Shown here piece after piece: positions 1 to 64,000 of a stretch of DNA of 64,000 bases (positions are counted from its first letter, which is position 1; each line of letters opens with the position of its first letter). The notes below the pieces were generated by a model. It did not search any database, was not told the DNA's origin, and saw only the letters and a program-made list of their open reading frames with translations. The DNA is from Modestobacter sp. DSM 44400 (GTDB lineage Bacteria > Actinomycetota > Actinomycetes > Mycobacteriales > Geodermatophilaceae): assembly GCF_900107175.1 (NCBI RefSeq), contig NZ_FNOZ01000014.1, positions 30,871 through 94,870 of the forward strand. The letters are read 5' to 3'. The position numbers and the translations under genes were made by a program.

Positions 1-1
1 C

Positions 2-238
2 CGGGTGCCCGACCTGGCGCCGGCGCTGGCCGACCAGCTGGTGCGGACCGTGCGGGCGATGCGCGCGCTGGAGTTGAAGAAGTCGCCGTCGATCTCCGAG
101 ACGCTCGACTGGGCGCACACCTTGTTGGCGCTGGGCCTGGACACGCTGGACGAGGCGGCCGTGAAGGCCACGCTGGGTGTGGTGCTCAAGCACTCCAGCG
201 ACCAGGCGCGGGCCGCCGCCGAGCTCCGGCTGAACTGA
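2..238 (+). CDS. C-terminal part of a MoxR-type AAA+ ATPase (5' end outside window)
   Basis: The frame is open from the window edge and ends in TGA at 236-238, so only the last 78 or so residues are present. The visible part is an alpha-helical lid with the segment RTVRAMRALELKKSPSIS followed by a helical tail, as in the C-terminus of MoxR ATPases. The ATPase motifs lie outside the window. The next gene starts inside this stop codon (one-base overlap) and encodes a von Willebrand factor A protein. MoxR and VWA proteins are a well-known pair that act together as a chaperone for metalloenzymes or other complexes. The family call depends mostly on this partner and is moderately secure. Confidence 0.7.
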   Translation, partial: RVPDLAPALADQLVRTVRAMRALELKKSPSISETLDWAHTLLALGLDTLDEAAVKATLGVVLKHSSDQARAAAELRLN

Positions 239-1677
239 TGCCCGCCCCGGACGACACCGTGCCCGGGGGGCTGGCCGGGCACCTGGACGGCTTCGTCCGG
301 GCGGTGCGGGAGGCCGGCGTGCCGGTCGGCATCAGCCAGGCGGTGGACGCCGCCGAGGTGCTCACCGTGGTCGACCTGCTCGACCGGGAGCAGCTGCGGC
401 ACGGGCTGGGTGCCGTGCTGCTGCAGCGGGCGGCCCAGCGGCCGACCTTCGACGTGCTGTTCGACCTGTGGTGGCCGCTGACGGACCGGCCGGGCCGGCC
501 CGGGGGCAGTGCGAATCCGGACGCGGACGACGAGGCGACCGGGGCGGACACCGACGGCATGCCCCCGGCCGGCGGGGACCCCGGGCAGCTGGCCGAGTGG
601 ATGCGGGCAGAGCTGCTGCGGCTGCTGCTGTCCGGCGACGAGGAGGCGCTGCGGCGCTTCGCCCGGCTCGCCGTCGACCAGCTCGGCCAGGGCCAGCCCT
701 CCCCGAGTGGGCAGTCGTTCTTCAGCTACCGGGTGCTGCGCGCGCTGTCGCCGGACACCTTGATCGCCGCCCTGGTCCGCGGCCTGCTCGGGGGAGAGCA
801 GGGCGGCGGGTTGGCCGAGCAGGTCGCCCGGCAGACGGGCAAGGAGCGCGTGGCGGCATTCCGGGCGGCCGTGGAGGCAGAGGTGCGGCGGCGCACGGCC
901 GCGGAGAAGGGCCGGGACAGGGTCGCCCGGACGGCGGTGCGCCCGCTGGCTGACCAGGTCGACTTCCTCCGTGCCCAGCAGTCCGACCTGGCGGAGCTGC
1001 GCCGCACGGTGGCACCGCTGGCCCGGCGACTGGCCGCCCGCCTGTCAGCCCGCCGTCGGCTGGGCCGGGAGGGGCGGCTGGACTTCCGCCGCACCGTGCG
1101 GGCCTCGCTGGCCACCGGCGGCATGCCGCTGGTCACGCACCACCGGCCGCGGGCGGTGCACAAGCCGGAGCTGGTGGTGCTGTGCGACGTCAGCGGCTCG
1201 GTCGCCGGCTTCAGCCACTTCACCCTGATGCTCACCCAGGCGCTGCGCGAGCACTTCACCGGCGTGCGGGCGTTCGCCTTCGTCGACGCCACCGACGAGG
1301 TGACCCGGTTCTTCCGCCCCGGGGTGGACGTCGTCGACGCGATCGCCCGGATCGGCCGGGAGGCCGACGTCGTCGCCTTCGACGGGCACAGCGACTACGG
1401 CAACGCCTTCGAGGTGTTCGCCGAGAAGTGGCCGGCGGCCGTGGGTCCGAAGACCTCGCTGCTGGTGCTGGGCGACGGGCGGACCAACTACCGCCAGCCG
1501 GGGCTGGCCACGCTGGCCGACCTGGTCCGGCGGTCGCGCTCGGCGTACTGGCTGAACCCGGAACCCCGCCGGCTGTGGGGGAGCGGTGACTCTGACGCCG
1601 ACCGCTACCGCGAGGTCATCCCGATGGTCGAGGTGCGCACCGCGGCCCAGCTGGCCGACTTCGTCACCACCCTCTGA
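238..1677 (+). CDS. VWA domain-containing CoxE-like protein, partner of MoxR
   Basis: A 479-residue protein whose ATG overlaps the stop of the MoxR gene. The first 300 residues are helical, Arg/Ala-rich and include a low-complexity acidic stretch near residues 90-110. The C-terminal third is a von Willebrand A domain with the metal-ion-dependent adhesion motif DVSGS starting at residue 317 and a later GDGRTNY segment. This architecture matches CoxE/YeaD-type VWA proteins encoded next to MoxR ATPases, which are thought to help insert metals or assemble complexes. No cox (CO dehydrogenase) genes are visible, so the client is unknown. A hairpin lies just downstream. Confidence 0.85.
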   Translation: MPAPDDTVPGGLAGHLDGFVRAVREAGVPVGISQAVDAAEVLTVVDLLDREQLRHGLGAVLLQRAAQRPTFDVLFDLWWPLTDRPGRPGGSANPDADDEATGADTDGMPPAGGDPGQLAEWMRAELLRLLLSGDEEALRRFARLAVDQLGQGQPSPSGQSFFSYRVLRALSPDTLIAALVRGLLGGEQGGGLAEQVARQTGKERVAAFRAAVEAEVRRRTAAEKGRDRVARTAVRPLADQVDFLRAQQSDLAELRRTVAPLARRLAARLSARRRLGREGRLDFRRTVRASLATGGMPLVTHHRPRAVHKPELVVLCDVSGSVAGFSHFTLMLTQALREHFTGVRAFAFVDATDEVTRFFRPGVDVVDAIARIGREADVVAFDGHSDYGNAFEVFAEKWPAAVGPKTSLLVLGDGRTNYRQPGLATLADLVRRSRSAYWLNPEPRRLWGSGDSDADRYREVIPMVEVRTAAQLADFVTTL

Positions 1678-1704
1678 CCCGCGCTGTCGGACCTCACCGT
1701 CCCG

Positions 1705-1729
1705 CCCACCGGGACGACACGCCGGTGGG
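1705..1729 (+). terminator. Hairpin after the VWA gene
   Basis: Inverted repeat CCCACCGG (1705-1712) and CCGGTGGG (1722-1729) with a 9-base loop, 28 bases after the VWA stop codon. No T-run follows, which is normal for high-GC actinobacterial terminators. It probably ends the MoxR-VWA transcript. Confidence 0.5.
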
Positions 1730-1731
1730 AC

Positions 1732-1990
1732 CGTTGCCATCGGGTTTTCCGCATCCGAGCCGTATCCGGGGAGCGCCGGCCGCGTTGCCCTGGGTGGGAC
1801 GGCGGCTCGCCGCCCGCTGCAGCAAGAGCCCGCACTCGGGGGCGTCGCGGCGGGTGAGCCGCTGAACGACCGGCTGCACGGGGGGGCCGGTCGCCGAAGG
1901 GTGCCGGTCCGCCGCAGTCGAACGCCTGGCCCCGAGGTACTGCGCCCGCCGGAGCCGGTGGTCACACGACTGGCTCCGGTGGGACCGGGC
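1732..1990. other. Intergenic stretch without a recognisable gene
   Basis: About 260 bases between the VWA terminator and the nadD promoter. No open frame here looks like a protein, and I see no RNA gene or repeat. It probably holds the upstream part of the nadD promoter. Confidence 0.4.
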
Positions 1991-1996
1991 TAGGCT
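1991..1996 (+). promoter_or_regulatory. Leaderless -10 box of nadD
   Basis: TAGGCT fits the actinobacterial TAnnnT -10 pattern. It ends six bases before the GTG of nadD, so transcription should begin at or next to the start codon and yield a leaderless mRNA. No ribosome binding site precedes the GTG. Confidence 0.55.
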
Positions 1997-2002
1997 CGTT
2001 CG

Positions 2003-2779
2003 GTGGCCGGACGACTCGGGGTGATGGGCGGCACCTTCGACCCCGTCCACCACGGGCACCTGGTGGCCGCCAGCGAGGTGGCCGACCTCTTCGACCTCGA
2101 CGAGGTGGTGTTCGTCCCCACCGGCCAGCCCTGGCAGAAGTCCGAGCGCGGGGTGAGCCCCACCGAGGACCGCTACCTCATGACGGTGATCGCCACTGCC
2201 TCCAATCCCCGCTTCTCCGTGAGCCGGGTCGACGTCGACCGCGGCGGGCCCACCTACACCATCGACACCCTCACCGACTTGGGCGCTCAGCACCCGGGCA
2301 CCGAGTTGTTCTTCATCACCGGCGCCGACGCTCTCGCCCAGATCGTGGGGTGGCGGGACAACCAGCGGCTGTTCGACATGGCGCACTTCGTCGGCGTCAC
2401 CCGCCCCGGCTACCAGCTCGCCGAGGCCGACCTGCCCGCCGGCGGCGTCAGTCTGGTGGAGATCCCGGCCCTGGCGATCAGCTCCACCGACTGCCGCGAC
2501 CGGGTCCGTCGGGGGTCGCCGGTCTGGTACCTGGTGCCCGACGGCGTCGTGCAGTACATCGAGAAGCGCGGGCTGTACCGCGCGCCCCGGGCTTCCGCCG
2601 TGAACGACGAGGCGCGTGCCGGGACGGGGCTGCGCCGACCGTTCACCGTCTCCGGACCGGCCCCCCTCCACCACCACTCGGGTTCCGACGACCCGGCCGG
2701 TGACCCGGCGCCGTCGCCCGACGGCCCATCCCCCGGGGACCCCCCGTCCCACGACCTGCAGGAGAAGATTCCCCGATGA
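2003..2779 (+). CDS. nadD: Nicotinate-nucleotide adenylyltransferase
   Basis: Transfers AMP to nicotinate mononucleotide to make deamido-NAD, a cytoplasmic step common to de novo and salvage NAD synthesis. The nucleotidyltransferase signature [11 protein letters not shown] is near residue 8, and the [11 protein letters not shown] segment near residue 159 is the second nucleotide-binding motif. The GTG start fits the -10 box just upstream. The protein has 258 residues where the family usually has about 200. The extra C-terminal 55 residues are rich in Pro, Ser, Gly and Asp and look disordered. rsfS starts inside its stop codon. In mycobacteria nadD, rsfS and gpgP are adjacent in this order. 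Confidence 0.95.
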
Positions 2780-3228
2780 CCGCCTCGGCCGAGGCCCGCG
2801 AGACCGCACTGCTCGCCGCACAGGCTGCCGCCGACAAGCTCGCCACCGACGTGTCCATCATCGACGTGAGCGACCGGCTGGCCATCACCGACGCCTTCGT
2901 CCTGGCGTCGGCACCCAACGAACGCCAGGTCCAGTCCATCGTCGACGCGGTGGAGGAGCGGCTGCGCGAACACGGTGTGAAGCCGGTGCGCCGCGAGGGC
3001 GTCGCCGAGTCGCGCTGGGTGCTGCTGGACTTCGTCGACGTCGTCGTGCACGTCCAGCACGCCGAGGAGCGCGCCTACTACTCCCTCGAGCGGCTGTGGA
3101 AGGACTGCCCGGTCATCCCCTTCGTCGACGCTGCCGCGCCGCCCTCGGCACCCGCTGCGCCGGCCGCCCACGACACCGACGAGCTGGGTGACCCTGACCT
3201 CGACACCGCGGGGCAGACCGAGCGGTGA
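2776..3228 (+). CDS. rsfS: Ribosomal silencing factor RsfS
   Basis: A 150-residue RsfS/Iojap-family protein. Members bind ribosomal protein L14 on the 50S subunit and block subunit joining when nutrients are low. The family core is visible: [19 protein letters not shown] near residue 25, and later the segments [20 protein letters not shown] and [12 protein letters not shown]. The last 40 residues are a Pro/Ala-rich acidic tail not needed for the fold. It overlaps nadD by four bases (ATGA) and the following phosphatase by four (GTGA), so the three genes are translationally coupled. Confidence 0.95.
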
Positions 3229-3998
3229 CCGACGGGGTCGCCGTCCCGCCGGTCGCCCGACTGCTGGTCTGGCGGCACGGCCGGACGGAGTGGAACGCCG
3301 GCGGGCGCTTCCAGGGCCAGCTGGACCCACCCCTGGACGACGAGGGCCGGGCACAGGCCGCCCGGACCGCACCGCACCTGGCGGAGCTGCTGTCCGGCCA
3401 GCAGACGGCCGTGATCTCCAGCGACCTGCTGCGCGCCCGTGGGACCGCGGCCGCTCTGGCCCCGTTGCTGGGTGTGCCGGTGCAGGTCGACGAGCGGCTG
3501 CGGGAGCACGGCCTGGGTGCGTGGGAGGGCCTGACCCGGGACGAGGTGGCCGAACGGCATCCCGAGCAGTACGCCGACTGGATGTCCGGGCGCCCGGTGC
3601 GGGGGCGCGGCGGGGAGTCCGCGGATTCCGTGGGGCAGCGGTCGCTGGCCGCCGTGGCTGGGCTCCCTCCGGTGGACGTGGCGGTGCTGGTGACCCACGG
3701 CGGCACGGCCGGTCGGCTGGTCGAGGTGCTGATGGGCCTGGGGGCCGACCACCGGCGGGTCTTCGGGCCGCTGGGCAACTGCCACTGGAGTGAGCTGACC
3801 TTCCAGTCCACCCGGTGGCGCCTGATGCAGCACAACGTCTCGGTGCCGCGACCCGGCCGCGCCCCCACCCCGGTGGACGTCACCCTGGCCGGCCGGCGTT
3901 CCGGAGCGGACGCGGACGGGCACCCGTCGCGCAGTGGAGCGACCCCCGAGGAGGGGGCGCCGGCGGCGTCGCCGGAGGACGCCGACGCGGCGCTCTGA
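3225..3998 (+). CDS. Histidine phosphatase, probable glucosyl-3-phosphoglycerate phosphatase
   Basis: Belongs to the histidine phosphatase (phosphoglycerate mutase-like) superfamily. The catalytic RHGRTEWN motif is near residue 18 and the second catalytic histidine is in LVTHGGTAGR near residue 165. In mycobacteria the gene right after nadD-rsfS is gpgP, which removes phosphate from glucosyl-3-phosphoglycerate in methylglucose lipopolysaccharide precursor synthesis. Synteny supports that role here, but sequence alone does not prove the substrate. The 45-residue C-terminal tail is low complexity. The GTG start overlaps the rsfS stop. Confidence 0.8.
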   Translation: MTDGVAVPPVARLLVWRHGRTEWNAGGRFQGQLDPPLDDEGRAQAARTAPHLAELLSGQQTAVISSDLLRARGTAAALAPLLGVPVQVDERLREHGLGAWEGLTRDEVAERHPEQYADWMSGRPVRGRGGESADSVGQRSLAAVAGLPPVDVAVLVTHGGTAGRLVEVLMGLGADHRRVFGPLGNCHWSELTFQSTRWRLMQHNVSVPRPGRAPTPVDVTLAGRRSGADADGHPSRSGATPEEGAPAASPEDADAAL

Positions 3999-4008
3999 GC
4001 CGCGCCGT

Positions 4009-4014
4009 TAGCCT
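4009..4014 (+). promoter_or_regulatory. Leaderless -10 box of the DegV gene
   Basis: TAGCCT lies six bases before the ATG at 4021. Spacing and sequence match the nadD box, so the mRNA is predicted to start at the ATG. Confidence 0.5.
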
Positions 4015-4020
4015 CGCGAC

Positions 4021-4968
4021 ATGTCCGTCGCCGTGGTCACCGACTCCACGGCCTATCTGCCGGCCGCCCTGATCGGACGGTACGACGTGGAGGTCGTCCC
4101 GCTCTACGTCGTGCTGGCCGGCCGCTCGGGGCGCGAGGGCGCCGACGTCACCCCCGACGAGGTGGCCCGGGCGCTCGGCGTCCGCGGCGGCCAGGTGTCG
4201 ACCTCCCGGCCCACGCCGGGGGACTTCGTGGCCGCCTACCGCCGGCGGCTGGCCGCCGGCGCCGACCGCATCGTGTCGGTCCACCTCTCCGGAGAGCTGT
4301 CCAGCACCGTGGACGCCGCCCGGCTGGCTGCCGCCCAGGTCGGTGAGCACCTGGTGACCGTTCTCGACTCGCGGTCGGCGGCGATGGGCACCGGGTTCGC
4401 GGTGCTCGCCGCCGCACGGGCGGCTGCCTCCGGGGAGGACGCAGCGCTGGTCGCCGCCGCGGCCCGCAACACCGCCGCCGGTGCCCGGGTCTTCTTCGTC
4501 GTGGACACCCTGGACCACCTGCGCCGCGGCGGGCGGATCGGGTCGGCGGCGGCGCTGTTGGGCAGCGCTCTGGCGGTCAAGCCGGTGCTGCACGTGGTCG
4601 ACGGCCGGGTCGTGGCGCTGGAGAAGGTGCGCACGTCGAGCCGCGCACTCAACCGCATCGTCCAGCACGCCGTCGACGTGGCCGGCAGCGGACCGGTGGG
4701 CGTGGCGGTGCACCACCTGGCGGCGCCGGACCGGGCGCAGCGGCTGGCCGACGCGCTCACCGCCCGGCTGCCCGACGTCCGCGAGCTGCACTTCAGCGAG
4801 ATCGGCGCCGCGGTCGGGGCCCACGTCGGCCCCGGCGCCGTCGGGGTCGTGCTCGATCCGTTCCGGCCGGAGGCAGCGGTCGGGGACGCGCCGCCGGTAC
4901 GCGGCCCGGCCGGCGACGACCGCCCGGACGACGCAGGCCAGCACACCGGCCAGCACGGGGACGGTTGA
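4021..4968 (+). CDS. DegV family fatty acid-binding protein
   Basis: A 315-residue DegV-domain protein. It opens with the family signature VTDSTAYLP, and the central TSRPTPGDF and SVHLSGELSST segments line the lipid-binding pocket in known structures. DegV proteins (FakB type) hold a fatty acid for phosphorylation by FakA or act as lipid carriers. No fakA is present here, so the role stays general. A DegV gene also sits between gpgP and the comEA-comEC genes in mycobacteria. The last 45 residues form a disordered tail. Confidence 0.9.
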   Translation: MSVAVVTDSTAYLPAALIGRYDVEVVPLYVVLAGRSGREGADVTPDEVARALGVRGGQVSTSRPTPGDFVAAYRRRLAAGADRIVSVHLSGELSSTVDAARLAAAQVGEHLVTVLDSRSAAMGTGFAVLAAARAAASGEDAALVAAAARNTAAGARVFFVVDTLDHLRRGGRIGSAAALLGSALAVKPVLHVVDGRVVALEKVRTSSRALNRIVQHAVDVAGSGPVGVAVHHLAAPDRAQRLADALTARLPDVRELHFSEIGAAVGAHVGPGAVGVVLDPFRPEAAVGDAPPVRGPAGDDRPDDAGQHTGQHGDG

Positions 4969-5091
4969 GGAGGAGGGGGCGGGCACCCGCTCACCCTGGA
5001 CCTCGGGCCCGTCGAGCGTGGCCCGCCGTCCACAGCCGGGTCCGTCGTCCACAGTCGGCCTGCGGGGGTCGCCCCGGTCGGGAGTGACACC

Positions 5092-5097
5092 TACCGT
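5092..5097 (+). promoter_or_regulatory. Leaderless -10 box of comEA
   Basis: TACCGT eight bases before the GTG at 5106, consistent with TAnnnT. No Shine-Dalgarno sequence lies between it and the GTG. Confidence 0.45.
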
Positions 5098-5105
5098 CCA
5101 GACCC

Positions 5106-5963
5106 GTGCGCTCCTCAGCCCGCCGCAGCGACGACGACGTGATCCGGGCCCGGCTGCGTGCGCTGCTCGCCGGCACCCGCACCGACGGGTGGGTGCCCTC
5201 TGACGAAGACGAGCCGGACGAGTGGACGGACGAGGACGACGGCGAACGGGACGAGGCGGGGCCGGCGGCGCGGCCCGAGGCGGGGTCTGATCCGGCCGGT
5301 CGCCTGCCGGCCGGGATGGGGCGGCACCGGGCGCCGGGCGCCACTGCCCGGCTGGACCCCGGGAGGCCGGGCACGTGGGCGCTGTGGGCGGTCGGCCTGC
5401 TCGCCGCCGTCGCCGTGGCCGGCTGGACGTGGGTGGACCGCCCGGCAGTAGAGCCGGTCCCCGCAGTGCAGACCGCTGCCCCGGCGGCGACCGCGGGGTC
5501 CGCGGCCCCGAGCTCGGCGCCGCCTCCTTCGCCGACCAGCGGCACGGTCGTGGTCTCCGTGGTCGGGCACGTGGCGTCACCGGGCGTGGTGACGCTGCCG
5601 GCGGGCTCCCGGGTCGCCGACGCACTGGCCGCCGCCGGCGGCCTATTGCCCGAAGCTGACCCGGCCGCCGTGAACGCCGCTGCGCTGCTGACCGACGGCG
5701 AGCAGATCGCGGTGGGCGTGTCCGGCGCGCCGGTCCCGCCCGCGGGTCCTTCGGGGGGTGCTGCGCCCGGCGGGCTGCTGGACCTCAACAGCGCCACCGT
5801 CGCCGACCTCGACGCCCTGCCGGGCATCGGGCCAGTGCTGGCGCAGCGGATCGTCGACCACCGCACCACGTCCGGCCCCTTCACCAGCGTCGACCAGTTG
5901 GACGACGTCAGCGGCATCGGGCCGGCGATCTTCGCCCAGCTCGCCGAGCGGGTCACCGTCTGA
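5106..5963 (+). CDS. comEA: ComEA-like helix-hairpin-helix DNA-binding protein
   Basis: A 285-residue membrane-anchored DNA-binding protein. The N-terminal 85 residues are acidic and cytoplasmic. One transmembrane segment (WALWAVGLLAAVAVAGWTWV, about 89-109) is followed by a Pro/Ala/Ser linker, a SLBB domain (about 147-205) and a C-terminal double helix-hairpin-helix module with LPGIGPVLAQRI and VSGIGPAIFAQL. In naturally competent bacteria ComEA binds incoming double-stranded DNA and hands it to ComEC, which is the next gene. Competence has rarely been shown in this group, so the uptake role is by homology. Confidence 0.9.
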   Translation: MRSSARRSDDDVIRARLRALLAGTRTDGWVPSDEDEPDEWTDEDDGERDEAGPAARPEAGSDPAGRLPAGMGRHRAPGATARLDPGRPGTWALWAVGLLAAVAVAGWTWVDRPAVEPVPAVQTAAPAATAGSAAPSSAPPPSPTSGTVVVSVVGHVASPGVVTLPAGSRVADALAAAGGLLPEADPAAVNAAALLTDGEQIAVGVSGAPVPPAGPSGGAAPGGLLDLNSATVADLDALPGIGPVLAQRIVDHRTTSGPFTSVDQLDDVSGIGPAIFAQLAERVTV

Positions 5964-6065
5964 CTGTCTGAGCACACCGGTGGTTCGATGCGCTGGCCGC
6001 CGTCCCCAGCGGCCGCGCCCGTCCACAGCCTGCCTGTGCCGGGCTGTCGGACGGCCGGCCGCTCC

Positions 6066-6071
6066 TAGCGT
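6066..6071 (+). promoter_or_regulatory. Leaderless -10 box of comEC
   Basis: TAGCGT seven bases before the GTG at 6079. It supports choosing this GTG rather than the upstream extension of the frame. Confidence 0.5.
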
Positions 6072-6078
6072 CGCCGGT

Positions 6079-8721
6079 GTGCGGGTGCGACGGCAGGTGA
6101 CGACCGACCGGTGGTCGTGGGTCGACCTCCGGCTGGTGCCGCCGGCAGTCACCGTCTGGCTGCTCACCCTGGTTGCGCGCACCTGGGCCCCGGCGACGCT
6201 GGGAGTCCTGGCCGTCGGCTGCGCGGTGCTGGCGACCGTGCTGCTGGTGCGCGGGCGGAGGCCCGGACTGGCGCGGTGGCCGGCCCGTGCGGCCGTCGCC
6301 GTGGCCTGCCTGGCCGCCGCCACCGCGGTGTCGGCCACCGCTGCGGCACGGGCCGCAGACCGGGCCGGCTCACCCCTGGCCCAACTCGCTGCGGAAGAGG
6401 CGATCGCCCCGGTCCTGGTGCGAGTGGACGACGACCCACGTCCGCTGTCGGGGATGGGGAAACCTCGCGTGCTCATCGCCGCCACGGTCGAAGAGGCCGC
6501 CGGCCTGCCCGTGCGGGGCGGCGCGGTGCTGGTTTTCGGTCCCGCCGCGGAGTGGTCCGGGTTGCTGCCCGGGCAACAGGTGCGGCTGCGGGCGGCGGTC
6601 CGGCCGGCGGAACCCGGCGACGACGTCGTGGCAGTGCTCTCGGCCCGGTCCCCGCCGGTCGGCGCGGGCGGCCCGGGACGGGTGCAGCAGGTGGCCGGGG
6701 TGCTCCGGACCGGCCTGGCCGACTCGGCCGCCCGCGCGCTCGACCCGCGACCGGCCGGCCTGCTGCCCGGGCTGGTGGTCGGCGACACCGGCGCGATGGA
6801 CCCGGCGCTGACCAGCGAGTTCCACCGGGCAGGGCTGTCGCACCTGACGGCCGTGTCCGGCGCGAACGTCGCCATCGCGGTCGCCCTGGTGCTGTGGCCG
6901 TTGCGCCGCCGGGCCGTCGACCGCCGGGTACAGGCAGCGGTCGGCCTGCTGGCCCTGGTGGCTTTCGTGGTGCTGGCCCGGCCGGGTGCGAGCGTGCTGC
7001 GGGCCGGCGCGATGGGTGCGGTCACGCTGGTGGCCCTGGCATCCGGGCGGTCCCGGGCCGCGGTGCCGGCGCTGTCCGCGGCCGTCGCCGTGCTGCTCCT
7101 GTTGGACCCGACGCTGGCCCGGGACGGCGGCTTCGTCCTGTCGGTCGCCGCCACCGTGGCCATCGTGCTGCTGGCGCCGCCGTGGGCACTGGCCCTGCGG
7201 CGGCGGGGCGTCCCACGGCTGCCGGCCGAGGCGATCGCCGTCAGCGCCGCAGCCGGTCTGGTCACCGCGCCGCTGGTGGCCGCGTTCTCCGGGGTGGTCA
7301 GCCTGGTGTCGCTGCCGGCCAACCTGCTGGCCGCGCCCGCCGTCGCGCCGGCCACCGTGCTCGGCCTCGGCGCGGCCGTGATGTCCCCGATCCTGCCGGG
7401 TGCGGCCGACGTGCTGAGCTGGCTGGCCGGCTGGCCGGTGCGCTGGCTGGTGGTCGTCGCCGAGCGCGCCGCAGCCGTACCGGATGGGGCGGCCGGCTGG
7501 CCGGCCGGCCTGCGGGGCGCGGTGCTGCTGGCCGTTCTGCTGGCGGGAGGCGCGGTGGTGCTGCTGCGCTGGCCCCGCCTGCGCCCCCTCTTCCTGGCCG
7601 CACTGCTCGGCGTCGTGCTGCTCGGCTGGCCGCTGCGGCAGGCGGCCCGTGGTTGGCCGCCGGCCGACACCGTCCTGGTCGCCTGCGACGTCGGTCAGGG
7701 CGACGCCCTCGTGCTGCCCACCGCGCCGGGGGAGGGCGTGCTCGTCGACGCCGGCCCGGATGCCACCGGCGTCGACAGCTGCCTGACCCGGCTGGGCGTC
7801 GACCGGCTGCCGCTGGTGCTGCTCTCCCACCTGGACGCCGACCACGTCGCCGGGCTGGCGGGTGCGCTGACCGGCCGGAAGGTCGGCGTGGTCGCCACCG
7901 GGACCCTCGCCCCGACCGACGACCGGGTGGGCTCCCTGGAGCGGTTGGTCGTCCGATCGGGCGGCCGACACGTGGTGCTGGAGCCGGGCGAGATCCGCAC
8001 GGTCGGGGACGCCCGGTTCGAGGTGCTGGCTCCTCGGGCTGCCGCGGCAACGGCCGGCGCGGAGCCCAACGACCTGTCCATGGTAGTGCGCGCCAGTCAG
8101 CGCGGTGTCCGGGTGCTGCTCACCGGGGACCTCGGCGCCGAGGCCGAGCAGCGGCTGGTGTCCGCCGGGGTGGATCTGCAGGCCGACGTCCTCAAGGTGC
8201 CTCACCACGGCAGCGCGGACGCTGATCCGGGTTTCCTGGCGGCCAGCGGTGCGCAGGTGGCGGTGGTGTCCGTGGGCGTCGATAACACCTACGGCCACCC
8301 CACGGACCGGCTGCTCGACTGGCTCGCCGAGGACCGGATGCGGGTCTATCGCACCGACCGGGACGGCGACGTCGCCGTGGTCGGCCGAGCCGGGGACTGG
8401 GGCGTGGCGGTGCGCGGGCCGGACACCGTCGCCCGGGCCACGGCCGGTGGGCTGCCGGTCGCTGGGGTGCCCGTCGACCTGCGCCGTGCGGCCCGTTGCG
8501 CGGCGACCGGACGGTCTGTACCGCGTGACACGATGGGCCCGTGGCAGCAGCACCCCCGGCACCGACGTCGCACCTGCGGGTGGTGGTGGGCGAGGAGGAG
8601 CTGCTGCGTGCCCGCGCGGTCTCCGCCGTCCGGGCGGCGGTCCGCGACGCCCATCCCGACTCCGAGGAGCACGAGCTCGTCGCCGGCGGCCTGCCGATGG
8701 GCACCCTGGCCGAGGCGCTGA
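6079..8721 (+). CDS. comEC: ComEC/Rec2-family DNA uptake channel
   Basis: A large polytopic membrane protein thought to pass single-stranded DNA across the membrane. The N-terminal third has several transmembrane helices. The competence domain follows, with HLTAVSGANVAIAVAL near residue 255. A C-terminal metallo-beta-lactamase-like domain begins at DVGQGDALV (about residue 537) with metal-binding SHLDADHVAG near 584 and VPHHGSAD near 710. The frame stays open to 8721, giving 880 residues and overlapping holA by 181 bases. Recognisable ComEC sequence ends near 8490, so the last 75 or so Arg/Pro-rich residues may be run-on caused by loss of an earlier stop. Confidence 0.88.
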   Translation: MRVRRQVTTDRWSWVDLRLVPPAVTVWLLTLVARTWAPATLGVLAVGCAVLATVLLVRGRRPGLARWPARAAVAVACLAAATAVSATAAARAADRAGSPLAQLAAEEAIAPVLVRVDDDPRPLSGMGKPRVLIAATVEEAAGLPVRGGAVLVFGPAAEWSGLLPGQQVRLRAAVRPAEPGDDVVAVLSARSPPVGAGGPGRVQQVAGVLRTGLADSAARALDPRPAGLLPGLVVGDTGAMDPALTSEFHRAGLSHLTAVSGANVAIAVALVLWPLRRRAVDRRVQAAVGLLALVAFVVLARPGASVLRAGAMGAVTLVALASGRSRAAVPALSAAVAVLLLLDPTLARDGGFVLSVAATVAIVLLAPPWALALRRRGVPRLPAEAIAVSAAAGLVTAPLVAAFSGVVSLVSLPANLLAAPAVAPATVLGLGAAVMSPILPGAADVLSWLAGWPVRWLVVVAERAAAVPDGAAGWPAGLRGAVLLAVLLAGGAVVLLRWPRLRPLFLAALLGVVLLGWPLRQAARGWPPADTVLVACDVGQGDALVLPTAPGEGVLVDAGPDATGVDSCLTRLGVDRLPLVLLSHLDADHVAGLAGALTGRKVGVVATGTLAPTDDRVGSLERLVVRSGGRHVVLEPGEIRTVGDARFEVLAPRAAAATAGAEPNDLSMVVRASQRGVRVLLTGDLGAEAEQRLVSAGVDLQADVLKVPHHGSADADPGFLAASGAQVAVVSVGVDNTYGHPTDRLLDWLAEDRMRVYRTDRDGDVAVVGRAGDWGVAVRGPDTVARATAGGLPVAGVPVDLRRAARCAATGRSVPRDTMGPWQQHPRHRRRTCGWWWARRSCCVPARSPPSGRRSATPIPTPRSTSSSPAACRWAPWPRR

Positions 8722-9551
8722 CCCCCTCGCTGTTCGGCGGGCACCGGCTGGTCGTCGTCACCGGGGTGCACGAGGCAGCCGGGGTGCTGGTCGACTCCCT
8801 CGTCAGCTACACCACGAGTCCCGACCCCGACCTGACGCTCGTGGTCGTGCACCCCGGCGGGAAGCGGAACGAGGCGTTGCTCAAAGCGTTCAAGGCGGCC
8901 GGCGCGGCCGTCGACGAGTGCCCCAGGATCGGTTCGGCGGGGGAGCGCATCGCCTTTCTCCGCAACGAGGTGCGCCGGGTCGGTGGGCGGATCACCCCCG
9001 ACGCGGCCACCGCGTTGCTGGAGGCCGTCGGCAACGACTTGCGCCAGTTGTCCTCGGCGGCCAGCCAGCTGGTATCGGACTTCGGCGGGTCCATCGACGC
9101 CGACGCGGTGGCCCGGTTCCACCGTGGGCAGGCGGAGGTCACCGGGTTCACCGTGGCCGAGCGGGTCCTCGTCGGCGACACGGCCGGCTCGGTGGAGATG
9201 CTCCGGTGGGCGCTGCAGCGCGGCGTTGCGCACGTCCTCATCGCCGACGCGCTCGCCGACGGTGTGCGCACCGCGGCCCGCGTCGCGTCGCTGAACACCT
9301 CGAACGTCGGGGACCTGGCCCGCACGCTGAAGCTGCCCCCGTGGAAGGTGAAGAAGGCTCAGAGCCAAGCCCGCGGCTGGACGATCGACGCGCTGCAGCA
9401 GGCCATCGGCGTCACCGCCGAGCTCAATGCCGACGTCAAGGGCGCCGCGGCCAGCCCGGACTACGCGCTGGAGCGGGCGGTGCGCCGGATCGTGGCGATC
9501 CGGGCGGAGTCCGCCCGCGGTCGCGACGCGCGGGTACGCACCGGTCGCTGA
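8541..9551 (+). CDS. holA: DNA polymerase III delta subunit
   Basis: A 336-residue delta subunit of the clamp loader, which opens the beta sliding clamp and loads it on DNA with delta' and tau/gamma. The N-terminal LRVVVGEEELLRARA segment is the family start, and the C-terminal helical collar includes LARTLKLPPWKVKKAQSQA. The GTG at 8541 sits six bases after a CACGAT sequence that resembles the -10 boxes seen elsewhere here. holA follows comEC in many actinobacteria. The unusual feature is that comEC stays open for 181 bases into this gene. Confidence 0.93.
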   Translation: MAAAPPAPTSHLRVVVGEEELLRARAVSAVRAAVRDAHPDSEEHELVAGGLPMGTLAEALTPSLFGGHRLVVVTGVHEAAGVLVDSLVSYTTSPDPDLTLVVVHPGGKRNEALLKAFKAAGAAVDECPRIGSAGERIAFLRNEVRRVGGRITPDAATALLEAVGNDLRQLSSAASQLVSDFGGSIDADAVARFHRGQAEVTGFTVAERVLVGDTAGSVEMLRWALQRGVAHVLIADALADGVRTAARVASLNTSNVGDLARTLKLPPWKVKKAQSQARGWTIDALQQAIGVTAELNADVKGAAASPDYALERAVRRIVAIRAESARGRDARVRTGR

Positions 9552-9590
9552 GGCATGTTCCGTAGCGGGAGAGTGGCACCCCGCAGAACG

Positions 9591-9627
9591 CGACGAGCCC
9601 CGTCCCGCGGCGGGGAGGGGCTCGTCG
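9591..9627. terminator. Bidirectional terminator between holA and rpsT
   Basis: An 11-bp perfect inverted repeat, CGACGAGCCCC (9591-9601) and GGGGCTCGTCG (9617-9627), with a G/C-rich inner stem. It lies between the convergent holA and rpsT genes and can serve both strands. Confidence 0.8.
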
Positions 9628-9674
9628 TTCCCGCCGGTGGGCCGTCACCACGACGGTCCGCCGAACGGCGGAGA

Positions 9675-9935
9675 TCAGAGGCCGGCGACCTTCTTGGCCA
9701 GCGCCGACTTGCGGTTGGCGGCCTGGTTCTTGTGGATGACGCCCTTGCTGGCGGCCTTGTCGAGCGCCTTGCTGGCGGTCTGCAGGGCGGCCGTTGCGGC
9801 GGCCTTGTCCCCGCCCTCGGCGGCGGTACGGAAACGTCGCACCGACGTCTTCAGGGCGGACTTGACCGCGACGTTGCGCTGACGCGCGATCTCGTTGGTC
9901 TTGATCCGCTTGATCTGGGACTTGATGTTCGCCAC
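9675..9935 (-). CDS. rpsT: 30S ribosomal protein S20
   Basis: An 86-residue basic protein ([18 protein letters not shown]... to ...[11 protein letters not shown]) that binds 16S rRNA early in 30S assembly. The GTG at 9935 was chosen because S20 proteins start with M/V-ANIKSQ. The frame continues upstream but without similarity. An AGAGG sequence lies about eight bases before the GTG. It stands alone and converges on holA, as in mycobacteria. Confidence 0.97.
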
Positions 9936-10076
9936 GCGTGAGCCTCTGGTGTCTCGCAGGAAGGTGTACTTCTGACGGTGCTGCAATGATCGTGCGTCCG
10001 CGACGGCATGCATCAGCGGACCGGTCTCACAAGATACCAGCCCCGCCCGCTCCGGCCCCAACCGGCGGCTGGCCGG

Positions 10077-11050
10077 TCAGCAGCCGACGCAGCGCCCGAC
10101 CGCCACCCGGCGGACGACCCAGTCCAGCGCCGCGTCGTGGAACCGCCGCTGGAACGCCCGCAGCGTGGGCAGTCCGGGTGGCGCGGGACGGCGCATCGAG
10201 AACTCCCACATCCCGGCCATGCCCAGGAGGAAGTCGGTGACGTCGGCCGCGTCCGCCGCGGCAACCACCGGCACCCCGTCCACCAGGCGCCCGGGATCCA
10301 GTCCGCCGTGCACCGCGGCGTCCAGCGCCTGGACGACCGCATCGACCCACGCCGGGCCTCGGCAGGCCCACGGCCAGTCGAGCAGGACGACACCGCCGTC
10401 CGGCGTGAACAGCAGGTTGTCCGCGCGCAGGTCGAGGTGGACGAGCGTGTCGCCGGCCAGGCTGCCCCGGGCGGCCAACCGGTCCGGGGTGGCGGCGAGC
10501 CAGTCGAGCCGGGCGGCCGCCCAGGGATACAGGTCCTCGGGCGGCTGTACGGCCAGCAGTCGCCACGCAGTGAACTCCTCGGCGAGCCGGTCGGTCAGCG
10601 GGGGCAGATCGGGAACCGGGCACGGCGTGGCGAGCTGCGAGAAGGTGCCCACGCCGGCGAGCGCCCGGGCCGCGGTCGACGTGGTCCACGGCAGCGGCGG
10701 TGGGGCGCCGTCGACCACGTCGAAGACCAGGGCCACCCACTGGCCGGCGGCGTCGGACCACTCGACGCTCGCCCGCAGCGCGGGCACCGACAGGGTCGAG
10801 GGCAGTCCGGCGGCCACCCGGGCCTCGGTGCGCAGCAGTGCGGGGTGTCGGGGTTCAGCGGCGTCCCGACCGCCTTGACGAACGCGCGGCGCCCATCCGT
10901 GCAGGTGACGACGACAGCCGGACCGGGGGAGAAGCCGCCCTGTCGAGGCGAGATGCCCACCACCGGCGAGCCCAGCGCCTCGTCGATCTCCGCGCGCAGT
11001 CCGGCCGGGAGCTGGGCGTAGGGAAGGCGCGGACTACCGGGGAGGGGCAC
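10077..11050 (-). pseudogene. Aminoglycoside phosphotransferase-like kinase, frameshifted
   Basis: Two frames together give one APH/choline kinase-fold protein. The N-terminal part (from about 11050) reads [18 protein letters not shown] ... GRRAFVKAVGTPLNPDTPH and then leaves frame. The rest continues in another frame as LLRTEARVAAGLP and ends at 10077. The catalytic loop HLDLRADNLLF and the metal-binding LLDWPWA are intact. The break is near 10838-10842, where one missing C would restore the frame. This is either a young pseudogene or a sequencing error. Family members phosphorylate small molecules, and the substrate here is unknown. The start (GTG at 11050) is uncertain. The gene diverges from lepA. 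Confidence 0.75.
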
Positions 11051-11126
11051 CCCTTCACCGTGCGGGACGATGTCGTCCCAGGCAATCGCTTTGCCGCGCG
11101 CCGGTCCGTGGGACGATGGGCGCACT

Positions 11127-12965
11127 GTGACTGCTCCCGCCTCCACTGACCCGGCCCGCATCCGGAACTTCTGCATCATCGCCCACATCGACCATGGCAA
11201 GTCGACGCTGGCCGACCGGATGCTGGAGGTCACCGGCATCGTCGAGGGACGCGCGATGCGCGCCCAGTACCTCGACCGGATGGACATCGAGCGCGAGCGC
11301 GGCATCACCATCAAGTCCCAGAACGTCCGGCTGCCCTGGATTCCGCGCAGCGGGGAGTTCGCGGGCACTGAGCACGTGCTGGACATGATCGACACCCCTG
11401 GCCACGTGGACTTCACCTACGAGGTGTCCCGGTCGCTGGCCGCCTGCGAGGGCGCTGTGCTGCTCGTCGACGCCGCGCAGGGCATCGAGGCGCAGACGCT
11501 GGCCAATCTGTACCTGGCCATCGAGAACGACCTGACGATCATCCCGGTGCTCAACAAGATCGACCTCCCGGCCGCCCAGCCGGAGAAGTTCGCCGCGGAG
11601 ATCGCGCACATCATCGGCTGCAAGCCCGACGAGGTGCTGCGGGTCAGCGGCAAGACCGGGGAGGGCGTCCCGGAGCTGCTGGACCAGATCGTCGCGAAGA
11701 TCCCGGCCCCGACGGGCCGCGCCGAGGGCCCCGCCCGGGCGCTGATCTTCGACTCCGTCTACGACATCTACCGCGGCGTCATCACCTACGTGCGGGTCTT
11801 CGACGGCCGGATCTCCGGCCGCGAGCGGATCAAGATGATGTCGAACAACGTCACCCACGAGCTGCTGGAGATCGGCGTCATCTCCCCAGAGCCCAAGCCG
11901 GTGGAGAGCCTGGGCGTGGGGGAGGTCGGCTACTTCATCACCGGGGTGAAGGACGTCCGGCAGTCCCGGGTCGGTGACACCGTGACCCTGCAGCACGCCC
12001 CGGCGAAGGAGTCCCTCGGCGGCTACCGCGACCCCAAGCCGATGGTCTACTCCGGGCTCTACCCGATCGACGGCAGCGAGTACCAGCTGCTTCGCGAGTC
12101 GCTGGACAAGCTGCTGCTCAACGACGCCGCGCTGGTCTACGAGCCGGAGACCTCCGCCGCACTCGGGTTCGGTTTCCGGGTCGGCTTCCTCGGCCTGCTG
12201 CACCTGGAGATCGTGCGGGAGCGGCTCGAGCGGGAGAGTGGGCTGAGCCTGATCTCCACCGCGCCCAACGTCGTCTACCGGGTGGTGATGGAGGACGGCT
12301 CCGAGCACGTCGTCACCAACCCCAGCGACTGGCCGCACGGCAAGATGGACAAGATCTTCGAGCCGATCGTCAGCGCCACGGTGATCGCGCCCAGCGACTA
12401 CACCGGCGCCATCATGGAGCTCTGCCAGGGTCGCCGCGGCAGCCTCTCCGGGATGGACTACCTGTCGGAGTCCCGGGTCGAGCTGCGGTACACGCTGCCC
12501 CTCGGCGAGATCATCTTCGACTTCTTCGACGCGCTGAAGTCACGCACGCGCGGCTACGCGAGCCTGGACTACGCCGAGGCCGGCGAGCAGGAGGCCGATC
12601 TCGTCAAGGTCGACATCCTGCTGCAGGGCGAGGCCGTCGATGCCTTCTCCTCGATCGTGCACCGGGACAAGGCCTACGGCTACGGCGTGATGATGGCCGG
12701 CAAGCTGCGGGAGCTGATCCCGCGCCAGCAGTTCGAGGTGCCGATCCAGGCCGCCGTCGGCGCCCGGGTCATCGCCCGCGAGACCGTCCGCGCGATCCGC
12801 AAGGACGTGCTGGCCAAGTGCTACGGCGGTGACATCACCCGCAAGCGCAAGCTGCTGGAGAAGCAGAAGGAGGGCAAGAAGCGGATGAAGATGGTCGGCC
12901 GCGTCGAGGTCCCCCAGGAGGCCTTCGTGGCCGCGCTCTCCAACGCCGAGCCCACCAAGAAGTGA
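11127..12965 (+). CDS. lepA: Elongation factor 4 (LepA)
   Basis: A 612-residue translational GTPase that binds the ribosome and affects initiation, back-translocation or elongation under stress. The G1 motif AHIDHGKS is at residues 19-26, G3 DTPGH and G4 NKID follow, and the C-terminal LepA-specific domain ends with [20 protein letters not shown]. The GTG at 11127 fits the usual N-terminal length and is preceded by GACGAT at 11112-11117, a likely leaderless -10 box. It overlaps the MOSC gene by four bases. Confidence 0.97.
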
Positions 12966-13624
12966 GCTCGACCGGCCGGGTCGAGGCGGTCTGCGTCGCA
13001 GGCGTCGACCTGCTGCCGCTGCCCGGCCGTCGGCCCGACCGCAGCGGTATCGACAAGCGGCCGGTCGGTGGCCGGGTCGCCGTCGGCGAGCTCGGCCTGG
13101 ACGGCGACGTCCAGGTCAACCGCCGGCACCACGGCGGGGAGGGCCAGGCGGTCTACGCCTACGCCCAGGACGACGCCGACTGGTGGGCCGCCGAGCTGGA
13201 CCGCGACCTGCCCCCGGGCCGCTTCGGAGAGAACCTGCGGACGACGGGCCTGGACCTCGTCGGCGCCGTCCTCGGTGAGCGGTGGCAGGTCGGGACGGCG
13301 CTGCTCGAGGTGACCGCCTGGCGCACCCCGTGCGCCAACTTCGCCCGCTACTGGGCCATCCCGGACCTGGTCAAGCGGTTCGCAGCGCACGGCGCCACCG
13401 GTGCCTATCTGCGGGTCCTCGAACCGGGTCACCTCGCGGCCGGCGACGTCGTCGAGGTCGTCTCCCGCCCCGACCACGGGATCACCGTCGGGCGGGCCTT
13501 CCGGATCGCCATGACGGAGAAGTCCCGGCTCCCCGACCTCGCCCCGGCGCTCCACCACCTGCCGGTCAAGGACCAGCCGAAGCTGGCGGCCACGATCGAG
13601 CGGCGGCTCGCCGCGCGGGCGTGA
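12962..13624 (+). CDS. MOSC domain-containing protein (YiiM type)
   Basis: A 220-residue stand-alone MOSC protein. The family is linked to molybdenum cofactor sulfuration and to detoxification of N-hydroxylated substrates (YiiM). Landmarks are [13 protein letters not shown] near residue 57 and the cysteine motif WRTPCANF near 121, where the conserved Cys binds sulfur. A helical C-terminal three-alpha region ends the protein. It begins inside the lepA stop codon. Placement beside lepA looks like transcriptional convenience, as I see no functional link. Confidence 0.85.
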
Positions 13625-13688
13625 GAACGCGGCCGCGCTACTGTCCGGCCCGGTACGCCGGGCGCCCGCCCCGGCAACGGGGGGGACC

Positions 13689-14390
13689 ATGCGGCAGCGC
13701 CGCCGAGGCACGGCACTCGCCATCCTCGCCATCCTCGCCGTCCCCGCGTTCGCCGCCTGCAGCAGCGACCCGGCGGAGTCGGCCACCGACCTGCTCGCCC
13801 GGGCCCGGACGACGCTCGACGACACCCGCAGCGTGCACTTCGTCCTGGAAAGCACGGGTGCCCCGGCCACCGGCACCGTGCTGCTCGGCGGGATGGGCGA
13901 CCTCGCCCGACCCGCCTCCTTCAGCGGGACGTTGCGCGTGCAGGCAGTGGGCTCGGCGATCGACGTCAACGCGGTCTCCGTCGACGGCACCGTCTACGCC
14001 CAGCTGCCGTTCCAGCAGACCTACAGCATTGTCGACCCCGCGCAGTTCGGCGTCGGTGACCCCGGCGCCCTGCTCGACCCAGACACCGGCATCTCCCCGC
14101 TGCTCACCTCCGCCGAGGACGCGAAGCTCGGGAAGGAGAAGCGGGTGGGCGGGGAGGTGGTCCGCGAGGTCACCGCGCAACTGCCCGGGGACCTCGTCGC
14201 GCAGGCGCTCACCAGCAAGGAACCCAGTCAGCCGGTGCAGGCCCGGCTGTCCATCGCCACCGACAGCGGACAGCTGCGCCGGGTCGAGCTGACCGGCCCG
14301 TTCTTCACCGCCGGAGATGACGCGACGTACACGCTGGAGCTGTCCGACTTCGGGGCCGATGTCCAGATCACCGCACCCCCCACCGGCTGA
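13689..14390 (+). CDS. lprG: LppX/LprG-family lipoprotein
   Basis: A 233-residue exported lipoprotein. A basic N-terminus and hydrophobic core (LAILAILAVPAFAAC) end in a lipobox with Cys24. The mature part has the LppX_LprAFG fold, which carries acylated lipids across the periplasm. The next gene is a 14-helix MFS transporter, the same arrangement as lprG-p55 (Rv1411c-Rv1410c), where the pair moves triacylglycerides and lipoglycans to the outer envelope and contributes to drug tolerance. The role here is by analogy. A run of G just before the ATG serves as ribosome binding site. Confidence 0.85.
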   Translation: MRQRRRGTALAILAILAVPAFAACSSDPAESATDLLARARTTLDDTRSVHFVLESTGAPATGTVLLGGMGDLARPASFSGTLRVQAVGSAIDVNAVSVDGTVYAQLPFQQTYSIVDPAQFGVGDPGALLDPDTGISPLLTSAEDAKLGKEKRVGGEVVREVTAQLPGDLVAQALTSKEPSQPVQARLSIATDSGQLRRVELTGPFFTAGDDATYTLELSDFGADVQITAPPTG

Positions 14391-16089
14391 GCCGGCCGCC
14401 CCGCCCTTGCCCGGGCTGGGGCTGGTCGTCCTCGCAGCGCTCGCGGTCCTGGTTACCGCGGCCGACACCTACGTCGTCGTCCTGGCGTTGCCCGACGTCC
14501 TGGTGGGCATCGGGGTCGGGATCGACGAACTCCAGCGGGCCACTCCCATCGTCGGCGGCTTCCTGCTGGGCTACACCGCCACGCTGCCGCTGCTGGGCGG
14601 GCTGGCCGACCTGCGCGGCCGGGTCCCCGTCCTGGTCGGGTGCCTGCTCCTCTTCGCGGCCGGCTCGCTGCTGACCGCCACCGCCCTGGGCCTCGGTCAG
14701 GCAGTGGCCGGACGCGGGCTGCAGGGCGTCGGGGCCGGTGGCCTGGTGCCGGCCACCCTCGCGCTGGTCGCCGACCGATGGCCGCCAGAGCGCCGGGCGC
14801 TCCCGCTGGGCGTGGTGGGAGCCGTGCAGGAGGCCGGCGCGGTGCTCGGCCCGCTGGCCGGGGCCGCGGTCCTCGCCGTGGCCGACTGGCGCGCCATCTT
14901 CTGGCTCAACCTGCTCCTGGCCCTCGGGCTGGCCATCGGCATCGTCGCCACCGGCCGCGTCCGCCGGCTCGACCCGCTGGGGACCGTCCTGGCCGCCCTG
15001 GCCGGTGTCGCGGTCGCGCTGCAGCTGGCGGCCCCCGCGGCGCTGGCCGAGGACGTCACGCTGGGCCTGCTCTACGTGCCCGTAGCCGAGGGGGCCAGCC
15101 CGCTGGTGTTGGTGGCCGCGCTGGCCGGGCTGGCGCTCGTCGTCCGCAGCTGGACGGTTCCGGCCGGCGCGGTGCTGCCGCTGCGCGGTCTGCGCTCGCT
15201 GGTCGCCGACGTCGACGTCCTGGGCTCCGGGCTGGTAATTGTCGCCCTGGGTGCCGTGGTGTGGGCCTTCGCCGCAGCCGACCCAGCGACCCAGGTGGTG
15301 GCGCACGGGCCCGTGCTGCTGCCGGTCGCGGTGCTGGCCGCGGGAGCGTTCGTGCTGCACGAGCGGCGGGCGCCCGACCCGGTGCTGCCGCTGGCCGTGC
15401 TGCGGCCGGTCGGCGCCTGGGGTGCCCTGGTGGTGAATGTGCTGGTGGGGGCGGCGCTGGTGGGGGCGGCACTGGTCGATGTGCCGTTGTTCGCCCGGTC
15501 CACCACCGCGCAGGGGGACCAGCTCGGTGCCGCCCTGGTGTTGCTGCAGCTGCTCGTCGCCGTCCCGGTCGGGGCGGTGGCCGGGGGCTGGCTGAGCCGC
15601 AGGGTGGCACCCCGGTTCGTCGCGGCGGCCGGGATGGCGCTCAGTGCGGGAGCGTTCGTCGTCATGACCGGCTGGGGCGAGCGGTCCCTGGAGGGTGCGG
15701 CGTCCACCGTCGTCCTGCTGGCGGCCGGGCTCGGGTTCGGACTGACGATCGCCCCGGTCAACGCCGTCCTGCTGGCCGTCACCCCACCCCGGGTGCACGG
15801 CAGCGCCGGTGCGCTGGCCGTCGTGGCGCGCACGGTCGGGATGCTGGTCGGGCTCTCGCTGCTGACCGCCGTCGCCCTCCGCCGATTCACCGCGGAGGTG
15901 GCCGTCATCGCCTCGCCCTTCCAGCAGTGCCCGCAGACTCCGGCGAACTGCCCGCCCTACGACGCGGCCACCAACGCCGCCGTGCTCACCCAGCTCCACA
16001 CGGTGTTCGGCGGAGCGGCGGTCGCGGCGGCGCTGGCCGCGGTTGCCGCCCTGGTGCTGCTGCGGGGCGGGCGCCGGGTCAGAGGGTGA
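14359..16089 (+). CDS. MFS transporter of the P55/EmrB type
   Basis: A 576-residue membrane protein of the DHA2 drug:H+ antiporter family with about 14 transmembrane helices. Motif A (GGLADLRGRVPVLVG) lies between helices 2 and 3, and the motif C region has GAVQEAGAVLGPLAG. The ATG at 14359 overlaps the lprG gene by 32 bases, so the two are co-transcribed and probably coupled. In mycobacteria the partner P55 works with LprG in lipid export. The last codons overlap the end of a decayed dehydrogenase on the other strand. Confidence 0.85.
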   Translation: MSRSPHPPPAEPAAPPLPGLGLVVLAALAVLVTAADTYVVVLALPDVLVGIGVGIDELQRATPIVGGFLLGYTATLPLLGGLADLRGRVPVLVGCLLLFAAGSLLTATALGLGQAVAGRGLQGVGAGGLVPATLALVADRWPPERRALPLGVVGAVQEAGAVLGPLAGAAVLAVADWRAIFWLNLLLALGLAIGIVATGRVRRLDPLGTVLAALAGVAVALQLAAPAALAEDVTLGLLYVPVAEGASPLVLVAALAGLALVVRSWTVPAGAVLPLRGLRSLVADVDVLGSGLVIVALGAVVWAFAAADPATQVVAHGPVLLPVAVLAAGAFVLHERRAPDPVLPLAVLRPVGAWGALVVNVLVGAALVGAALVDVPLFARSTTAQGDQLGAALVLLQLLVAVPVGAVAGGWLSRRVAPRFVAAAGMALSAGAFVVMTGWGERSLEGAASTVVLLAAGLGFGLTIAPVNAVLLAVTPPRVHGSAGALAVVARTVGMLVGLSLLTAVALRRFTAEVAVIASPFQQCPQTPANCPPYDAATNAAVLTQLHTVFGGAAVAAALAAVAALVLLRGGRRVRG

Positions 16090-16345
16090 AGACGATCTTC
16101 CCTGCGGTGCGGCCCTCGAGCATCCGCTCGAACCTCTCGCGGGCCCGGTCCAGCGGCAGCTCGACGTCGATCTCGGCGCGGACGCCGGTGACCCGGCACA
16201 TCTGGATGAGGGAGTCCAGCTCGTCCCGGGTGCCCATCGTGGAACCGATGACCGACAACTGGGTGAGGAAGACCCGGTTCAGCTCGGCGCCGGGGTTGCA
16301 GCCGGTGGTCGCATCGCAGATGACGACGCCGCCGCCGAGGCGGTC
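16079..16345 (-). pseudogene. C-terminal remnant of a zinc-type alcohol dehydrogenase
   Basis: On the minus strand the last 87 or so codons of a medium-chain dehydrogenase/reductase are readable. They begin at LGGGVVICDATTGCNPG, pass through VIGSTMGTRDELDSLIQMCR and end RTAGKIVFTL at a TGA (16079-16081). No catalytic or nucleotide-binding domain is present, and the LysR gene takes over exactly at its broken edge. This is a truncated remnant of an enzyme once encoded here, left by a deletion or by insertion of the LysR gene. Confidence 0.8.
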
Positions 16346-17249
16346 AGTCCGCTGTGCGTTGCAGCGGGGCGGGGATCACCGTGGGCACCCGCGCCTGGAT
16401 GGCGGCTGCCGCAGCGCGGACCTCCGGACGACGGAGGTTCTCCGGGCGGCCGCTCATCCAGTAGGTGAGCACGACCGTCGCCTCGTCGGGGAGCACCCGG
16501 ACGAGGTCGGGCGAGCGTGCGGCGAGGTAGGCGGGGAGCAGGCCGATGCCTGCACCGGAACGCGTCATCTCCAGCTGCGCCAGCACGCTCGTGGCGCCCA
16601 GGACCTCGGCACGCTGCGGGAACAGTCGGTCCAGCAGGTCCAGCTCGACCACTTGGAGCATGGACTCCACGTAGTAGACCGGTCGGTGCGCCGCCAGCTC
16701 GGCGAGGTGGCGGGGGTGCCCGAGCCGGTCCAGGTGCTCCGCTGTCGCGAACAGGCCGAGCTCATAGTCGGCGAGCTTGCTCACCGCCAGCCGGCGGGAG
16801 GCTGGGCGGGTCACCCCGATGTCCAGGTCGGCCGCCGGGCCGTACGCCGGCGTCGGCCGGGTGACCGAGGTCAGCTCGAAGCTGACCAGCGGGTGGTCGA
16901 CGTGCAGCTGGGCCAGGGCGGGCGCCACGACGAGCACCCCGAACACCTCCGTGCAGGAGACCCGGACCAGGCCGTGCAGGTCGTCGTCAGCAGCCCGGCC
17001 GTCCGAACCCGGCAGCAGGGACAGCGCCGACTCGAGAGCCTCGGCGGCCGCCAGCGCCTCCCGCCCGGCGGACGTCAGCTCCCAGCCGCCCACGGCCGAG
17101 ACGACCAGGCGAACGCCGAGTGCGCGTTCCAGGGAACCCACCCGGCGGGCGACCGTGGTGTGGTTGACGCCCAGCATCGTCGCGGCAGCGGTGTAGGTGC
17201 GCGCCCGGGCCACGGCGAGTAGTACCAGCAGGTCATGCGGGTCGACCAG
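16344..17249 (-). CDS. LysR-family transcriptional regulator
   Basis: A 301-residue regulator with an N-terminal winged helix-turn-helix (ARTYTAAATMLGVNHTTVA, about residues 16-34) and a C-terminal inducer-binding domain. It is divergent from the valine-degradation operon and probably controls it, a common arrangement. No ATG, GTG or TTG lies near the conserved N-terminus. The best candidate start is the CTG at 17249, preceded at the right distance by GAGGAGG. Longer GTG starts farther upstream would add residues without family similarity. The gene cuts off the dehydrogenase remnant downstream. Confidence 0.85.
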   Translation of the reverse strand: MVDPHDLLVLLAVARARTYTAAATMLGVNHTTVARRVGSLERALGVRLVVSAVGGWELTSAGREALAAAEALESALSLLPGSDGRAADDDLHGLVRVSCTEVFGVLVVAPALAQLHVDHPLVSFELTSVTRPTPAYGPAADLDIGVTRPASRRLAVSKLADYELGLFATAEHLDRLGHPRHLAELAAHRPVYYVESMLQVVELDLLDRLFPQRAEVLGATSVLAQLEMTRSGAGIGLLPAYLAARSPDLVRVLPDEATVVLTYWMSGRPENLRRPEVRAAAAAIQARVPTVIPAPLQRTAD

Positions 17250-17606
17250 GGTGCCCTCCTCGCCGTGTCGAGGTGCACATCCTTGCAGACTGCCAGTGCG
17301 CGCCTGCCCATCGACTGCATGCACCTGCACCGGGAGGATGGTGGCAGCCGCCACAGCCTGCGCCGCCGGTCCTCGGGCCGGCGGGCAGCCTCGCCCGGAA
17401 CGCGACGTGCGCCCGCACGCCTGCAGGAGGTCCCATGTCGCCCGACTCCCCGTCCCTCGTCGCTGGCCGGCTCGGCCATGCGCCGCGGCTGCGGCCGCGC
17501 CGTCGCCGACTGCCCTGACCCGAAAGGCTGCCCCGTGTCCCCTCGACGGCGTCCGACCGCGCCCCAGTTCACGACCACCGGCCCCGCCGCACCGGCGGTG
17601 GTCTGA
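17250..17606. other. Divergent regulatory region with two very small open frames
   Basis: This 357-base stretch separates the LysR gene from the acyl-CoA dehydrogenase. It should hold both promoters and LysR sites, but I could not pick out a convincing T-N11-A box. Two tiny frames are visible on the plus strand. One is an ATG at 17434 preceded by AGGAGG, giving 27 codons. The other is a GTG at 17535 preceded by GAAAGG, giving 23 codons and ending at 17606, directly against the dehydrogenase GTG. They could be leader peptides coupled to the operon or mere chance. Confidence 0.4.
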
Positions 17607-18746
17607 GTGTTCGCCCTCACCGAGGACCAGCGGGATCTCGCTGCCCTGGCCCGCGAGTTCGCGGCGGAGAACCTCGCTCCGCACGCGATCGAGTGGGACC
17701 GCGCCAAGCACTTCCCGGTCGACGTTCTCCAGCAGGCGGGGGAGCTGGGCATGGGCGGCATCTACGTACGCGAGGACGTCGGCGGGACGGGGCTGTCCCG
17801 GATGGACGCCGTCCTGATCATCGAGGCGCTGGCCACCGGCTGCCCGTCGATCGCCAGCTATGTGTCGATCCACAACATGGTCGCCTGGATGGTCGACCGC
17901 TACGGCAGCGACGACCAGCGCCTGCGCTGGCTGCCCGACCTCTGCTCGATGACCACGCTGGGCAGCTACTGCCTGACCGAGCCCGGGGCGGGCTCGGACG
18001 CTGCGGCACTGCGCACGCGCGCCGAGCGGGACGGCGAGGAGTACGTGCTCACCGGCGTCAAGCAGTTCATCTCAGGTGCCGGCGCGGCGGGGCTGTACAT
18101 CGTGCTGGCCCGGACCAGTGACGACGGGCACCGGGGGATCAGCGCCTTCCTCGTCGAGCGCGACCAGCCGGGGGTCTCCTTCGGCCCGAACGAGGTCAAG
18201 ATGGGCTGGAACGCCCAGCCCACCCGCCAGGTCGTGCTGGAGGGGGTGCGCGTGCCCGCCTCGTCCCGGCTCGGCGAAGAGGGAGAGGGCTTCCGGATCG
18301 CGATGTCCGGGCTCAACGGCGGCCGGCTCAACATCGCGGCGAGCTCGCTGGGCGGGGCGGGTGCGGCGCTGCAGCAGACCCTGACCTACATGCGGGACCG
18401 GCGCGCGTTCGGCTCGCCCCTCACCGCGTTCCAGGCCCTGCAGTTCCAGGTCGCCGACATGGCGACCGAGCTGGAGGCCGCCCGCACGCTCCTGTGGCGG
18501 GCCGCCTCGGCGCTGGACGCGGGGGAGTCGGACGCCGTCCGGTTGTGTGCCATGGCCAAGCGCTTCGTCACCGACGTCGGCTTCGACGTGGCCAACCGGG
18601 CCCTGCAGCTGCACGGCGGCTACGGATACCTCGCCGAGTACGGCATCGAGAAGATCGTCCGAGACCTCCGGGTGCACCAGATCCTGGAGGGCACGAACGA
18701 GATCATGCGTGTCATCATCGGCCGCGAGCTGGTGGGACAGGCATGA
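17607..18746 (+). CDS. Acyl-CoA dehydrogenase, probable isobutyryl-CoA dehydrogenase
   Basis: A 379-residue FAD-dependent acyl-CoA dehydrogenase with the signatures YCLTEPGAGSDAAALRTRA (about residue 117) and QILEGTNEIMRVIIGREL at the C-terminus. The three following genes encode the next steps of valine catabolism, so the likely reaction is isobutyryl-CoA to methacrylyl-CoA. The GTG start follows directly on the stop of a small upstream frame and has no clear ribosome binding site. It overlaps the next gene by four bases. Confidence 0.88.
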   Translation: MFALTEDQRDLAALAREFAAENLAPHAIEWDRAKHFPVDVLQQAGELGMGGIYVREDVGGTGLSRMDAVLIIEALATGCPSIASYVSIHNMVAWMVDRYGSDDQRLRWLPDLCSMTTLGSYCLTEPGAGSDAAALRTRAERDGEEYVLTGVKQFISGAGAAGLYIVLARTSDDGHRGISAFLVERDQPGVSFGPNEVKMGWNAQPTRQVVLEGVRVPASSRLGEEGEGFRIAMSGLNGGRLNIAASSLGGAGAALQQTLTYMRDRRAFGSPLTAFQALQFQVADMATELEAARTLLWRAASALDAGESDAVRLCAMAKRFVTDVGFDVANRALQLHGGYGYLAEYGIEKIVRDLRVHQILEGTNEIMRVIIGRELVGQA

Positions 18747-19816
18747 GCGCCCCGACGGAGGACAGCCACGTCCTGGTCCAGGTCGAGGGCGGCATCGGTC
18801 ACCTCACGCTCAACCGGCCCCGGGCGATCAACGCGCTCTCGCACGACATGGTGCGCGTGGTCCAGGCGGCGCTGGACGAGTGGGAGCACGATGACGCGGT
18901 CACCGCGGTGCTGGTCGACGGTGCCGGCGAGCGCGGGCTGTGCGCCGGGGGTGACATCCGCGCCATCTACGACGACGCCCGCGCCGGCGGCGACGCATCG
19001 GCCCGGTACTGGGCCGACGAGTACCGGATGAACGCCCACGTCGCCCGCTACGGCAAGCCCGTGGTCGCCTTGATGGACGGCATCGTGATGGGTGGGGGAG
19101 TGGGGCTGGCCGGGCACGCCAGCCACCGGGTCGTGCGCGAGGACTCCGTGGTGGGCATGCCCGAGGTCGGGATCGGCTTCGTCCCCGACGTCGGCGGCAC
19201 CTGGCTGCTCGCCCGGGCACCCGGGGAGCTGGGCACCCACCTGGCCCTCACGACCGACCGCATGGACGCCGGTGACGCCATCCACTGCGGCTTCGCCGAC
19301 GCCTTCGTCCCCCAGGCCCGCCGCGACGAACTGGTCGCCGCGATCCGCGACGTCGGGCCGGACCAGGCCCTCCGGGACCTCGCGACGGCGCCGCCGGCGA
19401 GCGGGCTCGCCGGCCACCGGTCGTGGATCGACGAGTGCTACGCGGCCGACCACGTGGAGACCGTCCTCCAGCGGCTCGACAGCCGCGGGGAGGAGGCGCC
19501 GTCCGCGGCTGCCGGACGATTGCGTGCCTGGTCGCCGACCTCGCTGAAGGTGACCCTCCGGGCGCTGCGTGCGGCCCGGGGCGACGCGTCCCTCGGGGAC
19601 ACCCTGGTCCGTGAGTACCGCATCTCCTGTCGATGCCTCCGCGGGCACGACTTCCCCGAGGGCATCCGAGCCCAGGTCGTCGACAAGGACCGCACCCCCC
19701 ACTGGGAGCCGGCGCGCCTGACCGAGGTGTCCGACGACGCCGTCGACACGTACTTCGCGCCGCTCGGCGACGAGGAACTCACGCTGACGCCGACCACCAG
19801 GAGGAACCACCCGTGA
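18743..19816 (+). CDS. 3-hydroxyisobutyryl-CoA hydrolase
   Basis: A 357-residue crotonase-fold enzyme of the longer ECH_2 type. It hydrolyses 3-hydroxyisobutyryl-CoA to free 3-hydroxyisobutyrate, the committed release step in valine breakdown. Visible landmarks are the CoA-binding [13 protein letters not shown], the oxyanion loop [14 protein letters not shown] and the catalytic segment [15 protein letters not shown]. Length and the C-terminal extension distinguish it from simple enoyl-CoA hydratases of about 260 residues. It is coupled to both neighbours by four-base overlaps. Confidence 0.88.
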
Positions 19817-20736
19817 CAGAGACACCGCGCGCCGTCGGCTTCATCGGTCTGGGGAACATGGGCGGTCCGATGGCGGCCAACCTGGTCGCCGCGGGTCACG
19901 CAGTGACCGGGTTCGACCTTTCGCCGGAGGCCAACGACGCCGCCCGCGCGGCGGGCGTTCCCATCGCCGGGTCCGCAGCCGAGGCGGTGGCCTCGGCCGA
20001 GTACGTCATCACCATGCTGCCGGCCGGACGCCACGTGCTGGGGGCCTACCAGGGCGAGGACGGACTGCTGGCCGCCGCTCCGGCCGGAACGCTGTTCATC
20101 GACTGCTCGACCATCGACGTCGCCGACGCCCGGACCGCCGCCGCGGCCGCGCAGGCCGCCGGCCACCGGGCCATCGACGCCCCCGTCTCCGGGGGTGTCG
20201 CGGGTGCCAGCGCCGGCACGTTGACCTTCATGGTCGGCGGGTCCGAGGAGGACATCGAGGCGGCCGAGCCGCTGCTCACGGTCATGGGCCGCAAGACCGT
20301 GCACTGCGGTGGTCCCGGCGCCGGCCAGGCCGCCAAGTTGTGCAACAACATGATCCTCGGCATCTCGATGATCGCCGTGAGCGAGGCCTTCGTCCTCGGC
20401 GAGGCGCTGGGCCTGTCGAACCAGGCGCTGTTCGACGTCTCCTCGACCGCGACCGGCCAGTGCTGGGCGCTCACCACGAATTGCCCGGTGCCCGGTCCGG
20501 TCCCGGCCAGCCCGGCCAACCGCGACTACCAGGCCGGGTTCGCCGCGGCCCTGATGGCCAAGGACCTGGGGCTGGCCGCCGACGCGGTGACCAGCAACGG
20601 CGTGCAGGCCACCCTCGGCCTGGCGGCCGCCGACATCTACCGGCAGCTCGCCGACGGGGAGCTGGCCGGACAGGACTTCTCCACGGTGATCAACCGGATC
20701 CGCGGGAACTCCGGCGCCGGGGCGGCCGACGCATGA
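19813..20736 (+). CDS. mmsB: 3-hydroxyisobutyrate dehydrogenase
   Basis: A 307-residue NAD-dependent beta-hydroxyacid dehydrogenase that oxidises 3-hydroxyisobutyrate to methylmalonate semialdehyde. It has the dinucleotide-binding [15 protein letters not shown] at the N-terminus, substrate-binding [16 protein letters not shown] (about residue 120) and the catalytic lysine segment [15 protein letters not shown] (about 170). The GTG overlaps the hydrolase stop. The expected next enzyme, methylmalonate-semialdehyde dehydrogenase (mmsA), is not in this window and must be elsewhere. Confidence 0.92.
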
Positions 20737-21509
20737 ACGAGCCCACCACGATCTCACTCGAGCGGCACGACCGGGTCGCCCTGGTCCGGCTGAACCGGCC
20801 GAAGGCGCTGAACGCGCTGAACACCCAGCTGATGCACGAGCTGACCGACGCCGTCGCCGAGCTGGACCGCGACCCCGGCGTCGGCGCGATCGTTCTCACC
20901 GGCTCGGCGAAGGCGTTCGCGGCCGGCGCCGACATCAAGGAGATGCAGCCCAAGGAGTTCTCCGACGTCTACGCGGCGGACTGGTTCTCCGAGTGGGACC
21001 GGCTGAGCCAGGTCCGGACGCCACTGGTGGCCGCGGTGGGTGGCTACGCCCTGGGTGGCGGCTGCGAGCTGGCGATGCTCTGCGACATCCTGCTGGCCGC
21101 CGACACGGCGACGTTCGGCCAGCCGGAGATCAAGCTCGGCGTCATCCCCGGCATCGGCGGCTCGCAGCGGCTCACCCGGGCCATCGGTAAGGCCAAGGCC
21201 ATGGAGCTGTGCCTGACCGGCCGGACCATGGGCGCGGAGGAGGCCGAACGGGCCGGGCTCGTCTCCCGGATCGTCCCCGCCGACGACCTCGTGCGCGAGG
21301 CGCTGGAGTTGGCCGCGGTGATCGCCGGCATGTCCCTGCCGGTCGCCATGATGGTCAAGGAGAGCGTCAACCGCGCCTTCGAGACGACCCTCGCGGAGGG
21401 CGTTCGTTTCGAGCGTCGCCTCTTCCACGCGACGTTCGCGACGGCCGACCAAAAGGAGGGCATGGCCGCGTTCGTGGAGAAGCGGACCCCGGTCTTCCGG
21501 CACCGCTGA
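20733..21509 (+). CDS. Enoyl-CoA hydratase, probable methacrylyl-CoA hydratase
   Basis: A 258-residue crotonase with [10 protein letters not shown] for CoA and oxyanion binding near residue 61, [16 protein letters not shown] near 100 and the catalytic-glutamate region around 122-142 ([13 protein letters not shown]). In this operon it would hydrate methacrylyl-CoA to 3-hydroxyisobutyryl-CoA, between the dehydrogenase and the hydrolase. Many homologues also act on crotonyl-CoA. It is the last gene of the operon and is followed by a strong hairpin. Confidence 0.88.
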
Positions 21510-21514
21510 CGCCC

Positions 21515-21549
21515 GCGGTACCCGCTTCGGCGCCGAAAGCGGGTACCGC
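21515..21549. terminator. Bidirectional terminator between the valine operon and selD
   Basis: A perfect 13-bp stem, GCGGTACCCGCTT (21515-21527) and AAGCGGGTACCGC (21537-21549), encloses a 9-base G/C-rich loop. It lies between two convergent transcription units. Confidence 0.85.
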
Positions 21550-21600
21550 CGTAACTCCGCTCCTCGGTCGCTGGCGCTCCCGGCGATGCTCCCGCGGCTG

Positions 21601-22608
21601 TCAGCGGACGATGACCGTGAACTCCGTCTGCGCGATGAACTCGCCGATCACCGGAGCGCCGGGGACCTCGCCGCCCAGCAGCAGCCCGCCGGAGGTCTGT
21701 GCGTCGGCCAGCAGCAGTGCCTCGTCCTCGCCGACCGCCGACAGGTCCGTGTGCGGCCGGACCCAGTCCAGGTTGCGCCGGGTCCCGCCGGAGACCCAGC
21801 CGTCGGCCAGCGCCTGCCGGGCCCCGGTCAGGTACGGGACGGCGGCTGCGTCGACGACGGCGGTCACCCCGCTGGCCCGGGCCATCTTGTGCAGGTGCCC
21901 GAGCAACCCGAACCCGGTGACGTCGGTGCCGGCGCGGATGCCCGCGGCCACGGCGGCCCGGCCGGCCTCGGCGTTGAGCGCGGTCATCGAGGCGACCGCC
22001 TCCGCCGACACCTCGCCGGTGTTCTTGTGCCGGCTGTTGAGCACGCCGACGCCGAGCGGCTTGGTCAGCGACAGCGCCGTCCCGGCCACCGCCGCGTCGT
22101 TGCGGATCAGCCGGTCCAGGTCGACCAGGCCGGTGACGGCCATACCGTACTTGGGCTCCGGGTCGTCGATGGAGTGCCCGCCGCCGACGTGGCAGCCGGC
22201 CTCGTGGGCGACCTCCAGCCCGCCGCGCAGGACCTCGGCGGCGAGCTCGGCGGGCAGCACGTCACGCGGCCAGCCCAGCAGGTTCACCGCAACGACCGGG
22301 GTGCCGCCCATGGCGTAGACGTCGGAGAGCGCGTTGGCCGCGGCGATCCGGCCGAAGGTGTAGGCGTCGTCGACCACCGGGGTGAAGAAGTCGGTGGTCA
22401 GCACCAGCCCCTGGCCGCCGGCGATCCGGACCACCGCGGCGTCGTCCCCGTCGTCCAGGCCGACGACCAGTTCGGCGGCCGGGTCGGTCGGCTCTGTGCC
22501 GGCGAGCCCGGCGACCACGGCTTCCAGCTCGCCGGGCGGGATCTTGCAGGCACAGCCGCCGCCGTGGGCGTACTGGGTCAACCGGACGGGGGAGGCGAGC
22601 GCGGTCAT
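21601..22608 (-). CDS. selD: Selenide, water dikinase
   Basis: A 335-residue enzyme that makes selenophosphate from selenide and ATP, the selenium donor for selenocysteine and selenouridine. The N-terminal active site reads GGGCACKIPP, with Cys19 and Lys22 matching catalytic Cys17 and Lys20 of the E. coli enzyme. Some organisms use selenocysteine at this Cys, but here it is a cysteine codon. ATP-binding LTTDFFTPVVDD and GRIAAANALSDVYAMGG follow. The ATG at 22608 gives the normal length. selA, selB and tRNA-Sec lie 4-9 kb away on the other strand. Confidence 0.95.
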   Translation of the reverse strand: MTALASPVRLTQYAHGGGCACKIPPGELEAVVAGLAGTEPTDPAAELVVGLDDGDDAAVVRIAGGQGLVLTTDFFTPVVDDAYTFGRIAAANALSDVYAMGGTPVVAVNLLGWPRDVLPAELAAEVLRGGLEVAHEAGCHVGGGHSIDDPEPKYGMAVTGLVDLDRLIRNDAAVAGTALSLTKPLGVGVLNSRHKNTGEVSAEAVASMTALNAEAGRAAVAAGIRAGTDVTGFGLLGHLHKMARASGVTAVVDAAAVPYLTGARQALADGWVSGGTRRNLDWVRPHTDLSAVGEDEALLLADAQTSGGLLLGGEVPGAPVIGEFIAQTEFTVIVR

Positions 22609-22621
22609 GACAGCACGGTAG

Positions 22622-22635
22622 GTCGTCCGGACGAC
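22622..22635. promoter_or_regulatory. 14-bp palindrome upstream of selD
   Basis: GTCGTCCGGACGAC is a perfect palindrome 14 bases upstream of the selD ATG. Its position suits an operator or a 5'-UTR hairpin. No regulator is known for it, and short G/C palindromes arise easily by chance. Confidence 0.3.
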
Positions 22636-22928
22636 GGTCGCCGCATCCCCGGTTCGGGACGGCGCTGGACACAACTGCATCTCGCGTTGCCGATCTGTGT
22701 CCGGGATCGCGTCCCGTGCCGTTATCTTCTGCCCGTGAGTACGCGCAACGGGGTGCGGGACGGCCGCGGCCCTCTCGTCGACCCCGCACCGGGTCGTCGT
22801 CGGAAGTTCGACCCATGGACACCTGACGGCGGTCCTGCGGCCCCGGCCGCCCGGCACGCTGCTCCACGGTCGGCCGGGACGTCCCCGGCGCGGGCAGGGG
22901 GGCGGTCCCGGATGGGTCTGGAGACGTC
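22636..22928. other. Divergent intergenic region between selD and the sugar ABC operon
   Basis: Holds the promoters for both directions. A relatively A/T-rich TATCTT (22723-22728) is a reasonable -10 for the rightward operon. It ends six bases before a GTG at 22735 that opens a 68-codon frame running into the permease start. That frame is Arg/Pro/Gly-rich without recognisable similarity and ends in TAG, so I do not call it a gene. Confidence 0.4.
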
Positions 22929-23900
22929 ATGGCGTCGGTAGCGGCGCCGCCGATGGAGGTCCCCGGCGCTGCGCCCGGCTCCCCGCCGGCCCCGCGCGCC
23001 CGGACCCGCCGCCGGCGGCGGCCCAGCCGGCGGAACCGGCGCGACTACCTGGTCTTCCTCGCCTTCGCTGCGCCCAACCTGCTGCTCATCGCGTTCTTCA
23101 CCTACCGGCCGCTGTTCTCCAACATCTACTACTCGACGCTGAACTGGACCCTCGGTTCGCCCTACGCGACCCCGATCGGGCTGGGCAACTACCAGGAGTT
23201 CTTCAGCTCCCCGGGCACCGGTCGGATCCTGACCACGACCCTGGTGTTCACCGTCGCCACCGTCGGCGGGTCGATGGTCCTGGGGCTGCTGGTCGCCCTC
23301 GCGCTGAACCGGCGGGTGCGCGGCGGCGGGTTCGCCCGGGCCGCGGTGTTCTCCCCGTTCGTGCTGTCCGGGGTGGGTGTCGGGCTGGTCTGGCTGTTCA
23401 TCTTCGACCCGGTGGTCGGCGTCCTCGGTGCGATCCTGCGGGCCTTCGGCAGCTCCAGCCCGCAGTGGTTCAACGACCCGACGCTCAGCCTGGTCATGGT
23501 GATCATCGTCTACGTCTGGAAGAACCTGGGCTACGCCGCGGTGATCTACCTCGCCGGTCTGCAGTCGATCAACAAGGACCTGCTCGAGGCCGCCGCGATC
23601 GACGGCGCCAGCTCCCGGCGCACCTTCTTCTCGATCGTGCTGCCGCTGCTGTCGCCGACCACCTTCTTCCTGCTGGTCACCACCATGCTCAACTCGCTGC
23701 AGGCCTTCGACCTGCTCCGCATCATGACGCCGCTGGGCCGGGGGACGACGACGCTGATCTTCGACGCATACCTGCAGGCCTTCGGCGGCTCCAACCGGGC
23801 CGGCTACTCCGCGACGGTGTCCACGGTGCTCTTCGCGCTGCTGGTGCTGTTGACGGTCTTCCAACTGACCGTCCTCGAGCGCCGGGTGCACTACCGGTGA
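22929..23900 (+). CDS. Carbohydrate ABC transporter permease (UgpA/MalF type)
   Basis: A 323-residue inner-membrane permease with an Arg-rich cytoplasmic N-terminus and six predicted transmembrane helices. The EAA loop that contacts the ATPase is EAAAIDGASSRRTFFSIVLPLL. It pairs with the next permease and the downstream binding protein as a CUT1-family sugar or glycerol-3-phosphate importer. No ATPase gene is in the cluster, so a shared MsiK-type ATPase is expected. The substrate cannot be read from the sequence. Confidence 0.9.
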   Translation: MASVAAPPMEVPGAAPGSPPAPRARTRRRRRPSRRNRRDYLVFLAFAAPNLLLIAFFTYRPLFSNIYYSTLNWTLGSPYATPIGLGNYQEFFSSPGTGRILTTTLVFTVATVGGSMVLGLLVALALNRRVRGGGFARAAVFSPFVLSGVGVGLVWLFIFDPVVGVLGAILRAFGSSSPQWFNDPTLSLVMVIIVYVWKNLGYAAVIYLAGLQSINKDLLEAAAIDGASSRRTFFSIVLPLLSPTTFFLLVTTMLNSLQAFDLLRIMTPLGRGTTTLIFDAYLQAFGGSNRAGYSATVSTVLFALLVLLTVFQLTVLERRVHYR

Positions 23901-24805
23901 CCGCGCTGCTGGACCCCACCGACCCTCGACCGGCCGAGCAGACGTCGGAGCCCCGCCGGTCCGGGCCGCTGTCGCGGAGGAACCTGGTCGCCACGATCAC
24001 CACCGGCTACCTGCCGATCCTGCTGGCCACCGCGGTCGTCGTCCTCCCACTGGTGTGGATGGCGCTGGCCTCGTTCAAGAGCCCGGGGGAGCTGCTCACC
24101 CAGCGCCCCAGCGTGCTGCCGGACTCCTTCGCGCCCACGAACTACACCGACGCCGCACGCAGCGTGCCGTTCGGGCGGCTGTTCCTAAACTCGGCGATCG
24201 TCACCGTGGTCGGCGCCGGGCTGAAGGTCGTGCTGGCGGTGCTCACCGCGTACGCGCTGGTCTTCGTCCGCTTCCCCGGCAAGCGGATCATCTTCATCCT
24301 CGTGCTGGCCACGCTGATGGTCCCGCCGCAGGTTTCCGTGCTGCCCAACTACGTGCTGATCAGCAGCCTCGGTGGGCAGGACACCTACTGGGGGATCATC
24401 CTGCCGGGCCTGGGCACCGGGTTCGCCACGTTCCTGCTGCGCCAGCAGTTCCTCAGCCTGCCGCTGTCGATCCTGGAGGCCGCCGAGATCGACGGCGCGA
24501 GCCACTGGCGCCGGCTCACCCGGATCGTGGTGCCGATCTCCACGCCGGCCATCGCCACCGTCGCGCTGGTCAACATCGTCTTCGAGTGGAACGAGTACCT
24601 CTGGCCGCTGGTCATCGTCTCCGACCCGCACATGATGACCCTGCCGGTCGGGCTGACCCTGCTGGCCAACAGCGAGAGCGGGGCGGACTCCTACGGGATC
24701 GTCATGGCCGGCACCGTGCTGGTGCTCGTCCCGGTGCTGGTCGTCTTCGCCGCCTTCCAGCGCTACATCGTCTCCGGGCTGACCCAGGGGGCCGTCAAGG
24801 ACTGA
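23897..24805 (+). CDS. Carbohydrate ABC transporter permease (UgpE/MalG type)
   Basis: A 302-residue second permease of the importer, with a long N-terminal cytoplasmic segment, six predicted helices and the EAA motif EAAEIDGASHWRRLTRIVVPI. The GTG overlaps the first permease stop by four bases, so the two subunits are made in step. The binding protein follows after 56 bases. Confidence 0.9.
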   Translation: MTALLDPTDPRPAEQTSEPRRSGPLSRRNLVATITTGYLPILLATAVVVLPLVWMALASFKSPGELLTQRPSVLPDSFAPTNYTDAARSVPFGRLFLNSAIVTVVGAGLKVVLAVLTAYALVFVRFPGKRIIFILVLATLMVPPQVSVLPNYVLISSLGGQDTYWGIILPGLGTGFATFLLRQQFLSLPLSILEAAEIDGASHWRRLTRIVVPISTPAIATVALVNIVFEWNEYLWPLVIVSDPHMMTLPVGLTLLANSESGADSYGIVMAGTVLVLVPVLVVFAAFQRYIVSGLTQGAVKD

Positions 24806-24861
24806 CGACTCCCGCTTCCGGCCCAGCCACCACTCCGCCCCATCCGTCCTCAGGAGACCCC

Positions 24862-26247
24862 ATGTCAGCCACGCCGCCGTTCCGCCCCGGGACCCTCGCA
24901 TCCGCCGCCCTGGACCGCCGCCGTTTCCTCGGCCTGGCCGGTCTCGGCCTGTCCGCTGCCGCCCTCGCCGCCTGCAGCGGTCCCTCGACCGCCCCCGGCG
25001 CCCGTGCGTCGGCCGCGGCCACCGGCATCGACTACTCCGGGGTGAAGCCCGCCGCGGAGATCACCTGGTGGTCGAGCAACCCCGGCTCGTCGCAGGAGGT
25101 CTCCCAGCAGATCGTCGACGCCTTCCACGCCTCCCAGCCCGACATCAAGGTCAGCCTGGTCACCGCGGGCGCCAACTACGAGGAGATCGCGCAGAAGTTC
25201 CAGGCCGCGCAGTCCGGCGGCCAACTGCCGGACCTGATGGTCTTCTCCGACGTGTGGTGGTTCCGCTACTTCATGCAGGACTCGATCGTCCCGCTGGACC
25301 CGCTGATGGACGCCGTGGGCATCGAGACCGACGACTACCGCGACTCGCTGCTGGCCGACTACCAGTACGAGGACTCCCAGTGGGCCATCCCGTGGGCCCG
25401 CTCGACGCCGCTCTTCTACTACAACAAGGCCCACTGGGCCGCCGCCGGCCTTCCCGACCGGTCGCCGAAGACCTGGGACGAGTTCAGTGAGTGGGCGCCG
25501 AAGCTGCAGGCGGCCGGCACCGGCGTCCAGCACGCCTTCCAGCACCCGGCGCTGGCCGGTTACGCGGGCTGGAGCTTCCAGAACAACCTGTGGGGCTGGG
25601 GTGGCGGCTGGTCGAAGAAGGGCTCGTTCGACATCACCTGCAACTCCGAGCCGTCGGCGGCCGCGATCCAGTTCCTGCAGGACTCGGTCTACAAGAACGG
25701 CTGGGCCGGGGTCGCCAGCAACGACTCGGTCAACGACCTGACCGCCGGGGCGGCCAGCGCGACGATCGCCTCCACCGGCAGCCTGGTCACCGTCCTCAAG
25801 GCCGCCCAGTTCGACGTCGGCGCCGGTTTCCTGCCCGGTGGTCCGAAGGAGATTTCTCCCGTCTGCCCGACCGGTGGCGCCGGGGTGGGTATCCCCAAGG
25901 ACATCCCCAAGGAGAACCAGCTCGCCGCGGCCACCTTCATCAAGTTCCTCACCTCGCCGGAGAACGCGGTCACCTTCTCCAAGGCCACCGGTTACCTGCC
26001 GGTGCGCAAGTCGGCCAAGGTCGACGACATCATCGCCGCCGCCCCGCAGGCGAAAGTCGCGATCGAGCAGCTGGACGTGACCCGCCCGCAGGACTGGGCC
26101 CGCGTCTTCCTGCCCGGCGCCGACCAGGAGATGGCCAAGACCTGCGCCAACATCCTGACCAGCCAGGCCGACGTACAGAGCGAGTTGGACGGGCTGAAGA
26201 CGACCCTGGAGACGATCTACAACCGGGACGTCGCGCCGAACATCTGA
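24862..26247 (+). CDS. Extracellular solute-binding lipoprotein of the sugar ABC transporter (UgpB-like)
   Basis: A 461-residue family 1 solute-binding protein. The N-terminus has a twin-arginine motif (DRRRFLGLAGLG) and a lipobox ending at Cys38 (LAAC), so it is probably exported folded by Tat and lipid-anchored. Trp-rich segments such as WWSSNPGSSQE and FSDVWWFRYF suggest a sugar or glycerophosphodiester ligand. The ATG is preceded by AGGAGA. It is the last gene of the importer operon. A bulged hairpin at 26257-26281 may end the transcript before tRNA-Sec. Confidence 0.88.
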   Translation: MSATPPFRPGTLASAALDRRRFLGLAGLGLSAAALAACSGPSTAPGARASAAATGIDYSGVKPAAEITWWSSNPGSSQEVSQQIVDAFHASQPDIKVSLVTAGANYEEIAQKFQAAQSGGQLPDLMVFSDVWWFRYFMQDSIVPLDPLMDAVGIETDDYRDSLLADYQYEDSQWAIPWARSTPLFYYNKAHWAAAGLPDRSPKTWDEFSEWAPKLQAAGTGVQHAFQHPALAGYAGWSFQNNLWGWGGGWSKKGSFDITCNSEPSAAAIQFLQDSVYKNGWAGVASNDSVNDLTAGAASATIASTGSLVTVLKAAQFDVGAGFLPGGPKEISPVCPTGGAGVGIPKDIPKENQLAAATFIKFLTSPENAVTFSKATGYLPVRKSAKVDDIIAAAPQAKVAIEQLDVTRPQDWARVFLPGADQEMAKTCANILTSQADVQSELDGLKTTLETIYNRDVAPNI

Positions 26248-26290
26248 CCGCTGGGGCCGGTCCCGTGCAGCACCGGGCCGGGGCCGGCCC

Positions 26291-26296
26291 TAAGCT
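26291..26296 (+). promoter_or_regulatory. -10 box of the tRNA-Sec gene
   Basis: TAAGCT ends seven bases before the first base of tRNA-Sec (26304). Transcription would therefore start at or very near the mature 5' end. No convincing -35 hexamer is visible. Confidence 0.5.
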
Positions 26297-26303
26297 CGCT
26301 CCC

Positions 26304-26399
26304 GGAGGCGTCAGGGTGTCTGGTGGCCCCCGCGGCCTCTAAAGCCGACGTGACCGAGCAGCTCGGTCAGGCGGGTTCGATTCCCGTCCGCCTCCGCCA
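26304..26399 (+). tRNA. selC: Selenocysteine tRNA with CUA anticodon (reads UAG)
   Basis: A 96-base tRNA with encoded CCA. The acceptor stem pairs GGAGGCG (26304-26310) with CGCCTCC (26389-26395), followed by discriminator G. The T arm has loop TTCGATT. The variable arm is an 8-bp stem with a 3-base loop (26351-26369), the hallmark of tRNA-Sec. The anticodon stem CGGC/GCCG encloses loop CTCTAAA, so U33 is followed by CUA at 26339-26341 and A37. Compared with E. coli selC loop CUUCAAA, the anticodon is CUA instead of UCA. It should decode UAG. It sits just upstream of a gene with an in-frame UAG and of selA-selB. Confidence 0.95.
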
Positions 26400-26406
26400 G
26401 CCACAG

Positions 26407-26433
26407 GGCCGGCCGGGAACCTCCCGGCCGGCC
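26407..26433 (+). terminator. Terminator of tRNA-Sec
   Basis: A perfect 12-bp stem, GGCCGGCCGGGA (26407-26418) and TCCCGGCCGGCC (26422-26433), with a 3-base loop and a short TTGCTCGT tail. It begins eight bases after the CCA end. Confidence 0.85.
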
Positions 26434-26457
26434 TTGCTCGTACCCACCGCCGGCACT

Positions 26458-26469
26458 GTTGCGCGCAAC
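26458..26469. promoter_or_regulatory. 12-bp palindromic operator candidate
   Basis: GTTGCGCGCAAC is a perfect palindrome between the tRNA-Sec terminator and the UAG-containing gene, about 140 bases before its ATG. It resembles operators with TTGC...GCAA halves bound by several repressor families. Which regulator, if any, is unknown. Confidence 0.4.
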
Positions 26470-26498
26470 CCAATGGGCCACTACCGTCCGCCGGGGAG

Positions 26499-26514
26499 CG
26501 TGAGCCGGATCACA
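26499..26514. promoter_or_regulatory. CRP-like binding site upstream of the UAG-containing gene
   Basis: CGTGAGCCGGATCACA matches the CRP/FNR-family consensus TGTGA-N6-TCACA at nine of ten positions. It lies about 90 bases before the ATG at 26606. A cAMP-receptor-type activator or repressor could control the gene. Confidence 0.45.
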
Positions 26515-26605
26515 AACTGCGCAGCGCTCCTTGCGTCGAGCCGCCGGCGTCCGCCGTGCGGTCCGCCCGGGACGGCGCTGTCCCGGCCGCACGAGAGGCC
26601 CCCGC

Positions 26606-28282
26606 ATGACCGCACCTCCGCAGGCCGCCGGCACCGTCCACGTCGTCGACCCGTCCCCGCTGAACTGGCTTTTCATCACCTGGAACACCATGGAAGAGCC
26701 CATCCGGATCGACGAGGCCGGACGCGTCGTCTACTCCCTCGCCGAGTCCTCGGAATGGCTCGACGACCGGACCCTGGAGCTCCGGCTGCGCCGCGGGGTC
26801 CGCTTTCAGGACGGCGAGCACTTCACCGCCCACAACATCAAGCAGAACTTCGACGAGATGCAGCGCTGGGCGGCTCCCCACCCGCCGGGCACCTGGCTGA
26901 ACTTCCCACCGCAGTCCACCGCCGAGGTCGTCGACGACCACGTCCTGCGTTTCCACTTCCCCGGCCCGGACGGGCTGGCCATCGGCAAGTTCCGCGGCTT
27001 CCACGTCGCCTCCTCCGCCTTCTGGAACGGCAAGGACGCCCCCGGCTTCGGCTACAAGAAGTTCGGCTCGGGAGAGGGCCACTGGTAGGTGATCGACGAG
27101 CCGGGCCCGTGGGGCACCGGTCCGTTCACCCTGGTCCAGGGTGCTTCGTCGATCACCACCCGCAACGTCGTCATGAGCGCGGACCCCTACCGCGCGTCCT
27201 GGTTCATCGAGAGCGAGCAGCGTGATCCGCAGGTCGTGCTGGAGGCCAACCCCGACCACTGGAACCGCGCGGCCCGCGGCCCCCGCATCGAGCGGGCCGT
27301 GTTCCGCAACGACGTGACGCCGGACGAGGCGCTGCGGCTGGTGTGCGACACCGAGGGCGAAGTCGACATCGTCACCGAGGTGTCACCGGCGGACGCCCAG
27401 CGGGTGCAGGACTCCGCGCACGCCCGCCTGGTCGTCTGTGACGCCAACCGGGTCCTCGTCGGGATCCTCAACCGCAACAGCGACGCGCCGCTCGACGACC
27501 TCGGCGTCCGCCGCGCGCTGAACATGGCCATCGACCGGCAGGCGATCATCGAGCAGGGGCTGGCCGGGTATGCGTCGGTGATCCCGGCGCTGACCCCGAA
27601 CTGGTGCAGTGGCTTCCCCGCCGGCGCGGTCCCTTACGAGCTGGACGCGGCGAGAGCCCGCGAGGCGTTCTCCCGCGGGTCCTGGCCTGCGCGCCGGCCG
27701 CTGCGGATCGCCACGCCCGAGCCGTTCGCCGGGATCGCGCACATGGTGGCAGCCAGCATCCGCTCGACCCTGGACCTGATGGTGGAGGTCATCGTGGTGC
27801 CTCCGGACCAGGCCCCGGGCGGTGCCCGGGCGCTGGTGGAGAAGAAGCTCGACCTGCCGTGGGACGTGCTGATCCACGCCTGGTTCGACCTCTCCTCCGA
27901 GGCGCCACCCGCCGCGGTGCACCGGGAGTTCTTCGGGCTAGACGGCGCCTTTCGGGCCGGCCCGCCGGACGACGCCTTCGACGCGCTGTTCGACGAGATG
28001 AAGGTGCAGCTGGACGGCGGGGCACTGGTTGCGGTGGCCGAGCGGATCGACGCGTACGTGCACGACCAGGCGCTGGCGCTGTTCATCTGCGCCCCGCAGG
28101 CGCTGTACGCGGTGAACGAGCACGTCACGTTCTCCCCGTACAAGACGACCTTCGAGCTCGCCGAGGTCACCGTCGACGACCGGCACTGGTCGGTCACCGG
28201 CGGTGGAGCGGAGCTCGGCGCACGGACCGCACGGTCGCAGTCGAAGCCGGGCTTCGCCGGCGCGGCCGGCAACGCCTGCTGA
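26606..28282 (+). CDS. Family 5 solute-binding-protein-like gene with in-frame UAG (candidate UAG-coded selenoprotein)
   Basis: One frame reads 558 codons from ATG 26606 to TGA 28282 if the UAG at 27086-27088 (codon 161) is translated. Both halves are one SBP_bac_5-type protein: VRFQDGEHFTAHNIKQNF near residue 72, then SGEGHW-UAG-VIDEPGPWGTGPFTL and LDDLGVRRALNMAIDRQAI. No signal peptide or lipobox is present, so it may be cytoplasmic and not an ordinary transport receptor. The gene lies between tRNA-Sec(CUA) and selA, and a hairpin follows the UAG. I infer that UAG encodes selenocysteine. The alternative is a nonsense mutation leaving two dead halves. A terminator directly after the TGA shows that the full frame is the transcribed unit. 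Confidence 0.75.
27100..27121 (+). promoter_or_regulatory. SECIS-like hairpin downstream of the in-frame UAG
   Basis: In the mRNA GCCGG (27100-27104) and GCCC (27105-27108) pair with GGGC (27112-27115) and CCGGU (27117-27121), with one bulged A and apical loop GUG. The loop starts 20 bases after the UAG, and its first base is G. Both fit the usual bacterial SECIS rules: loop 16-37 bases from the recoded codon and a G in the first two loop positions. Hairpins are common in DNA this G/C-rich, so this supports recoding but does not prove it. Confidence 0.5.
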
Positions 28283-28289
28283 CGCCGGC

Positions 28290-28320
28290 CGGCCCGGGCG
28301 GCGGATCCCCGCCCGGGCCG
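28290..28320 (+). terminator. Terminator of the UAG-containing gene
   Basis: A 12-bp stem built from 28290-28301 and 28309-28320 (core GGCCCGGGCG / CGCCCGGGCC) with a 7-base loop, starting eight bases after the TGA. It separates this gene from selA, which has its own -10 box. Confidence 0.75.
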
Positions 28321-28348
28321 CCCTGCGCCGCTCCGGGCACCGACCTCC

Positions 28349-28354
28349 TACGCT
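28349..28354 (+). promoter_or_regulatory. Leaderless -10 box of selA
   Basis: TACGCT eight bases before the selA ATG at 28363. With the preceding terminator it suggests selA-selB are transcribed from their own promoter as a leaderless mRNA. Confidence 0.5.
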
Positions 28355-28362
28355 CGGCGACG

Positions 28363-29691
28363 ATGACCGCCGACCCGAGCGCCGACCCCCGCCGACGGGT
28401 GCCGCGCACCGACACGCTGCTCGCCGAACCGCAGGTGGCCGCTGCCGCCGGCCGGCTCGGGCGCGAGCTGGTCAAAACGGCCGTGCAGACCGTGCAGACG
28501 CGGGTGCGCAGCGGTGACCTGCCCCCCGAGGACGCCGTCGCGGCCGTGCTGGCGGCGCTGCCCGGCACGGCCGGCAGCCTGCAGCCGGTGCTCAACGCCA
28601 CCGGCGTCCTGGTGCACACCAACCTCGGCCGGGCCCCGCTGTCGGCCGCGGCGGTCGAGGCGGTGGTCGCCGCCAGCGGCACCACCGACGTCGAGCTGGA
28701 CCTGGCCACCGGACGGCGCGGTCCCCGCGGCGAGGCGGCGCTGTCGGCGCTGCTGGCCGCCGTCCCCGCCGCCGAGGCCGCCCTCGTGGTCAACAACTGC
28801 GCGGCCGCCCTCGCGCTGGTCGCCACCTGCTTCTGCGCCGGCCGGGAGCTGGTCATCGCGCGCGGGGAGCTGGTGGAGATCGGCGACGGGTTCCGCATTC
28901 CCGAACTGCTCACCGCCACCGGGGCCCGGCTCCGCGAGGTCGGGACGACGAACCGCGTCGCGCTGGCCGACTACACCGCGGCGCTGACCCCGGACACCGG
29001 CGCGGTGCTCAAGGTGCACCCCTCCAACTTCGTCGTCCGCGGCTTCACCCGGGCCGTCGAGGTCGCCGAGCTGGCACCCGCGCTCGCCGGCACCGGCGTC
29101 CCGCTGGTCGCCGACGTCGGCTCCGGGCTGCTCCGCCCGCACCCGCTGCTGCCCGACGAGCCGGACCTGCAGACCGCTCTGGCCGACGGCGCGGACCTGG
29201 TGCTGGCCAGCGGCGACAAGCTGTTCGGCGGCCCGCAGGCCGGGTTGGTGCTCGGCCGCGCCGACCTCGTGCAGCGGTTGCGCCGCTCTCCGCTGTACCG
29301 CGCGCTGCGGGTCGACAAGACGACCCTGGCCGCGCTGGAGGCGACCCTGCGCGGACCGCAGCCGCCGGTTCACCAGATGCTCGACGCCGACCCAGACATG
29401 CTCCGGAAGCGGGCCAGGGCGCTGGCCGCCCGGCTGGTCGACGGCGGGCTGGACGCGGTCGCCGTCGCCTCCACCGCCCGGGTCGGCGGGGGAGGAGCCC
29501 CGGAGTTCGAACTGCCCAGCTGTGCCGTCTCGCTGCCTGCCGCCTTTGCCGAGCCGCTGCGCCGCGGACCGCGGCCGGTGGTCGGCCACCTCGCCGGGGA
29601 CCGCACCCTGCTCGACCTGCGCAGCCTGCTCCCGGCCCAGGACGACGCCCTGGCCGACGCGGTGCTCGCGGTAGCGCAGCGGTGGACGTGA
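28363..29691 (+). CDS. selA: L-seryl-tRNA(Sec) selenium transferase
   Basis: A 442-residue PLP enzyme that converts Ser-tRNA-Sec to Sec-tRNA-Sec using selenophosphate from SelD. The N-terminal tRNA-binding part ends at LNATGVLVHTNLGRAPLS. The PLP core contains VVNNCAAALALV, VADVGSGLL and the lysine loop ASGDKLFGGPQAGL, with Lys286 as the likely Schiff-base residue. Length is normal for the family. The ATG follows a -10 box without a Shine-Dalgarno sequence. It overlaps the selB frame at its 3' end. Since the tRNA here reads UAG, the enzyme must recognise the tRNA body and not the anticodon, as is known for SelA. Confidence 0.96.
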   Translation: MTADPSADPRRRVPRTDTLLAEPQVAAAAGRLGRELVKTAVQTVQTRVRSGDLPPEDAVAAVLAALPGTAGSLQPVLNATGVLVHTNLGRAPLSAAAVEAVVAASGTTDVELDLATGRRGPRGEAALSALLAAVPAAEAALVVNNCAAALALVATCFCAGRELVIARGELVEIGDGFRIPELLTATGARLREVGTTNRVALADYTAALTPDTGAVLKVHPSNFVVRGFTRAVEVAELAPALAGTGVPLVADVGSGLLRPHPLLPDEPDLQTALADGADLVLASGDKLFGGPQAGLVLGRADLVQRLRRSPLYRALRVDKTTLAALEATLRGPQPPVHQMLDADPDMLRKRARALAARLVDGGLDAVAVASTARVGGGGAPEFELPSCAVSLPAAFAEPLRRGPRPVVGHLAGDRTLLDLRSLLPAQDDALADAVLAVAQRWT

Positions 29692-29702
29692 CCGGCGCCG
29701 GC

Positions 29703-31448
29703 ATGGACGTCGTCGCCACTGCCGGGCACGTCGACCACGGCAAGTCCACGCTGGTCAAGGCACTGACCGGGATGGAGCCGGACCGCTGGGAGGAGGAGCG
29801 CCGCCGCGGGCTGACCATCGACCTGGGGTTCGCCTGGACGACGCTGCCTTCGGGTCGCCGACTGGCGGTCGTCGACGTCCCCGGGCACGAGAAGTTCGTC
29901 GGCAACATGCTGGCCGGCGTCGGCTCGGTGCCGGCCGCCCTCATCGTGGTTGCGGCGGACGACGGCTGGTCGGCGCAGACCGCCGAGCACGTCGCCGTCC
30001 TGGACGCCCTCGGCGTGCGGCACGGGCTGCTGGTCGTGACCAAGGCCGATGCCGCCGACCCGGCACCGGCGCTCGCCGACGCCCTGGACCGGCTGGCCGG
30101 CACGTCGCTGGGCAGACTGCCGGCCGTCGCGGCCAGCGCACGCACCGGCGCCGGCGTGCCCGAGGTCGCGGCGGCGCTGGAGTCGGTGCTGGCCGGGCTG
30201 CCCGCGCCGGACGTCACCGCGCCCGTGCGGCTGTGGGTCGACCGCGCCTTCACCATCCGCGGCGCCGGCACCGTGGTCACCGGCACGCTCGCCGCCGGCA
30301 CCGTCGCGGTGAGTGACCGGCTGGAGCTCGGCGGGCGGCCGGTGACAGTGCGGGGGCTGCAGTCCCTCGGCGAGGCGGTGCCGACCGCGTCGGCCACCGC
30401 CCGGGTCGCGCTGAACCTGCGCGGCGTCGCGGTGGAGGAGGTCGCCCGTGGCGACGCCCTGCTGACCCCGGACGCCTTCCGGCGCACCGACGCCCTCGAC
30501 GTCACGCTGGTCACGCCGGTCGAGGACCGGCTGCCGGCCGAGCTCGTCGTCCACGTGGGGTCGGCGACCGTCGCCGCGCGGGTGCGCCCACTCGACGGGT
30601 CGGCGCTGCGGCTGCGGCTGACCGAGCCGCTGCCGCTGCGGGTGGGCGACCGGCTGCTGCTGCGCGACCCCGGCACGCGCCGCGTGCTGGGCGCCGACGT
30701 GCGCGACGTCGACCCGCCGGAGCTGGGCCGGCGGGGGGCGGCCCGCACCCGCGCCGCCGAGCTCGCCGAACAGCCGCCGGGTGCGGGCGGGGCCCGCGCC
30801 GACCTGGCCCGGCGCCGGGTCGTGCGGCGGGTGGACTTCGTCGCGATGGGCTGGCCAGTGCCGCCCGAGGCGACGTCGACCGGGCCGTGGCTGCTGGCGC
30901 CGGGGCTGGTCGAGGAGCTCGCGGCCCGCGTGCTGCCGCTGGTGGCGGGCTACCGGAACCGGCTGCCGCTGGAGCCGGGGCCGCCGGTGGAGTGGGTGCG
31001 CCAGGAGCTCGGCCTGCCCGACGCCGAGCTGGTGGCCGGCGTCGTCCGGGCGCCACTGGCGCTGCGCGGCGGGCGGGTGGTGGTCGCCGGCGCCGGACTG
31101 CCGCCGGCGGTGCAGCGTGCCGTGGACGGCGTTCGGGCGCGACTGGCCGAGTCGCCGTTCGCCGCTCCGGAGGCCGGTGACCTGGCCGCCGCCGGGCTGG
31201 GTCCCCGTGAGCTGGCCGCCGCGGTGCGCGAGGAGCTACTGGTGCGGATCGCCGACGCCGTGTACCTGGCGCCCGGCGTCGAGGCAGAGGCGACGGCCCG
31301 GCTGGCGTCTGTGCCGCAGCCGTTCACCCTCAGCCAGGCCCGGACGGCGTGGGGGACCAGCCGCCGGGTCGCCGTCCCGCTGGCCGAGTGGCTCGACGCC
31401 CGCGGCGTCACCGAGCGGCTGCCGGACAACACCCGCCGACTGCGGTGA
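29703..31448 (+). CDS. selB: Selenocysteine-specific elongation factor
   Basis: A 581-residue SelB. The GTPase domain starts MDVVATAGHVDHGKSTLVK, with G3 DVPGHEKF and G4 VTKADA. Domains II and III follow, then C-terminal winged helices that bind the SECIS hairpin in characterised SelB proteins. It delivers Sec-tRNA-Sec to the ribosome at a recoded codon. SelB does not read the anticodon, so it can serve a UAG-decoding tRNA. The ATG at 29703 was chosen because SelB proteins start just before the ATAGHVDHGK motif. A GTG at 29682 overlapping selA is possible. The GNAT gene overlaps its stop by four bases. Confidence 0.95.
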   Translation: MDVVATAGHVDHGKSTLVKALTGMEPDRWEEERRRGLTIDLGFAWTTLPSGRRLAVVDVPGHEKFVGNMLAGVGSVPAALIVVAADDGWSAQTAEHVAVLDALGVRHGLLVVTKADAADPAPALADALDRLAGTSLGRLPAVAASARTGAGVPEVAAALESVLAGLPAPDVTAPVRLWVDRAFTIRGAGTVVTGTLAAGTVAVSDRLELGGRPVTVRGLQSLGEAVPTASATARVALNLRGVAVEEVARGDALLTPDAFRRTDALDVTLVTPVEDRLPAELVVHVGSATVAARVRPLDGSALRLRLTEPLPLRVGDRLLLRDPGTRRVLGADVRDVDPPELGRRGAARTRAAELAEQPPGAGGARADLARRRVVRRVDFVAMGWPVPPEATSTGPWLLAPGLVEELAARVLPLVAGYRNRLPLEPGPPVEWVRQELGLPDAELVAGVVRAPLALRGGRVVVAGAGLPPAVQRAVDGVRARLAESPFAAPEAGDLAAAGLGPRELAAAVREELLVRIADAVYLAPGVEAEATARLASVPQPFTLSQARTAWGTSRRVAVPLAEWLDARGVTERLPDNTRRLR

Positions 31449-31939
31449 CCGGCGTCCGGGCCGCCGCGGCCACCGACCTGCCCGGCCTGGACGAGGCGCT
31501 CGGTGCACCGCCGGGTGTCCACCGTTCGCTGTTCGCCCGGCACGAGGCGGGGGAGGCGGTGCTGTTTCTCGCGTTCGGCGAAGACGGGTGTCCGGTGGGC
31601 AGCGGACTGCTCCGCTGGCGGGCGCGTGAGGACGTCGTCCGCACGGCCTTTCCCGGCGCACCGGAGCTGTCCAACCTCCAGGTCAGCCCGGCCGCGCGCG
31701 GCCGCGGCTCCGGATCGGCGCTGATCGAGGCGATCGCGGCGCGAGCCGCGTCCGCCGGCTGCCCGACCCTCGGGCTGGCCGTGGGCGACGAGAACCCGGG
31801 CGCGGCGCGGCTGTACCTGCGGCTCGGCTTCACCGAGAACGGACTGCGCTACGTCGACCGCTACAGCTGGACCGACCTCACCGGCGAGGCCCATGACGAG
31901 GCTGACCCGGTGCGGTACCTGGTCCGGTACCTGCGCTGA
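31445..31939 (+). CDS. GNAT family N-acetyltransferase
   Basis: A 164-residue acetyltransferase with the acetyl-CoA pyrophosphate loop in LQVSPAARGRGSGSALIEAI (about residue 77) and the C-terminal NPGAARLYLRLGF motif. The acceptor is unknown. Its GTG overlaps the selB stop, so it is co-transcribed with selA-selB. A role in selenium metabolism is possible, but nothing in the sequence shows it. Its 3' end abuts a truncated toxin gene on the other strand. Confidence 0.85.
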   Translation: MTGVRAAAATDLPGLDEALGAPPGVHRSLFARHEAGEAVLFLAFGEDGCPVGSGLLRWRAREDVVRTAFPGAPELSNLQVSPAARGRGSGSALIEAIAARAASAGCPTLGLAVGDENPGAARLYLRLGFTENGLRYVDRYSWTDLTGEAHDEADPVRYLVRYLR

Positions 31940-31984
31940 GGAACCCGCCGGTTTCCGGTCGGCTCCACCGGTGGCCGGGAGGGG

Positions 31985-32143
31985 CCTGCCGACCCGTTGG
32001 GGGTTCTCGACGAGCGGGCCGAAGTGGAACTCGACGCAGGCCGTTGCGATCTTCTCCGGCAGGCGCAGCAGGTCGCGGGCAGCGCGAGCGGTGATCTGTA
32101 TCTGATACGGCTCAGTGCCGTGCTCCGGCGTGAGCTCGCTCAC
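31985..32143 (-). pseudogene. Truncated RelE/ParE-type toxin
   Basis: Reading from a GTG at 32143 the product begins like a RelE toxin, with YQIQITARAARDLLRLPEKI followed by ATACVEFHFGPLVENPQRVGRPL. The remaining half of the fold, which carries the catalytic basic and aromatic residues, is missing. The frame runs on as antisense to the GNAT and selB genes without similarity. The toxin was probably cut by the event that placed the GNAT gene next to it. The start overlaps the antitoxin stop, the usual TA operon order. Confidence 0.7.
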
Positions 32144-32409
32144 CGGAACCCGGAGCGGGCGCTGATCTCGTCGTTGTCGGCGAACCGACCGGCTGCGGCG
32201 TCGGCCTGCCCTCCCGGACCGCCTTCGCGGCGCCGGGGGGTGTCGAGCATCTCCAAGGTCTCCTCGATGGAGGCGAGGTCGTCTACGGAGATGAGTACGG
32301 CGGCCGGGCGACCGTGTCGTGTGATGGTGACCCGTTCGTGGGTGCGCTCGACATCGGTCACGTACTCAGACAGCCGGTCACGAGCCTCGCCCAGCGGCAC
32401 AGCGCTCAT
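32140..32409 (-). CDS. Antitoxin of the Phd/RelB type
   Basis: An 89-residue antitoxin. The N-terminus (MSAVPLGEARDRLSEYVTDV) and the segment HERVTITRHGRPAAVLISVDD are typical of Phd/YefM dimerisation and DNA-binding domains, and the acidic tail would have bound the toxin. The ATG at 32409 was chosen because Phd proteins begin at this motif. Its toxin partner is truncated, so it may persist as a repressor or as a leftover that neutralises related toxins. Confidence 0.8.
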   Translation of the reverse strand: MSAVPLGEARDRLSEYVTDVERTHERVTITRHGRPAAVLISVDDLASIEETLEMLDTPRRREGGPGGQADAAAGRFADNDEISARSGFR

Positions 32410-32498
32410 GGCGCTCAGGACAGCCAGAAGTACGGGCAAACACTACTGCTGCACGTGTCGCGACCCGACCTCGGATCCACTCGTCCGCGATCGGATAC

Positions 32499-32615
32499 GG
32501 ACCCACTGCCGGAAGGGCCCGACCTCACTGGCGTCTGGTCGGGCAGCGCGGCTGGTCGGCCGAGCGGTTCGGGGCCGTCCTCGCCGACGCCTGGACCCGG
32601 CTGATCTTGGCCTGA
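32499..32615 (+). pseudogene. C-terminal remnant of a TetR-like regulator
   Basis: The plus strand reads WRLVGQRGWSAERFGAVLAD followed by AWTRLILA and TGA (32613-32615), resembling the last helix of TetR-family regulators. No helix-turn-helix part precedes it. It is a short fragment in a degraded area beside the broken toxin gene. The family call rests on about 28 residues and is tentative. Confidence 0.35.
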
Positions 32616-32626
32616 CGGACGGGGGC

Positions 32627-32791
32627 TCAGCCCCCGGCGGCGCGGAGCAGCTGGTCGCGCTCGGCGTCCAGGTCGCGCTCGGGCAGCCGGCCGGTGTCGA
32701 CGCTCTCGACCATGTCCTCCAGCCGCACCGGCACGGGCAGCTCCCGGAAGCGGCTTTCCCGGTCCTCCGCAGGCTGCGCCTGATGGGTCAT
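32627..32791 (-). CDS. Small acidic protein of unknown function, 54 residues
   Basis: A short gene with ATG at 32791 and TGA at 32627. The product is hydrophilic and highly charged, with ELPVPVRLEDMVESVDTGRL and ERDLDAERDQLLRA segments that suggest two amphipathic helices. I do not recognise the family. It lies 39 bases downstream of the enoyl-CoA hydratase on the same strand and may be co-transcribed with it. A GGGGGC/GCCCCC hairpin (32621-32635) covers its stop and can act as terminator. Confidence 0.5.
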   Translation of the reverse strand: MTHQAQPAEDRESRFRELPVPVRLEDMVESVDTGRLPERDLDAERDQLLRAAGG

Positions 32792-32830
32792 GGCGTCAGC
32801 GTCCGCGCCCCGGCGGCGGCTGACAAGCGG

Positions 32831-33616
32831 TCACTCCGCGGCGGGCACCCAGCGGGCGGGCCGGTTCTCCCGGAACGCGGCGATGCCCTCCTGTCCCTCG
32901 GCGCTGGCGAAGAACCGGGCCGACAGGCTCGACAGGTTGGCAAACTGCTCCGACAGCGTCCCGGTCGGCGTGGACCGCAGCAGCCGCTTGGTCTCCGCCA
33001 GCGCAGCCGGAGCGCCTGCGCCCAGCGCGGTGACCTGCGCGGCCACCGTGGCGTCGACCTCGTCATCGGGCACGGCCAGGTCGACCAGCCCGCCGGCCGC
33101 CGCCGTGTCGGCGTCGAACACCTCGCCGGTGAGCATCAGCCGGTGCACCGCGTGGGGCAGCATCCGCGGCCGGACCACCGCCGAGATCACCGCCGGGACG
33201 ACGCCGATCCGGACCTCGCTGAACGCGAAGGTGGCCGAGGCGCCGGCCACGACCACGTCGCAGGCCGCGAGCAGTCCGACCCCACCGGCGCGCGCCGGAC
33301 CGCGGACGGCGGCGATGACCGGTTTCGGTGCCGACCACACCAGCTCGAGCAGCTCGGGGAACTCGTTGACCCCCTGGTCGGCGGCCGCACCGCCGGATGC
33401 CTCGGACAGGTCCATCCCGGAGCAGAACACCCGGCCGGTGTGGTCGAGCACCACGACCCGGACGGCGTCGTCGGCGAAGGCGTCGGTCAGCGCCTGCCGC
33501 AGCTGCGCCCGCATCGCGCGGGACAGGGCGTTGCGGTTGGCGGGGGAGTCCAGGGTCAACCGCGCCACACCGCGGGACACCTCGACGGACAGCACGCGCT
33601 CTGTTCCTGAGGTCAC
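32831..33616 (-). CDS. Enoyl-CoA hydratase/isomerase family protein
   Basis: A 261-residue crotonase. CoA-binding FCSGMDLSEASGG lies near residue 64, the oxyanion loop ARAGGVGLLAACDVVVAGA near 107, and the later FSEVRIGVVPAVIS segment carries the catalytic acid position. It is not part of a recognisable pathway cluster, so the substrate is unknown. The GTG at 33616 overlaps the stop of the membrane-protein gene upstream. Confidence 0.85.
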   Translation of the reverse strand: MTSGTERVLSVEVSRGVARLTLDSPANRNALSRAMRAQLRQALTDAFADDAVRVVVLDHTGRVFCSGMDLSEASGGAAADQGVNEFPELLELVWSAPKPVIAAVRGPARAGGVGLLAACDVVVAGASATFAFSEVRIGVVPAVISAVVRPRMLPHAVHRLMLTGEVFDADTAAAGGLVDLAVPDDEVDATVAAQVTALGAGAPAALAETKRLLRSTPTGTLSEQFANLSSLSARFFASAEGQEGIAAFRENRPARWVPAAE

Positions 33617-34149
33617 CGGGCCATCCTGCCGGGCCCGACAGCTGGCGCTGGGGGCGGTGCCGCCTCGCGCTGGTCCGTCGCGAGGACGGTGCGCCCAGCG
33701 ACACGGGCGAAGCGTGCGACTTGGTCGTGGACCTTGTCGCTGATTGCGTCCAGTTGTTCCGCCGTCCGGGACTCCTTCATCGAGCGGGCCAGTTCCATTG
33801 CCGCGCGCGCCTCGCTCTCCACGTGCGGGTCGTTGCAGATCATGAGGACTTCGTAGAAGCGGCCCCATGCAGTCGCGCGGTTGCGCCGGACGTCTTCGGC
33901 CACGTCCGGGGCCTTCTTCTCGACCTTTTCCGTGCTACCCAACCGTGCCGTGACGTGCCACCGGTGTAGCTGGGCCCGGCGGTACTCGATGACCCCGGCG
34001 CAGAATGCCGAATACACCTCTACTCGGCGACGGCGCAGCTCTTCCGCTCGCTGGTTCGTCGTGTTGCGACGGAGGTTGAGCAGTCCGAACCCAAAGGTGA
34101 GCACGGCGACGACGACGGCGCTGCTGAACCCGACCCAGGCACTGCCCAT
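33613..34149 (-). CDS. Membrane-anchored protein of unknown function
   Basis: A 178-residue protein with one N-terminal transmembrane segment (SAWVGFSSAVVVAVLTFGFG) followed by an Arg/Glu-rich helical region likely to form a coiled coil (QRAEELRRRRVEVYSAF). The C-terminus is Pro/Ala-rich. I do not recognise the family. The ATG at 34149 places the hydrophobic segment at the very N-terminus, and a longer start at 34227 is possible. It overlaps the next gene by four bases. Confidence 0.6.
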   Translation of the reverse strand: MGSAWVGFSSAVVVAVLTFGFGLLNLRRNTTNQRAEELRRRRVEVYSAFCAGVIEYRRAQLHRWHVTARLGSTEKVEKKAPDVAEDVRRNRATAWGRFYEVLMICNDPHVESEARAAMELARSMKESRTAEQLDAISDKVHDQVARFARVAGRTVLATDQREAAPPPAPAVGPGRMAR

Positions 34150-34238
34150 CCCCCGAGCCAACCCACCGGCATGCCGAGCGACAAGGTGAGGACGGCGCGT
34201 CGCGGGGAGGTTGCAGCAGACGGTCACACTGGGAGGCA

Positions 34239-35480
34239 GTGACCACCACCCTGCCCCTGCTCGGCGCCGCCCGAGCCGTCCCGCCCGTGCTGCCGGCCGA
34301 CCTTTCGATGTTGCCGGCGTCGGCCCGGGACAGCCTGGCGACGACGCCGTTCGGCCTCTACGTGCACGTGCCCTTCTGCGCCACCCGCTGCGGCTACTGC
34401 GACTTCAACACCTACACCTCCGACGAACTCGGTCCCGGCGCCACCCGCAGCGAGTACGCGGCCACCGCGATCGCCGAGCTCCGGCTGGCCGCCGACGTCC
34501 TGGGCCCCGACCGGCCGACGGTGCAGACGGTCTTCGTCGGCGGCGGCACGCCCACCCTGCTCCCGGCCGCCGACCTCACCGCGGTGCTGGCCGAGGTCCA
34601 CGAGCTCTTCCCGGTCGCCGCGGACGTCGAGGTGACCACCGAGGCCAACCCGGAGTCGGTCACCCCCGCGTCGCTGGACACCCTGCGCGCCGGTGGGTTC
34701 ACCCGGATCAGCCTGGGCATGCAGTCCGCCGCCGAGCACGTGCTCGCCGTGCTGGACCGCCGGCACACCCCGGGCCGGGCAGCGCAGGCCGCCCGGGAGG
34801 CCCGCGCGGCCGGCTTCGAGCACGTCAACCTGGACCTGATCTACGGCGCTCCCGGCGAGACCGATGCCGACTGGGCGGCCTCACTGGCCGCCGTCCTGGA
34901 CGCCCCCGTCGACCACGTCAGTGCCTACGCGCTGATCGTCGAGCAGGGCACCCGGCTGGCCCGGCGGGTCGCCCGCGGTGAGCTGCCCATGCCGGACGAC
35001 GACGTCCTGGCCGACCGCTACGAGGCCGCTGACCGGGTGCTCGCCGGCGCCGGACTGGGCTGGTACGAGGTCTCCAACTGGGCGCGGGACCGGGCGGCAC
35101 GCTGCCGGCACAACGAGCTGTACTGGGCCAACGCCAACTGGTGGGGGATCGGACCGGGAGCGCACTCGCACGTCGGCGGGCTGCGCTGGTGGAACGTCAA
35201 GCACCCTGCCGCCTACGCCGACCGGCTCGCCGCCGGGCTGTCCCCGGCCGCGGACGCCGAGCAGCTCACCGCGGAGGACCAGGCGCTGGAACGGGTGATG
35301 CTGGGTCTGCGGCTGCGCGACGGGCTGCCGCTGGGTGCGCTGTCGGAGGCCGGCCGGCTGCGGGCCGCGGAGTCCGTCGTCCGCGGGCTGCTCGAGCCCG
35401 AGCCGCACGCCGCCGGGCTCGCCGTCCTCACCGACCGCGGCCGGCTGCTCGCCGACGCGGTGATCCGCGACCTGAGCTGA
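34239..35480 (+). CDS. hemW: Radical SAM protein HemW
   Basis: A 413-residue HemN-like radical SAM protein. The cluster-binding motif CATRCGYC is near residue 47, followed by the SAM-binding VFVGGGTPTLLP. HemW proteins act as heme chaperones and lack coproporphyrinogen oxidase activity. This one has no extra HemN-specific N-terminal cysteine. The GTG is preceded by GGGAGG. hemW upstream of hrcA-dnaJ is the usual order in actinobacteria. Confidence 0.92.
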   Translation: MTTTLPLLGAARAVPPVLPADLSMLPASARDSLATTPFGLYVHVPFCATRCGYCDFNTYTSDELGPGATRSEYAATAIAELRLAADVLGPDRPTVQTVFVGGGTPTLLPAADLTAVLAEVHELFPVAADVEVTTEANPESVTPASLDTLRAGGFTRISLGMQSAAEHVLAVLDRRHTPGRAAQAAREARAAGFEHVNLDLIYGAPGETDADWAASLAAVLDAPVDHVSAYALIVEQGTRLARRVARGELPMPDDDVLADRYEAADRVLAGAGLGWYEVSNWARDRAARCRHNELYWANANWWGIGPGAHSHVGGLRWWNVKHPAAYADRLAAGLSPAADAEQLTAEDQALERVMLGLRLRDGLPLGALSEAGRLRAAESVVRGLLEPEPHAAGLAVLTDRGRLLADAVIRDLS

Positions 35481-35528
35481 GCACATCGCGACCCTCCGGG
35501 CCGCACCGCGGCCAGGTGCCGTTCCCGG

Positions 35529-35564
35529 CTTCCGCTGAGCCGTTGCCCGCGGGCCCGGCGGAAG
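35529..35564 (+). terminator. Terminator after hemW
   Basis: CTTCCGC (35529-35535) pairs with GCGGAAG (35558-35564) around a G/C-rich inner region, 49 bases after the hemW stop and before the convergent chemotaxis gene. Confidence 0.5.
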
Positions 35565-35619
35565 CCTGCGGCCCCGCGCCGGGCCAGCGGAGCCGACTTC
35601 GTCGGCGCAGTCCAGGTTC

Positions 35620-36981
35620 CTACCCATCTCCGAGCGGCAGCCCCACGTACAGCATGCCGATGAGGTCCCCGGCCGCCGACTGCACGCTCGCGTAGGCGGT
35701 GAAGTAGGGCCGCCCGGTGACGGTCGCAGCGCCGGTGTAGGTCTGTCCGGCCAGCACCGCGGCCAGCACGGGATTGGAGCTGCCATCCGGGTTGGACCGG
35801 GGGATGTAGGTGCCGATGTTGCGCTTTCCCTCGGCCGTCACGACCGTCGTCGCCACCCGCACCATGCTGCCCTCGTCATCGAGGCGCTGGAACAAGGTGC
35901 AGGTCCCACCGACGTTCCGCACGACCTCATCGACCAGCGCGGCCGATCGCCGCGGGTCGTCCTCCCGGTGCAGCGGCACGCCACCGAGGAGCAACTCGGG
36001 CAGCTGCGCGGTGCCCGTTTGCGCGGTGACCTGGTTGCGCACGGTCAGCGTGACGCGGGCCGTCCCGAGCTCGATCCCGCCCGCGTCGTCCAGCAGGTCC
36101 TGGGCCGTGGCCAGCGCGCGACGGACGTAGACCAGGCGCTGGCTCTCGGCCAGCTGGGCGACCGCCTCGGTGATGCGGGCGGACCCGCTGGCCGCGCGGT
36201 CGACGTTGTCCACGACCCGGTCGGCGGCGGCCCGCTGCTGTTCCACTGCCGCAGCGATGGAGTCCTGGGCCTGGGCGATGGAGCCGAGTGTGCCGCTGAT
36301 CCGCTGGATGACCGCCACCGCCTGCCGGGTCTCCGACTGGACGGCGCCGATCTGCGCCCCGATGTCCTCGGCGGCCTGCGCGGTGCGCCCAGCCAGCTGC
36401 TTGACCTCGTCGGCGACCACGGCGAACCCGAGGCCCACCTCTCCGGCGCGCGCTGCCTCGACGTAGGCGTTCAGCGCCAGCATCCGGCTCTGCTGGCTGA
36501 TGGCGGAGATGAGCCGGACGATCTCGGTGATCGCATCGCTGGCGCTCTGCAGGGCGGCGATCCGCTCGTCGACCGCCTGCGCGTCGCGGACCGCCTCCTC
36601 CGCCACCGCGGAGGCCCGGCTGGTGCTCGCCGAGATGTCGCCGATCGCGGCGCGCAGCTCGGTGAGGGACTCGGCCGCCTGCTGCGAGGTGTCCGACACC
36701 TCGCGGCTGGCCTGCGACAGCACCCCGGCCTGCTGCGCGGCGGTCTCCATGCTGGCGTCGTGTTCGACCCGGCGGACCGGCCGCGCCAGGGCAGCGGTCG
36801 GCGGTGTGGGAGCGACCGCGACCGCACCTGGGGACTCGGGTCCGCGCAGAGCTGTCCAGCGCACGATCCCGCCACCTCCCTGTTCCGGCTCGGCTCCGAC
36901 CGGAGCGCGGCCCGAGAGTAGGTCGAACGTCGAGTCCGGACGGGCTGCTGGGAGCGGACGCGCCGGTGCCCGATCTGACAT
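35620..36981 (-). CDS. Soluble methyl-accepting chemotaxis-like protein with C-terminal Cache domain
   Basis: A 453-residue signalling protein without transmembrane helices. Residues 80-290 form an MCP coiled coil with the signalling tip near QSRMLALNAYVEAARAGE and GFAVVADEVKQLAGRTA. The C-terminal 140 residues resemble a Cache_3/Cache_2 sensor (CTLFQRLDDEGSMVRVAT, ITYIP-like KRNIGTYIPRSN, ending DLIGMLYVGLPLGDG). In normal receptors the Cache domain is periplasmic and N-terminal, so the order is reversed here. The gene ends in UAG, an ordinary stop in an organism predicted to recode UAG. Start choice between 36981 and 37011 is uncertain. Confidence 0.8.
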   Translation of the reverse strand: MSDRAPARPLPAARPDSTFDLLSGRAPVGAEPEQGGGGIVRWTALRGPESPGAVAVAPTPPTAALARPVRRVEHDASMETAAQQAGVLSQASREVSDTSQQAAESLTELRAAIGDISASTSRASAVAEEAVRDAQAVDERIAALQSASDAITEIVRLISAISQQSRMLALNAYVEAARAGEVGLGFAVVADEVKQLAGRTAQAAEDIGAQIGAVQSETRQAVAVIQRISGTLGSIAQAQDSIAAAVEQQRAAADRVVDNVDRAASGSARITEAVAQLAESQRLVYVRRALATAQDLLDDAGGIELGTARVTLTVRNQVTAQTGTAQLPELLLGGVPLHREDDPRRSAALVDEVVRNVGGTCTLFQRLDDEGSMVRVATTVVTAEGKRNIGTYIPRSNPDGSSNPVLAAVLAGQTYTGAATVTGRPYFTAYASVQSAAGDLIGMLYVGLPLGDG

Positions 36982-37061
36982 CCGTCGGGTCGGGTCGACG
37001 ACGTCTCGCACTGCCGGGGACGGGCTGCGGCGGCCAGGCTCGACGCACGCTCCCGCCCGCC

Positions 37062-37370
37062 GCCCTCGAGATCGAGGGGCTGACCGTCCGATACGGCGAC
37101 ACGCTCGCCGTCGACGGCCTCGGCCTGCGCATCGCCGCCGGTGAGACCGTCGCGCTCCTCGGCTCCAACGGGCCCGGCAAGTCCTCCACCGTCAAACGCG
37201 GCGCTGGGCCTGTTCCGGCCGGCCGCCGGGACGGTGCGGCTGCTCGGCCGCGATCCGGCGGCCGCCATCGCCGCCGGCGGGGTCGGCGGGGTCGGCGGGG
37301 TCGGCGGGGTCGGCTCCAGCGCGGCGGCCTGCCGACCGAGACGCGGGTCGGAGAGGTGCTGGCCGCGAAG
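37062..37370 (+). pseudogene. N-terminal remnant of an ABC transporter ATPase
   Basis: The start of an ABC ATPase is readable as LEIEGLTVRYGDTLAVDGL and then a Walker A-like GSNGPGKSST. A one-base insertion near 37195 shifts the frame, and ALGLFRPAAGTVRLLGRDP continues in another frame. After a tandem repeat the frame returns with GGLPTETRVGEVLA and stops matching. The signature motif and Walker B are absent. The remnant is joined directly to part of a response regulator, so a deletion removed the rest of this gene and whatever lay between. Confidence 0.7.
37276..37311. repeat. Four tandem copies of a 9-bp unit
   Basis: GGCGGGGTC is repeated four times without mismatch (37276-37284, 37285-37293, 37294-37302, 37303-37311), encoding Gly-Gly-Val repeats. 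It lies inside the ATPase remnant and probably grew by polymerase slippage. Confidence 0.9.
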
Positions 37371-37847
37371 CGGACGAGCAGCCCGGACGTCGCCCTGCTC
37401 GACATCGAGATGCCCGGGATGGACGGCCTCGCCGCAGCCGGCCAGCTGGCCGCCGAGCTGCCCACCTGCCGGGCGGTGGTGCTGACCACCTTCGGCCGGC
37501 CGGGGTTCCTGCGGCGGGCCATGAAGGTCGGCGCGGCCGGGTTCCTGGTCAAGGATTCCACGGTGTCCGAGCTGGCCCGGGCAATCCGCGCGGTGGTCGC
37601 CGGCGAGCGGGTGATCGACCGGGACCTCGCCGCGGCGGCGCTGGCCCTGGGCGCGACGCCGCTGTCGGTCCGGGAGGCCGACGTGCTGCGCGCCGCGGCC
37701 GGCGGGGCGACCGTCTCCGACATCGCCGGGCGGTTGTTCCTGTCCGAGGGGACCGTGCGCAACCACCTGTCCTCGGCGATCGGCAAGACCGGCGCCCGTC
37801 CCCGGGTGGAGGCAGCGCGGGTGGCGGAGGACAAGGGCTGGCTTTGA
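37371..37847 (+). pseudogene. N-terminally truncated NarL/LuxR-type response regulator
   Basis: The sequence resumes in the middle of a receiver domain at SSPDVALLDIEMPGMDG. The phosphorylatable Asp (VALLDIE), the Thr switch (VVLTTF) and Lys (FLVKDS) are present, and a C-terminal LuxR helix-turn-helix ([20 protein letters not shown]) is complete. The first beta strand and the acidic pocket are missing. Typical neighbours would be an ABC ATPase, permease and histidine kinase, and only the two ends of such an operon remain. The fused frame could still yield a DNA-binding protein. Confidence 0.7.
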
Positions 37848-37860
37848 GTTGCCGGCCGGC

Positions 37861-38259
37861 TCAGCTGGGGGAGTGCCCACCGGCGGCCGAGCGAGCGTCC
37901 GCAGGGAAGTCCGCCGGCGCGGCATCGTCCGTGCCCGGCTCGCCGGCCGGCTGGGCGGGCATCAGTGCGTCGAGGTCCAGCACCCGCACATGGATGACGT
38001 TGCGCTGCTGCAGCGCCGCCCGGAGCGCCCGGTGCAGGCCGTCCTCCAGGTACATCTCGCCCAGCCACTGCACGGCGTGCGGGAACAGGTCGCCGTAGAA
38101 GGTGGAGTCGTCGGCGAGCAGCGCGTCGAGGGCCAGCTCCAGTTTGGTCGTGACCAGCGTGTCGAGCCGGATCTGCCGAGGGGGGATCAACGCCCAGTCC
38201 CGGGTGGAGAAGCCATGGTCGGGGTACGGCCGCCCGTCCCGCACCGCCTTGAAGATCAG
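37861..38259 (-). CDS. Conserved actinobacterial protein of unknown function (Rv2375-like)
   Basis: A protein of about 132 residues whose core, [14 protein letters not shown] followed by [17 protein letters not shown] and [20 protein letters not shown], is conserved next to hrcA in mycobacteria (Rv2375 position). Function is unknown. Homologues start at the LIFKAVRDG segment. No ATG or GTG is there. The best start is CTG at 38259, seven bases after GGGGG. A GTG at 38373 would add about 38 unrelated residues. The C-terminal 35 residues are a disordered Pro/Ala/Asp tail. It diverges from hrcA. Confidence 0.7.
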
Positions 38260-38406
38260 GACCGATCCCCCTGCTCCCCGGGCCCCGTCGGCAGGGGCCC
38301 GTCGACCGCAGACCAGCCTAGTGGGGGCCGGCGGACGTCGCCGCCCACGGTCGGTGGGGGATCGATCCCACACCCGCGACCTGACGACCCGGGCGCCGGG
38401 CGGTCG

Positions 38407-38412
38407 TATGCT
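38407..38412 (+). promoter_or_regulatory. -10 box of hrcA
   Basis: TATGCT matches TAnnnT and overlaps the left arm of the CIRCE element, so HrcA binding would block it. A CTGACG at 38381 is a possible but widely spaced -35. Confidence 0.5.
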
Positions 38413-38437
38413 GGCACTCGGCCTGTGGGAGTGCCAG
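38411..38437. promoter_or_regulatory. CIRCE operator
   Basis: CTGGCACTC (38411-38419), a 9-base spacer and GAGTGCCAG (38429-38437) form a perfect inverted repeat. It matches the CIRCE consensus TTAGCACTC-N9-GAGTGCTAA except at the outer bases. It lies 60 bases upstream of hrcA. HrcA binds CIRCE, so hrcA-dnaJ is probably autoregulated by heat. Confidence 0.85.
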
Positions 38438-38496
38438 GGCGCCGCCCCGGCCGGTTCCTGCGCGGGCCACGTCGACGGGTACGGGAGGTGTCAGCC

Positions 38497-39519
38497 GTGG
38501 CGCACGACGACCGGCGCCTGCGGGTGCTGCGGGCGATCGTCCAGGACTACGTCTCCACCAACGACCCGGTGGGGAGCAAGGCACTGGCCGCCCGGTACGA
38601 CCTCGGGGTGAGCCCGGCCACGATCCGCAACGACATGGCCGTCCTCGAGGAGGAGGGTTACATCACCCAGCCGCACACCAGCGCCGGCCGGGTGCCCACC
38701 GACAAGGGCTACCGCTTCTTCGTCGACCGGCTGTCGGCGGTCAAGCCGCTGTCGGTGGCCGAACGGCGGGCGATCGAGAAGTTCCTGGACGGCGCGGTCG
38801 ACCTGCACGACGTCCTCGGGCGGACGGTGCGGCTGCTCGCGCAGTTGACCCGCCAGGTGGCTGTCGTCCAGTACCCGACGCTGTCGCGCAGCGCTGTCCG
38901 GCACCTGGAACTGGTGCCGCTCACGGCCTCCCGGCTGCTGATGGTGCTCATCACCGATACCGGCCGGGTCGAGCAGCGGGTCGTGGAGGTCGCCGCCGAG
39001 GCCGACGCCGACACCGTCGCCGAGCTGCGCACGCTGCTCAACGCGTCCTTCACCGGCGCCAAGCTGGCCGAGGCCAGCGGCAAGGTCGGTGACCTGGTCG
39101 AGGGTGCCCCGCCGCACCTGCGCGGCCTCGTCGCAGCGGTCAGCGCGACGCTGCTGGAAACCCTGATGGAGCCGACCGAGGACCGCCTGGTCATCGGCGG
39201 CACGGCCAATCTGGCCCGGGGCAGCGCCCTGGACTTCCCGGGGACCGTGCGCCCACTGCTGGAGGCGCTGGAAGAACAGGTCGTCGTCCTGCGGTTGATG
39301 GCCGAGGTGGGGCCCAGCACCGTGCTGGTGAGCATCGGCCAGGAGAACGAGCACGAGGCGCTGACCGGTGCCTCGTTCGTCTCGGTCGGGTACGGCGCCG
39401 GCGAACAGGCCCTCGGCGGGCTCGGCGTCGTCGGCCCGACCCGGATGGACTACGCAGGCAACATGGCCGCGGTACGAGCCGTGGCCCGCTACGTCGGCCA
39501 GTTGCTGGCCGAGAGCTGA
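38497..39519 (+). CDS. hrcA: Heat-inducible transcription repressor HrcA
   Basis: A 340-residue repressor with an N-terminal winged helix ([20 protein letters not shown], about residues 40-60) and a central GAF-like domain. It represses groE and dnaK-type genes through CIRCE until heat frees it from GroEL control. The GTG at 38497 is eight bases after GGGAGG, and the alternative GTG at 38488 would overlap that site. A CIRCE element lies upstream. dnaJ follows after 16 bases. Confidence 0.95.
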
Positions 39520-39535
39520 GGACGAGAACACATCG

Positions 39536-40672
39536 ATGGCGACCGACTACTACGGCGTGCTGGGCCTGGCCCAGCACGCCAGTGACACCGAGATCAAGCG
39601 CGCCTACCGGAAGCTGGCGCGGGACCTGCACCCCGACGTCAACCCCGAGCCCGGCGCCAAGGAGCGCTTTCAGGAGGTCAGCCGTGCCTACGAGGCGCTG
39701 ACCGACCCGGAGAAGCGCCGGATCATCGACCTGGGCGGCGACCCGTACGACACCGCCCGGGGCGGCGCCGGCAGCCCGTTCGGCGGCGGCGCCGGGTTCG
39801 GCGGCCTGGGCGACATCATGGACGCCTTCTTCGGGGGCGGGGCAGCCGCGCGCGGCCCGCGTAGCCGCACCCGGGCCGGCGGCGACGCGCTCATCCGGGT
39901 CGACCTCGACCTGGACGAGACGGTCTTCGGGACGACGACCGACATCACCGTCGACACTGCCGTGCTCTGCGACACCTGCGCCGGCGCGGGCACCGCGCCG
40001 GGCACGCACCCGGCCACCTGCACCACCTGCGAGGGCCGCGGCGAGGTGCAGAGCGTGCAGCGCTCCTTCCTCGGCCAGGTCGTCGCCACCCGCCCCTGCC
40101 CCACCTGCGGCGGCACCGGGCGGGTCATCCCCGAGCCGTGCCCGAAGTGCGCCGGTGACGGGCGGGTCCGGGCCCGCCGCACCATCCCGGTGAAGATCCC
40201 CGCCGGCATCGAGGACGGCATGCGCATCCGGCTGGCCGGCCACGGCGAGGTCGGCCCCGGCGGCGGCCCGGCCGGTGACCTCTACGTCGAGGTGCACGAG
40301 CGCCCGCACGAGGTCTTCACCCGCGACGGGGAGGACCTGCACTGCCGGGTCACCCTGCCGATGACGGCCGCAGGCCTCGGGACGACGCTGAAGCTGCAGA
40401 CCCTCGACGGCGTCGAGGACCTCGACATCAAGGCCGGCACCCAGTCCGGCAGCGTGCTGACCCTGCGCGCCCACGGTGCGCCGCGGCTGCGCGGCACCGG
40501 GCGCGGCAACCTGATGGTGCACGTCGACGTGCAGACCCCCACGCGGATCGACGAGCGCCAGCAGGAGCTGCTGCGCGAGCTCGCCGCGCTGCGCGGCGAG
40601 GAACTGCCCGTGGGCAGCGGCGCCCCGCAGGGCGGGCTGTTCTCCCGGGTCCGGGACGCGTTCGGGCGATGA
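39536..40672 (+). CDS. dnaJ: Chaperone protein DnaJ
   Basis: A 378-residue type I DnaJ, co-chaperone of DnaK. The J domain starts DYYGVLGL and contains HPD in [13 protein letters not shown] Gly/Phe-rich linker follows. The zinc-finger region has four CxxCxGxG repeats ([32 protein letters not shown]). The substrate-binding C-terminal domain completes the protein. Linkage to hrcA marks it as the dnaJ2-type gene of actinobacteria. rsmE overlaps its stop by four bases. Confidence 0.96.
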
Positions 40673-41433
40673 GCGTCCCCACCGACAGTGCGGTGCCCGA
40701 GCTCGACGGCGCCCCGCTGTTCCTGCTCGACGAGCTGCCCGACGGCGACGTGCTCATCGTGGCGGGGTCCGAAGGGCGGCACGCCGTGGACGTGCTGCGG
40801 CTGACCCCGGGAGAGCGGGTGCGGGTCGGCGACGGCCGTGGCCTGGTCGCCGAGGGCACGGTGCTCGCAGCCGGCCCCGACGGACTGCGGGTGCAGGTCG
40901 CCGTCCGGCACCAGGTCCCCGAGCCCGCCCCGACGCTGGTGCTGGTGCAGGCGCTGCCCAAGGGTGAGCGCGGCCCGCTGGCCGTGGAGCTGGCCACCGA
41001 GCTCGGCGTGGACCGGGTCGTGCCGTGGACGGCGGCCCGCTGCGTCACCAAGTGGCGCGACGACCGCGTGGACAAGGGCCTGGCCAAGTGGCGGTCCGCA
41101 GCCCGGGCGGCGAGCAAGCAGGCCCGCCGGCCGCGGGTGCCCGAGGTGACCGAGCCGATGAGCACCCGCCAGGTGTGCGGGCTGCTCACCGACGTCGACC
41201 TCGCGCTGGTGCTGCACGAGCAGGCCAGCCGCCCCCTCGCCGGGCTGACCGTGCCGGCCATCGGCACCGTCGCCGTCGTCGTCGGGCCCGAGGGCGGGCT
41301 CACCGACGGCGAGGTGGTCGCCTTCCGTGCGGCGGGCGCGCAGGCGGTGCGCCTGGGCGCCGAGGTGCTGCGGACGTCGACCGCCGGCGCCGCTGCGCTG
41401 GCTGCGATCTCGGCCGGGACCCGCTGGTTGTAG
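40669..41433 (+). CDS. rsmE: 16S rRNA m3U1498 methyltransferase
   Basis: A 254-residue SPOUT-class methyltransferase that uses SAM to methylate U1498 in the decoding region of 16S rRNA. The N-terminal PUA-like domain includes [13 protein letters not shown], and the C-terminal knot has [15 protein letters not shown] and [17 protein letters not shown]. Length is normal for the family. The stop codon is UAG (41431-41433), so UAG still ends translation here although the tRNA-Sec of this organism reads UAG. It follows dnaJ with a four-base overlap. Confidence 0.94.
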
Positions 41434-41444
41434 AACCGGTCCCT

Positions 41445-41509
41445 AGTTGATCATCGGCGAATGGCTGCTCGCCACGCCGGTGGGGTCAACCGGTTGCCGT
41501 TGATCAACT
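41445..41509. repeat. Long inverted repeat after rsmE
   Basis: AGTTGATCATCGGC (41445-41458) and GCCGTTGATCAACT (41496-41509) are inverted copies with one mismatch. The 37-base interval contains a further GGCGA/TCGCC hairpin. The A/T-containing GTTGATCAAC core is unlike surrounding sequence. It could be a REP-like mobile palindrome or a composite bidirectional terminator between rsmE and the convergent transporter operon. Confidence 0.6.
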
Positions 41510-41542
41510 CGGGGGTGGTCGCAAGCGTTCCTTCCCCGCAAC

Positions 41543-43162
41543 TCATCTCAGCGCCGCTCGGGCGCGGGCGCTGACCAGGTCCACGGCCAGCGTCAGCAGC
41601 ACCAGCGCGATCAGGATCGTGGTCACCGCGGCCCAGTCGAAGGCCCCCACCCGGGAGGCGAGCAGCGCACCGAGCCCGCCGGCACCGAGCAGCCCCACCA
41701 GCACGCTGTCCCGGATGGCAACTTCCCACCGGTAGAGCGCGTAGGCCAGCACCGGCCCGGTGGCCCCGGGCAGCACCCCGTACAGCCACCCGGCAGCCGG
41801 GCCGGCGCCGAGTGCGGCCAGTGCGGCCCGGGGCCGGGGGTCCAGCTCCTCGGTGGCCTCCGCGGCCAGCCGGCCGAGCACGCCCAGGGTGTAGAGGCCC
41901 AGGGCCACCGCACCGGGCAGCACGCCCGGCAGCAGCACGAACAGCACCACCAGTGCCCACACCGGCGGCGGGACGGCGCGCAGCAGCAGCAATCCCATCC
42001 GGACGGCGGTCCCGGTCAGCCGCCGTCCCGGCCCTGTGGGCCCGGCGGGCTGCGCGGCCAGGCCGGCGAGGGCGACGGTGCCGACGGTGGCCAGCGCGAT
42101 GGCGATCACCGACATCTGCACCGTGTCCACCGCCAGGACGGCGATCGAGCGCAGCAGCCCGCCGTCGGTGTCCGGCGGCCAGGCCGCGCCCAGCACGTAG
42201 CCCAGCTGCTCCCGGGTCCGCTCGGCGAACAGCGTGGCCGGGGAGATCGCCAGGTACCACCACGACCAGGCCACCAGCGCCAGCGTGGTCAGCACCGCCG
42301 CGGTCAGCACCCGATCGCGGGCCAGCCGGTCGCCCGGGGTGCGCGGGGCGGCCAGCCGGCGACGGACAGCGCGTCCACCGACGTCGGCGAGCAGGCACAG
42401 CGCGGCCAGCGCGTAGACGCAGCTCCACACCTGCTCCCAGCGCAGCGAGCTGAACGACAGCGCCAGCTGGTACCCGAGCCCGCCGGCGCCGATCAGTCCG
42501 AGCACGACCGCGGACCGGACCGCGCACTCCAGCCGGTAGAAGGCGTAGGACAGCAGCCCGCCGGACGCCGGGGGCAGCAGCCCGTAGAGCGCCGCGGCGA
42601 TCCGGCCCGAGCCGGCGGCCAGCAGCGCGTCGTAGCTGCCGCGGGGCACCTCGTCGAGCAGGTCGGCGAAGACCTTGGCGGTCACCGCGCCGTAGGCCAG
42701 GCCGATGGCCAGCACCCCCACCCAGGGGTCCAGACCCAGCACGTTGACCAGCAGCAGCCCCCACACCGCCTCGTGCAGCCCGCGGGGGACGGCGAGCGCC
42801 CCGCGGGCCAGCGTCCAGCCCAGCCGGCGCCGTCCCCAGGTCGTGCGGGCGACGAGCACCGCCCCCAGCGCGCCGAGCAGCACCGCCAGCGCCGCGCCGA
42901 GGACGGCGTAGGCGATCGTGATCAGCGCGCTGGAGGCCAGCACCTGCAGGAAGGCGGCGTCCAGCGCGGGGGAGAGGGCGGTGCCGGCGAACCGGCCGAA
43001 CTGTGCCCGGCCGGCCGGGTTGACGACGTTCCCGCTGAACAGCCCAGCGCCGGCCAGCGACCAGAGGACGACGGCGACCGCGCCCAGCCCCCACGCCCAC
43101 CGGGCCCGCGCCCGGTGCAGGCGGGACGGCACCGTCGGCGGTGACTCCAGGACGGCGGTCAC
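41543..43162 (-). CDS. PhnE-type ABC permease, two permease domains fused
   Basis: A 539-residue membrane protein made of two PhnE-like halves. Each half has about six helices and an EAA-type loop (GSGRIAAALYGLLPPASGGL in the first, GAGPAAGWLYGVLPGATGPV in the second). Most PhnE proteins are about 270 residues and dimerise, so this is a tandem fusion. With the ATPase and binding protein it forms an importer of the phosphonate/phosphite class. The binding protein resembles putative selenate receptors. The GTG at 43162 overlaps the ATPase stop by four bases. Confidence 0.85.
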   Translation of the reverse strand: MTAVLESPPTVPSRLHRARARWAWGLGAVAVVLWSLAGAGLFSGNVVNPAGRAQFGRFAGTALSPALDAAFLQVLASSALITIAYAVLGAALAVLLGALGAVLVARTTWGRRRLGWTLARGALAVPRGLHEAVWGLLLVNVLGLDPWVGVLAIGLAYGAVTAKVFADLLDEVPRGSYDALLAAGSGRIAAALYGLLPPASGGLLSYAFYRLECAVRSAVVLGLIGAGGLGYQLALSFSSLRWEQVWSCVYALAALCLLADVGGRAVRRRLAAPRTPGDRLARDRVLTAAVLTTLALVAWSWWYLAISPATLFAERTREQLGYVLGAAWPPDTDGGLLRSIAVLAVDTVQMSVIAIALATVGTVALAGLAAQPAGPTGPGRRLTGTAVRMGLLLLRAVPPPVWALVVLFVLLPGVLPGAVALGLYTLGVLGRLAAEATEELDPRPRAALAALGAGPAAGWLYGVLPGATGPVLAYALYRWEVAIRDSVLVGLLGAGGLGALLASRVGAFDWAAVTTILIALVLLTLAVDLVSARARAALR

Positions 43163-43905
43163 CGCGGTGCCCCGTAGAAGGTGGCCAGGTCCCCGACGGT
43201 GAGCGCAGACGTGGGTGCGTCGAGCGCCACCCGGCCGGCGACGAGCCCGACGACCCGGGTGCAGTGCCGCAGCGCCAGCGCGGGGTCGTGCAGCGAGGCC
43301 ACCAGCGCGCCGCCGGGCTCGGTCGCCAGCTCCGCCAGCAGCCCCAGGACGCGGTCGGCCAGGGCCGGGTCCAGCGCGGACGCCGGCTCGTCGGCGAGCA
43401 CGAGTTCCGGTCGCTGCACGAGCAGCCGGGCGACGGCGACCCGCTGCCGCTGCCCGCCGGAGAGCCGGTCGGTGCGCTCGAACACCCGGTCGGCCAGGTC
43501 GAGCCGGGCCAGCGCGGCCAGCACCTCCGGCAGGCCCTGCGGGCGCGCCAGCGACCAGGCCGCCCGGCCGGCCGGCCAGCTGCCCAGCCGGCCGGCGTTG
43601 ACGTTGTGCACCACCCGCAGCTGCCCGACCAGCTCGAGATGCTGGTGCACCGTGCCGACCCGTGCGCGCAGCCGGCGCAGCGCCCGGCCGCGCAGTGCGG
43701 CCACGTCCGCGCCCAGCACCTGCACCGACCCGGCAGTGGGGGGAACCGCACCGTTGGCCAGCGCCAGCAACGTCGACTTGCCCGCACCGGAGGGCCCGAC
43801 CACGGCGACCCGCTCGCCGGCGTCGACGACGAGGTCGACGCCGGCCAGCGCGGTCGTGCCGCCGAAGCGGACCTCGACGCCGGAGAGCCGCAGGACGGCG
43901 GTCAG
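43159..43905 (-). CDS. PhnC-type ABC transporter ATPase
   Basis: A 248-residue ATPase with Walker A GPSGAGKSTLLALANG, Q-loop GTVHQHLELVG, signature LSGGQRQRVAVARLL and Walker B LVLADEPASALDP. No ATG or GTG lies between the binding-protein stop and the first conserved residues. The CTG at 43905 overlaps that stop as CTGA, exactly where an ATGA overlap would be expected, and gives the normal family length. I therefore propose CTG as start. Confidence 0.88.
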   Translation of the reverse strand: MTAVLRLSGVEVRFGGTTALAGVDLVVDAGERVAVVGPSGAGKSTLLALANGAVPPTAGSVQVLGADVAALRGRALRRLRARVGTVHQHLELVGQLRVVHNVNAGRLGSWPAGRAAWSLARPQGLPEVLAALARLDLADRVFERTDRLSGGQRQRVAVARLLVQRPELVLADEPASALDPALADRVLGLLAELATEPGGALVASLHDPALALRHCTRVVGLVAGRVALDAPTSALTVGDLATFYGAPR

Positions 43906-44861
43906 CTGACCAGTCCCAGCTGCCGGCCGATCTCCTCGATCTGATCGTAGTTCGAGGCCTCCGTCGGCACGAAGGAGCCGGCGCCGAACAGGTCGAGGAC
44001 CTCCGCGCCACCGGGGTCGTCGGCGGACAGCCCGGTGAAGTAGCCGGTCAGCCGGTCGGGGAGGTCCGCGCCGAGCCGCTCGACCGCCTGGGGTCCGAGC
44101 AGCCAGTGGTAGTCGGAGAAGGCCGGCGTCCGGGCGTACTGCACGACCGCCGGGTCGACCGAGCCCTCGGCGGTGCGCGTCGTCCAGACCTGCTCGTTGA
44201 GCACCCCGGCCTGATAGCTGCCCGACGCCACGAGCCCGAGGGTCGCGTCGTGCGAGCCGGAGAACCCGGGTCCGCCGGGGAAGCCCTGCGGGTCGACGCC
44301 CTGCTGCTGCAGGAAGTACGCGGGCATGAGCCGGCCGGACGTCGACGTCTCGCTGCCGTAGGTGAACCGAAGCCCGGCCAGCGGGGTGAGGTCGTCCGAG
44401 GGGGCGAGCCCGGTCGCGGCGTTGACCACGAAGACCGAGTGGAACGCCTCGTCGATGTCGCGTTGGGCGATCGGGGTCGCGCCCGGGGTCTGCAGCCGGG
44501 CCTGCACGCCGGTCAGCCCGCCGAACCAGACCAGGTCCAGGTCGCCGGTGCGGAACAGCGAGACGGCGGCGGCGTAGTCGGTGACCGGCTGGTAGGCGAC
44601 CTCGAGGTCCAGGGCGGCGGACATGGAGTCCGCGACGGTGCCGTAGAGGCGCGCCAGGACCTCGGGGTCCTGGTCGGGGATGGCGCCGATGCTCAGCCGG
44701 CCGGTCGAACCCGCGGGCGCGGCACGGGCGACGGGGGAGGTGCGGCCGCAGGCGGTGAGACCGGCGGCGGCGAGGGCCGCGGTGCCGGCGAGGAAGCCGC
44801 GGCGGGAGAGCGGGAGGTGCGGAACGGGACCACCCGACCGGGCAGCGCGATGGGTGCTCAC
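43902..44861 (-). CDS. PhnD-like substrate-binding lipoprotein, putative selenate receptor
   Basis: A 319-residue binding protein. A twin-arginine motif (SRRGFLAG) and a lipobox ending at Cys38 (LTAC) indicate export and lipid anchoring. The mature part contains IGAIPDQDPEVLARLYG, YAAAVSLFRTGDLDLVWFGG, LTGVQARLQTPGA and SETSTSGRLMPAYFL. This pattern matches, as far as I recall, the family annotated as putative selenate ABC transporter receptors, a branch of PhnD. In an organism with a full Sec pathway that ligand is attractive, but phosphonate or phosphite cannot be excluded. The GTG at 44861 follows GAGGA. Confidence 0.8.
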   Translation of the reverse strand: MSTHRAARSGGPVPHLPLSRRGFLAGTAALAAAGLTACGRTSPVARAAPAGSTGRLSIGAIPDQDPEVLARLYGTVADSMSAALDLEVAYQPVTDYAAAVSLFRTGDLDLVWFGGLTGVQARLQTPGATPIAQRDIDEAFHSVFVVNAATGLAPSDDLTPLAGLRFTYGSETSTSGRLMPAYFLQQQGVDPQGFPGGPGFSGSHDATLGLVASGSYQAGVLNEQVWTTRTAEGSVDPAVVQYARTPAFSDYHWLLGPQAVERLGADLPDRLTGYFTGLSADDPGGAEVLDLFGAGSFVPTEASNYDQIEEIGRQLGLVS

Positions 44862-44960
44862 TACGTCCTCGGACAGGGGATGGGTGCGGACACGGGGTAC
44901 CTCCAGCGGGACGATGGGGTGCGGGCTCATCGTCGGGCATCGCTGCGGCTGCTGCTCACC

Positions 44961-44966
44961 TAGGGT
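44961..44966 (+). promoter_or_regulatory. Leaderless -10 box of the HIT gene
   Basis: TAGGGT seven bases before the GTG at 44974. No Shine-Dalgarno sequence is present. Confidence 0.5.
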
Positions 44967-44973
44967 CAGGGTC

Positions 44974-45333
44974 GTGACGGACTGCCTGTTCTGCCGGATG
45001 GTCGCCGGGGAGATCCCGGCCGACGTCGTCCACGAGACCGAGCGCACCTTCGCCTTCCGGGACATCAACCCGCAGGCCCCCACCCATGTGCTGGTGGTCC
45101 CCAAGGACCACCACGCGACCGCCGGACTGCTGGTCGGTGCCGACCCGCAGCTGCTGGCCGAGGTGGTGGCCGCGGCCCACGCGGTCGCCGTGGCCGAGGG
45201 TCTGGTGACCGAGGACGGGGCCGAGCCGGGGTACCGGCTGGTGGCCAACACCGGACCGGCCGCCGGCCAGACGGTCCACCACGTGCACCTGCACGTCCTG
45301 GGCGGGCGCCCGATGGGCTGGCCGCCCGGCTGA
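44974..45333 (+). CDS. HIT family nucleotide hydrolase/transferase
   Basis: A 119-residue histidine triad protein of the Hint type, acting on nucleoside phosphoramidates or dinucleoside polyphosphates. The N-terminus has CLFCRMVAGEIPADVV and the active site is QTVHHVHLHVLGG near the C-terminus. It is normally monocistronic or linked to the phoH region in actinobacteria, as here. A leaderless -10 box supports the GTG. Confidence 0.93.
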   Translation: MTDCLFCRMVAGEIPADVVHETERTFAFRDINPQAPTHVLVVPKDHHATAGLLVGADPQLLAEVVAAAHAVAVAEGLVTEDGAEPGYRLVANTGPAAGQTVHHVHLHVLGGRPMGWPPG

Positions 45334-45361
45334 GCTCGCCTGCGCCTGCGAGAGTGTCCGC

Positions 45362-46183
45362 GTGACCGAGACCACTGCCCCCGTCCGGGTCGAGCGGGAC
45401 GGCGACGTCGCCGTCGTCGTCCTGGACAACCCCCCGCTCAACCTGTTCGACCAGGCGGTCTTCGATGCCTGGGAACGGGTCACCGCGGAGCTCGCCGAGC
45501 TCACCGACCCCGCCCGGCCCGACCGGGCCCGCGCGGTGCTGATCGAGGCTCGCGGCAAGGTCGTCTCCGCCGGCGTCGACGTGCACCTGTTCGCAGAGAT
45601 CGCCGAGGGCCCGGACGCCGTCGCCCGTGGTGGGGCACTGTGGGCCCGGCTGCTGCGCACGGTGCAGACGCTGGAGGACCTCCCGGTGCCCACCGTCTTC
45701 GCCGCCCACGGGCTCACCCTCACCGCGGCGTTCGAGATCTCGCTGGCCTGCGACATCCTGCTCGCCGCCGAGCGTGCCTCCTTCGGCCTGGTGGAGATCG
45801 TCGTGGGGCTCACCCCGTCGATGGGCGGGCCGCAGCGGCTGGCCGAGCGGGCCGGTCCGGCGCGGGCCCGGGAGCTGGTCTTCACCGGCGAGCGCTACCC
45901 GGCCGCCGTCCTGGAGCGGTGGAACGTCGTCAACCGGGTGCTGCCCGACGAGGGCTTCGCCGAGGCCGCCCGCGAGTACGCCCGCCGGGTCGCCGCCGGC
46001 CCCACCGTCGCCCACGCGGCGACCAAGCGGCTGGTCGCCACCGCGGTCCGGCACGGGGTACGAGCGGCGGACGACGTCGTCCCGGCCGTCTCGGGGCTGC
46101 TGTTCGGCACCGCGGACCTGCGCGGGGCCGTGGCCTCCTTCCTCACCGACGGCCCGGGAAAGGCCGGCTACACCGGGCGCTGA
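45362..46183 (+). CDS. Enoyl-CoA hydratase/isomerase family protein
   Basis: A 273-residue crotonase-fold protein. The CoA-binding loop reads KVVSAGVDVHLFAEI and the oxyanion loop AAHGLTLTAAFEISLACD lacks the usual Gly-Gly pair. FGLVEIVVGLTPSMGGPQRL carries a possible catalytic Glu. These departures suggest a reaction other than hydration, or weak activity. A GAGAGT sequence six bases before the GTG resembles the leaderless boxes nearby. Substrate unknown. Confidence 0.8.
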   Translation: MTETTAPVRVERDGDVAVVVLDNPPLNLFDQAVFDAWERVTAELAELTDPARPDRARAVLIEARGKVVSAGVDVHLFAEIAEGPDAVARGGALWARLLRTVQTLEDLPVPTVFAAHGLTLTAAFEISLACDILLAAERASFGLVEIVVGLTPSMGGPQRLAERAGPARARELVFTGERYPAAVLERWNVVNRVLPDEGFAEAAREYARRVAAGPTVAHAATKRLVATAVRHGVRAADDVVPAVSGLLFGTADLRGAVASFLTDGPGKAGYTGR

Positions 46184-46279
46184 CCCCCTGGAGGTGTGAA
46201 CCCGGGCTCGTCGGGTCGTCCGCGCGGGTAGACTGGCCCGGGTCACAGCCCCGTCGCAGGAAGGCAGGGTCGAGCGTTC

Positions 46280-47413
<1,134 letters not shown>

Positions 47414-47415
47414 GC

Positions 47416-47922
47416 GTGGCCGTCGAGGTCGCCAACGAGTCCGAGATCTCCGTCGACGAGCACGCGCTGGCCGGCGTCTGCCGCTACGTGCTGGGAGAGC
47501 TGGACGTCAGCCCGCTGGCCGAGCTGTCTGTGCTGTGCGTGGACGTCGACTACATGGCCAGCCTGCACGAGCGGTGGATGGGGGAGAAGGGCCCGACCGA
47601 CGTGCTGGCCTTCCCGATGGACGAGCTGGACACCGCCCGCCCCGACGACCCCGACCCGGGTCCGGCGCTGCTCGGTGACGTCGTGCTCTGCCCCGCCGTC
47701 GCGGTACGGCAGGCGCGCGCGGCCGGCCATTCCATGGGCGACGAGCTGCTGCTGCTAGCCACCCACGGGGTGCTGCACCTGCTCGGCTACGACCACATGG
47801 AGCCCGACGAGGAGAAGGAGATGTTCGGCCTGCAGACCACGCTGCTCGACGGCTGGCGCTCCACGCCCCGTGACCCGGTGACGGGGGAGCCGACCGCCAG
47901 CGGGGAGTCGGGTCCCCGATGA
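47416..47922 (+). CDS. ybeY: Endoribonuclease YbeY
   Basis: A 168-residue single-strand-specific metalloendoribonuclease involved in 16S rRNA 3'-end maturation and 70S quality control. The zinc-binding motif [17 protein letters not shown] is intact. [15 protein letters not shown] and [15 protein letters not shown] are further family landmarks. It follows phoH after two bases and overlaps the corC-like gene by four, forming the phoH-ybeY-corC operon. Confidence 0.95.
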
Positions 47923-49286
47923 GCCCGACCGCGGTGGTCCTGCTCGTGATCGCCGTCGCCCTCGTCCTGCTGGCCGGCGTCTTCGCCGCACTGGAGGCCG
48001 CCCTGCAGCGGCTGTCCAAGGCGCGGGCGGAGGAAATGCGCCGCGACGGGGTCAAGCACGCCGCCGCTCTCTGCCGGGTGGTCGAGGACCGCGCCCGGCA
48101 CGTCGCCCTGCTGCTCCTGCTGCGGATCGTCTGCGAGATGACCGCGGCGGTGCTGGTGGCCGACGTCTTCTTCCGGCTCTTCGACAGCGTCGCCCTCGGC
48201 GTGGTCACCGCGGCCGGGGTGATGGTCGTCGTCAGCTACGTGCTGATCGGCGTCGGCCCGCGCACCGTGGGCCGCCAGCACGCCTACAGCATCGCGCTGT
48301 CCGGGGCCAAGCTGATCCGCCTGCTCGGCCGGCTGCTGGGCCCGGTCGCCACGCTGCTGATCCTGGTCGGCAACGCGATCACGCCCGGCCGCGGCTACCG
48401 CGACGGCCCGTTCTCCAGCGAGGTCGAGCTGCGCGAGCTGGTCGACATGGCCGAGGAGCGCGGTGTCGTCGAGGCCGGCGAGCGCAACATGATCCACGGC
48501 GTGTTCGAGCTGGGCGACACCATCGCCCGCGAGGTGATGGTGCCCCGGCCCGACGTGGTCTGGATCGAGAGCACCAAGACGCTGCGGCAGGCCCTGGCGC
48601 TGGCGCTGCGCAGCGGGTTCAGCCGCATCCCGGTCATCGGCGAGAACGTCGACGACGTGCTGGGCATCGTCTACCTGAAGGATCTGGTCCGCCGGTCCCA
48701 GGGCGCCAGCGACTCCACCCGGGTGGCCCCGCAGGTCGCCGAGCTGATGCGCCCGGCGAGCTTCGTCCCGGAGTCGAAGCCGGTCGACGAGCTGCTGCGG
48801 GAGATGCAGGCCCAGCGCACGCACATGGCCGTCGTCGTGGACGAGTACGGCGGCTTTGCCGGCCTGGTGACGATCGAGGACATCCTCGAGGAGATTGTCG
48901 GGGAGATCGACGACGAGCACGACGCCGTCCAGCGCCCGCCGGTCGAGGAGCTCACCGACGGCTCGGTGCGGATCACCGCCCGGCTGCCGGTGGAGGACCT
49001 CGCCGAGCTGTTCAAGGTGGAGCTGCCCGAGGACGACGACGTGGAGACCGTGGGCGGCCTACTGGCCCGCGAGCTCGGCCGGGTGCCGATCGAGGGCTCG
49101 GTCGCCGAGGTCGGGGGCCTGCGCCTGGTCGCCGAGAGCACCGGCGGGCGGCGCAACCGCATCGACACGCTGCTGGTCTGCCGGGTGCCCGGGCCGGGCG
49201 ACCAGGACGGCGCGGACGGGCGCGGCCGGGCCGACGAGGGCGAGCCGGCCGGGCGTCAGCCCGAGCACGCCGTCGTGGAAGGCTGA
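47919..49286 (+). CDS. CNNM/CorC-type membrane protein with CBS domains
   Basis: A 455-residue hemolysin C/CorC family protein. The N-terminal half is a DUF21/CNNM transmembrane domain with about four helices. Two CBS domains follow ([15 protein letters not shown] and [15 protein letters not shown] regions, with [20 protein letters not shown]), then a C-terminal CorC_HlyC FAD-like domain ([14 protein letters not shown]). The family is linked to magnesium or cobalt efflux. Placement between ybeY and era is conserved in actinobacteria. Confidence 0.9.
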
Positions 49287-49292
49287 CTGCTC

Positions 49293-49640
49293 GTGAGTGC
49301 CGCTGACCTGCCTGAACTGGACCCCGAGGACGCCAAGCTGGTGACCCTCGCGCGCTCTGCCCGCGGCCGCACCGGCGCGGCCGAGGGTGCGGCCGTGCGC
49401 GACACCGACGGCCGCACCTACCTGGCGGCCACGGTCTCGCTGCCCTCGCTGCAGCTGACCGCGCTGCAGGCGGCCGTCGCGGCGGCGGTGTCCAGTGGCG
49501 TCACCGGTCTGGAGGCCGCGGCCGTGGTGAGCGCCGCGGACGCGGTCGAGGACGCCGGGCTGACTGCCGTCCACGACCTGACGCCGTCCGCGCCGGTGTA
49601 CCTGGCCGGCCCGGACGGGGCCCTGCGCACCACCGCCTGA
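49293..49640 (+). CDS. Cytidine deaminase-like protein, catalytically incomplete
   Basis: A 115-residue protein with a deaminase-like core (DTDGRTYLAATVSLPSLQLTALQAAVAAAV) but without the zinc-binding C/H-A-E and PCxxC motifs, so it is unlikely to be an active deaminase. A similar short protein (Rv2365c) occupies the slot between the CBS-domain gene and era in mycobacteria. Function unknown. It is followed by a hairpin element also found after glyS. Confidence 0.7.
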   Translation: MSAADLPELDPEDAKLVTLARSARGRTGAAEGAAVRDTDGRTYLAATVSLPSLQLTALQAAVAAAVSSGVTGLEAAAVVSAADAVEDAGLTAVHDLTPSAPVYLAGPDGALRTTA

Positions 49641-49644
49641 AGAA

Positions 49645-49697
49645 GGACCCCGTCCTCCCACCCCTCGCGAGCTCGGGGCGGTGCCCTGGACGGGGCC
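49645..49697 (+). terminator. GAAGGACCCC-type terminator, copy 1
   Basis: The stop codon is followed by AGAAGGACCCCGTCC. CCCCGTCC (49648-49655) pairs with GGACGGGG (49688-49695), and a G/C-rich inner region may form a second hairpin. The same design, with the same flanking words, occurs after glyS (55598-55652), so this is a dispersed terminator family. Confidence 0.7.
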
Positions 49698-49698
49698 G

Positions 49699-50295
49699 TC
49701 AAGGGAGGGGGTGGCCCAGGGCGTCGGCGAAGGCGGCCGGGTCGCGCACCCACACGGTGAACGCCTGCTCGGTGACCGCGTCGCCGTCCAGGTGCCGCAC
49801 CGTGACCCGGCGCCGGCCGGGCCACCAGCCGCCGCGGCGCTTGGGCTTCGGCCAGCCTTTCGGCGCCGAGCCCAGCACGACGTCGGTGACCAGGACCCGC
49901 GGCACGATCCCGAAGGACGACGTCTGCCGCAGCCCGGCGATGTCGGTGGACACCCCGACGTCGGAGACGGTCAGCCGACCGGTGGCCCCGAGAAGCACGA
50001 GGGCGGCCAGGCCGAACGCGAGCGGGAGTTCGTCGGTGACCGCGGCGCTGCCGTCGCGCCAGCCGAGGAAGCCGAGCCAGGCGGCGAGGGCGGCGACGGT
50101 CAGCAGCACCACCAGCGGGCTCGCCGCGTCGTACTGCCAGTACCGCAGGGGCGGCGGGACGACCGTGACGGTGCGCTTGGGGCCGCGCCCCGCGAAGAAG
50201 CCGTAGCTGGTCACCTGGCTGACGTGCCGCTCCCGGTCACGGGCCGCCTGCACCACGAGGGGTTCGCCGTGCTCACGTCGCGACCGGGGAGGCAT
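49699..50295 (-). CDS. Membrane protein of unknown function (PH-domain-like)
   Basis: A 198-residue protein with two adjacent transmembrane helices (PLVVLLTVAALAAWLGFLGW and LPLAFGLAALVLLGATG). A C-terminal beta-rich domain follows, with VTVRHLDGDAVTEQAFTVWV, and may be PH-like. Similar DUF3093-type or PH-domain membrane proteins occur in actinobacteria, but I cannot name the family firmly. The ATG at 50295 gives a basic N-terminus that follows the positive-inside rule. It converges on the gene before it and diverges from era. Confidence 0.55.
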   Translation of the reverse strand: MPPRSRREHGEPLVVQAARDRERHVSQVTSYGFFAGRGPKRTVTVVPPPLRYWQYDAASPLVVLLTVAALAAWLGFLGWRDGSAAVTDELPLAFGLAALVLLGATGRLTVSDVGVSTDIAGLRQTSSFGIVPRVLVTDVVLGSAPKGWPKPKRRGGWWPGRRRVTVRHLDGDAVTEQAFTVWVRDPAAFADALGHPLP

Positions 50296-50356
50296 GCGGT
50301 CATGATCCCAGCTGCGTCCGCACGCCCGGGACGGCGGCTCTTGCGGTGTTCTCCCT

Positions 50357-50406
50357 ACTCTTGCGCTGTTGCCCGACCGCAGGAGCGGATGGAACAGCGC
50401 AAGAGT
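50357..50406. repeat. 14-bp inverted repeat upstream of era
   Basis: ACTCTTGCGCTGTT (50357-50370) and AACAGCGCAAGAGT (50393-50406) are perfect inverted copies around a 22-base loop. A third, imperfect copy TCTTGCGGTGTT lies at 50339-50350. The element ends about 50 bases before the era GTG. It looks like a REP-type intergenic palindrome or a structured 5' region. Confidence 0.7.
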
Positions 50407-50457
50407 GCTCGCGCCCGGGACCGCGGGACCGTCGTAGCCGGGTGGAAGACTGGCTCC

Positions 50458-51375
50458 GTGAGCACCCCCGAGCACGCGCCGCACCGCAGCGGCTTCGCCG
50501 CCCTCGTCGGCCGGCCCAACGCCGGGAAGACCACGCTCACGAACGCGCTGGTCGGCGAGAAGGTCGGCATCGTCAGCAACCGCCCGCAGACCACCCGGCA
50601 CGCGATCCGCGGTGTCGTGCACCGGTCACAGGGCCAGCTGGTGCTGGTCGACACCCCGGGCTTGCACAAGCCCAAGAGCCTGCTGGGCCAGCGGCTCAAC
50701 GACGTCGTCCGCGACACCCTGTCCGACGTCGACGTCATCGTCTTCTGCATCCCCGCCGACCAGCCGGTGGGCACCGGCGACGCCTACATCGCCCGGCAGC
50801 TCAAGGAGGTGTCCACCCCGGTCGTGCTGGTGGTCACCAAGACCGATACGGCGAGCAAGAAGGCCATCACCGCCCAGCTGATCGCGGCCAGCCAGTTGGT
50901 CGAGGCCCGCGAGATCGTGCCGGTCAGCGCGGTGGCCGGCGATCAGGTCGAGCTGTTGAGCGACCTGCTGATCGGGATGCTGCCCGAGGGGCCGCCGCTG
51001 TATCCCAGGGAGCAGACCACCGACGAGGACGTCGAGCGACAGATCGCCGAACTGGTGCGGGAAGCGGCGCTGGAGAAGGTCCGCCAGGAGGTGCCGCACT
51101 CGCTTGCGGTCAGCGTCGAGGAGATCATCCGCAAGCCCGACCCCCGCGATGCGAGCGCCGTGTTCACCGAGGTGCACGCCCTGCTGCACGTCGAGCGGGC
51201 CAGCCAGAAGCCGATGCTGCTGGGCAAGGGCGGGCAGACCATCAAGGCGATCGGCAGCGAGGCCCGGGTCGGACTGGAGACGCTGCTCGGCGGCCGGGTG
51301 CACCTGGACCTGCACGTGACGGTGCTCGGCGAGTGGCAGGACGACCCGAAGAAGCTCAACCGGCTCGGGTACTGA
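50458..51375 (+). CDS. era: GTPase Era
   Basis: A 305-residue GTPase that binds the 3' end of 16S rRNA and checks 30S assembly. G1 is GRPNAGKT (residues 18-25), G2 TTRHAIRG, G3 DTPG and G4 TKTD. The C-terminal KH domain has LLGKGGQTIKAIG. The GTG at 50458 is six bases after AAGACT, a probable leaderless -10 box. recO follows after nine bases, a conserved pairing. Confidence 0.96.
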   Translation: MSTPEHAPHRSGFAALVGRPNAGKTTLTNALVGEKVGIVSNRPQTTRHAIRGVVHRSQGQLVLVDTPGLHKPKSLLGQRLNDVVRDTLSDVDVIVFCIPADQPVGTGDAYIARQLKEVSTPVVLVVTKTDTASKKAITAQLIAASQLVEAREIVPVSAVAGDQVELLSDLLIGMLPEGPPLYPREQTTDEDVERQIAELVREAALEKVRQEVPHSLAVSVEEIIRKPDPRDASAVFTEVHALLHVERASQKPMLLGKGGQTIKAIGSEARVGLETLLGGRVHLDLHVTVLGEWQDDPKKLNRLGY

Positions 51376-51384
51376 GTTGCTCCC

Positions 51385-52131
51385 GTGAGCTCAGTCCCGC
51401 AGTCGCTGTACCGGGACGAGGGCATCGTCCTGCGCACCCAGAAGCTGGGTGAGGCCGACCGGATCATCACCGTGCTCACCCGGCGCACCGGCAAGGTCCG
51501 GGCGGTGGCCAAGGGCGTGCGGCGCACCAAGAGCAAGTTCGGCGCCCGGCTGGAGCCGTTCAGCCACGTCGACCTGCAGCTCTACACCGGCCGCAACCTC
51601 GACATCGTCAGCCAGGCCGAGTCGATCCGCGCCTACGGACCGGGCATCGCCGGCGATTACCGCGCCTACACCGCCGGCACCGCGGTGCTGGAGACCGCCG
51701 ACCGGCTGACCGCGGAGGAGAAGGAGCCGTCGCTGCGGATGTTCCTACTGGTGGTGGGCGCGCTGCGGACGCTGGCGGAGGGGGAGAAGCCGCCGACCCT
51801 GGTGCTGGACGCGTTCCTGCTGCGGGCCATGTCGGTGGCCGGCTGGGAACCGGCGCTCGGTGACTGCGCCCGCTGCGGCGAGGCCGGGCCGCACCGGCAC
51901 TTCTCCGTCCCGGCCGGTGGCTCGGTCTGCCCGTCCTGCCGGCCGACCGGCTCGTCGATGCCCAGCCCGGTCACCATCGAGTTGATGGAGGCGCTGTTGA
52001 GCGGCGACTGGGCCCGGGCGGAGGCGAGCCAGGGCACCAACCGCCGGGAAGGCAGCGGACTGGTCGCGGCACTGCTGCAGTGGCACCTGGAGCGCGGCCT
52101 GCGCTCGCTGCCGTTGGTCGACCGCACGTGA
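51385..52131 (+). CDS. recO: DNA repair protein RecO
   Basis: A 248-residue RecO that helps load RecA at gaps with RecR. The N-terminal OB fold starts [20 protein letters not shown]. The C-terminal zinc-binding segment has CARCGE and CPSC cysteine pairs (about residues 157-195). uppS follows after 13 bases, as in mycobacteria. Confidence 0.95.
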
Positions 52132-52144
52132 GAGGACAGGCGCT

Positions 52145-52909
52145 GTGAACCGGGTCGTCAAGCAGCCGAACCCGCACCCGTCGGGCGCGCGCCCGCCGGA
52201 CATCCCGGCGGGCAAGGTGCCCGGGCACGTGGCGATCGTGATGGACGGCAACGGCCGCTGGGCCAAGGCCCGCGGGCTGCCCCGCACCGCCGGTCACGAG
52301 GCCGGGGAGTCCTCGCTGTTCGACTGCGTCGAAGGCGCCATCGAGCTGGGCATCACCGCGATCAGCGCCTACGCCTTCTCCACCGAGAACTGGCGGCGCA
52401 GCCCCGACGAGGTCCGCTTCCTGATGGGCTTCAACCGCGACGTCATCCGCCGTCGCCGCGACGAGATGCACGACCTCGGGGTGCGGGTGCGCTGGGCCGG
52501 ACGTCGTCCGAAGCTGTGGCGCAGCGTGATCAAGGAGCTCGAGGTCGCCGAGGAGCTGACCCGGGACAACGACGTCCTGACGCTGACGATGTGCGTCAAC
52601 TACGGGGGCAGGGCCGAGATCGCCGACGCCGCGGCCGCGATCGCCCGCGAGGTCGCGGCCGGCCGGCTCAAGCCGGACAAGGTCACCGAGGAGACCGTGG
52701 CCCGGTTCCTCGACGAGCCCGACATGCCCGACGTCGACCTGTTCGTGCGCAGCTCCGGGGAGAACCGCACCAGCAACTTCCTGCTCTGGCAGTCCGCCTA
52801 CGCCGAGCTCGTCTTCCTCGACACTCTCTGGCCGGACTTCGACCGCCGGCACCTGTGGGCGGCGTGCGAGGAGTACGCCTCCCGGCAACGCCGGTTCGGC
52901 AGTGCCTGA
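52145..52909 (+). CDS. uppS: Isoprenyl diphosphate synthase (cis-prenyltransferase)
   Basis: A 254-residue cis-prenyltransferase that elongates allylic diphosphates toward decaprenyl or undecaprenyl diphosphate, the carrier lipid of cell-wall synthesis. The catalytic [13 protein letters not shown] starts near residue 34. [14 protein letters not shown] and the C-terminal [17 protein letters not shown] and [12 protein letters not shown] regions are intact. The usual RxSGExRxSNF motif here reads [11 protein letters not shown]. It overlaps the next gene by eight bases. Confidence 0.95.
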
Positions 52910-53189
52910 ACCGGTGTTCGCCGTCACCCGGCTGCGCGCCGACGAGTCCGACGTCCCCTCGTTGCTGATCGCGGTGAACGAGCTGCTGGCGCTCCTGCGC
53001 CAACGCCACGGGTTCCGGGACGGTGCCGTGGGCCGGGCCGCCGACGAACCAGGCCTGCTCGCCCTCTGGACGACGTGGGACGGCGTCGGCGCCTACCGGC
53101 GGGCCCTCGGCGCGACCGAGGTGAAGATCGCCGGCGCGCCCGTCTGGCTGCACGCCGTCGACGAGCCGGGCGTCTACCTCACCGACTGA
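52902..53189 (+). CDS. Small antibiotic-biosynthesis-monooxygenase-like protein
   Basis: A 95-residue protein with a ferredoxin-like pattern: a first strand FAVTRLRA, a helix [17 protein letters not shown] and later strands [18 protein letters not shown]. This resembles ABM-domain proteins, but no catalytic residue can be assigned. It starts inside uppS and is co-transcribed with it. Function unknown. Confidence 0.6.
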
Positions 53190-53207
53190 GCGCGGCGGCT
53201 CGCGCCC

Positions 53208-54029
53208 TCAGGCGGCGGTCGCGAGGCGCACTGGGGCAGCGTCGGTGGACCGGGCCGCGGTCTGGTGCACCAGACGGACGATCGTGCCCGGCCGGTCCGA
53301 GAGGGGGGAGTGCCCGCCGGCCAGCAGCGGCCGGAACCGTGAACCGGGAACCAGCGGGAGGTAGCGCATCGTCTGGCCGGACGCGACGAGGTCCGCCGCG
53401 CCCTGGACCAGCGTGACCGGGCAGTCGATCTGGTCCATGCCACGCGGCACGTCGAGCAGCAGGGCCCACAGCAGGGTGCGCCAGTAGTCGCGGGCGTCGG
53501 AGAACCCGTCCCGGGCGGCCAGAGCCTCGTCCGGGGTGGCCTGCCAGGGGCGGCCCTTCAGCGCGGTGAGCAGGGCCGTGCGTCCGAGCGCCGAGCGGGA
53601 CAGCGGCTTGATGAGCGGGCCGACCGACCGGAAGGCCACCCGGGCGACGGCCATGCCGGTCCCCTGGTAGGCCCGTTCGGGAAGGGCGTTCAGGCCGGAC
53701 GGCGCGATGGCCACCACAGACCGCGCCCGGCAACGGCGGGCGAGCTCGAGGGCGACCCGGGCGCCCAGGGAGTTGCCCAGGACGTGCACCCGGCCCAGGC
53801 CCTCGGCGTCCAGCGTGGCCTCGACCGCGTCGGTGATGGCGGCGACGGTGGGGCGCTGCTCGAGGTGTGCGGAGCGCCCGGACCCGGGGAGGTCGAGGGC
53901 CACGACCTCGAAGGCGGCGGACAGGGCCGGTAGTAGCGGGGCGAAGTCCCGACGGGAGCTCCCCATGCCGTGGAGGAGGAGAAGGGGCTCGCCGCGCCCC
54001 GAGCGGGTGACGGACAGGTTCAGGTGCAT
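53208..54029 (-). CDS. Alpha/beta hydrolase
   Basis: A 273-residue alpha/beta hydrolase-fold protein. The oxyanion region is LLLLHGMGSSRRDF, the nucleophile elbow GNSLGARVALELA (Ser near residue 94), and the acid and His are suggested by QGAADLVASG and GGHSPLSD. No substrate can be inferred. It is alone on this strand and diverges from glyS, with 141 bases between the two starts. Confidence 0.85.
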   Translation of the reverse strand: MHLNLSVTRSGRGEPLLLLHGMGSSRRDFAPLLPALSAAFEVVALDLPGSGRSAHLEQRPTVAAITDAVEATLDAEGLGRVHVLGNSLGARVALELARRCRARSVVAIAPSGLNALPERAYQGTGMAVARVAFRSVGPLIKPLSRSALGRTALLTALKGRPWQATPDEALAARDGFSDARDYWRTLLWALLLDVPRGMDQIDCPVTLVQGAADLVASGQTMRYLPLVPGSRFRPLLAGGHSPLSDRPGTIVRLVHQTAARSTDAAPVRLATAA

Positions 54030-54170
54030 CTGCGGGGGATACCCCCGGCCCCACCGCAGTGCGCGTGAGATGCCGCACGGCTGATGGCCCGACGCCCCGG
54101 GGGACCGCTCGCAGCCCCCGACTAACCTTCGAGGCTCACCCGCCGACCGCCAGCCGGATGGAGCCCGCAC

Positions 54171-55592
<1,422 letters not shown>

Positions 55593-55597
55593 AGAAG

Positions 55598-55652
55598 GAC
55601 CCCGCTGCCCCCCACCGCTCGCACGCTCGCGGCGGGCCCCTGCAGCGGGGCC
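55598..55652 (+). terminator. GAAGGACCCC-type terminator, copy 2
   Basis: Directly after the glyS stop, AGAAGGACCCCGCTGC is followed by a G/C-rich interval. CCCCGCTGC (55600-55608) pairs with GCAGCGGGG (55642-55650). The flanking words TGAAGAAGGACCCCG and GGGGCCGT are shared with the copy at 49645-49697, while the stem bases differ in a compensating way. Confidence 0.75.
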
Positions 55653-55680
55653 GTTTGCGGGAGCACTCGGGCGGGCCACC

Positions 55681-55686
55681 TACCCT
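55681..55686 (+). promoter_or_regulatory. Leaderless -10 box of dusB
   Basis: TACCCT seven bases before the GTG at 55694, supporting that start. Confidence 0.5.
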
Positions 55687-55693
55687 GGAGCCC

Positions 55694-56875
55694 GTGACGA
55701 CCCTGGCGCCCCCGAGGGCAGAAATGGCCATTTCTGCCCGGCCCGTGCCGGCGCCGCTGCAGCTGGGCCGGCTCACCGTCAACCCGGCCGTCGTCCTCGC
55801 GCCGATGGCCGGCATCACCAACCCCGCCTTCCGCACGCTGTGCCGGGAGTTCGGGGCCGGGCTGTACGTCTGCGAGATGATCACCACCCGGGCCCTGGTG
55901 GAGCGCAACGAGAAGACGCTGCAGATGGTCCGCGCGACGACCGACGAGGCCGACGCGTTCTCCGTCCAGCTGTACGGCGTCGACCCGGCGACCGTCGGTC
56001 GCGCGGTGGGGATGCTGGTCGACGAGCTGGTGGCCGGCGTCCGCCCGGCGCACATCGACCTGAACTTCGGCTGCCCGGTGCCGAAGGTGACCCGCAAGGG
56101 CGGAGGAGCGGCGCTGCCGTGGCGCAGGCGGCTGTTCGCCGACATCGTCGCGGCCGCCGTGGGCGCCGCCGGCGGCGTGCCGGTCACCGTGAAGACGCGG
56201 ATCGGCATCGATCCTGAACACGTCACCTACCTGGAGGCCGGTCGGATCGCCGAGGACCAGGGCGCCGCCGCGATCACCCTGCACGGCCGCACCGCCGATC
56301 AGCTCTACAGCGGCACCGCCGACTGGACGCTCATCGCCCGGCTGGTCGAGACCGTCGGCATCCCCGTGCTGGGCAACGGCGACCTGTGGGAGGCCGACGA
56401 CGCGCTGCGCATGGTCGCCGAGACCGGCTGCGCCGGCGTCGTCGTCGGGCGGGGCTGCCTGGGCCGGCCGTGGCTGTTCGCCGACCTGGCCGCTGCCTTC
56501 GCCGGCAGCCCGCGACGGACCATGCCGACGATGCGGGAGGTCGCCGCGGTCATGCACCGGCACGCCGGCCTGCTCTCGGCCGACCAGGGCGAGCTGCACG
56601 GCTGCACCGACTTCCGCAAGCACGTCACCTGGTACCTCAAGGGCTTCTCGGTGGGCTCCGACGTCCGCCGCGCGCTGGCCATGGTCAGCGGCCTGGACGA
56701 GCTCGCCGACCTGCTGGACCGCATCCCCGACCAGCCCTATCCGCAGTCGGTGCTGGGCGCCCCCCGCGGCCGCACGACCCCGCCGCGGCCGGTGGCCCTG
56801 CCCGAGGGCTGGCTGGCCGACCGGGACGACCCCCGGCCGCCCGCGGGCGCTGAACTCCTGGTCGGTGGCGGATGA
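55694..56875 (+). CDS. dusB: tRNA-dihydrouridine synthase
   Basis: A 393-residue FMN-dependent enzyme that reduces uridines in tRNA D loops. The FMN-binding VLAPMAGITNPAFR starts near residue 37, the catalytic Cys is in LNFGCPVPKVTRKGG, and the phosphate-binding loop is GNGDLWEADDAL. The C-terminal helical tRNA-binding domain is present. The first 30 or so residues are not conserved and contain a 24-bp DNA palindrome, so the true start could be later (ATG 55724). It overlaps the next gene by four bases. Confidence 0.93.
   Translation: MTTLAPPRAEMAISARPVPAPLQLGRLTVNPAVVLAPMAGITNPAFRTLCREFGAGLYVCEMITTRALVERNEKTLQMVRATTDEADAFSVQLYGVDPATVGRAVGMLVDELVAGVRPAHIDLNFGCPVPKVTRKGGGAALPWRRRLFADIVAAAVGAAGGVPVTVKTRIGIDPEHVTYLEAGRIAEDQGAAAITLHGRTADQLYSGTADWTLIARLVETVGIPVLGNGDLWEADDALRMVAETGCAGVVVGRGCLGRPWLFADLAAAFAGSPRRTMPTMREVAAVMHRHAGLLSADQGELHGCTDFRKHVTWYLKGFSVGSDVRRALAMVSGLDELADLLDRIPDQPYPQSVLGAPRGRTTPPRPVALPEGWLADRDDPRPPAGAELLVGGG
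55716..55739. repeat. Perfect 24-bp palindrome inside the 5' end of dusB
   Basis: The left half GGGCAGAAATGG (55716-55727) is followed directly by its exact reverse complement CCATTTCTGCCC (55728-55739). The A/T-rich core stands out in this high-GC DNA. It begins 22 bases after the GTG and contains a possible alternative ATG. Confidence 0.85.
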
Positions 56876-57318
56876 GCAGCGGCGACTACCTCTACGACGA
56901 CGACCCGGCGCCGCTGCACACCGGCACGCCGCGCAACCGCAACGGGCTGCTGCTGGCGATCGGCGGCGGCACCGTGCTGGTCGCCGTCCTGGTGGCCGTG
57001 CTGTTGCCGGTGCTCACCGGCTCGGCGCAGGAGCAGGCCGAGGAGGTCGCCGGGGTCTTCGCCGCGGCGCTGTCGCAGGGCGACACCGAGACCGCCTACC
57101 AGCTCCTCTGCGACGACGAGCGGGCCAGGCTGCAGCCCGGCGACCTGGCCGCGGCGTACCTGCACGACGGCACCCCGGAGGTCACCGGCTCGCGCGAGGG
57201 CACCGGTGCGCAGCCCACTCGGCTGGTCGACGTCCGGTGGGGCGAGGGCGCCGACGCGACGTCCACCGAGCTGACCGTGGTCCCCGAGGGCGGCACGAAG
57301 GTCTGCGGCACCCGCTGA
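56872..57318 (+). CDS. Membrane-anchored protein of unknown function
   Basis: A 148-residue protein with an acidic cytoplasmic N-terminus (DYLYDDDPAP), one transmembrane helix (LLLAIGGGTVLVAVLVAVLLPVL, about residues 27-49) and an extracellular domain with two cysteines (LLCDDE and VCGTR). The domain resembles DUF4878-type NTF2-like folds (AEEVAGVFAAALSQGDTETAYQLL). It is co-transcribed with dusB through a four-base overlap. Function unknown. Confidence 0.7.
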   Translation: MSSGDYLYDDDPAPLHTGTPRNRNGLLLAIGGGTVLVAVLVAVLLPVLTGSAQEQAEEVAGVFAAALSQGDTETAYQLLCDDERARLQPGDLAAAYLHDGTPEVTGSREGTGAQPTRLVDVRWGEGADATSTELTVVPEGGTKVCGTR

Positions 57319-57407
57319 CCGTGCTGCCGCCGGCGGCTGAGCGGGCGCGCCGCCTCGGGGTCCACAGGCGTCCCACCCGTCCACCGGTCACGTGGTACCC
57401 ATGACCT

Positions 57408-58037
57408 GTGGCGGGATGGGCGGGGCGGCTGGTGACCCGGGTGGTCGGCGCGGCGGTGACCGCGCTGGTGCTGCTGGTCGGCTCCACTGCACTGGCGATC
57501 TGGTGGACGGCGCGGCAGGACGCGCGCCCGGCCTCCGACGCGATCGTGGTGCTGGGCTCGGCGCAGTACAACGGCGTCCCGTCCTCGATTTTCGAGGCAC
57601 GGCTGGAGCACGCCCTGGACCTGTACTCCGACGGCGTCGCCCCGGTCGTGGTCACCGTCGGCGGCAAGAAGTCCGGTGACGCGTTCACCGAGGCCGAGGC
57701 CGGGCGCGACTACCTCGCCGCGGCGGGGATCCCAGCCGACGGGCTGCTGGCCGTGCCCGAGGGCGTCGACACGCTGGAGAGCATGCGGGCGGTCGCCTCC
57801 GTGTTCGCCGACCGTGGGTGGAGCAGCGCCGTCCTGGTGACCGACCCCTGGCACGCGATGCGCGCCGAGCGGATGGCCGAGGACGCCGGGATCGACGCCA
57901 CCAGCTCGCCGACCCGACAGGGGCCGGCGGTGCAGACCCGCGCCACACAGTTCCGGTACATCCTCCGGGAGACCGCGGCGTACCTGCTCTACCGGGCCAC
58001 CGGAGAGAGCGTCGCGGGCGCACCGGGGATCGGCTGA
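57408..58037 (+). CDS. YdcF/SanA-family membrane protein
   Basis: A 209-residue DUF218 protein. One N-terminal transmembrane segment (VVGAAVTALVLLVGSTALAI) anchors a Rossmann-like domain with DAIVVLGSAQYNGVPSSIF, VTVGGKKSGDAFTEAEAGRD and VTDPWHAMRAERMAEDAG. Relatives (ElyC, SanA, YdcF) affect envelope biogenesis and vancomycin sensitivity. The GTG has a TACCCA sequence just upstream. dnaG follows after ten bases. Confidence 0.85.
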   Translation: MAGWAGRLVTRVVGAAVTALVLLVGSTALAIWWTARQDARPASDAIVVLGSAQYNGVPSSIFEARLEHALDLYSDGVAPVVVTVGGKKSGDAFTEAEAGRDYLAAAGIPADGLLAVPEGVDTLESMRAVASVFADRGWSSAVLVTDPWHAMRAERMAEDAGIDATSSPTRQGPAVQTRATQFRYILRETAAYLLYRATGESVAGAPGIG

Positions 58038-58047
58038 GGGGGGTCTG

Positions 58048-59937
58048 ATGGCACCGCGGGGACGCATCCGGGCCGCGGACATCGCACTGGTCCGTGAGCG
58101 GTCGAAGATCGACGACATCGTCGGGGAACACCTGCAGCTCAAGCGTGCCGGTGGGGGCAGCCTCAAGGGGCTGTGCCCATTCCACGACGAGAAGTCGCCG
58201 TCGTTCCAGGTCACCCCCTCGCGCGGGCTCTATCACTGTTTCGGTTGTGGGGAAGGCGGCGACGTCATCTCCTTCATCCAGAAGATCGACCACCTCGCCT
58301 TCTCCGAGGCGGTCGAGCTGCTGGCCGGGCGGGCCGGCGTCCAGCTGCAGTACGAGGACGACGGCGGCCGGCCCACCGGCGGTCCGGACCGGGCTGCGGT
58401 CGGCCAGCGCGCCCGGCTGGTGGCGGCCAACACCGCGGCGGCGGAGTTCTACGCCGCGCAGCTGATGACCCCTGACGCCGCGCCGGCCCGGCAGTTCCTC
58501 GCCGAGCGGGGCTTCGACAAGCAGGTCGCCCTGGACTTCGACTGCGGCTACGCGCCCGGTGGCTGGGACGCGCTGACCAAGCACCTGCTCGTCAAGGGCT
58601 TCACCCAGGGCGAGCTGGTCACCGGCGGCCTGGCCAAGGAGTCCTCCCGCGGCAGCCTCATCGACCGCTTCCACCGCCGGCTGCTCTGGCCGATCCGGGA
58701 CATCACCGGCGACGTCATCGGCTTCGGCGCCCGCAAGCTGATGGACGACGACCCGGGGCCCAAGTACCTGAACACCCCCGAGACGCCGCTGTACAAGAAG
58801 AGCACCGTCCTCTACGGCGTGGACCGGGCCAAGCGGGACATCTCCCGGCGGCACCAGGCCGTCGTCGTCGAGGGCTACACCGACGTGATGGCCTGCCACA
58901 TCGCCGGCGTCACCACCGCCGTGGCCTCCTGCGGCACCGCGTTCGGCGCCGAGCACATCAACGTGCTGCGCCGGCTGCTGATGGACCAGGACGAGTTCCG
59001 CGGGGAGGTCGTCTACACCTTCGACGGGGACGCCGCGGGTCAGGCGGCGGCGATGAAGACCTTCGCCGAGGACCAGCGTTTCGTCGCGCAGACGTTCGTG
59101 GCCGTCGAGCCCGACGGCCGCGACCCCTGCGAGCTGCGCCAGGCGCGGGGGGACGCCGCCGTCCGCGATCTCGTCGCGCGGCGCACCCCGCTGATCGAGT
59201 TCGTGCTGAAGACGACGCTGGCCGGCTACGACCTGGACACCGTCGAGGGCCGTGTCGCTGCGCTGGACAAGACCGCTCCGCTGCTCGCGCAGGTCAAGGA
59301 CCACGCGCTGCGACCGGCCTACGCCCGGCGGCTGGCCGGGATGCTCGGCCTGCCCGACGAGTCGGAGGTCATCGAGCGGGTCCGCCGGCTCAGCGGGGAG
59401 AACGGGAGCGGTGAGCGGCCGCGGGCCCGGCCGCGTGCGGCCCAGCGGACTCCGGACGACGCCGCGGTCGAGGTGGAGCGAGAGGCGGTGAAGGCGGCGC
59501 TGCAGTGCCCGGAGATCGCCGGACCGTCGTTCGACGCGGTCGACCCCGGCGCCTACACCCAGCCCGACTACGCCGCGGTGGCCGCGGCGATCGCCGGAGC
59601 CGGGGGCGCGGCATCGGCGACGTCCAGTGGGCCGGCGTGGCTGGACGAGGTGTCCGCGCACTGCTCCCTCGACTCGGCCCGGGCAATGCTGACCGCGCTG
59701 GCCGTCGAGCCGCTGCATTCGGTGGGGGAGAACGACGCCGGCTACGTGAACGCGCTGATGGCCCGGCTGCACGAGATGGCCACGGTCCGCGAGATCGCCG
59801 CGCTCAAGGGCAAGCTGCAGCGGACCAACCCGGTCGAGGCGCAGGACGAGTACATGAAGGCGTTCAAGAAGCTGATGGACCTCGAGCAGTTGGCGATCTC
59901 GCTGCGCAAGCGGGCTGCCGGCGGGCTCACCCCGTGA
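58048..59937 (+). CDS. dnaG: DNA primase
   Basis: A 629-residue primase that makes RNA primers for replication. The N-terminal CHC2 zinc finger uses Cys43, His46, Cys64 and Cys67. The TOPRIM core contains VVVEGYTDVMACHIAG and TFDGDAAGQAA. The C-terminal DnaB-binding helical domain ends the protein. The ATG follows GAGGGGG. The gene downstream starts inside its stop codon. Confidence 0.96.
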   Translation: MAPRGRIRAADIALVRERSKIDDIVGEHLQLKRAGGGSLKGLCPFHDEKSPSFQVTPSRGLYHCFGCGEGGDVISFIQKIDHLAFSEAVELLAGRAGVQLQYEDDGGRPTGGPDRAAVGQRARLVAANTAAAEFYAAQLMTPDAAPARQFLAERGFDKQVALDFDCGYAPGGWDALTKHLLVKGFTQGELVTGGLAKESSRGSLIDRFHRRLLWPIRDITGDVIGFGARKLMDDDPGPKYLNTPETPLYKKSTVLYGVDRAKRDISRRHQAVVVEGYTDVMACHIAGVTTAVASCGTAFGAEHINVLRRLLMDQDEFRGEVVYTFDGDAAGQAAAMKTFAEDQRFVAQTFVAVEPDGRDPCELRQARGDAAVRDLVARRTPLIEFVLKTTLAGYDLDTVEGRVAALDKTAPLLAQVKDHALRPAYARRLAGMLGLPDESEVIERVRRLSGENGSGERPRARPRAAQRTPDDAAVEVEREAVKAALQCPEIAGPSFDAVDPGAYTQPDYAAVAAAIAGAGGAASATSSGPAWLDEVSAHCSLDSARAMLTALAVEPLHSVGENDAGYVNALMARLHEMATVREIAALKGKLQRTNPVEAQDEYMKAFKKLMDLEQLAISLRKRAAGGLTP

Positions 59938-60500
59938 GCCTCGCCGAATGGCTGCGGACCCGGTTCGCCAGGGCGCCCGAGCAGGTGCGGGCCGCGGTCG
60001 CCGCCGCTGGGGCCGACGAGCGAGTGCTGGCCTGGGGAGAGCTGGTCGCGGGTGGCTGGCTGGTGGCCACCTCGCGCGGGCTCCGGGTCGTGCCCGCGGA
60101 CCCGGCTCCCGCGGCGGGCGACGTCCTGCCGTGGCATGAGGTGGCTAGCGCCACCTGGGCGGCGGCCGGTGCGGGCGGGACGTTCACCGTGACGCCGCTG
60201 GCCGAGGTGGAGCCCGGGGTGCAGCGCCGGTTGCCCGCCCAGCGCCACGTGCTCCGCGAGGCGGGGGAGCTCCCCGCTGCGCTGCGCAACCGGGTCGACC
60301 GGACGGTGGTCACCAGCCAGCGGCACCGGCTCCCGGGCGGGGGAGGGGTGCTGCTGGTCGCCCGGCGGGTGCCGGGACTGGACACGCGGGAGTGGTCGGT
60401 GGTGTTCGACGACGACGCCGACCGCGACGACCCGGACGCCCGCGCCGTGGCCCGGGAGCGGCTGGCCGCCGCGGTGGCCGCGGACGACCCCAGCCGCTGA
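59934..60500 (+). CDS. Conserved protein of unknown function downstream of dnaG
   Basis: A 188-residue soluble protein, mostly beta-strand. Visible segments are ERVLAWGELVAGGWLVATSR, LPWHEVASATWAAAG and TREWSVVFDDDADRDD. The pattern resembles PH-like proteins often found next to dnaG in actinobacteria. Its GTG overlaps the dnaG stop by four bases, so it is expressed with primase. Function not known. Confidence 0.7.
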   Translation: MSLAEWLRTRFARAPEQVRAAVAAAGADERVLAWGELVAGGWLVATSRGLRVVPADPAPAAGDVLPWHEVASATWAAAGAGGTFTVTPLAEVEPGVQRRLPAQRHVLREAGELPAALRNRVDRTVVTSQRHRLPGGGGVLLVARRVPGLDTREWSVVFDDDADRDDPDARAVARERLAAAVAADDPSR

Positions 60501-60544
60501 CGCCCCGCCGGGCCGCGCGAGGTCAGCGTGGGGTCCGCCCGGCG

Positions 60545-60757
60545 TCAGCGCGGCCCGGGCTCCTGACCGAGGCGGCTCTTGGCCGAGTCGACCGCTGCGT
60601 CGGCGCGGGCCTGCACCATGCCGGCGGCGCTCTGCAGGCGCGGGTCGTCCTTGGCGTGGTTGTAGGCGCGGCGGATCTGGTCGTAGCGCTCCCGCCCGGC
60701 GCGGGCGCCGAGGACGTAGCCGGCACCGAAGCCGGCGAGGAAGGACAGCTTGGCCAC
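60545..60757 (-). CDS. YtxH-like small membrane-associated protein
   Basis: A 70-residue protein with a short hydrophobic Gly/Ala N-terminus (LSFLAGFGAGYVLGARAG) followed by a charged helical tail (RERYDQIRRAYNHAKDD). YtxH-like proteins are envelope or stress associated and poorly understood. The GTG at 60757 follows GGAGG at good spacing, which decides the start over the longer frame. Confidence 0.75.
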   Translation of the reverse strand: MAKLSFLAGFGAGYVLGARAGRERYDQIRRAYNHAKDDPRLQSAAGMVQARADAAVDSAKSRLGQEPGPR

Positions 60758-60890
60758 GGGGGACCTCCAGGATGGGGACGGGACGATCACGCTACCGGCG
60801 TGACGAACCGGCGACCCGCCGAGAGCCCCCAACCGCATCCCGCGCCCGGGTGCGGTAACCTCGACGGGCACCTGCGGGTCAGCCCGCCGG

Positions 60891-60963
60891 TCCCTCGTAG
60901 CTCAATTGGCAGAGCATGCGACTGTTAATCGCAGGGTTATAGGTTCAAGTCCTATCGAGGGAG
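60891..60963 (+). tRNA. tRNA-Asn (GTT)
   Basis: Acceptor TCCCTCG (60891-60897) pairs with CGAGGGA (60956-60962), discriminator G, and CCA is not encoded. The anticodon stem TGCGA/TCGCA encloses CTGTTAA with anticodon GTT at 60924-60926. The T arm is ATAGG-TTCAAGT-CCTAT. A decayed integrase gene starts 75 bases downstream, so this tRNA was probably an attachment site. Confidence 0.96.
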
Positions 60964-61038
60964 CTCTGACCAGGGCGGCTGGCTCTGGGGTCCCGCACCC
61001 ATCATTCGCTCATCAGATGCCGATGAGGACGGTGCCGC

Positions 61039-61560
61039 ATGGGACGACCTCCGCTGCCGGTGGGCACCTTCGGGCGGATCGGGTTCCTCACCTCGCCCAG
61101 CGGTGAGATCCAGGCCCGCGCCCGGTTTTGGACTTTGACGGCCGCCCCCGCCTGGTCTCCAAGACCGGCGCCACCCGCGCCGCCGAGCGGGCGCTCAAAG
61201 CCGAGCTGACCGTCCGCCGCGGACCCGGCGGAGCGGGAGTGCTCACCGCGAGCTCCCGGATGTCCGCGGTGGTCGACGCCTTGTCGGCCGCCGACCACGG
61301 CTGGTCGAACGACACCGAGCGCACCTACCGCTCGACCGTGCGAACCCAGGTCTCCCAGCCTTCGGTCGGTTGTGCCTGCGTGAGGTGACGCCCGGCGCCG
61401 TCAGCCGGGCGCTGGCCACGATTGCCACGAAGAGCGGCCCGGGTGCGGCGAAGACGGCCCGCGCCTGCCTCTCGGAGATGTTCGCGCTCGCCATCGCCGA
61501 CGGCGCCGTGACGGCCAACCCGGTCCGGGACGCCAGTGCCCGGCTGAACACCAGCGTCAC
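61039..61560 (+). pseudogene. Tyrosine integrase remnant with two frameshifts
   Basis: Three frames in succession read as one phage-type integrase. MGRPPLPVGTFGRIGF comes first, then DFDGRPRLVSKTGATRAAE with SSRMSAVVDALSAADHGWS and TERTYRSTVR, then LREVTPGAVSRALATIATKS to NPVRDASARL. Breaks lie near 61130 and 61350. Only the N-terminal and core-binding domains remain; the catalytic domain with R-H-R-Y residues is absent. Its place right after tRNA-Asn shows that an integrative element once entered here and was mostly lost. Confidence 0.8.
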
Positions 61561-61652
61561 CGACGGCCTCGCATCGTGTCAATCATTCGGTTGCCTTTCG
61601 TCAGGCGACGGCATACCTTCGTCAACCAAGCAGTTGAGGTTCGGGGGCCAAG

Positions 61653-62015
61653 ATGAGCGACCCGCTGTCGCAGGTGTTCGCGGCCCTGGCCGATCCGACC
61701 AGGCGCGACCTGGTGGCGCGGCTGACCGACGGCGACGCCGCCGTGGGGCAGTTGGCGGCGCCGTATCGGGTGAGCGTGCAGGCCATCTCCAAGCATCTGA
61801 AGGTGCTCGAGCAGGCCGGCCTGGTCAGCCGCTGCGCGGAGGGGCACCGCAGCCCGGTGCACCTGGAGGCGGAGGTCTTCGACCTGATGACGAAGTGGAT
61901 CGAGCGCTACCGGCAGCGGGCCGAGGCCCGGTACCGGCGGCTGGACGCCGTGCTGGCGGAGATGGACGACGACGAGGAGGCCGGGCACCGCCCGACGCGC
62001 GAGGAGACGGCATGA
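61653..62015 (+). CDS. ArsR-family transcriptional regulator
   Basis: A 120-residue winged-helix regulator. It starts MSDPLSQVFAALADPTRRD, and the recognition helix lies in YRVSVQAISKHLKVLEQAGL. No metal-binding cysteine motif is visible. This subgroup is usually encoded with an SRPBCC (AHSA1) protein, the next gene, which overlaps its stop by four bases. It likely represses its own operon. Confidence 0.9.
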   Translation: MSDPLSQVFAALADPTRRDLVARLTDGDAAVGQLAAPYRVSVQAISKHLKVLEQAGLVSRCAEGHRSPVHLEAEVFDLMTKWIERYRQRAEARYRRLDAVLAEMDDDEEAGHRPTREETA

Positions 62016-62524
62016 ACGACACGATGACGACCGCGACGATCGAAGCAGATCCGAAGGTCCCGATCATCCGCGTCACCCGTGACTTCGCGGCCACCCCGGC
62101 CCAGCTGTTCCGGGCGCACACCGACCCGGAGCTGTTCGTTCGGTGGGTCGGCCCGGACGGGATGACGACCACCCTGGACCGCTGGGACGCCAGCACCGGC
62201 GGCAGCTGGCGCTACCTCGCCGCCCGGAACGGCATGGAGTTCGGCTTCCACGGCTGCTTCCACGAGGTCCGGCCGGACCGGATCGTGCAGACCTTCACCT
62301 GGGAGGGCGACCCGGACGGAGTCGCGCTGGAGACGCTTCTCTTCGAGGACCTCGGCGACGGCCGCACCCGGCTGCGCGCACAGTCGCTGTGCGACAGCTT
62401 CGAGGGCCGGGACGCCTGGCTGCGCAGCGGGATGGAGGTCGGCGTGGACCAGGGCTACGCCAAGCTGGACGCCCTGCTCGCCGCCGGTCGGATCGCCGGG
62501 ACCGTCGAAGGAGCCGAGGCATGA
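62012..62524 (+). CDS. SRPBCC/AHSA1-family protein
   Basis: A 170-residue START-like protein. IIRVTRDFAATPAQLFRAHT begins the fold, followed by ELFVRWVGPDGMTTTLDRWD and YAKLDALLAAGR at the end. Members bind hydrophobic ligands and are often paired with ArsR regulators. It is coupled to both neighbours by four-base overlaps. Confidence 0.9.
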   Translation: MNDTMTTATIEADPKVPIIRVTRDFAATPAQLFRAHTDPELFVRWVGPDGMTTTLDRWDASTGGSWRYLAARNGMEFGFHGCFHEVRPDRIVQTFTWEGDPDGVALETLLFEDLGDGRTRLRAQSLCDSFEGRDAWLRSGMEVGVDQGYAKLDALLAAGRIAGTVEGAEA

Positions 62525-63090
62525 CCCTCCCCGTAGGCCCGGCCGGGCGTCATCGCGCGGTGACCGTCGGGTTCACCGCCCGGGTGCGGGGAGCGTCCGA
62601 CTGGGACGCGCCGGCCCCGGTGGCCGGATGGCGCGCCCGGGACGTGGTCGGTCACCTGGTCGAGTGGTTCCCGGACTTCCTGAAGAGCGCGACCGGCCTG
62701 GTGCTCGACCGCGGCCCGTCGCCGGAGGAGGACCCGGTCGCCGCCTGGCAGGTGCACGCCGACGCGGTGCAGCGGCTGCTCGACGGGCCGGAGGCGGCCA
62801 CCCCCTTCCGGCACCCGATGGTGGGGGAGATGCCGCTGCCGGTCGCGGTCGACCGGTTCTACACCTCCGACGTGTTCATGCACACGTGGGACCTGGCCCG
62901 CGCCACCGCCCAGGACGAGCGGCTCGACCCGCAGACCTGCGCCGACCTGCTCGCAGGGATGGAGCCGATCGAGGAACTGATGCGGTCCTCGGGGCAGTTC
63001 GGCCCCCAGGTGCCGGTCCCGGACGACGCCGACGTGCAGACCCGCCTGCTCGGCTTCATCGGTCGCGACCCGCTGCGCGGCAGGGAATGA
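62521..63090 (+). CDS. TIGR03086-type, maleylpyruvate isomerase-fold protein
   Basis: A 189-residue helical protein of the DinB/mycothiol-dependent maleylpyruvate isomerase superfamily. The motif WRARDVVGHLVEWFPDF near residue 36 and YTSDVFMHTWDLARAT near 115 carry the metal-binding His positions. It is the third gene of the ArsR operon. The enzymatic role is unknown, though mycothiol-linked chemistry is plausible. Confidence 0.8.
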   Translation: MTLPVGPAGRHRAVTVGFTARVRGASDWDAPAPVAGWRARDVVGHLVEWFPDFLKSATGLVLDRGPSPEEDPVAAWQVHADAVQRLLDGPEAATPFRHPMVGEMPLPVAVDRFYTSDVFMHTWDLARATAQDERLDPQTCADLLAGMEPIEELMRSSGQFGPQVPVPDDADVQTRLLGFIGRDPLRGRE

Positions 63091-63258
63091 CGTTCACCGT
63101 GTGACGAAAGGCGGGGCACAAAAAGGCCACAGCACCGACACGGTTGGGGTGTGCCGGCGCTGTTCCCGGATAGGGCCGTCCGTCCTGGAACGTGCACGGA
63201 GGACGGACCAGCTCGGGATGCGGGTGTCGTCTCGACCAACAGGTGAGCCCGAGTTGGC

Positions 63259-63855
63259 TCAGCCGCGAGGCAGGGCCCGGCCGTCGGGCAGGGCGCGGCC
63301 GCTCAGGAGCGCTACGAGACGACCGCTGTCGGCCCGCACGACGTCACCATGGCCCCAGCTCCAGTCGGTGTCGGAAGCCTCGAGGCGGACGCCCGTGAGG
63401 TCGACGCCGAACCATGCGCCGTTGGCGGCGGTGAGCTGGTCGAGGATGGCGACCACGGCCTCCTTCGGCGCGACCGCCGGCCGGTCGAGCGCGACGGTGA
63501 TGTCGAAGGAGTGGATGACGGCGTGGCTGAGCGCTCCGGCCGCGCCGCCGCCCGGGGGCTGCCACGCGTGCAGCAGCGGGGAGCGCAGCGCCTCCAGTTG
63601 ATCGGCGAGCGGCAGGGAGGCGTCGCGCGCGGCCAGGGTGTCGGAGAGCACGGTGAAGTCCCCGCCGGCCGCCGCTATCTCGGCGCCGAACTGCGCGGGT
63701 GTCAGCCGGACCGGCATCGCCACGTGCGCGACCACGTGCCGGACCTGCCACTTCTCGCACAGCGACGGGGCGTCCCAGGTCTCGGCGGGCGCGGAGGCGA
63801 GCAGGTCGGCGAGGCCGTCGTAGGTGGGGGCCACCCAGGTCTGCAGGTCGGTCAC
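63259..63855 (-). CDS. Maleylpyruvate isomerase-family protein
   Basis: A 198-residue protein of the same helical superfamily as the gene before it. CEKWQVRHVVAHVAMP near residue 32 and SHAVIHSFDITVALDRP near 115 hold the probable metal-binding histidines. The GTG at 63855 follows GAGGAG. An insertion sequence begins 20 bases upstream, so the promoter may have been altered by the element. Confidence 0.8.
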   Translation of the reverse strand: MTDLQTWVAPTYDGLADLLASAPAETWDAPSLCEKWQVRHVVAHVAMPVRLTPAQFGAEIAAAGGDFTVLSDTLAARDASLPLADQLEALRSPLLHAWQPPGGGAAGALSHAVIHSFDITVALDRPAVAPKEAVVAILDQLTAANGAWFGVDLTGVRLEASDTDWSWGHGDVVRADSGRLVALLSGRALPDGRALPRG

Positions 63856-63874
63856 GGTCGCTCCTCGTGGACTA

Positions 63875-64000
63875 GAGCGTGTCTGCCAAAGATTGGCGGG
63901 TTGGTGGGCGACGCTGGACGAATGTTGCGTACCGACGAGATCCCGGACGAGTTGTGGGAGTTGATCCAGCCGGTGCTGCCTGCCGGCGGTCATCAGGGCC
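63875..64000 (+). mobile_element. Left end of an IS5-type insertion sequence
   Basis: GAGCGTGTCTGCCAAAG at 63875 resembles the terminal inverted repeat of IS5-family elements, and a transposase reading frame opens 47 bases inside. The right end and target duplication are outside the window. Confidence 0.65.
63922..64000 (+). CDS. Transposase N-terminus, cut by window end
   Basis: The ATG at 63922 opens MLRTDEIPDELWELIQPVLP, the typical beginning of IS5-family transposases with a DUF4096-like N-terminal domain. Only 26 codons are visible. The DDE domain would lie beyond the window. Confidence 0.75.
   Translation, partial: MLRTDEIPDELWELIQPVLPAGGHQG

Follow-up and report, generated by a model that had tools for sequence, protein, structure and literature searches.

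A gene for a solute-binding-like protein in the soil actinobacterium Modestobacter sp. DSM 44400 is interrupted by an in-frame UAG, which raises the question of whether this codon ends translation or is read as an amino acid and, if so, as which one. The gene lies at 26606-28282 on the forward strand of the 64,000-nucleotide stretch of DNA analysed here (the window). Its sole internal stop is TAG at 27086-27088, the codon for residue 161, and it is terminated by TGA; with the UAG read through, it would encode 558 residues. An earlier note on this DNA had described one continuous SBP_bac_5-like protein on both sides of the UAG in a frame that was otherwise undamaged, and this description stands: the frame is open save for that one codon, and the Pfam profile PF00496 (SBP_bac_5) matches the read-through protein across the stop, from residue 41 to residue 431, with 130.3 bits (cut-off 32.4). 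The placing of the gene between a UAG-reading tRNA and selA-selB likewise holds. On the same strand, a tRNA-Sec with anticodon CUA lies upstream (26304-26399 as called by ARAGORN, CCA end included) and selA (28363-29691; TIGR00474, 421.8 bits over 267.9, scanned from 28369) and selB (29682-31448; TIGR00475, 283.3 bits over 242.25, scanned from 29703, start provisional) follow downstream, whilst selD is found further upstream on the other strand (21601-22857; TIGR00476, 385.5 bits over 125, start provisional). The claim that a terminator follows the final TGA is supported in part: a strong GC hairpin is present (28283-28330, forward strand, -38.4 kcal/mol) but the sequence shown has no T-run 3' of it.

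The tRNA scores as tRNA-Sec (RF01852, positions 26304-26395, 66.9 bits), although ARAGORN names it tRNA-Pyl with anticodon CUA (cta), a label that we read as a consequence of the anticodon. Almost all Geodermatophilaceae (108 of 112 genomes) have a tRNA-Sec. Anticodons were read in 53 of these 108 genomes: 45 have CUA only, seven UCA only and one both. Genome G117 carries two tRNA-Sec genes (L106 and L166), a divergent one with anticodon UCA (81.8 bits) and the usual CUA one; possibly both codons are in use there, or the pair reflects contamination.

UAG-coded selenoproteins of the Geodermatophilaceae have been published already, namely formate dehydrogenase, a UGSC-motif protein and AhpC (PMC5330540 section 17, where the first two are attributed to Mukai et al. 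2016). These share with the present gene the CUA tRNA-Sec, UAG as the Sec codon and the bacterial family but belong to other protein families, and that section makes no mention of a solute-binding protein. The window genome itself encodes a formate dehydrogenase (contig C98; L169, reverse strand) in which TAG stands between NQARI and HSSTVPSLGTSFGRGG and is followed by a strong hairpin. We take the TAG in NQARI-U-HSSTVPSLGTSFGRGG to be the Sec position of the enzyme. We considered whether the Sec machinery is retained solely for the SBP_bac_5-like gene and rejected this, because tRNA-Sec is far more widespread than the gene, which is found in only 14 of the 112 genomes, and because the UAG formate dehydrogenase is present.

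Copies of the gene in the Geodermatophilaceae fall into two clades. The UAG copies of clade A are 79-89% identical to the window protein, and at all five loci mapped for this clade the gene sits in a cluster whose order is selD, tRNA-Sec, the gene, selA and selB. Clade B copies, one of which is present in the window genome too, are 44-48% identical to the window protein and are located away from the sel cluster. The earlier note had proposed looking for conservation of the UAG in related genomes, and conserved it is: 15 of the 17 copies that span the column have UAG, and the 12 genomes concerned all have a CUA tRNA-Sec. One clade A copy has UGA instead, within a cluster of the same order whose tRNA-Sec has the anticodon UCA, a pairing that supports the reading as Sec. 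The remaining copy (G029) has UAA in the column. We rejected UAA as a third Sec codon, as the tRNA-Sec of G029 is UCA, the frame has a second stop and no other hairpin among the 14 tested is as weak; this copy is read as a decayed gene. Further broken copies are found in G357 (a frameshift) and G205 (a deletion), and the second copy of the window genome (L156:8728-10294) keeps UAG in the column with a frameshift near residue 332.

Beyond the family, searches at an E-value of 1e-40 found the gene in 9 of 397 genomes sampled across the order, all of them Geodermatophilaceae, in 1 of 394 across the class (the window genome itself) and in 24 of 396 across the phylum, these being the window genome and 23 members of one other family. 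In the Rubrobacterales, 24 of 39 genomes have the gene and all 27 copies have UGA in the column, three of them with a further internal stop. Co-occurrence with selB was set aside as support in this order, since selB scores above its cut-off in 17 of the 24 genomes with the gene and in 12 of the 15 without it and is thus not commoner where the gene is present. Another UGA copy lies directly upstream of selB on the Methylobacterium radiotolerans plasmid pNYY1_1 (L155:9001-12499). No tRNA-Sec was found in the 19 kb around this copy, the PLSDB table, which is incomplete, lists no gene at the spot, and two plasmid searches returned this known copy only.

In a tree of 41 rows rooted at the midpoint, the 22 stop-bearing rows form one clade (100/99), with the plasmid copy on a long branch. 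The UGA copy of G436 is sister to the four UAG rows of clade A. Given this position, and given that the plasmid and Rubrobacterales copies are also UGA, UGA is likely to be the ancestral codon and UAG derived; the switch to UAG in the Geodermatophilaceae would have gone along with the change in the tRNA anticodon.

What stands in the column when there is no stop is also informative. The check suggested in the earlier note was to align homologues in search of Cys, UGA or UAG at this point, and all three are found in relatives: in addition to the stop codons above, four proteins (P0124, P0125, P0142 and P0143) have Cys. Against this, distant secreted relatives mostly have Gly (12 of 17 and 20 of 39 in two comparisons), and other residues occur in single distant relatives, one of them with Gln. 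The gene is regularly split in protein records: among 140 homologous proteins compared, 115 start at residue 162 and six at residue 190, and gene prediction gives a C-terminal piece for every one of the best 120 homologues listed. P0123, from another lineage, has an additional N-terminal region ahead of its solute-binding part and ends exactly at GEGHW, that is, at the stop column. When the Cys relative P0125 served as the query, 119 proteins were compared; 80 of them fall short of the column, 55 of these starting right after it. Going by protein records alone, a stop would precede these fragments, and two partial records among the matches are named Nitrospira and Alphaproteobacteria. Of the 120 relatives of P0125 listed, 16 (P0143, P0145-P0151, P0153-P0159 and P0174) carry fused cytochrome c domains (PF13442, PF00034); the joining of an electron carrier to a binding-protein fold is unusual.

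Both halves of the gene are under purifying selection: in 13 pairs, dN/dS ranges from 0.06 to 0.22 over residues 1-160 and from 0.14 to 0.41 over residues 162-530. A predicted bSECIS-like hairpin (27095-27126, forward strand) follows the UAG; identified from folds and pair counts, it has its loop, mostly GUG among the copies, at 27109-27111, starting 20 nt 3' of the stop. Synonymous change at conserved residues is reduced over the 15 codons after the stop, both in the clade A UAG copies (0.048 vs 0.222, permutation p 0.003) and in clade B (0.126 vs 0.294, p 0.01), but ranked against other stretches within the clades this one comes only seventh from the bottom (of 507 and of 341), and significance is lost when the clades are pooled (p 0.15 and 0.48). 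A set of 33 distinct sequences contains one apical pair with both partners exchanged, C-G becoming G-C, and none of 500 shuffles reached the covariation score of the hairpin. Two of the five pair measures, namely pairs changed on both sides and further pair types, are not above shuffles, however, and the hairpin does not surpass synonymous recodings in stability (mean z -0.29, 14 distinct sequences), so that folding energies gave no proof of a SECIS element. An RNA signal after the UAG is thus plausible but unproven.

How else might the stop be accounted for? The UAG could truly terminate translation, with the second part made separately from the GTG that directly follows and the two polypeptides assembling afterwards. 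In the window, a purine-rich stretch lies a few bases upstream of this GTG, and gene callers do use it as a start. In the Rubrobacterales, however, just 8 of 27 copies have GTG next to the stop, the others having GCG, GCC, GCA, ATA or GTA there, and some relatives with Cys or Gly in the column are single chains. Plain termination would also leave unexplained why the anticodon of the tRNA-Sec follows the stop codon, and we regard it as improbable. Still less probable is a reading of UAG as some other amino acid, such as pyrrolysine or one inserted by an ordinary amber suppressor. The ARAGORN label on the neighbouring tRNA speaks for it; against it are the RF01852 score of the same tRNA, a PylS match in the window genome of 22.5 bits, below the cut-off of 178.15, the replacement of UAG by UGA where the tRNA-Sec is UCA, and the Cys residues in the column. 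Pseudogene status, or a sequencing error at the stop, would fit the broken copies seen elsewhere, with their frameshift, deletion and further stops, but the identical stop recurs in independent genomes with purifying selection on either side, and we find this explanation barely credible.

The recurrence of a stop in one column in many genomes is more than chance would give, and the way in which it alternates between UAG and UGA together with the tRNA anticodon supports the proposal that the UAG at residue 161 is a Sec codon. Since relatives have UAG or UGA at the same spot, the UAG is likely to be read as Sec. On this evidence from sequences, the gene very probably encodes a 558-residue cytosolic selenoprotein with a family-5 solute-binding fold. 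The adjacent CUA tRNA-Sec and SelB would decode the UAG at 27086-27088 as selenocysteine, helped by the predicted downstream hairpin.

The role of such a protein is the least certain part of this account. Its predicted structure has the full two-lobed solute-binding fold, with nickel-binding NikA proteins ranking among its closest structural matches. By eye, neither the window protein nor the stop-bearing copies listed have a hydrophobic leader, and the protein is therefore likely to be cytosolic rather than a typical exported solute-binding protein. Sec161 would lie in a loop just before the conserved PGPWGTGPF motif, and it probably acts near the ligand cleft. Residues 538-558 (28217-28279, forward strand) form a C-terminal tail ending in GNAC that is modelled as disordered (pLDDT <50). 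The terminal Cys is present in 118 of the 120 homologues listed and is near-invariant in the window's clade, where, carried on this flexible tail, it may form a selenylsulfide with Sec161. We suggest that the protein captures a small ligand in the cleft and that Sec161 reacts with it or coordinates it, as a nucleophile, a redox group or a soft metal ligand, although any particular chemistry is less probable than the others taken together.

Gene neighbours offer some clues to the ligand. Within the window the gene is flanked directly by tRNA-Sec and selA; in other lineages the check covered marker genes only. Among 18 Rubrobacterales loci, several of which are cut by contig ends, 12 have a LarAH gene upstream, 13 an HbpS-like gene downstream and five a GST gene, the latter two assigned by Pfam. 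The LarAH protein at L007 matches LarAH14/15/16 (nickel-pincer 2-hydroxyacid isomerase) with 868 bits over 740, and in many loci (L198-L214, L007) LarAH, the Sec gene and the HbpS-like gene share one orientation. This neighbourhood suggests as ligand either a 2-hydroxyacid or some compound linked to nickel. Ten clade B loci include four with a formaldehyde dehydrogenase-type zinc alcohol dehydrogenase (in one case at a distance of 6 kb), three with an MRJP-domain gene and two with a DsbA-like gene. As neighbours differ between lineages, a single pathway common to all of them was rejected and the identity of the ligand is a guess. A Sec-containing protein that carries or chaperones a soft metal such as nickel, as opposed to a ligand-transforming or redox protein, would suit both the likeness to NikA and the nickel-pincer LarAH neighbour of the Rubrobacterales. 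Dipeptide, glutathione and opine binders match the fold equally well, however, and the window's clade has sel genes and no LarAH-type gene as neighbours; we consider a metal carrier possible but rather unlikely.

A cytosolic ligand-binding selenoprotein would differ from the known SBP_bac_5 proteins NikA, DppA and GsiB, with which it shares the PF00496 match and the full fold, in its Sec codon, in the lack of a signal peptide as judged by eye and in having no ABC permease of its own adjacent in the window. Looking further back, we would put the chances as evenly balanced that we are dealing with an old cytosolic selenoenzyme family of Actinomycetota and Proteobacteria built on a periplasmic-binding-protein fold. 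An importer protein would have lost its former export signal and gained Sec at the edge of the cleft, codon and anticodon would have switched together from UGA to UAG in the Geodermatophilaceae, and in the window's clade Sec would have been paired with the C-terminal Cys tail.

Whilst UAG-Sec decoding is known, the protein family appears, within what was searched, to be new, since none of the 119 selenoprotein families in Table 1 of a 2026 review (PMC13188914) is SBP_bac_5 and the predicted solute-binding selenoproteins that it lists, SaoB and SaoX, are unmatched. Like the window protein, these are ABC-type substrate-binding proteins predicted to carry Sec, but they belong to other families, and their motifs in the table are CUxxT and UxP, as against HWUxID here; neither of the two profiles concerned, NF040727 and NF040735, is among the NCBIfam matches of the window protein at an E-value of 0.001. 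An SBP_bac_5-type selenoprotein family was also not found in the literature searched, including the portions consulted of PMC9312934, PMC10778597, PMC5029168 and PMC1794560, and a term search of PMC12013277 gave no match. The family is one that gene callers split in two. Its gene, which occurs with UGA as well as with UAG, each next to a tRNA-Sec whose anticodon matches, offers a natural before and after of stop-codon reassignment and, if the reading is true, Sec in a binding-protein fold without an export signal would place selenium chemistry in a new setting.
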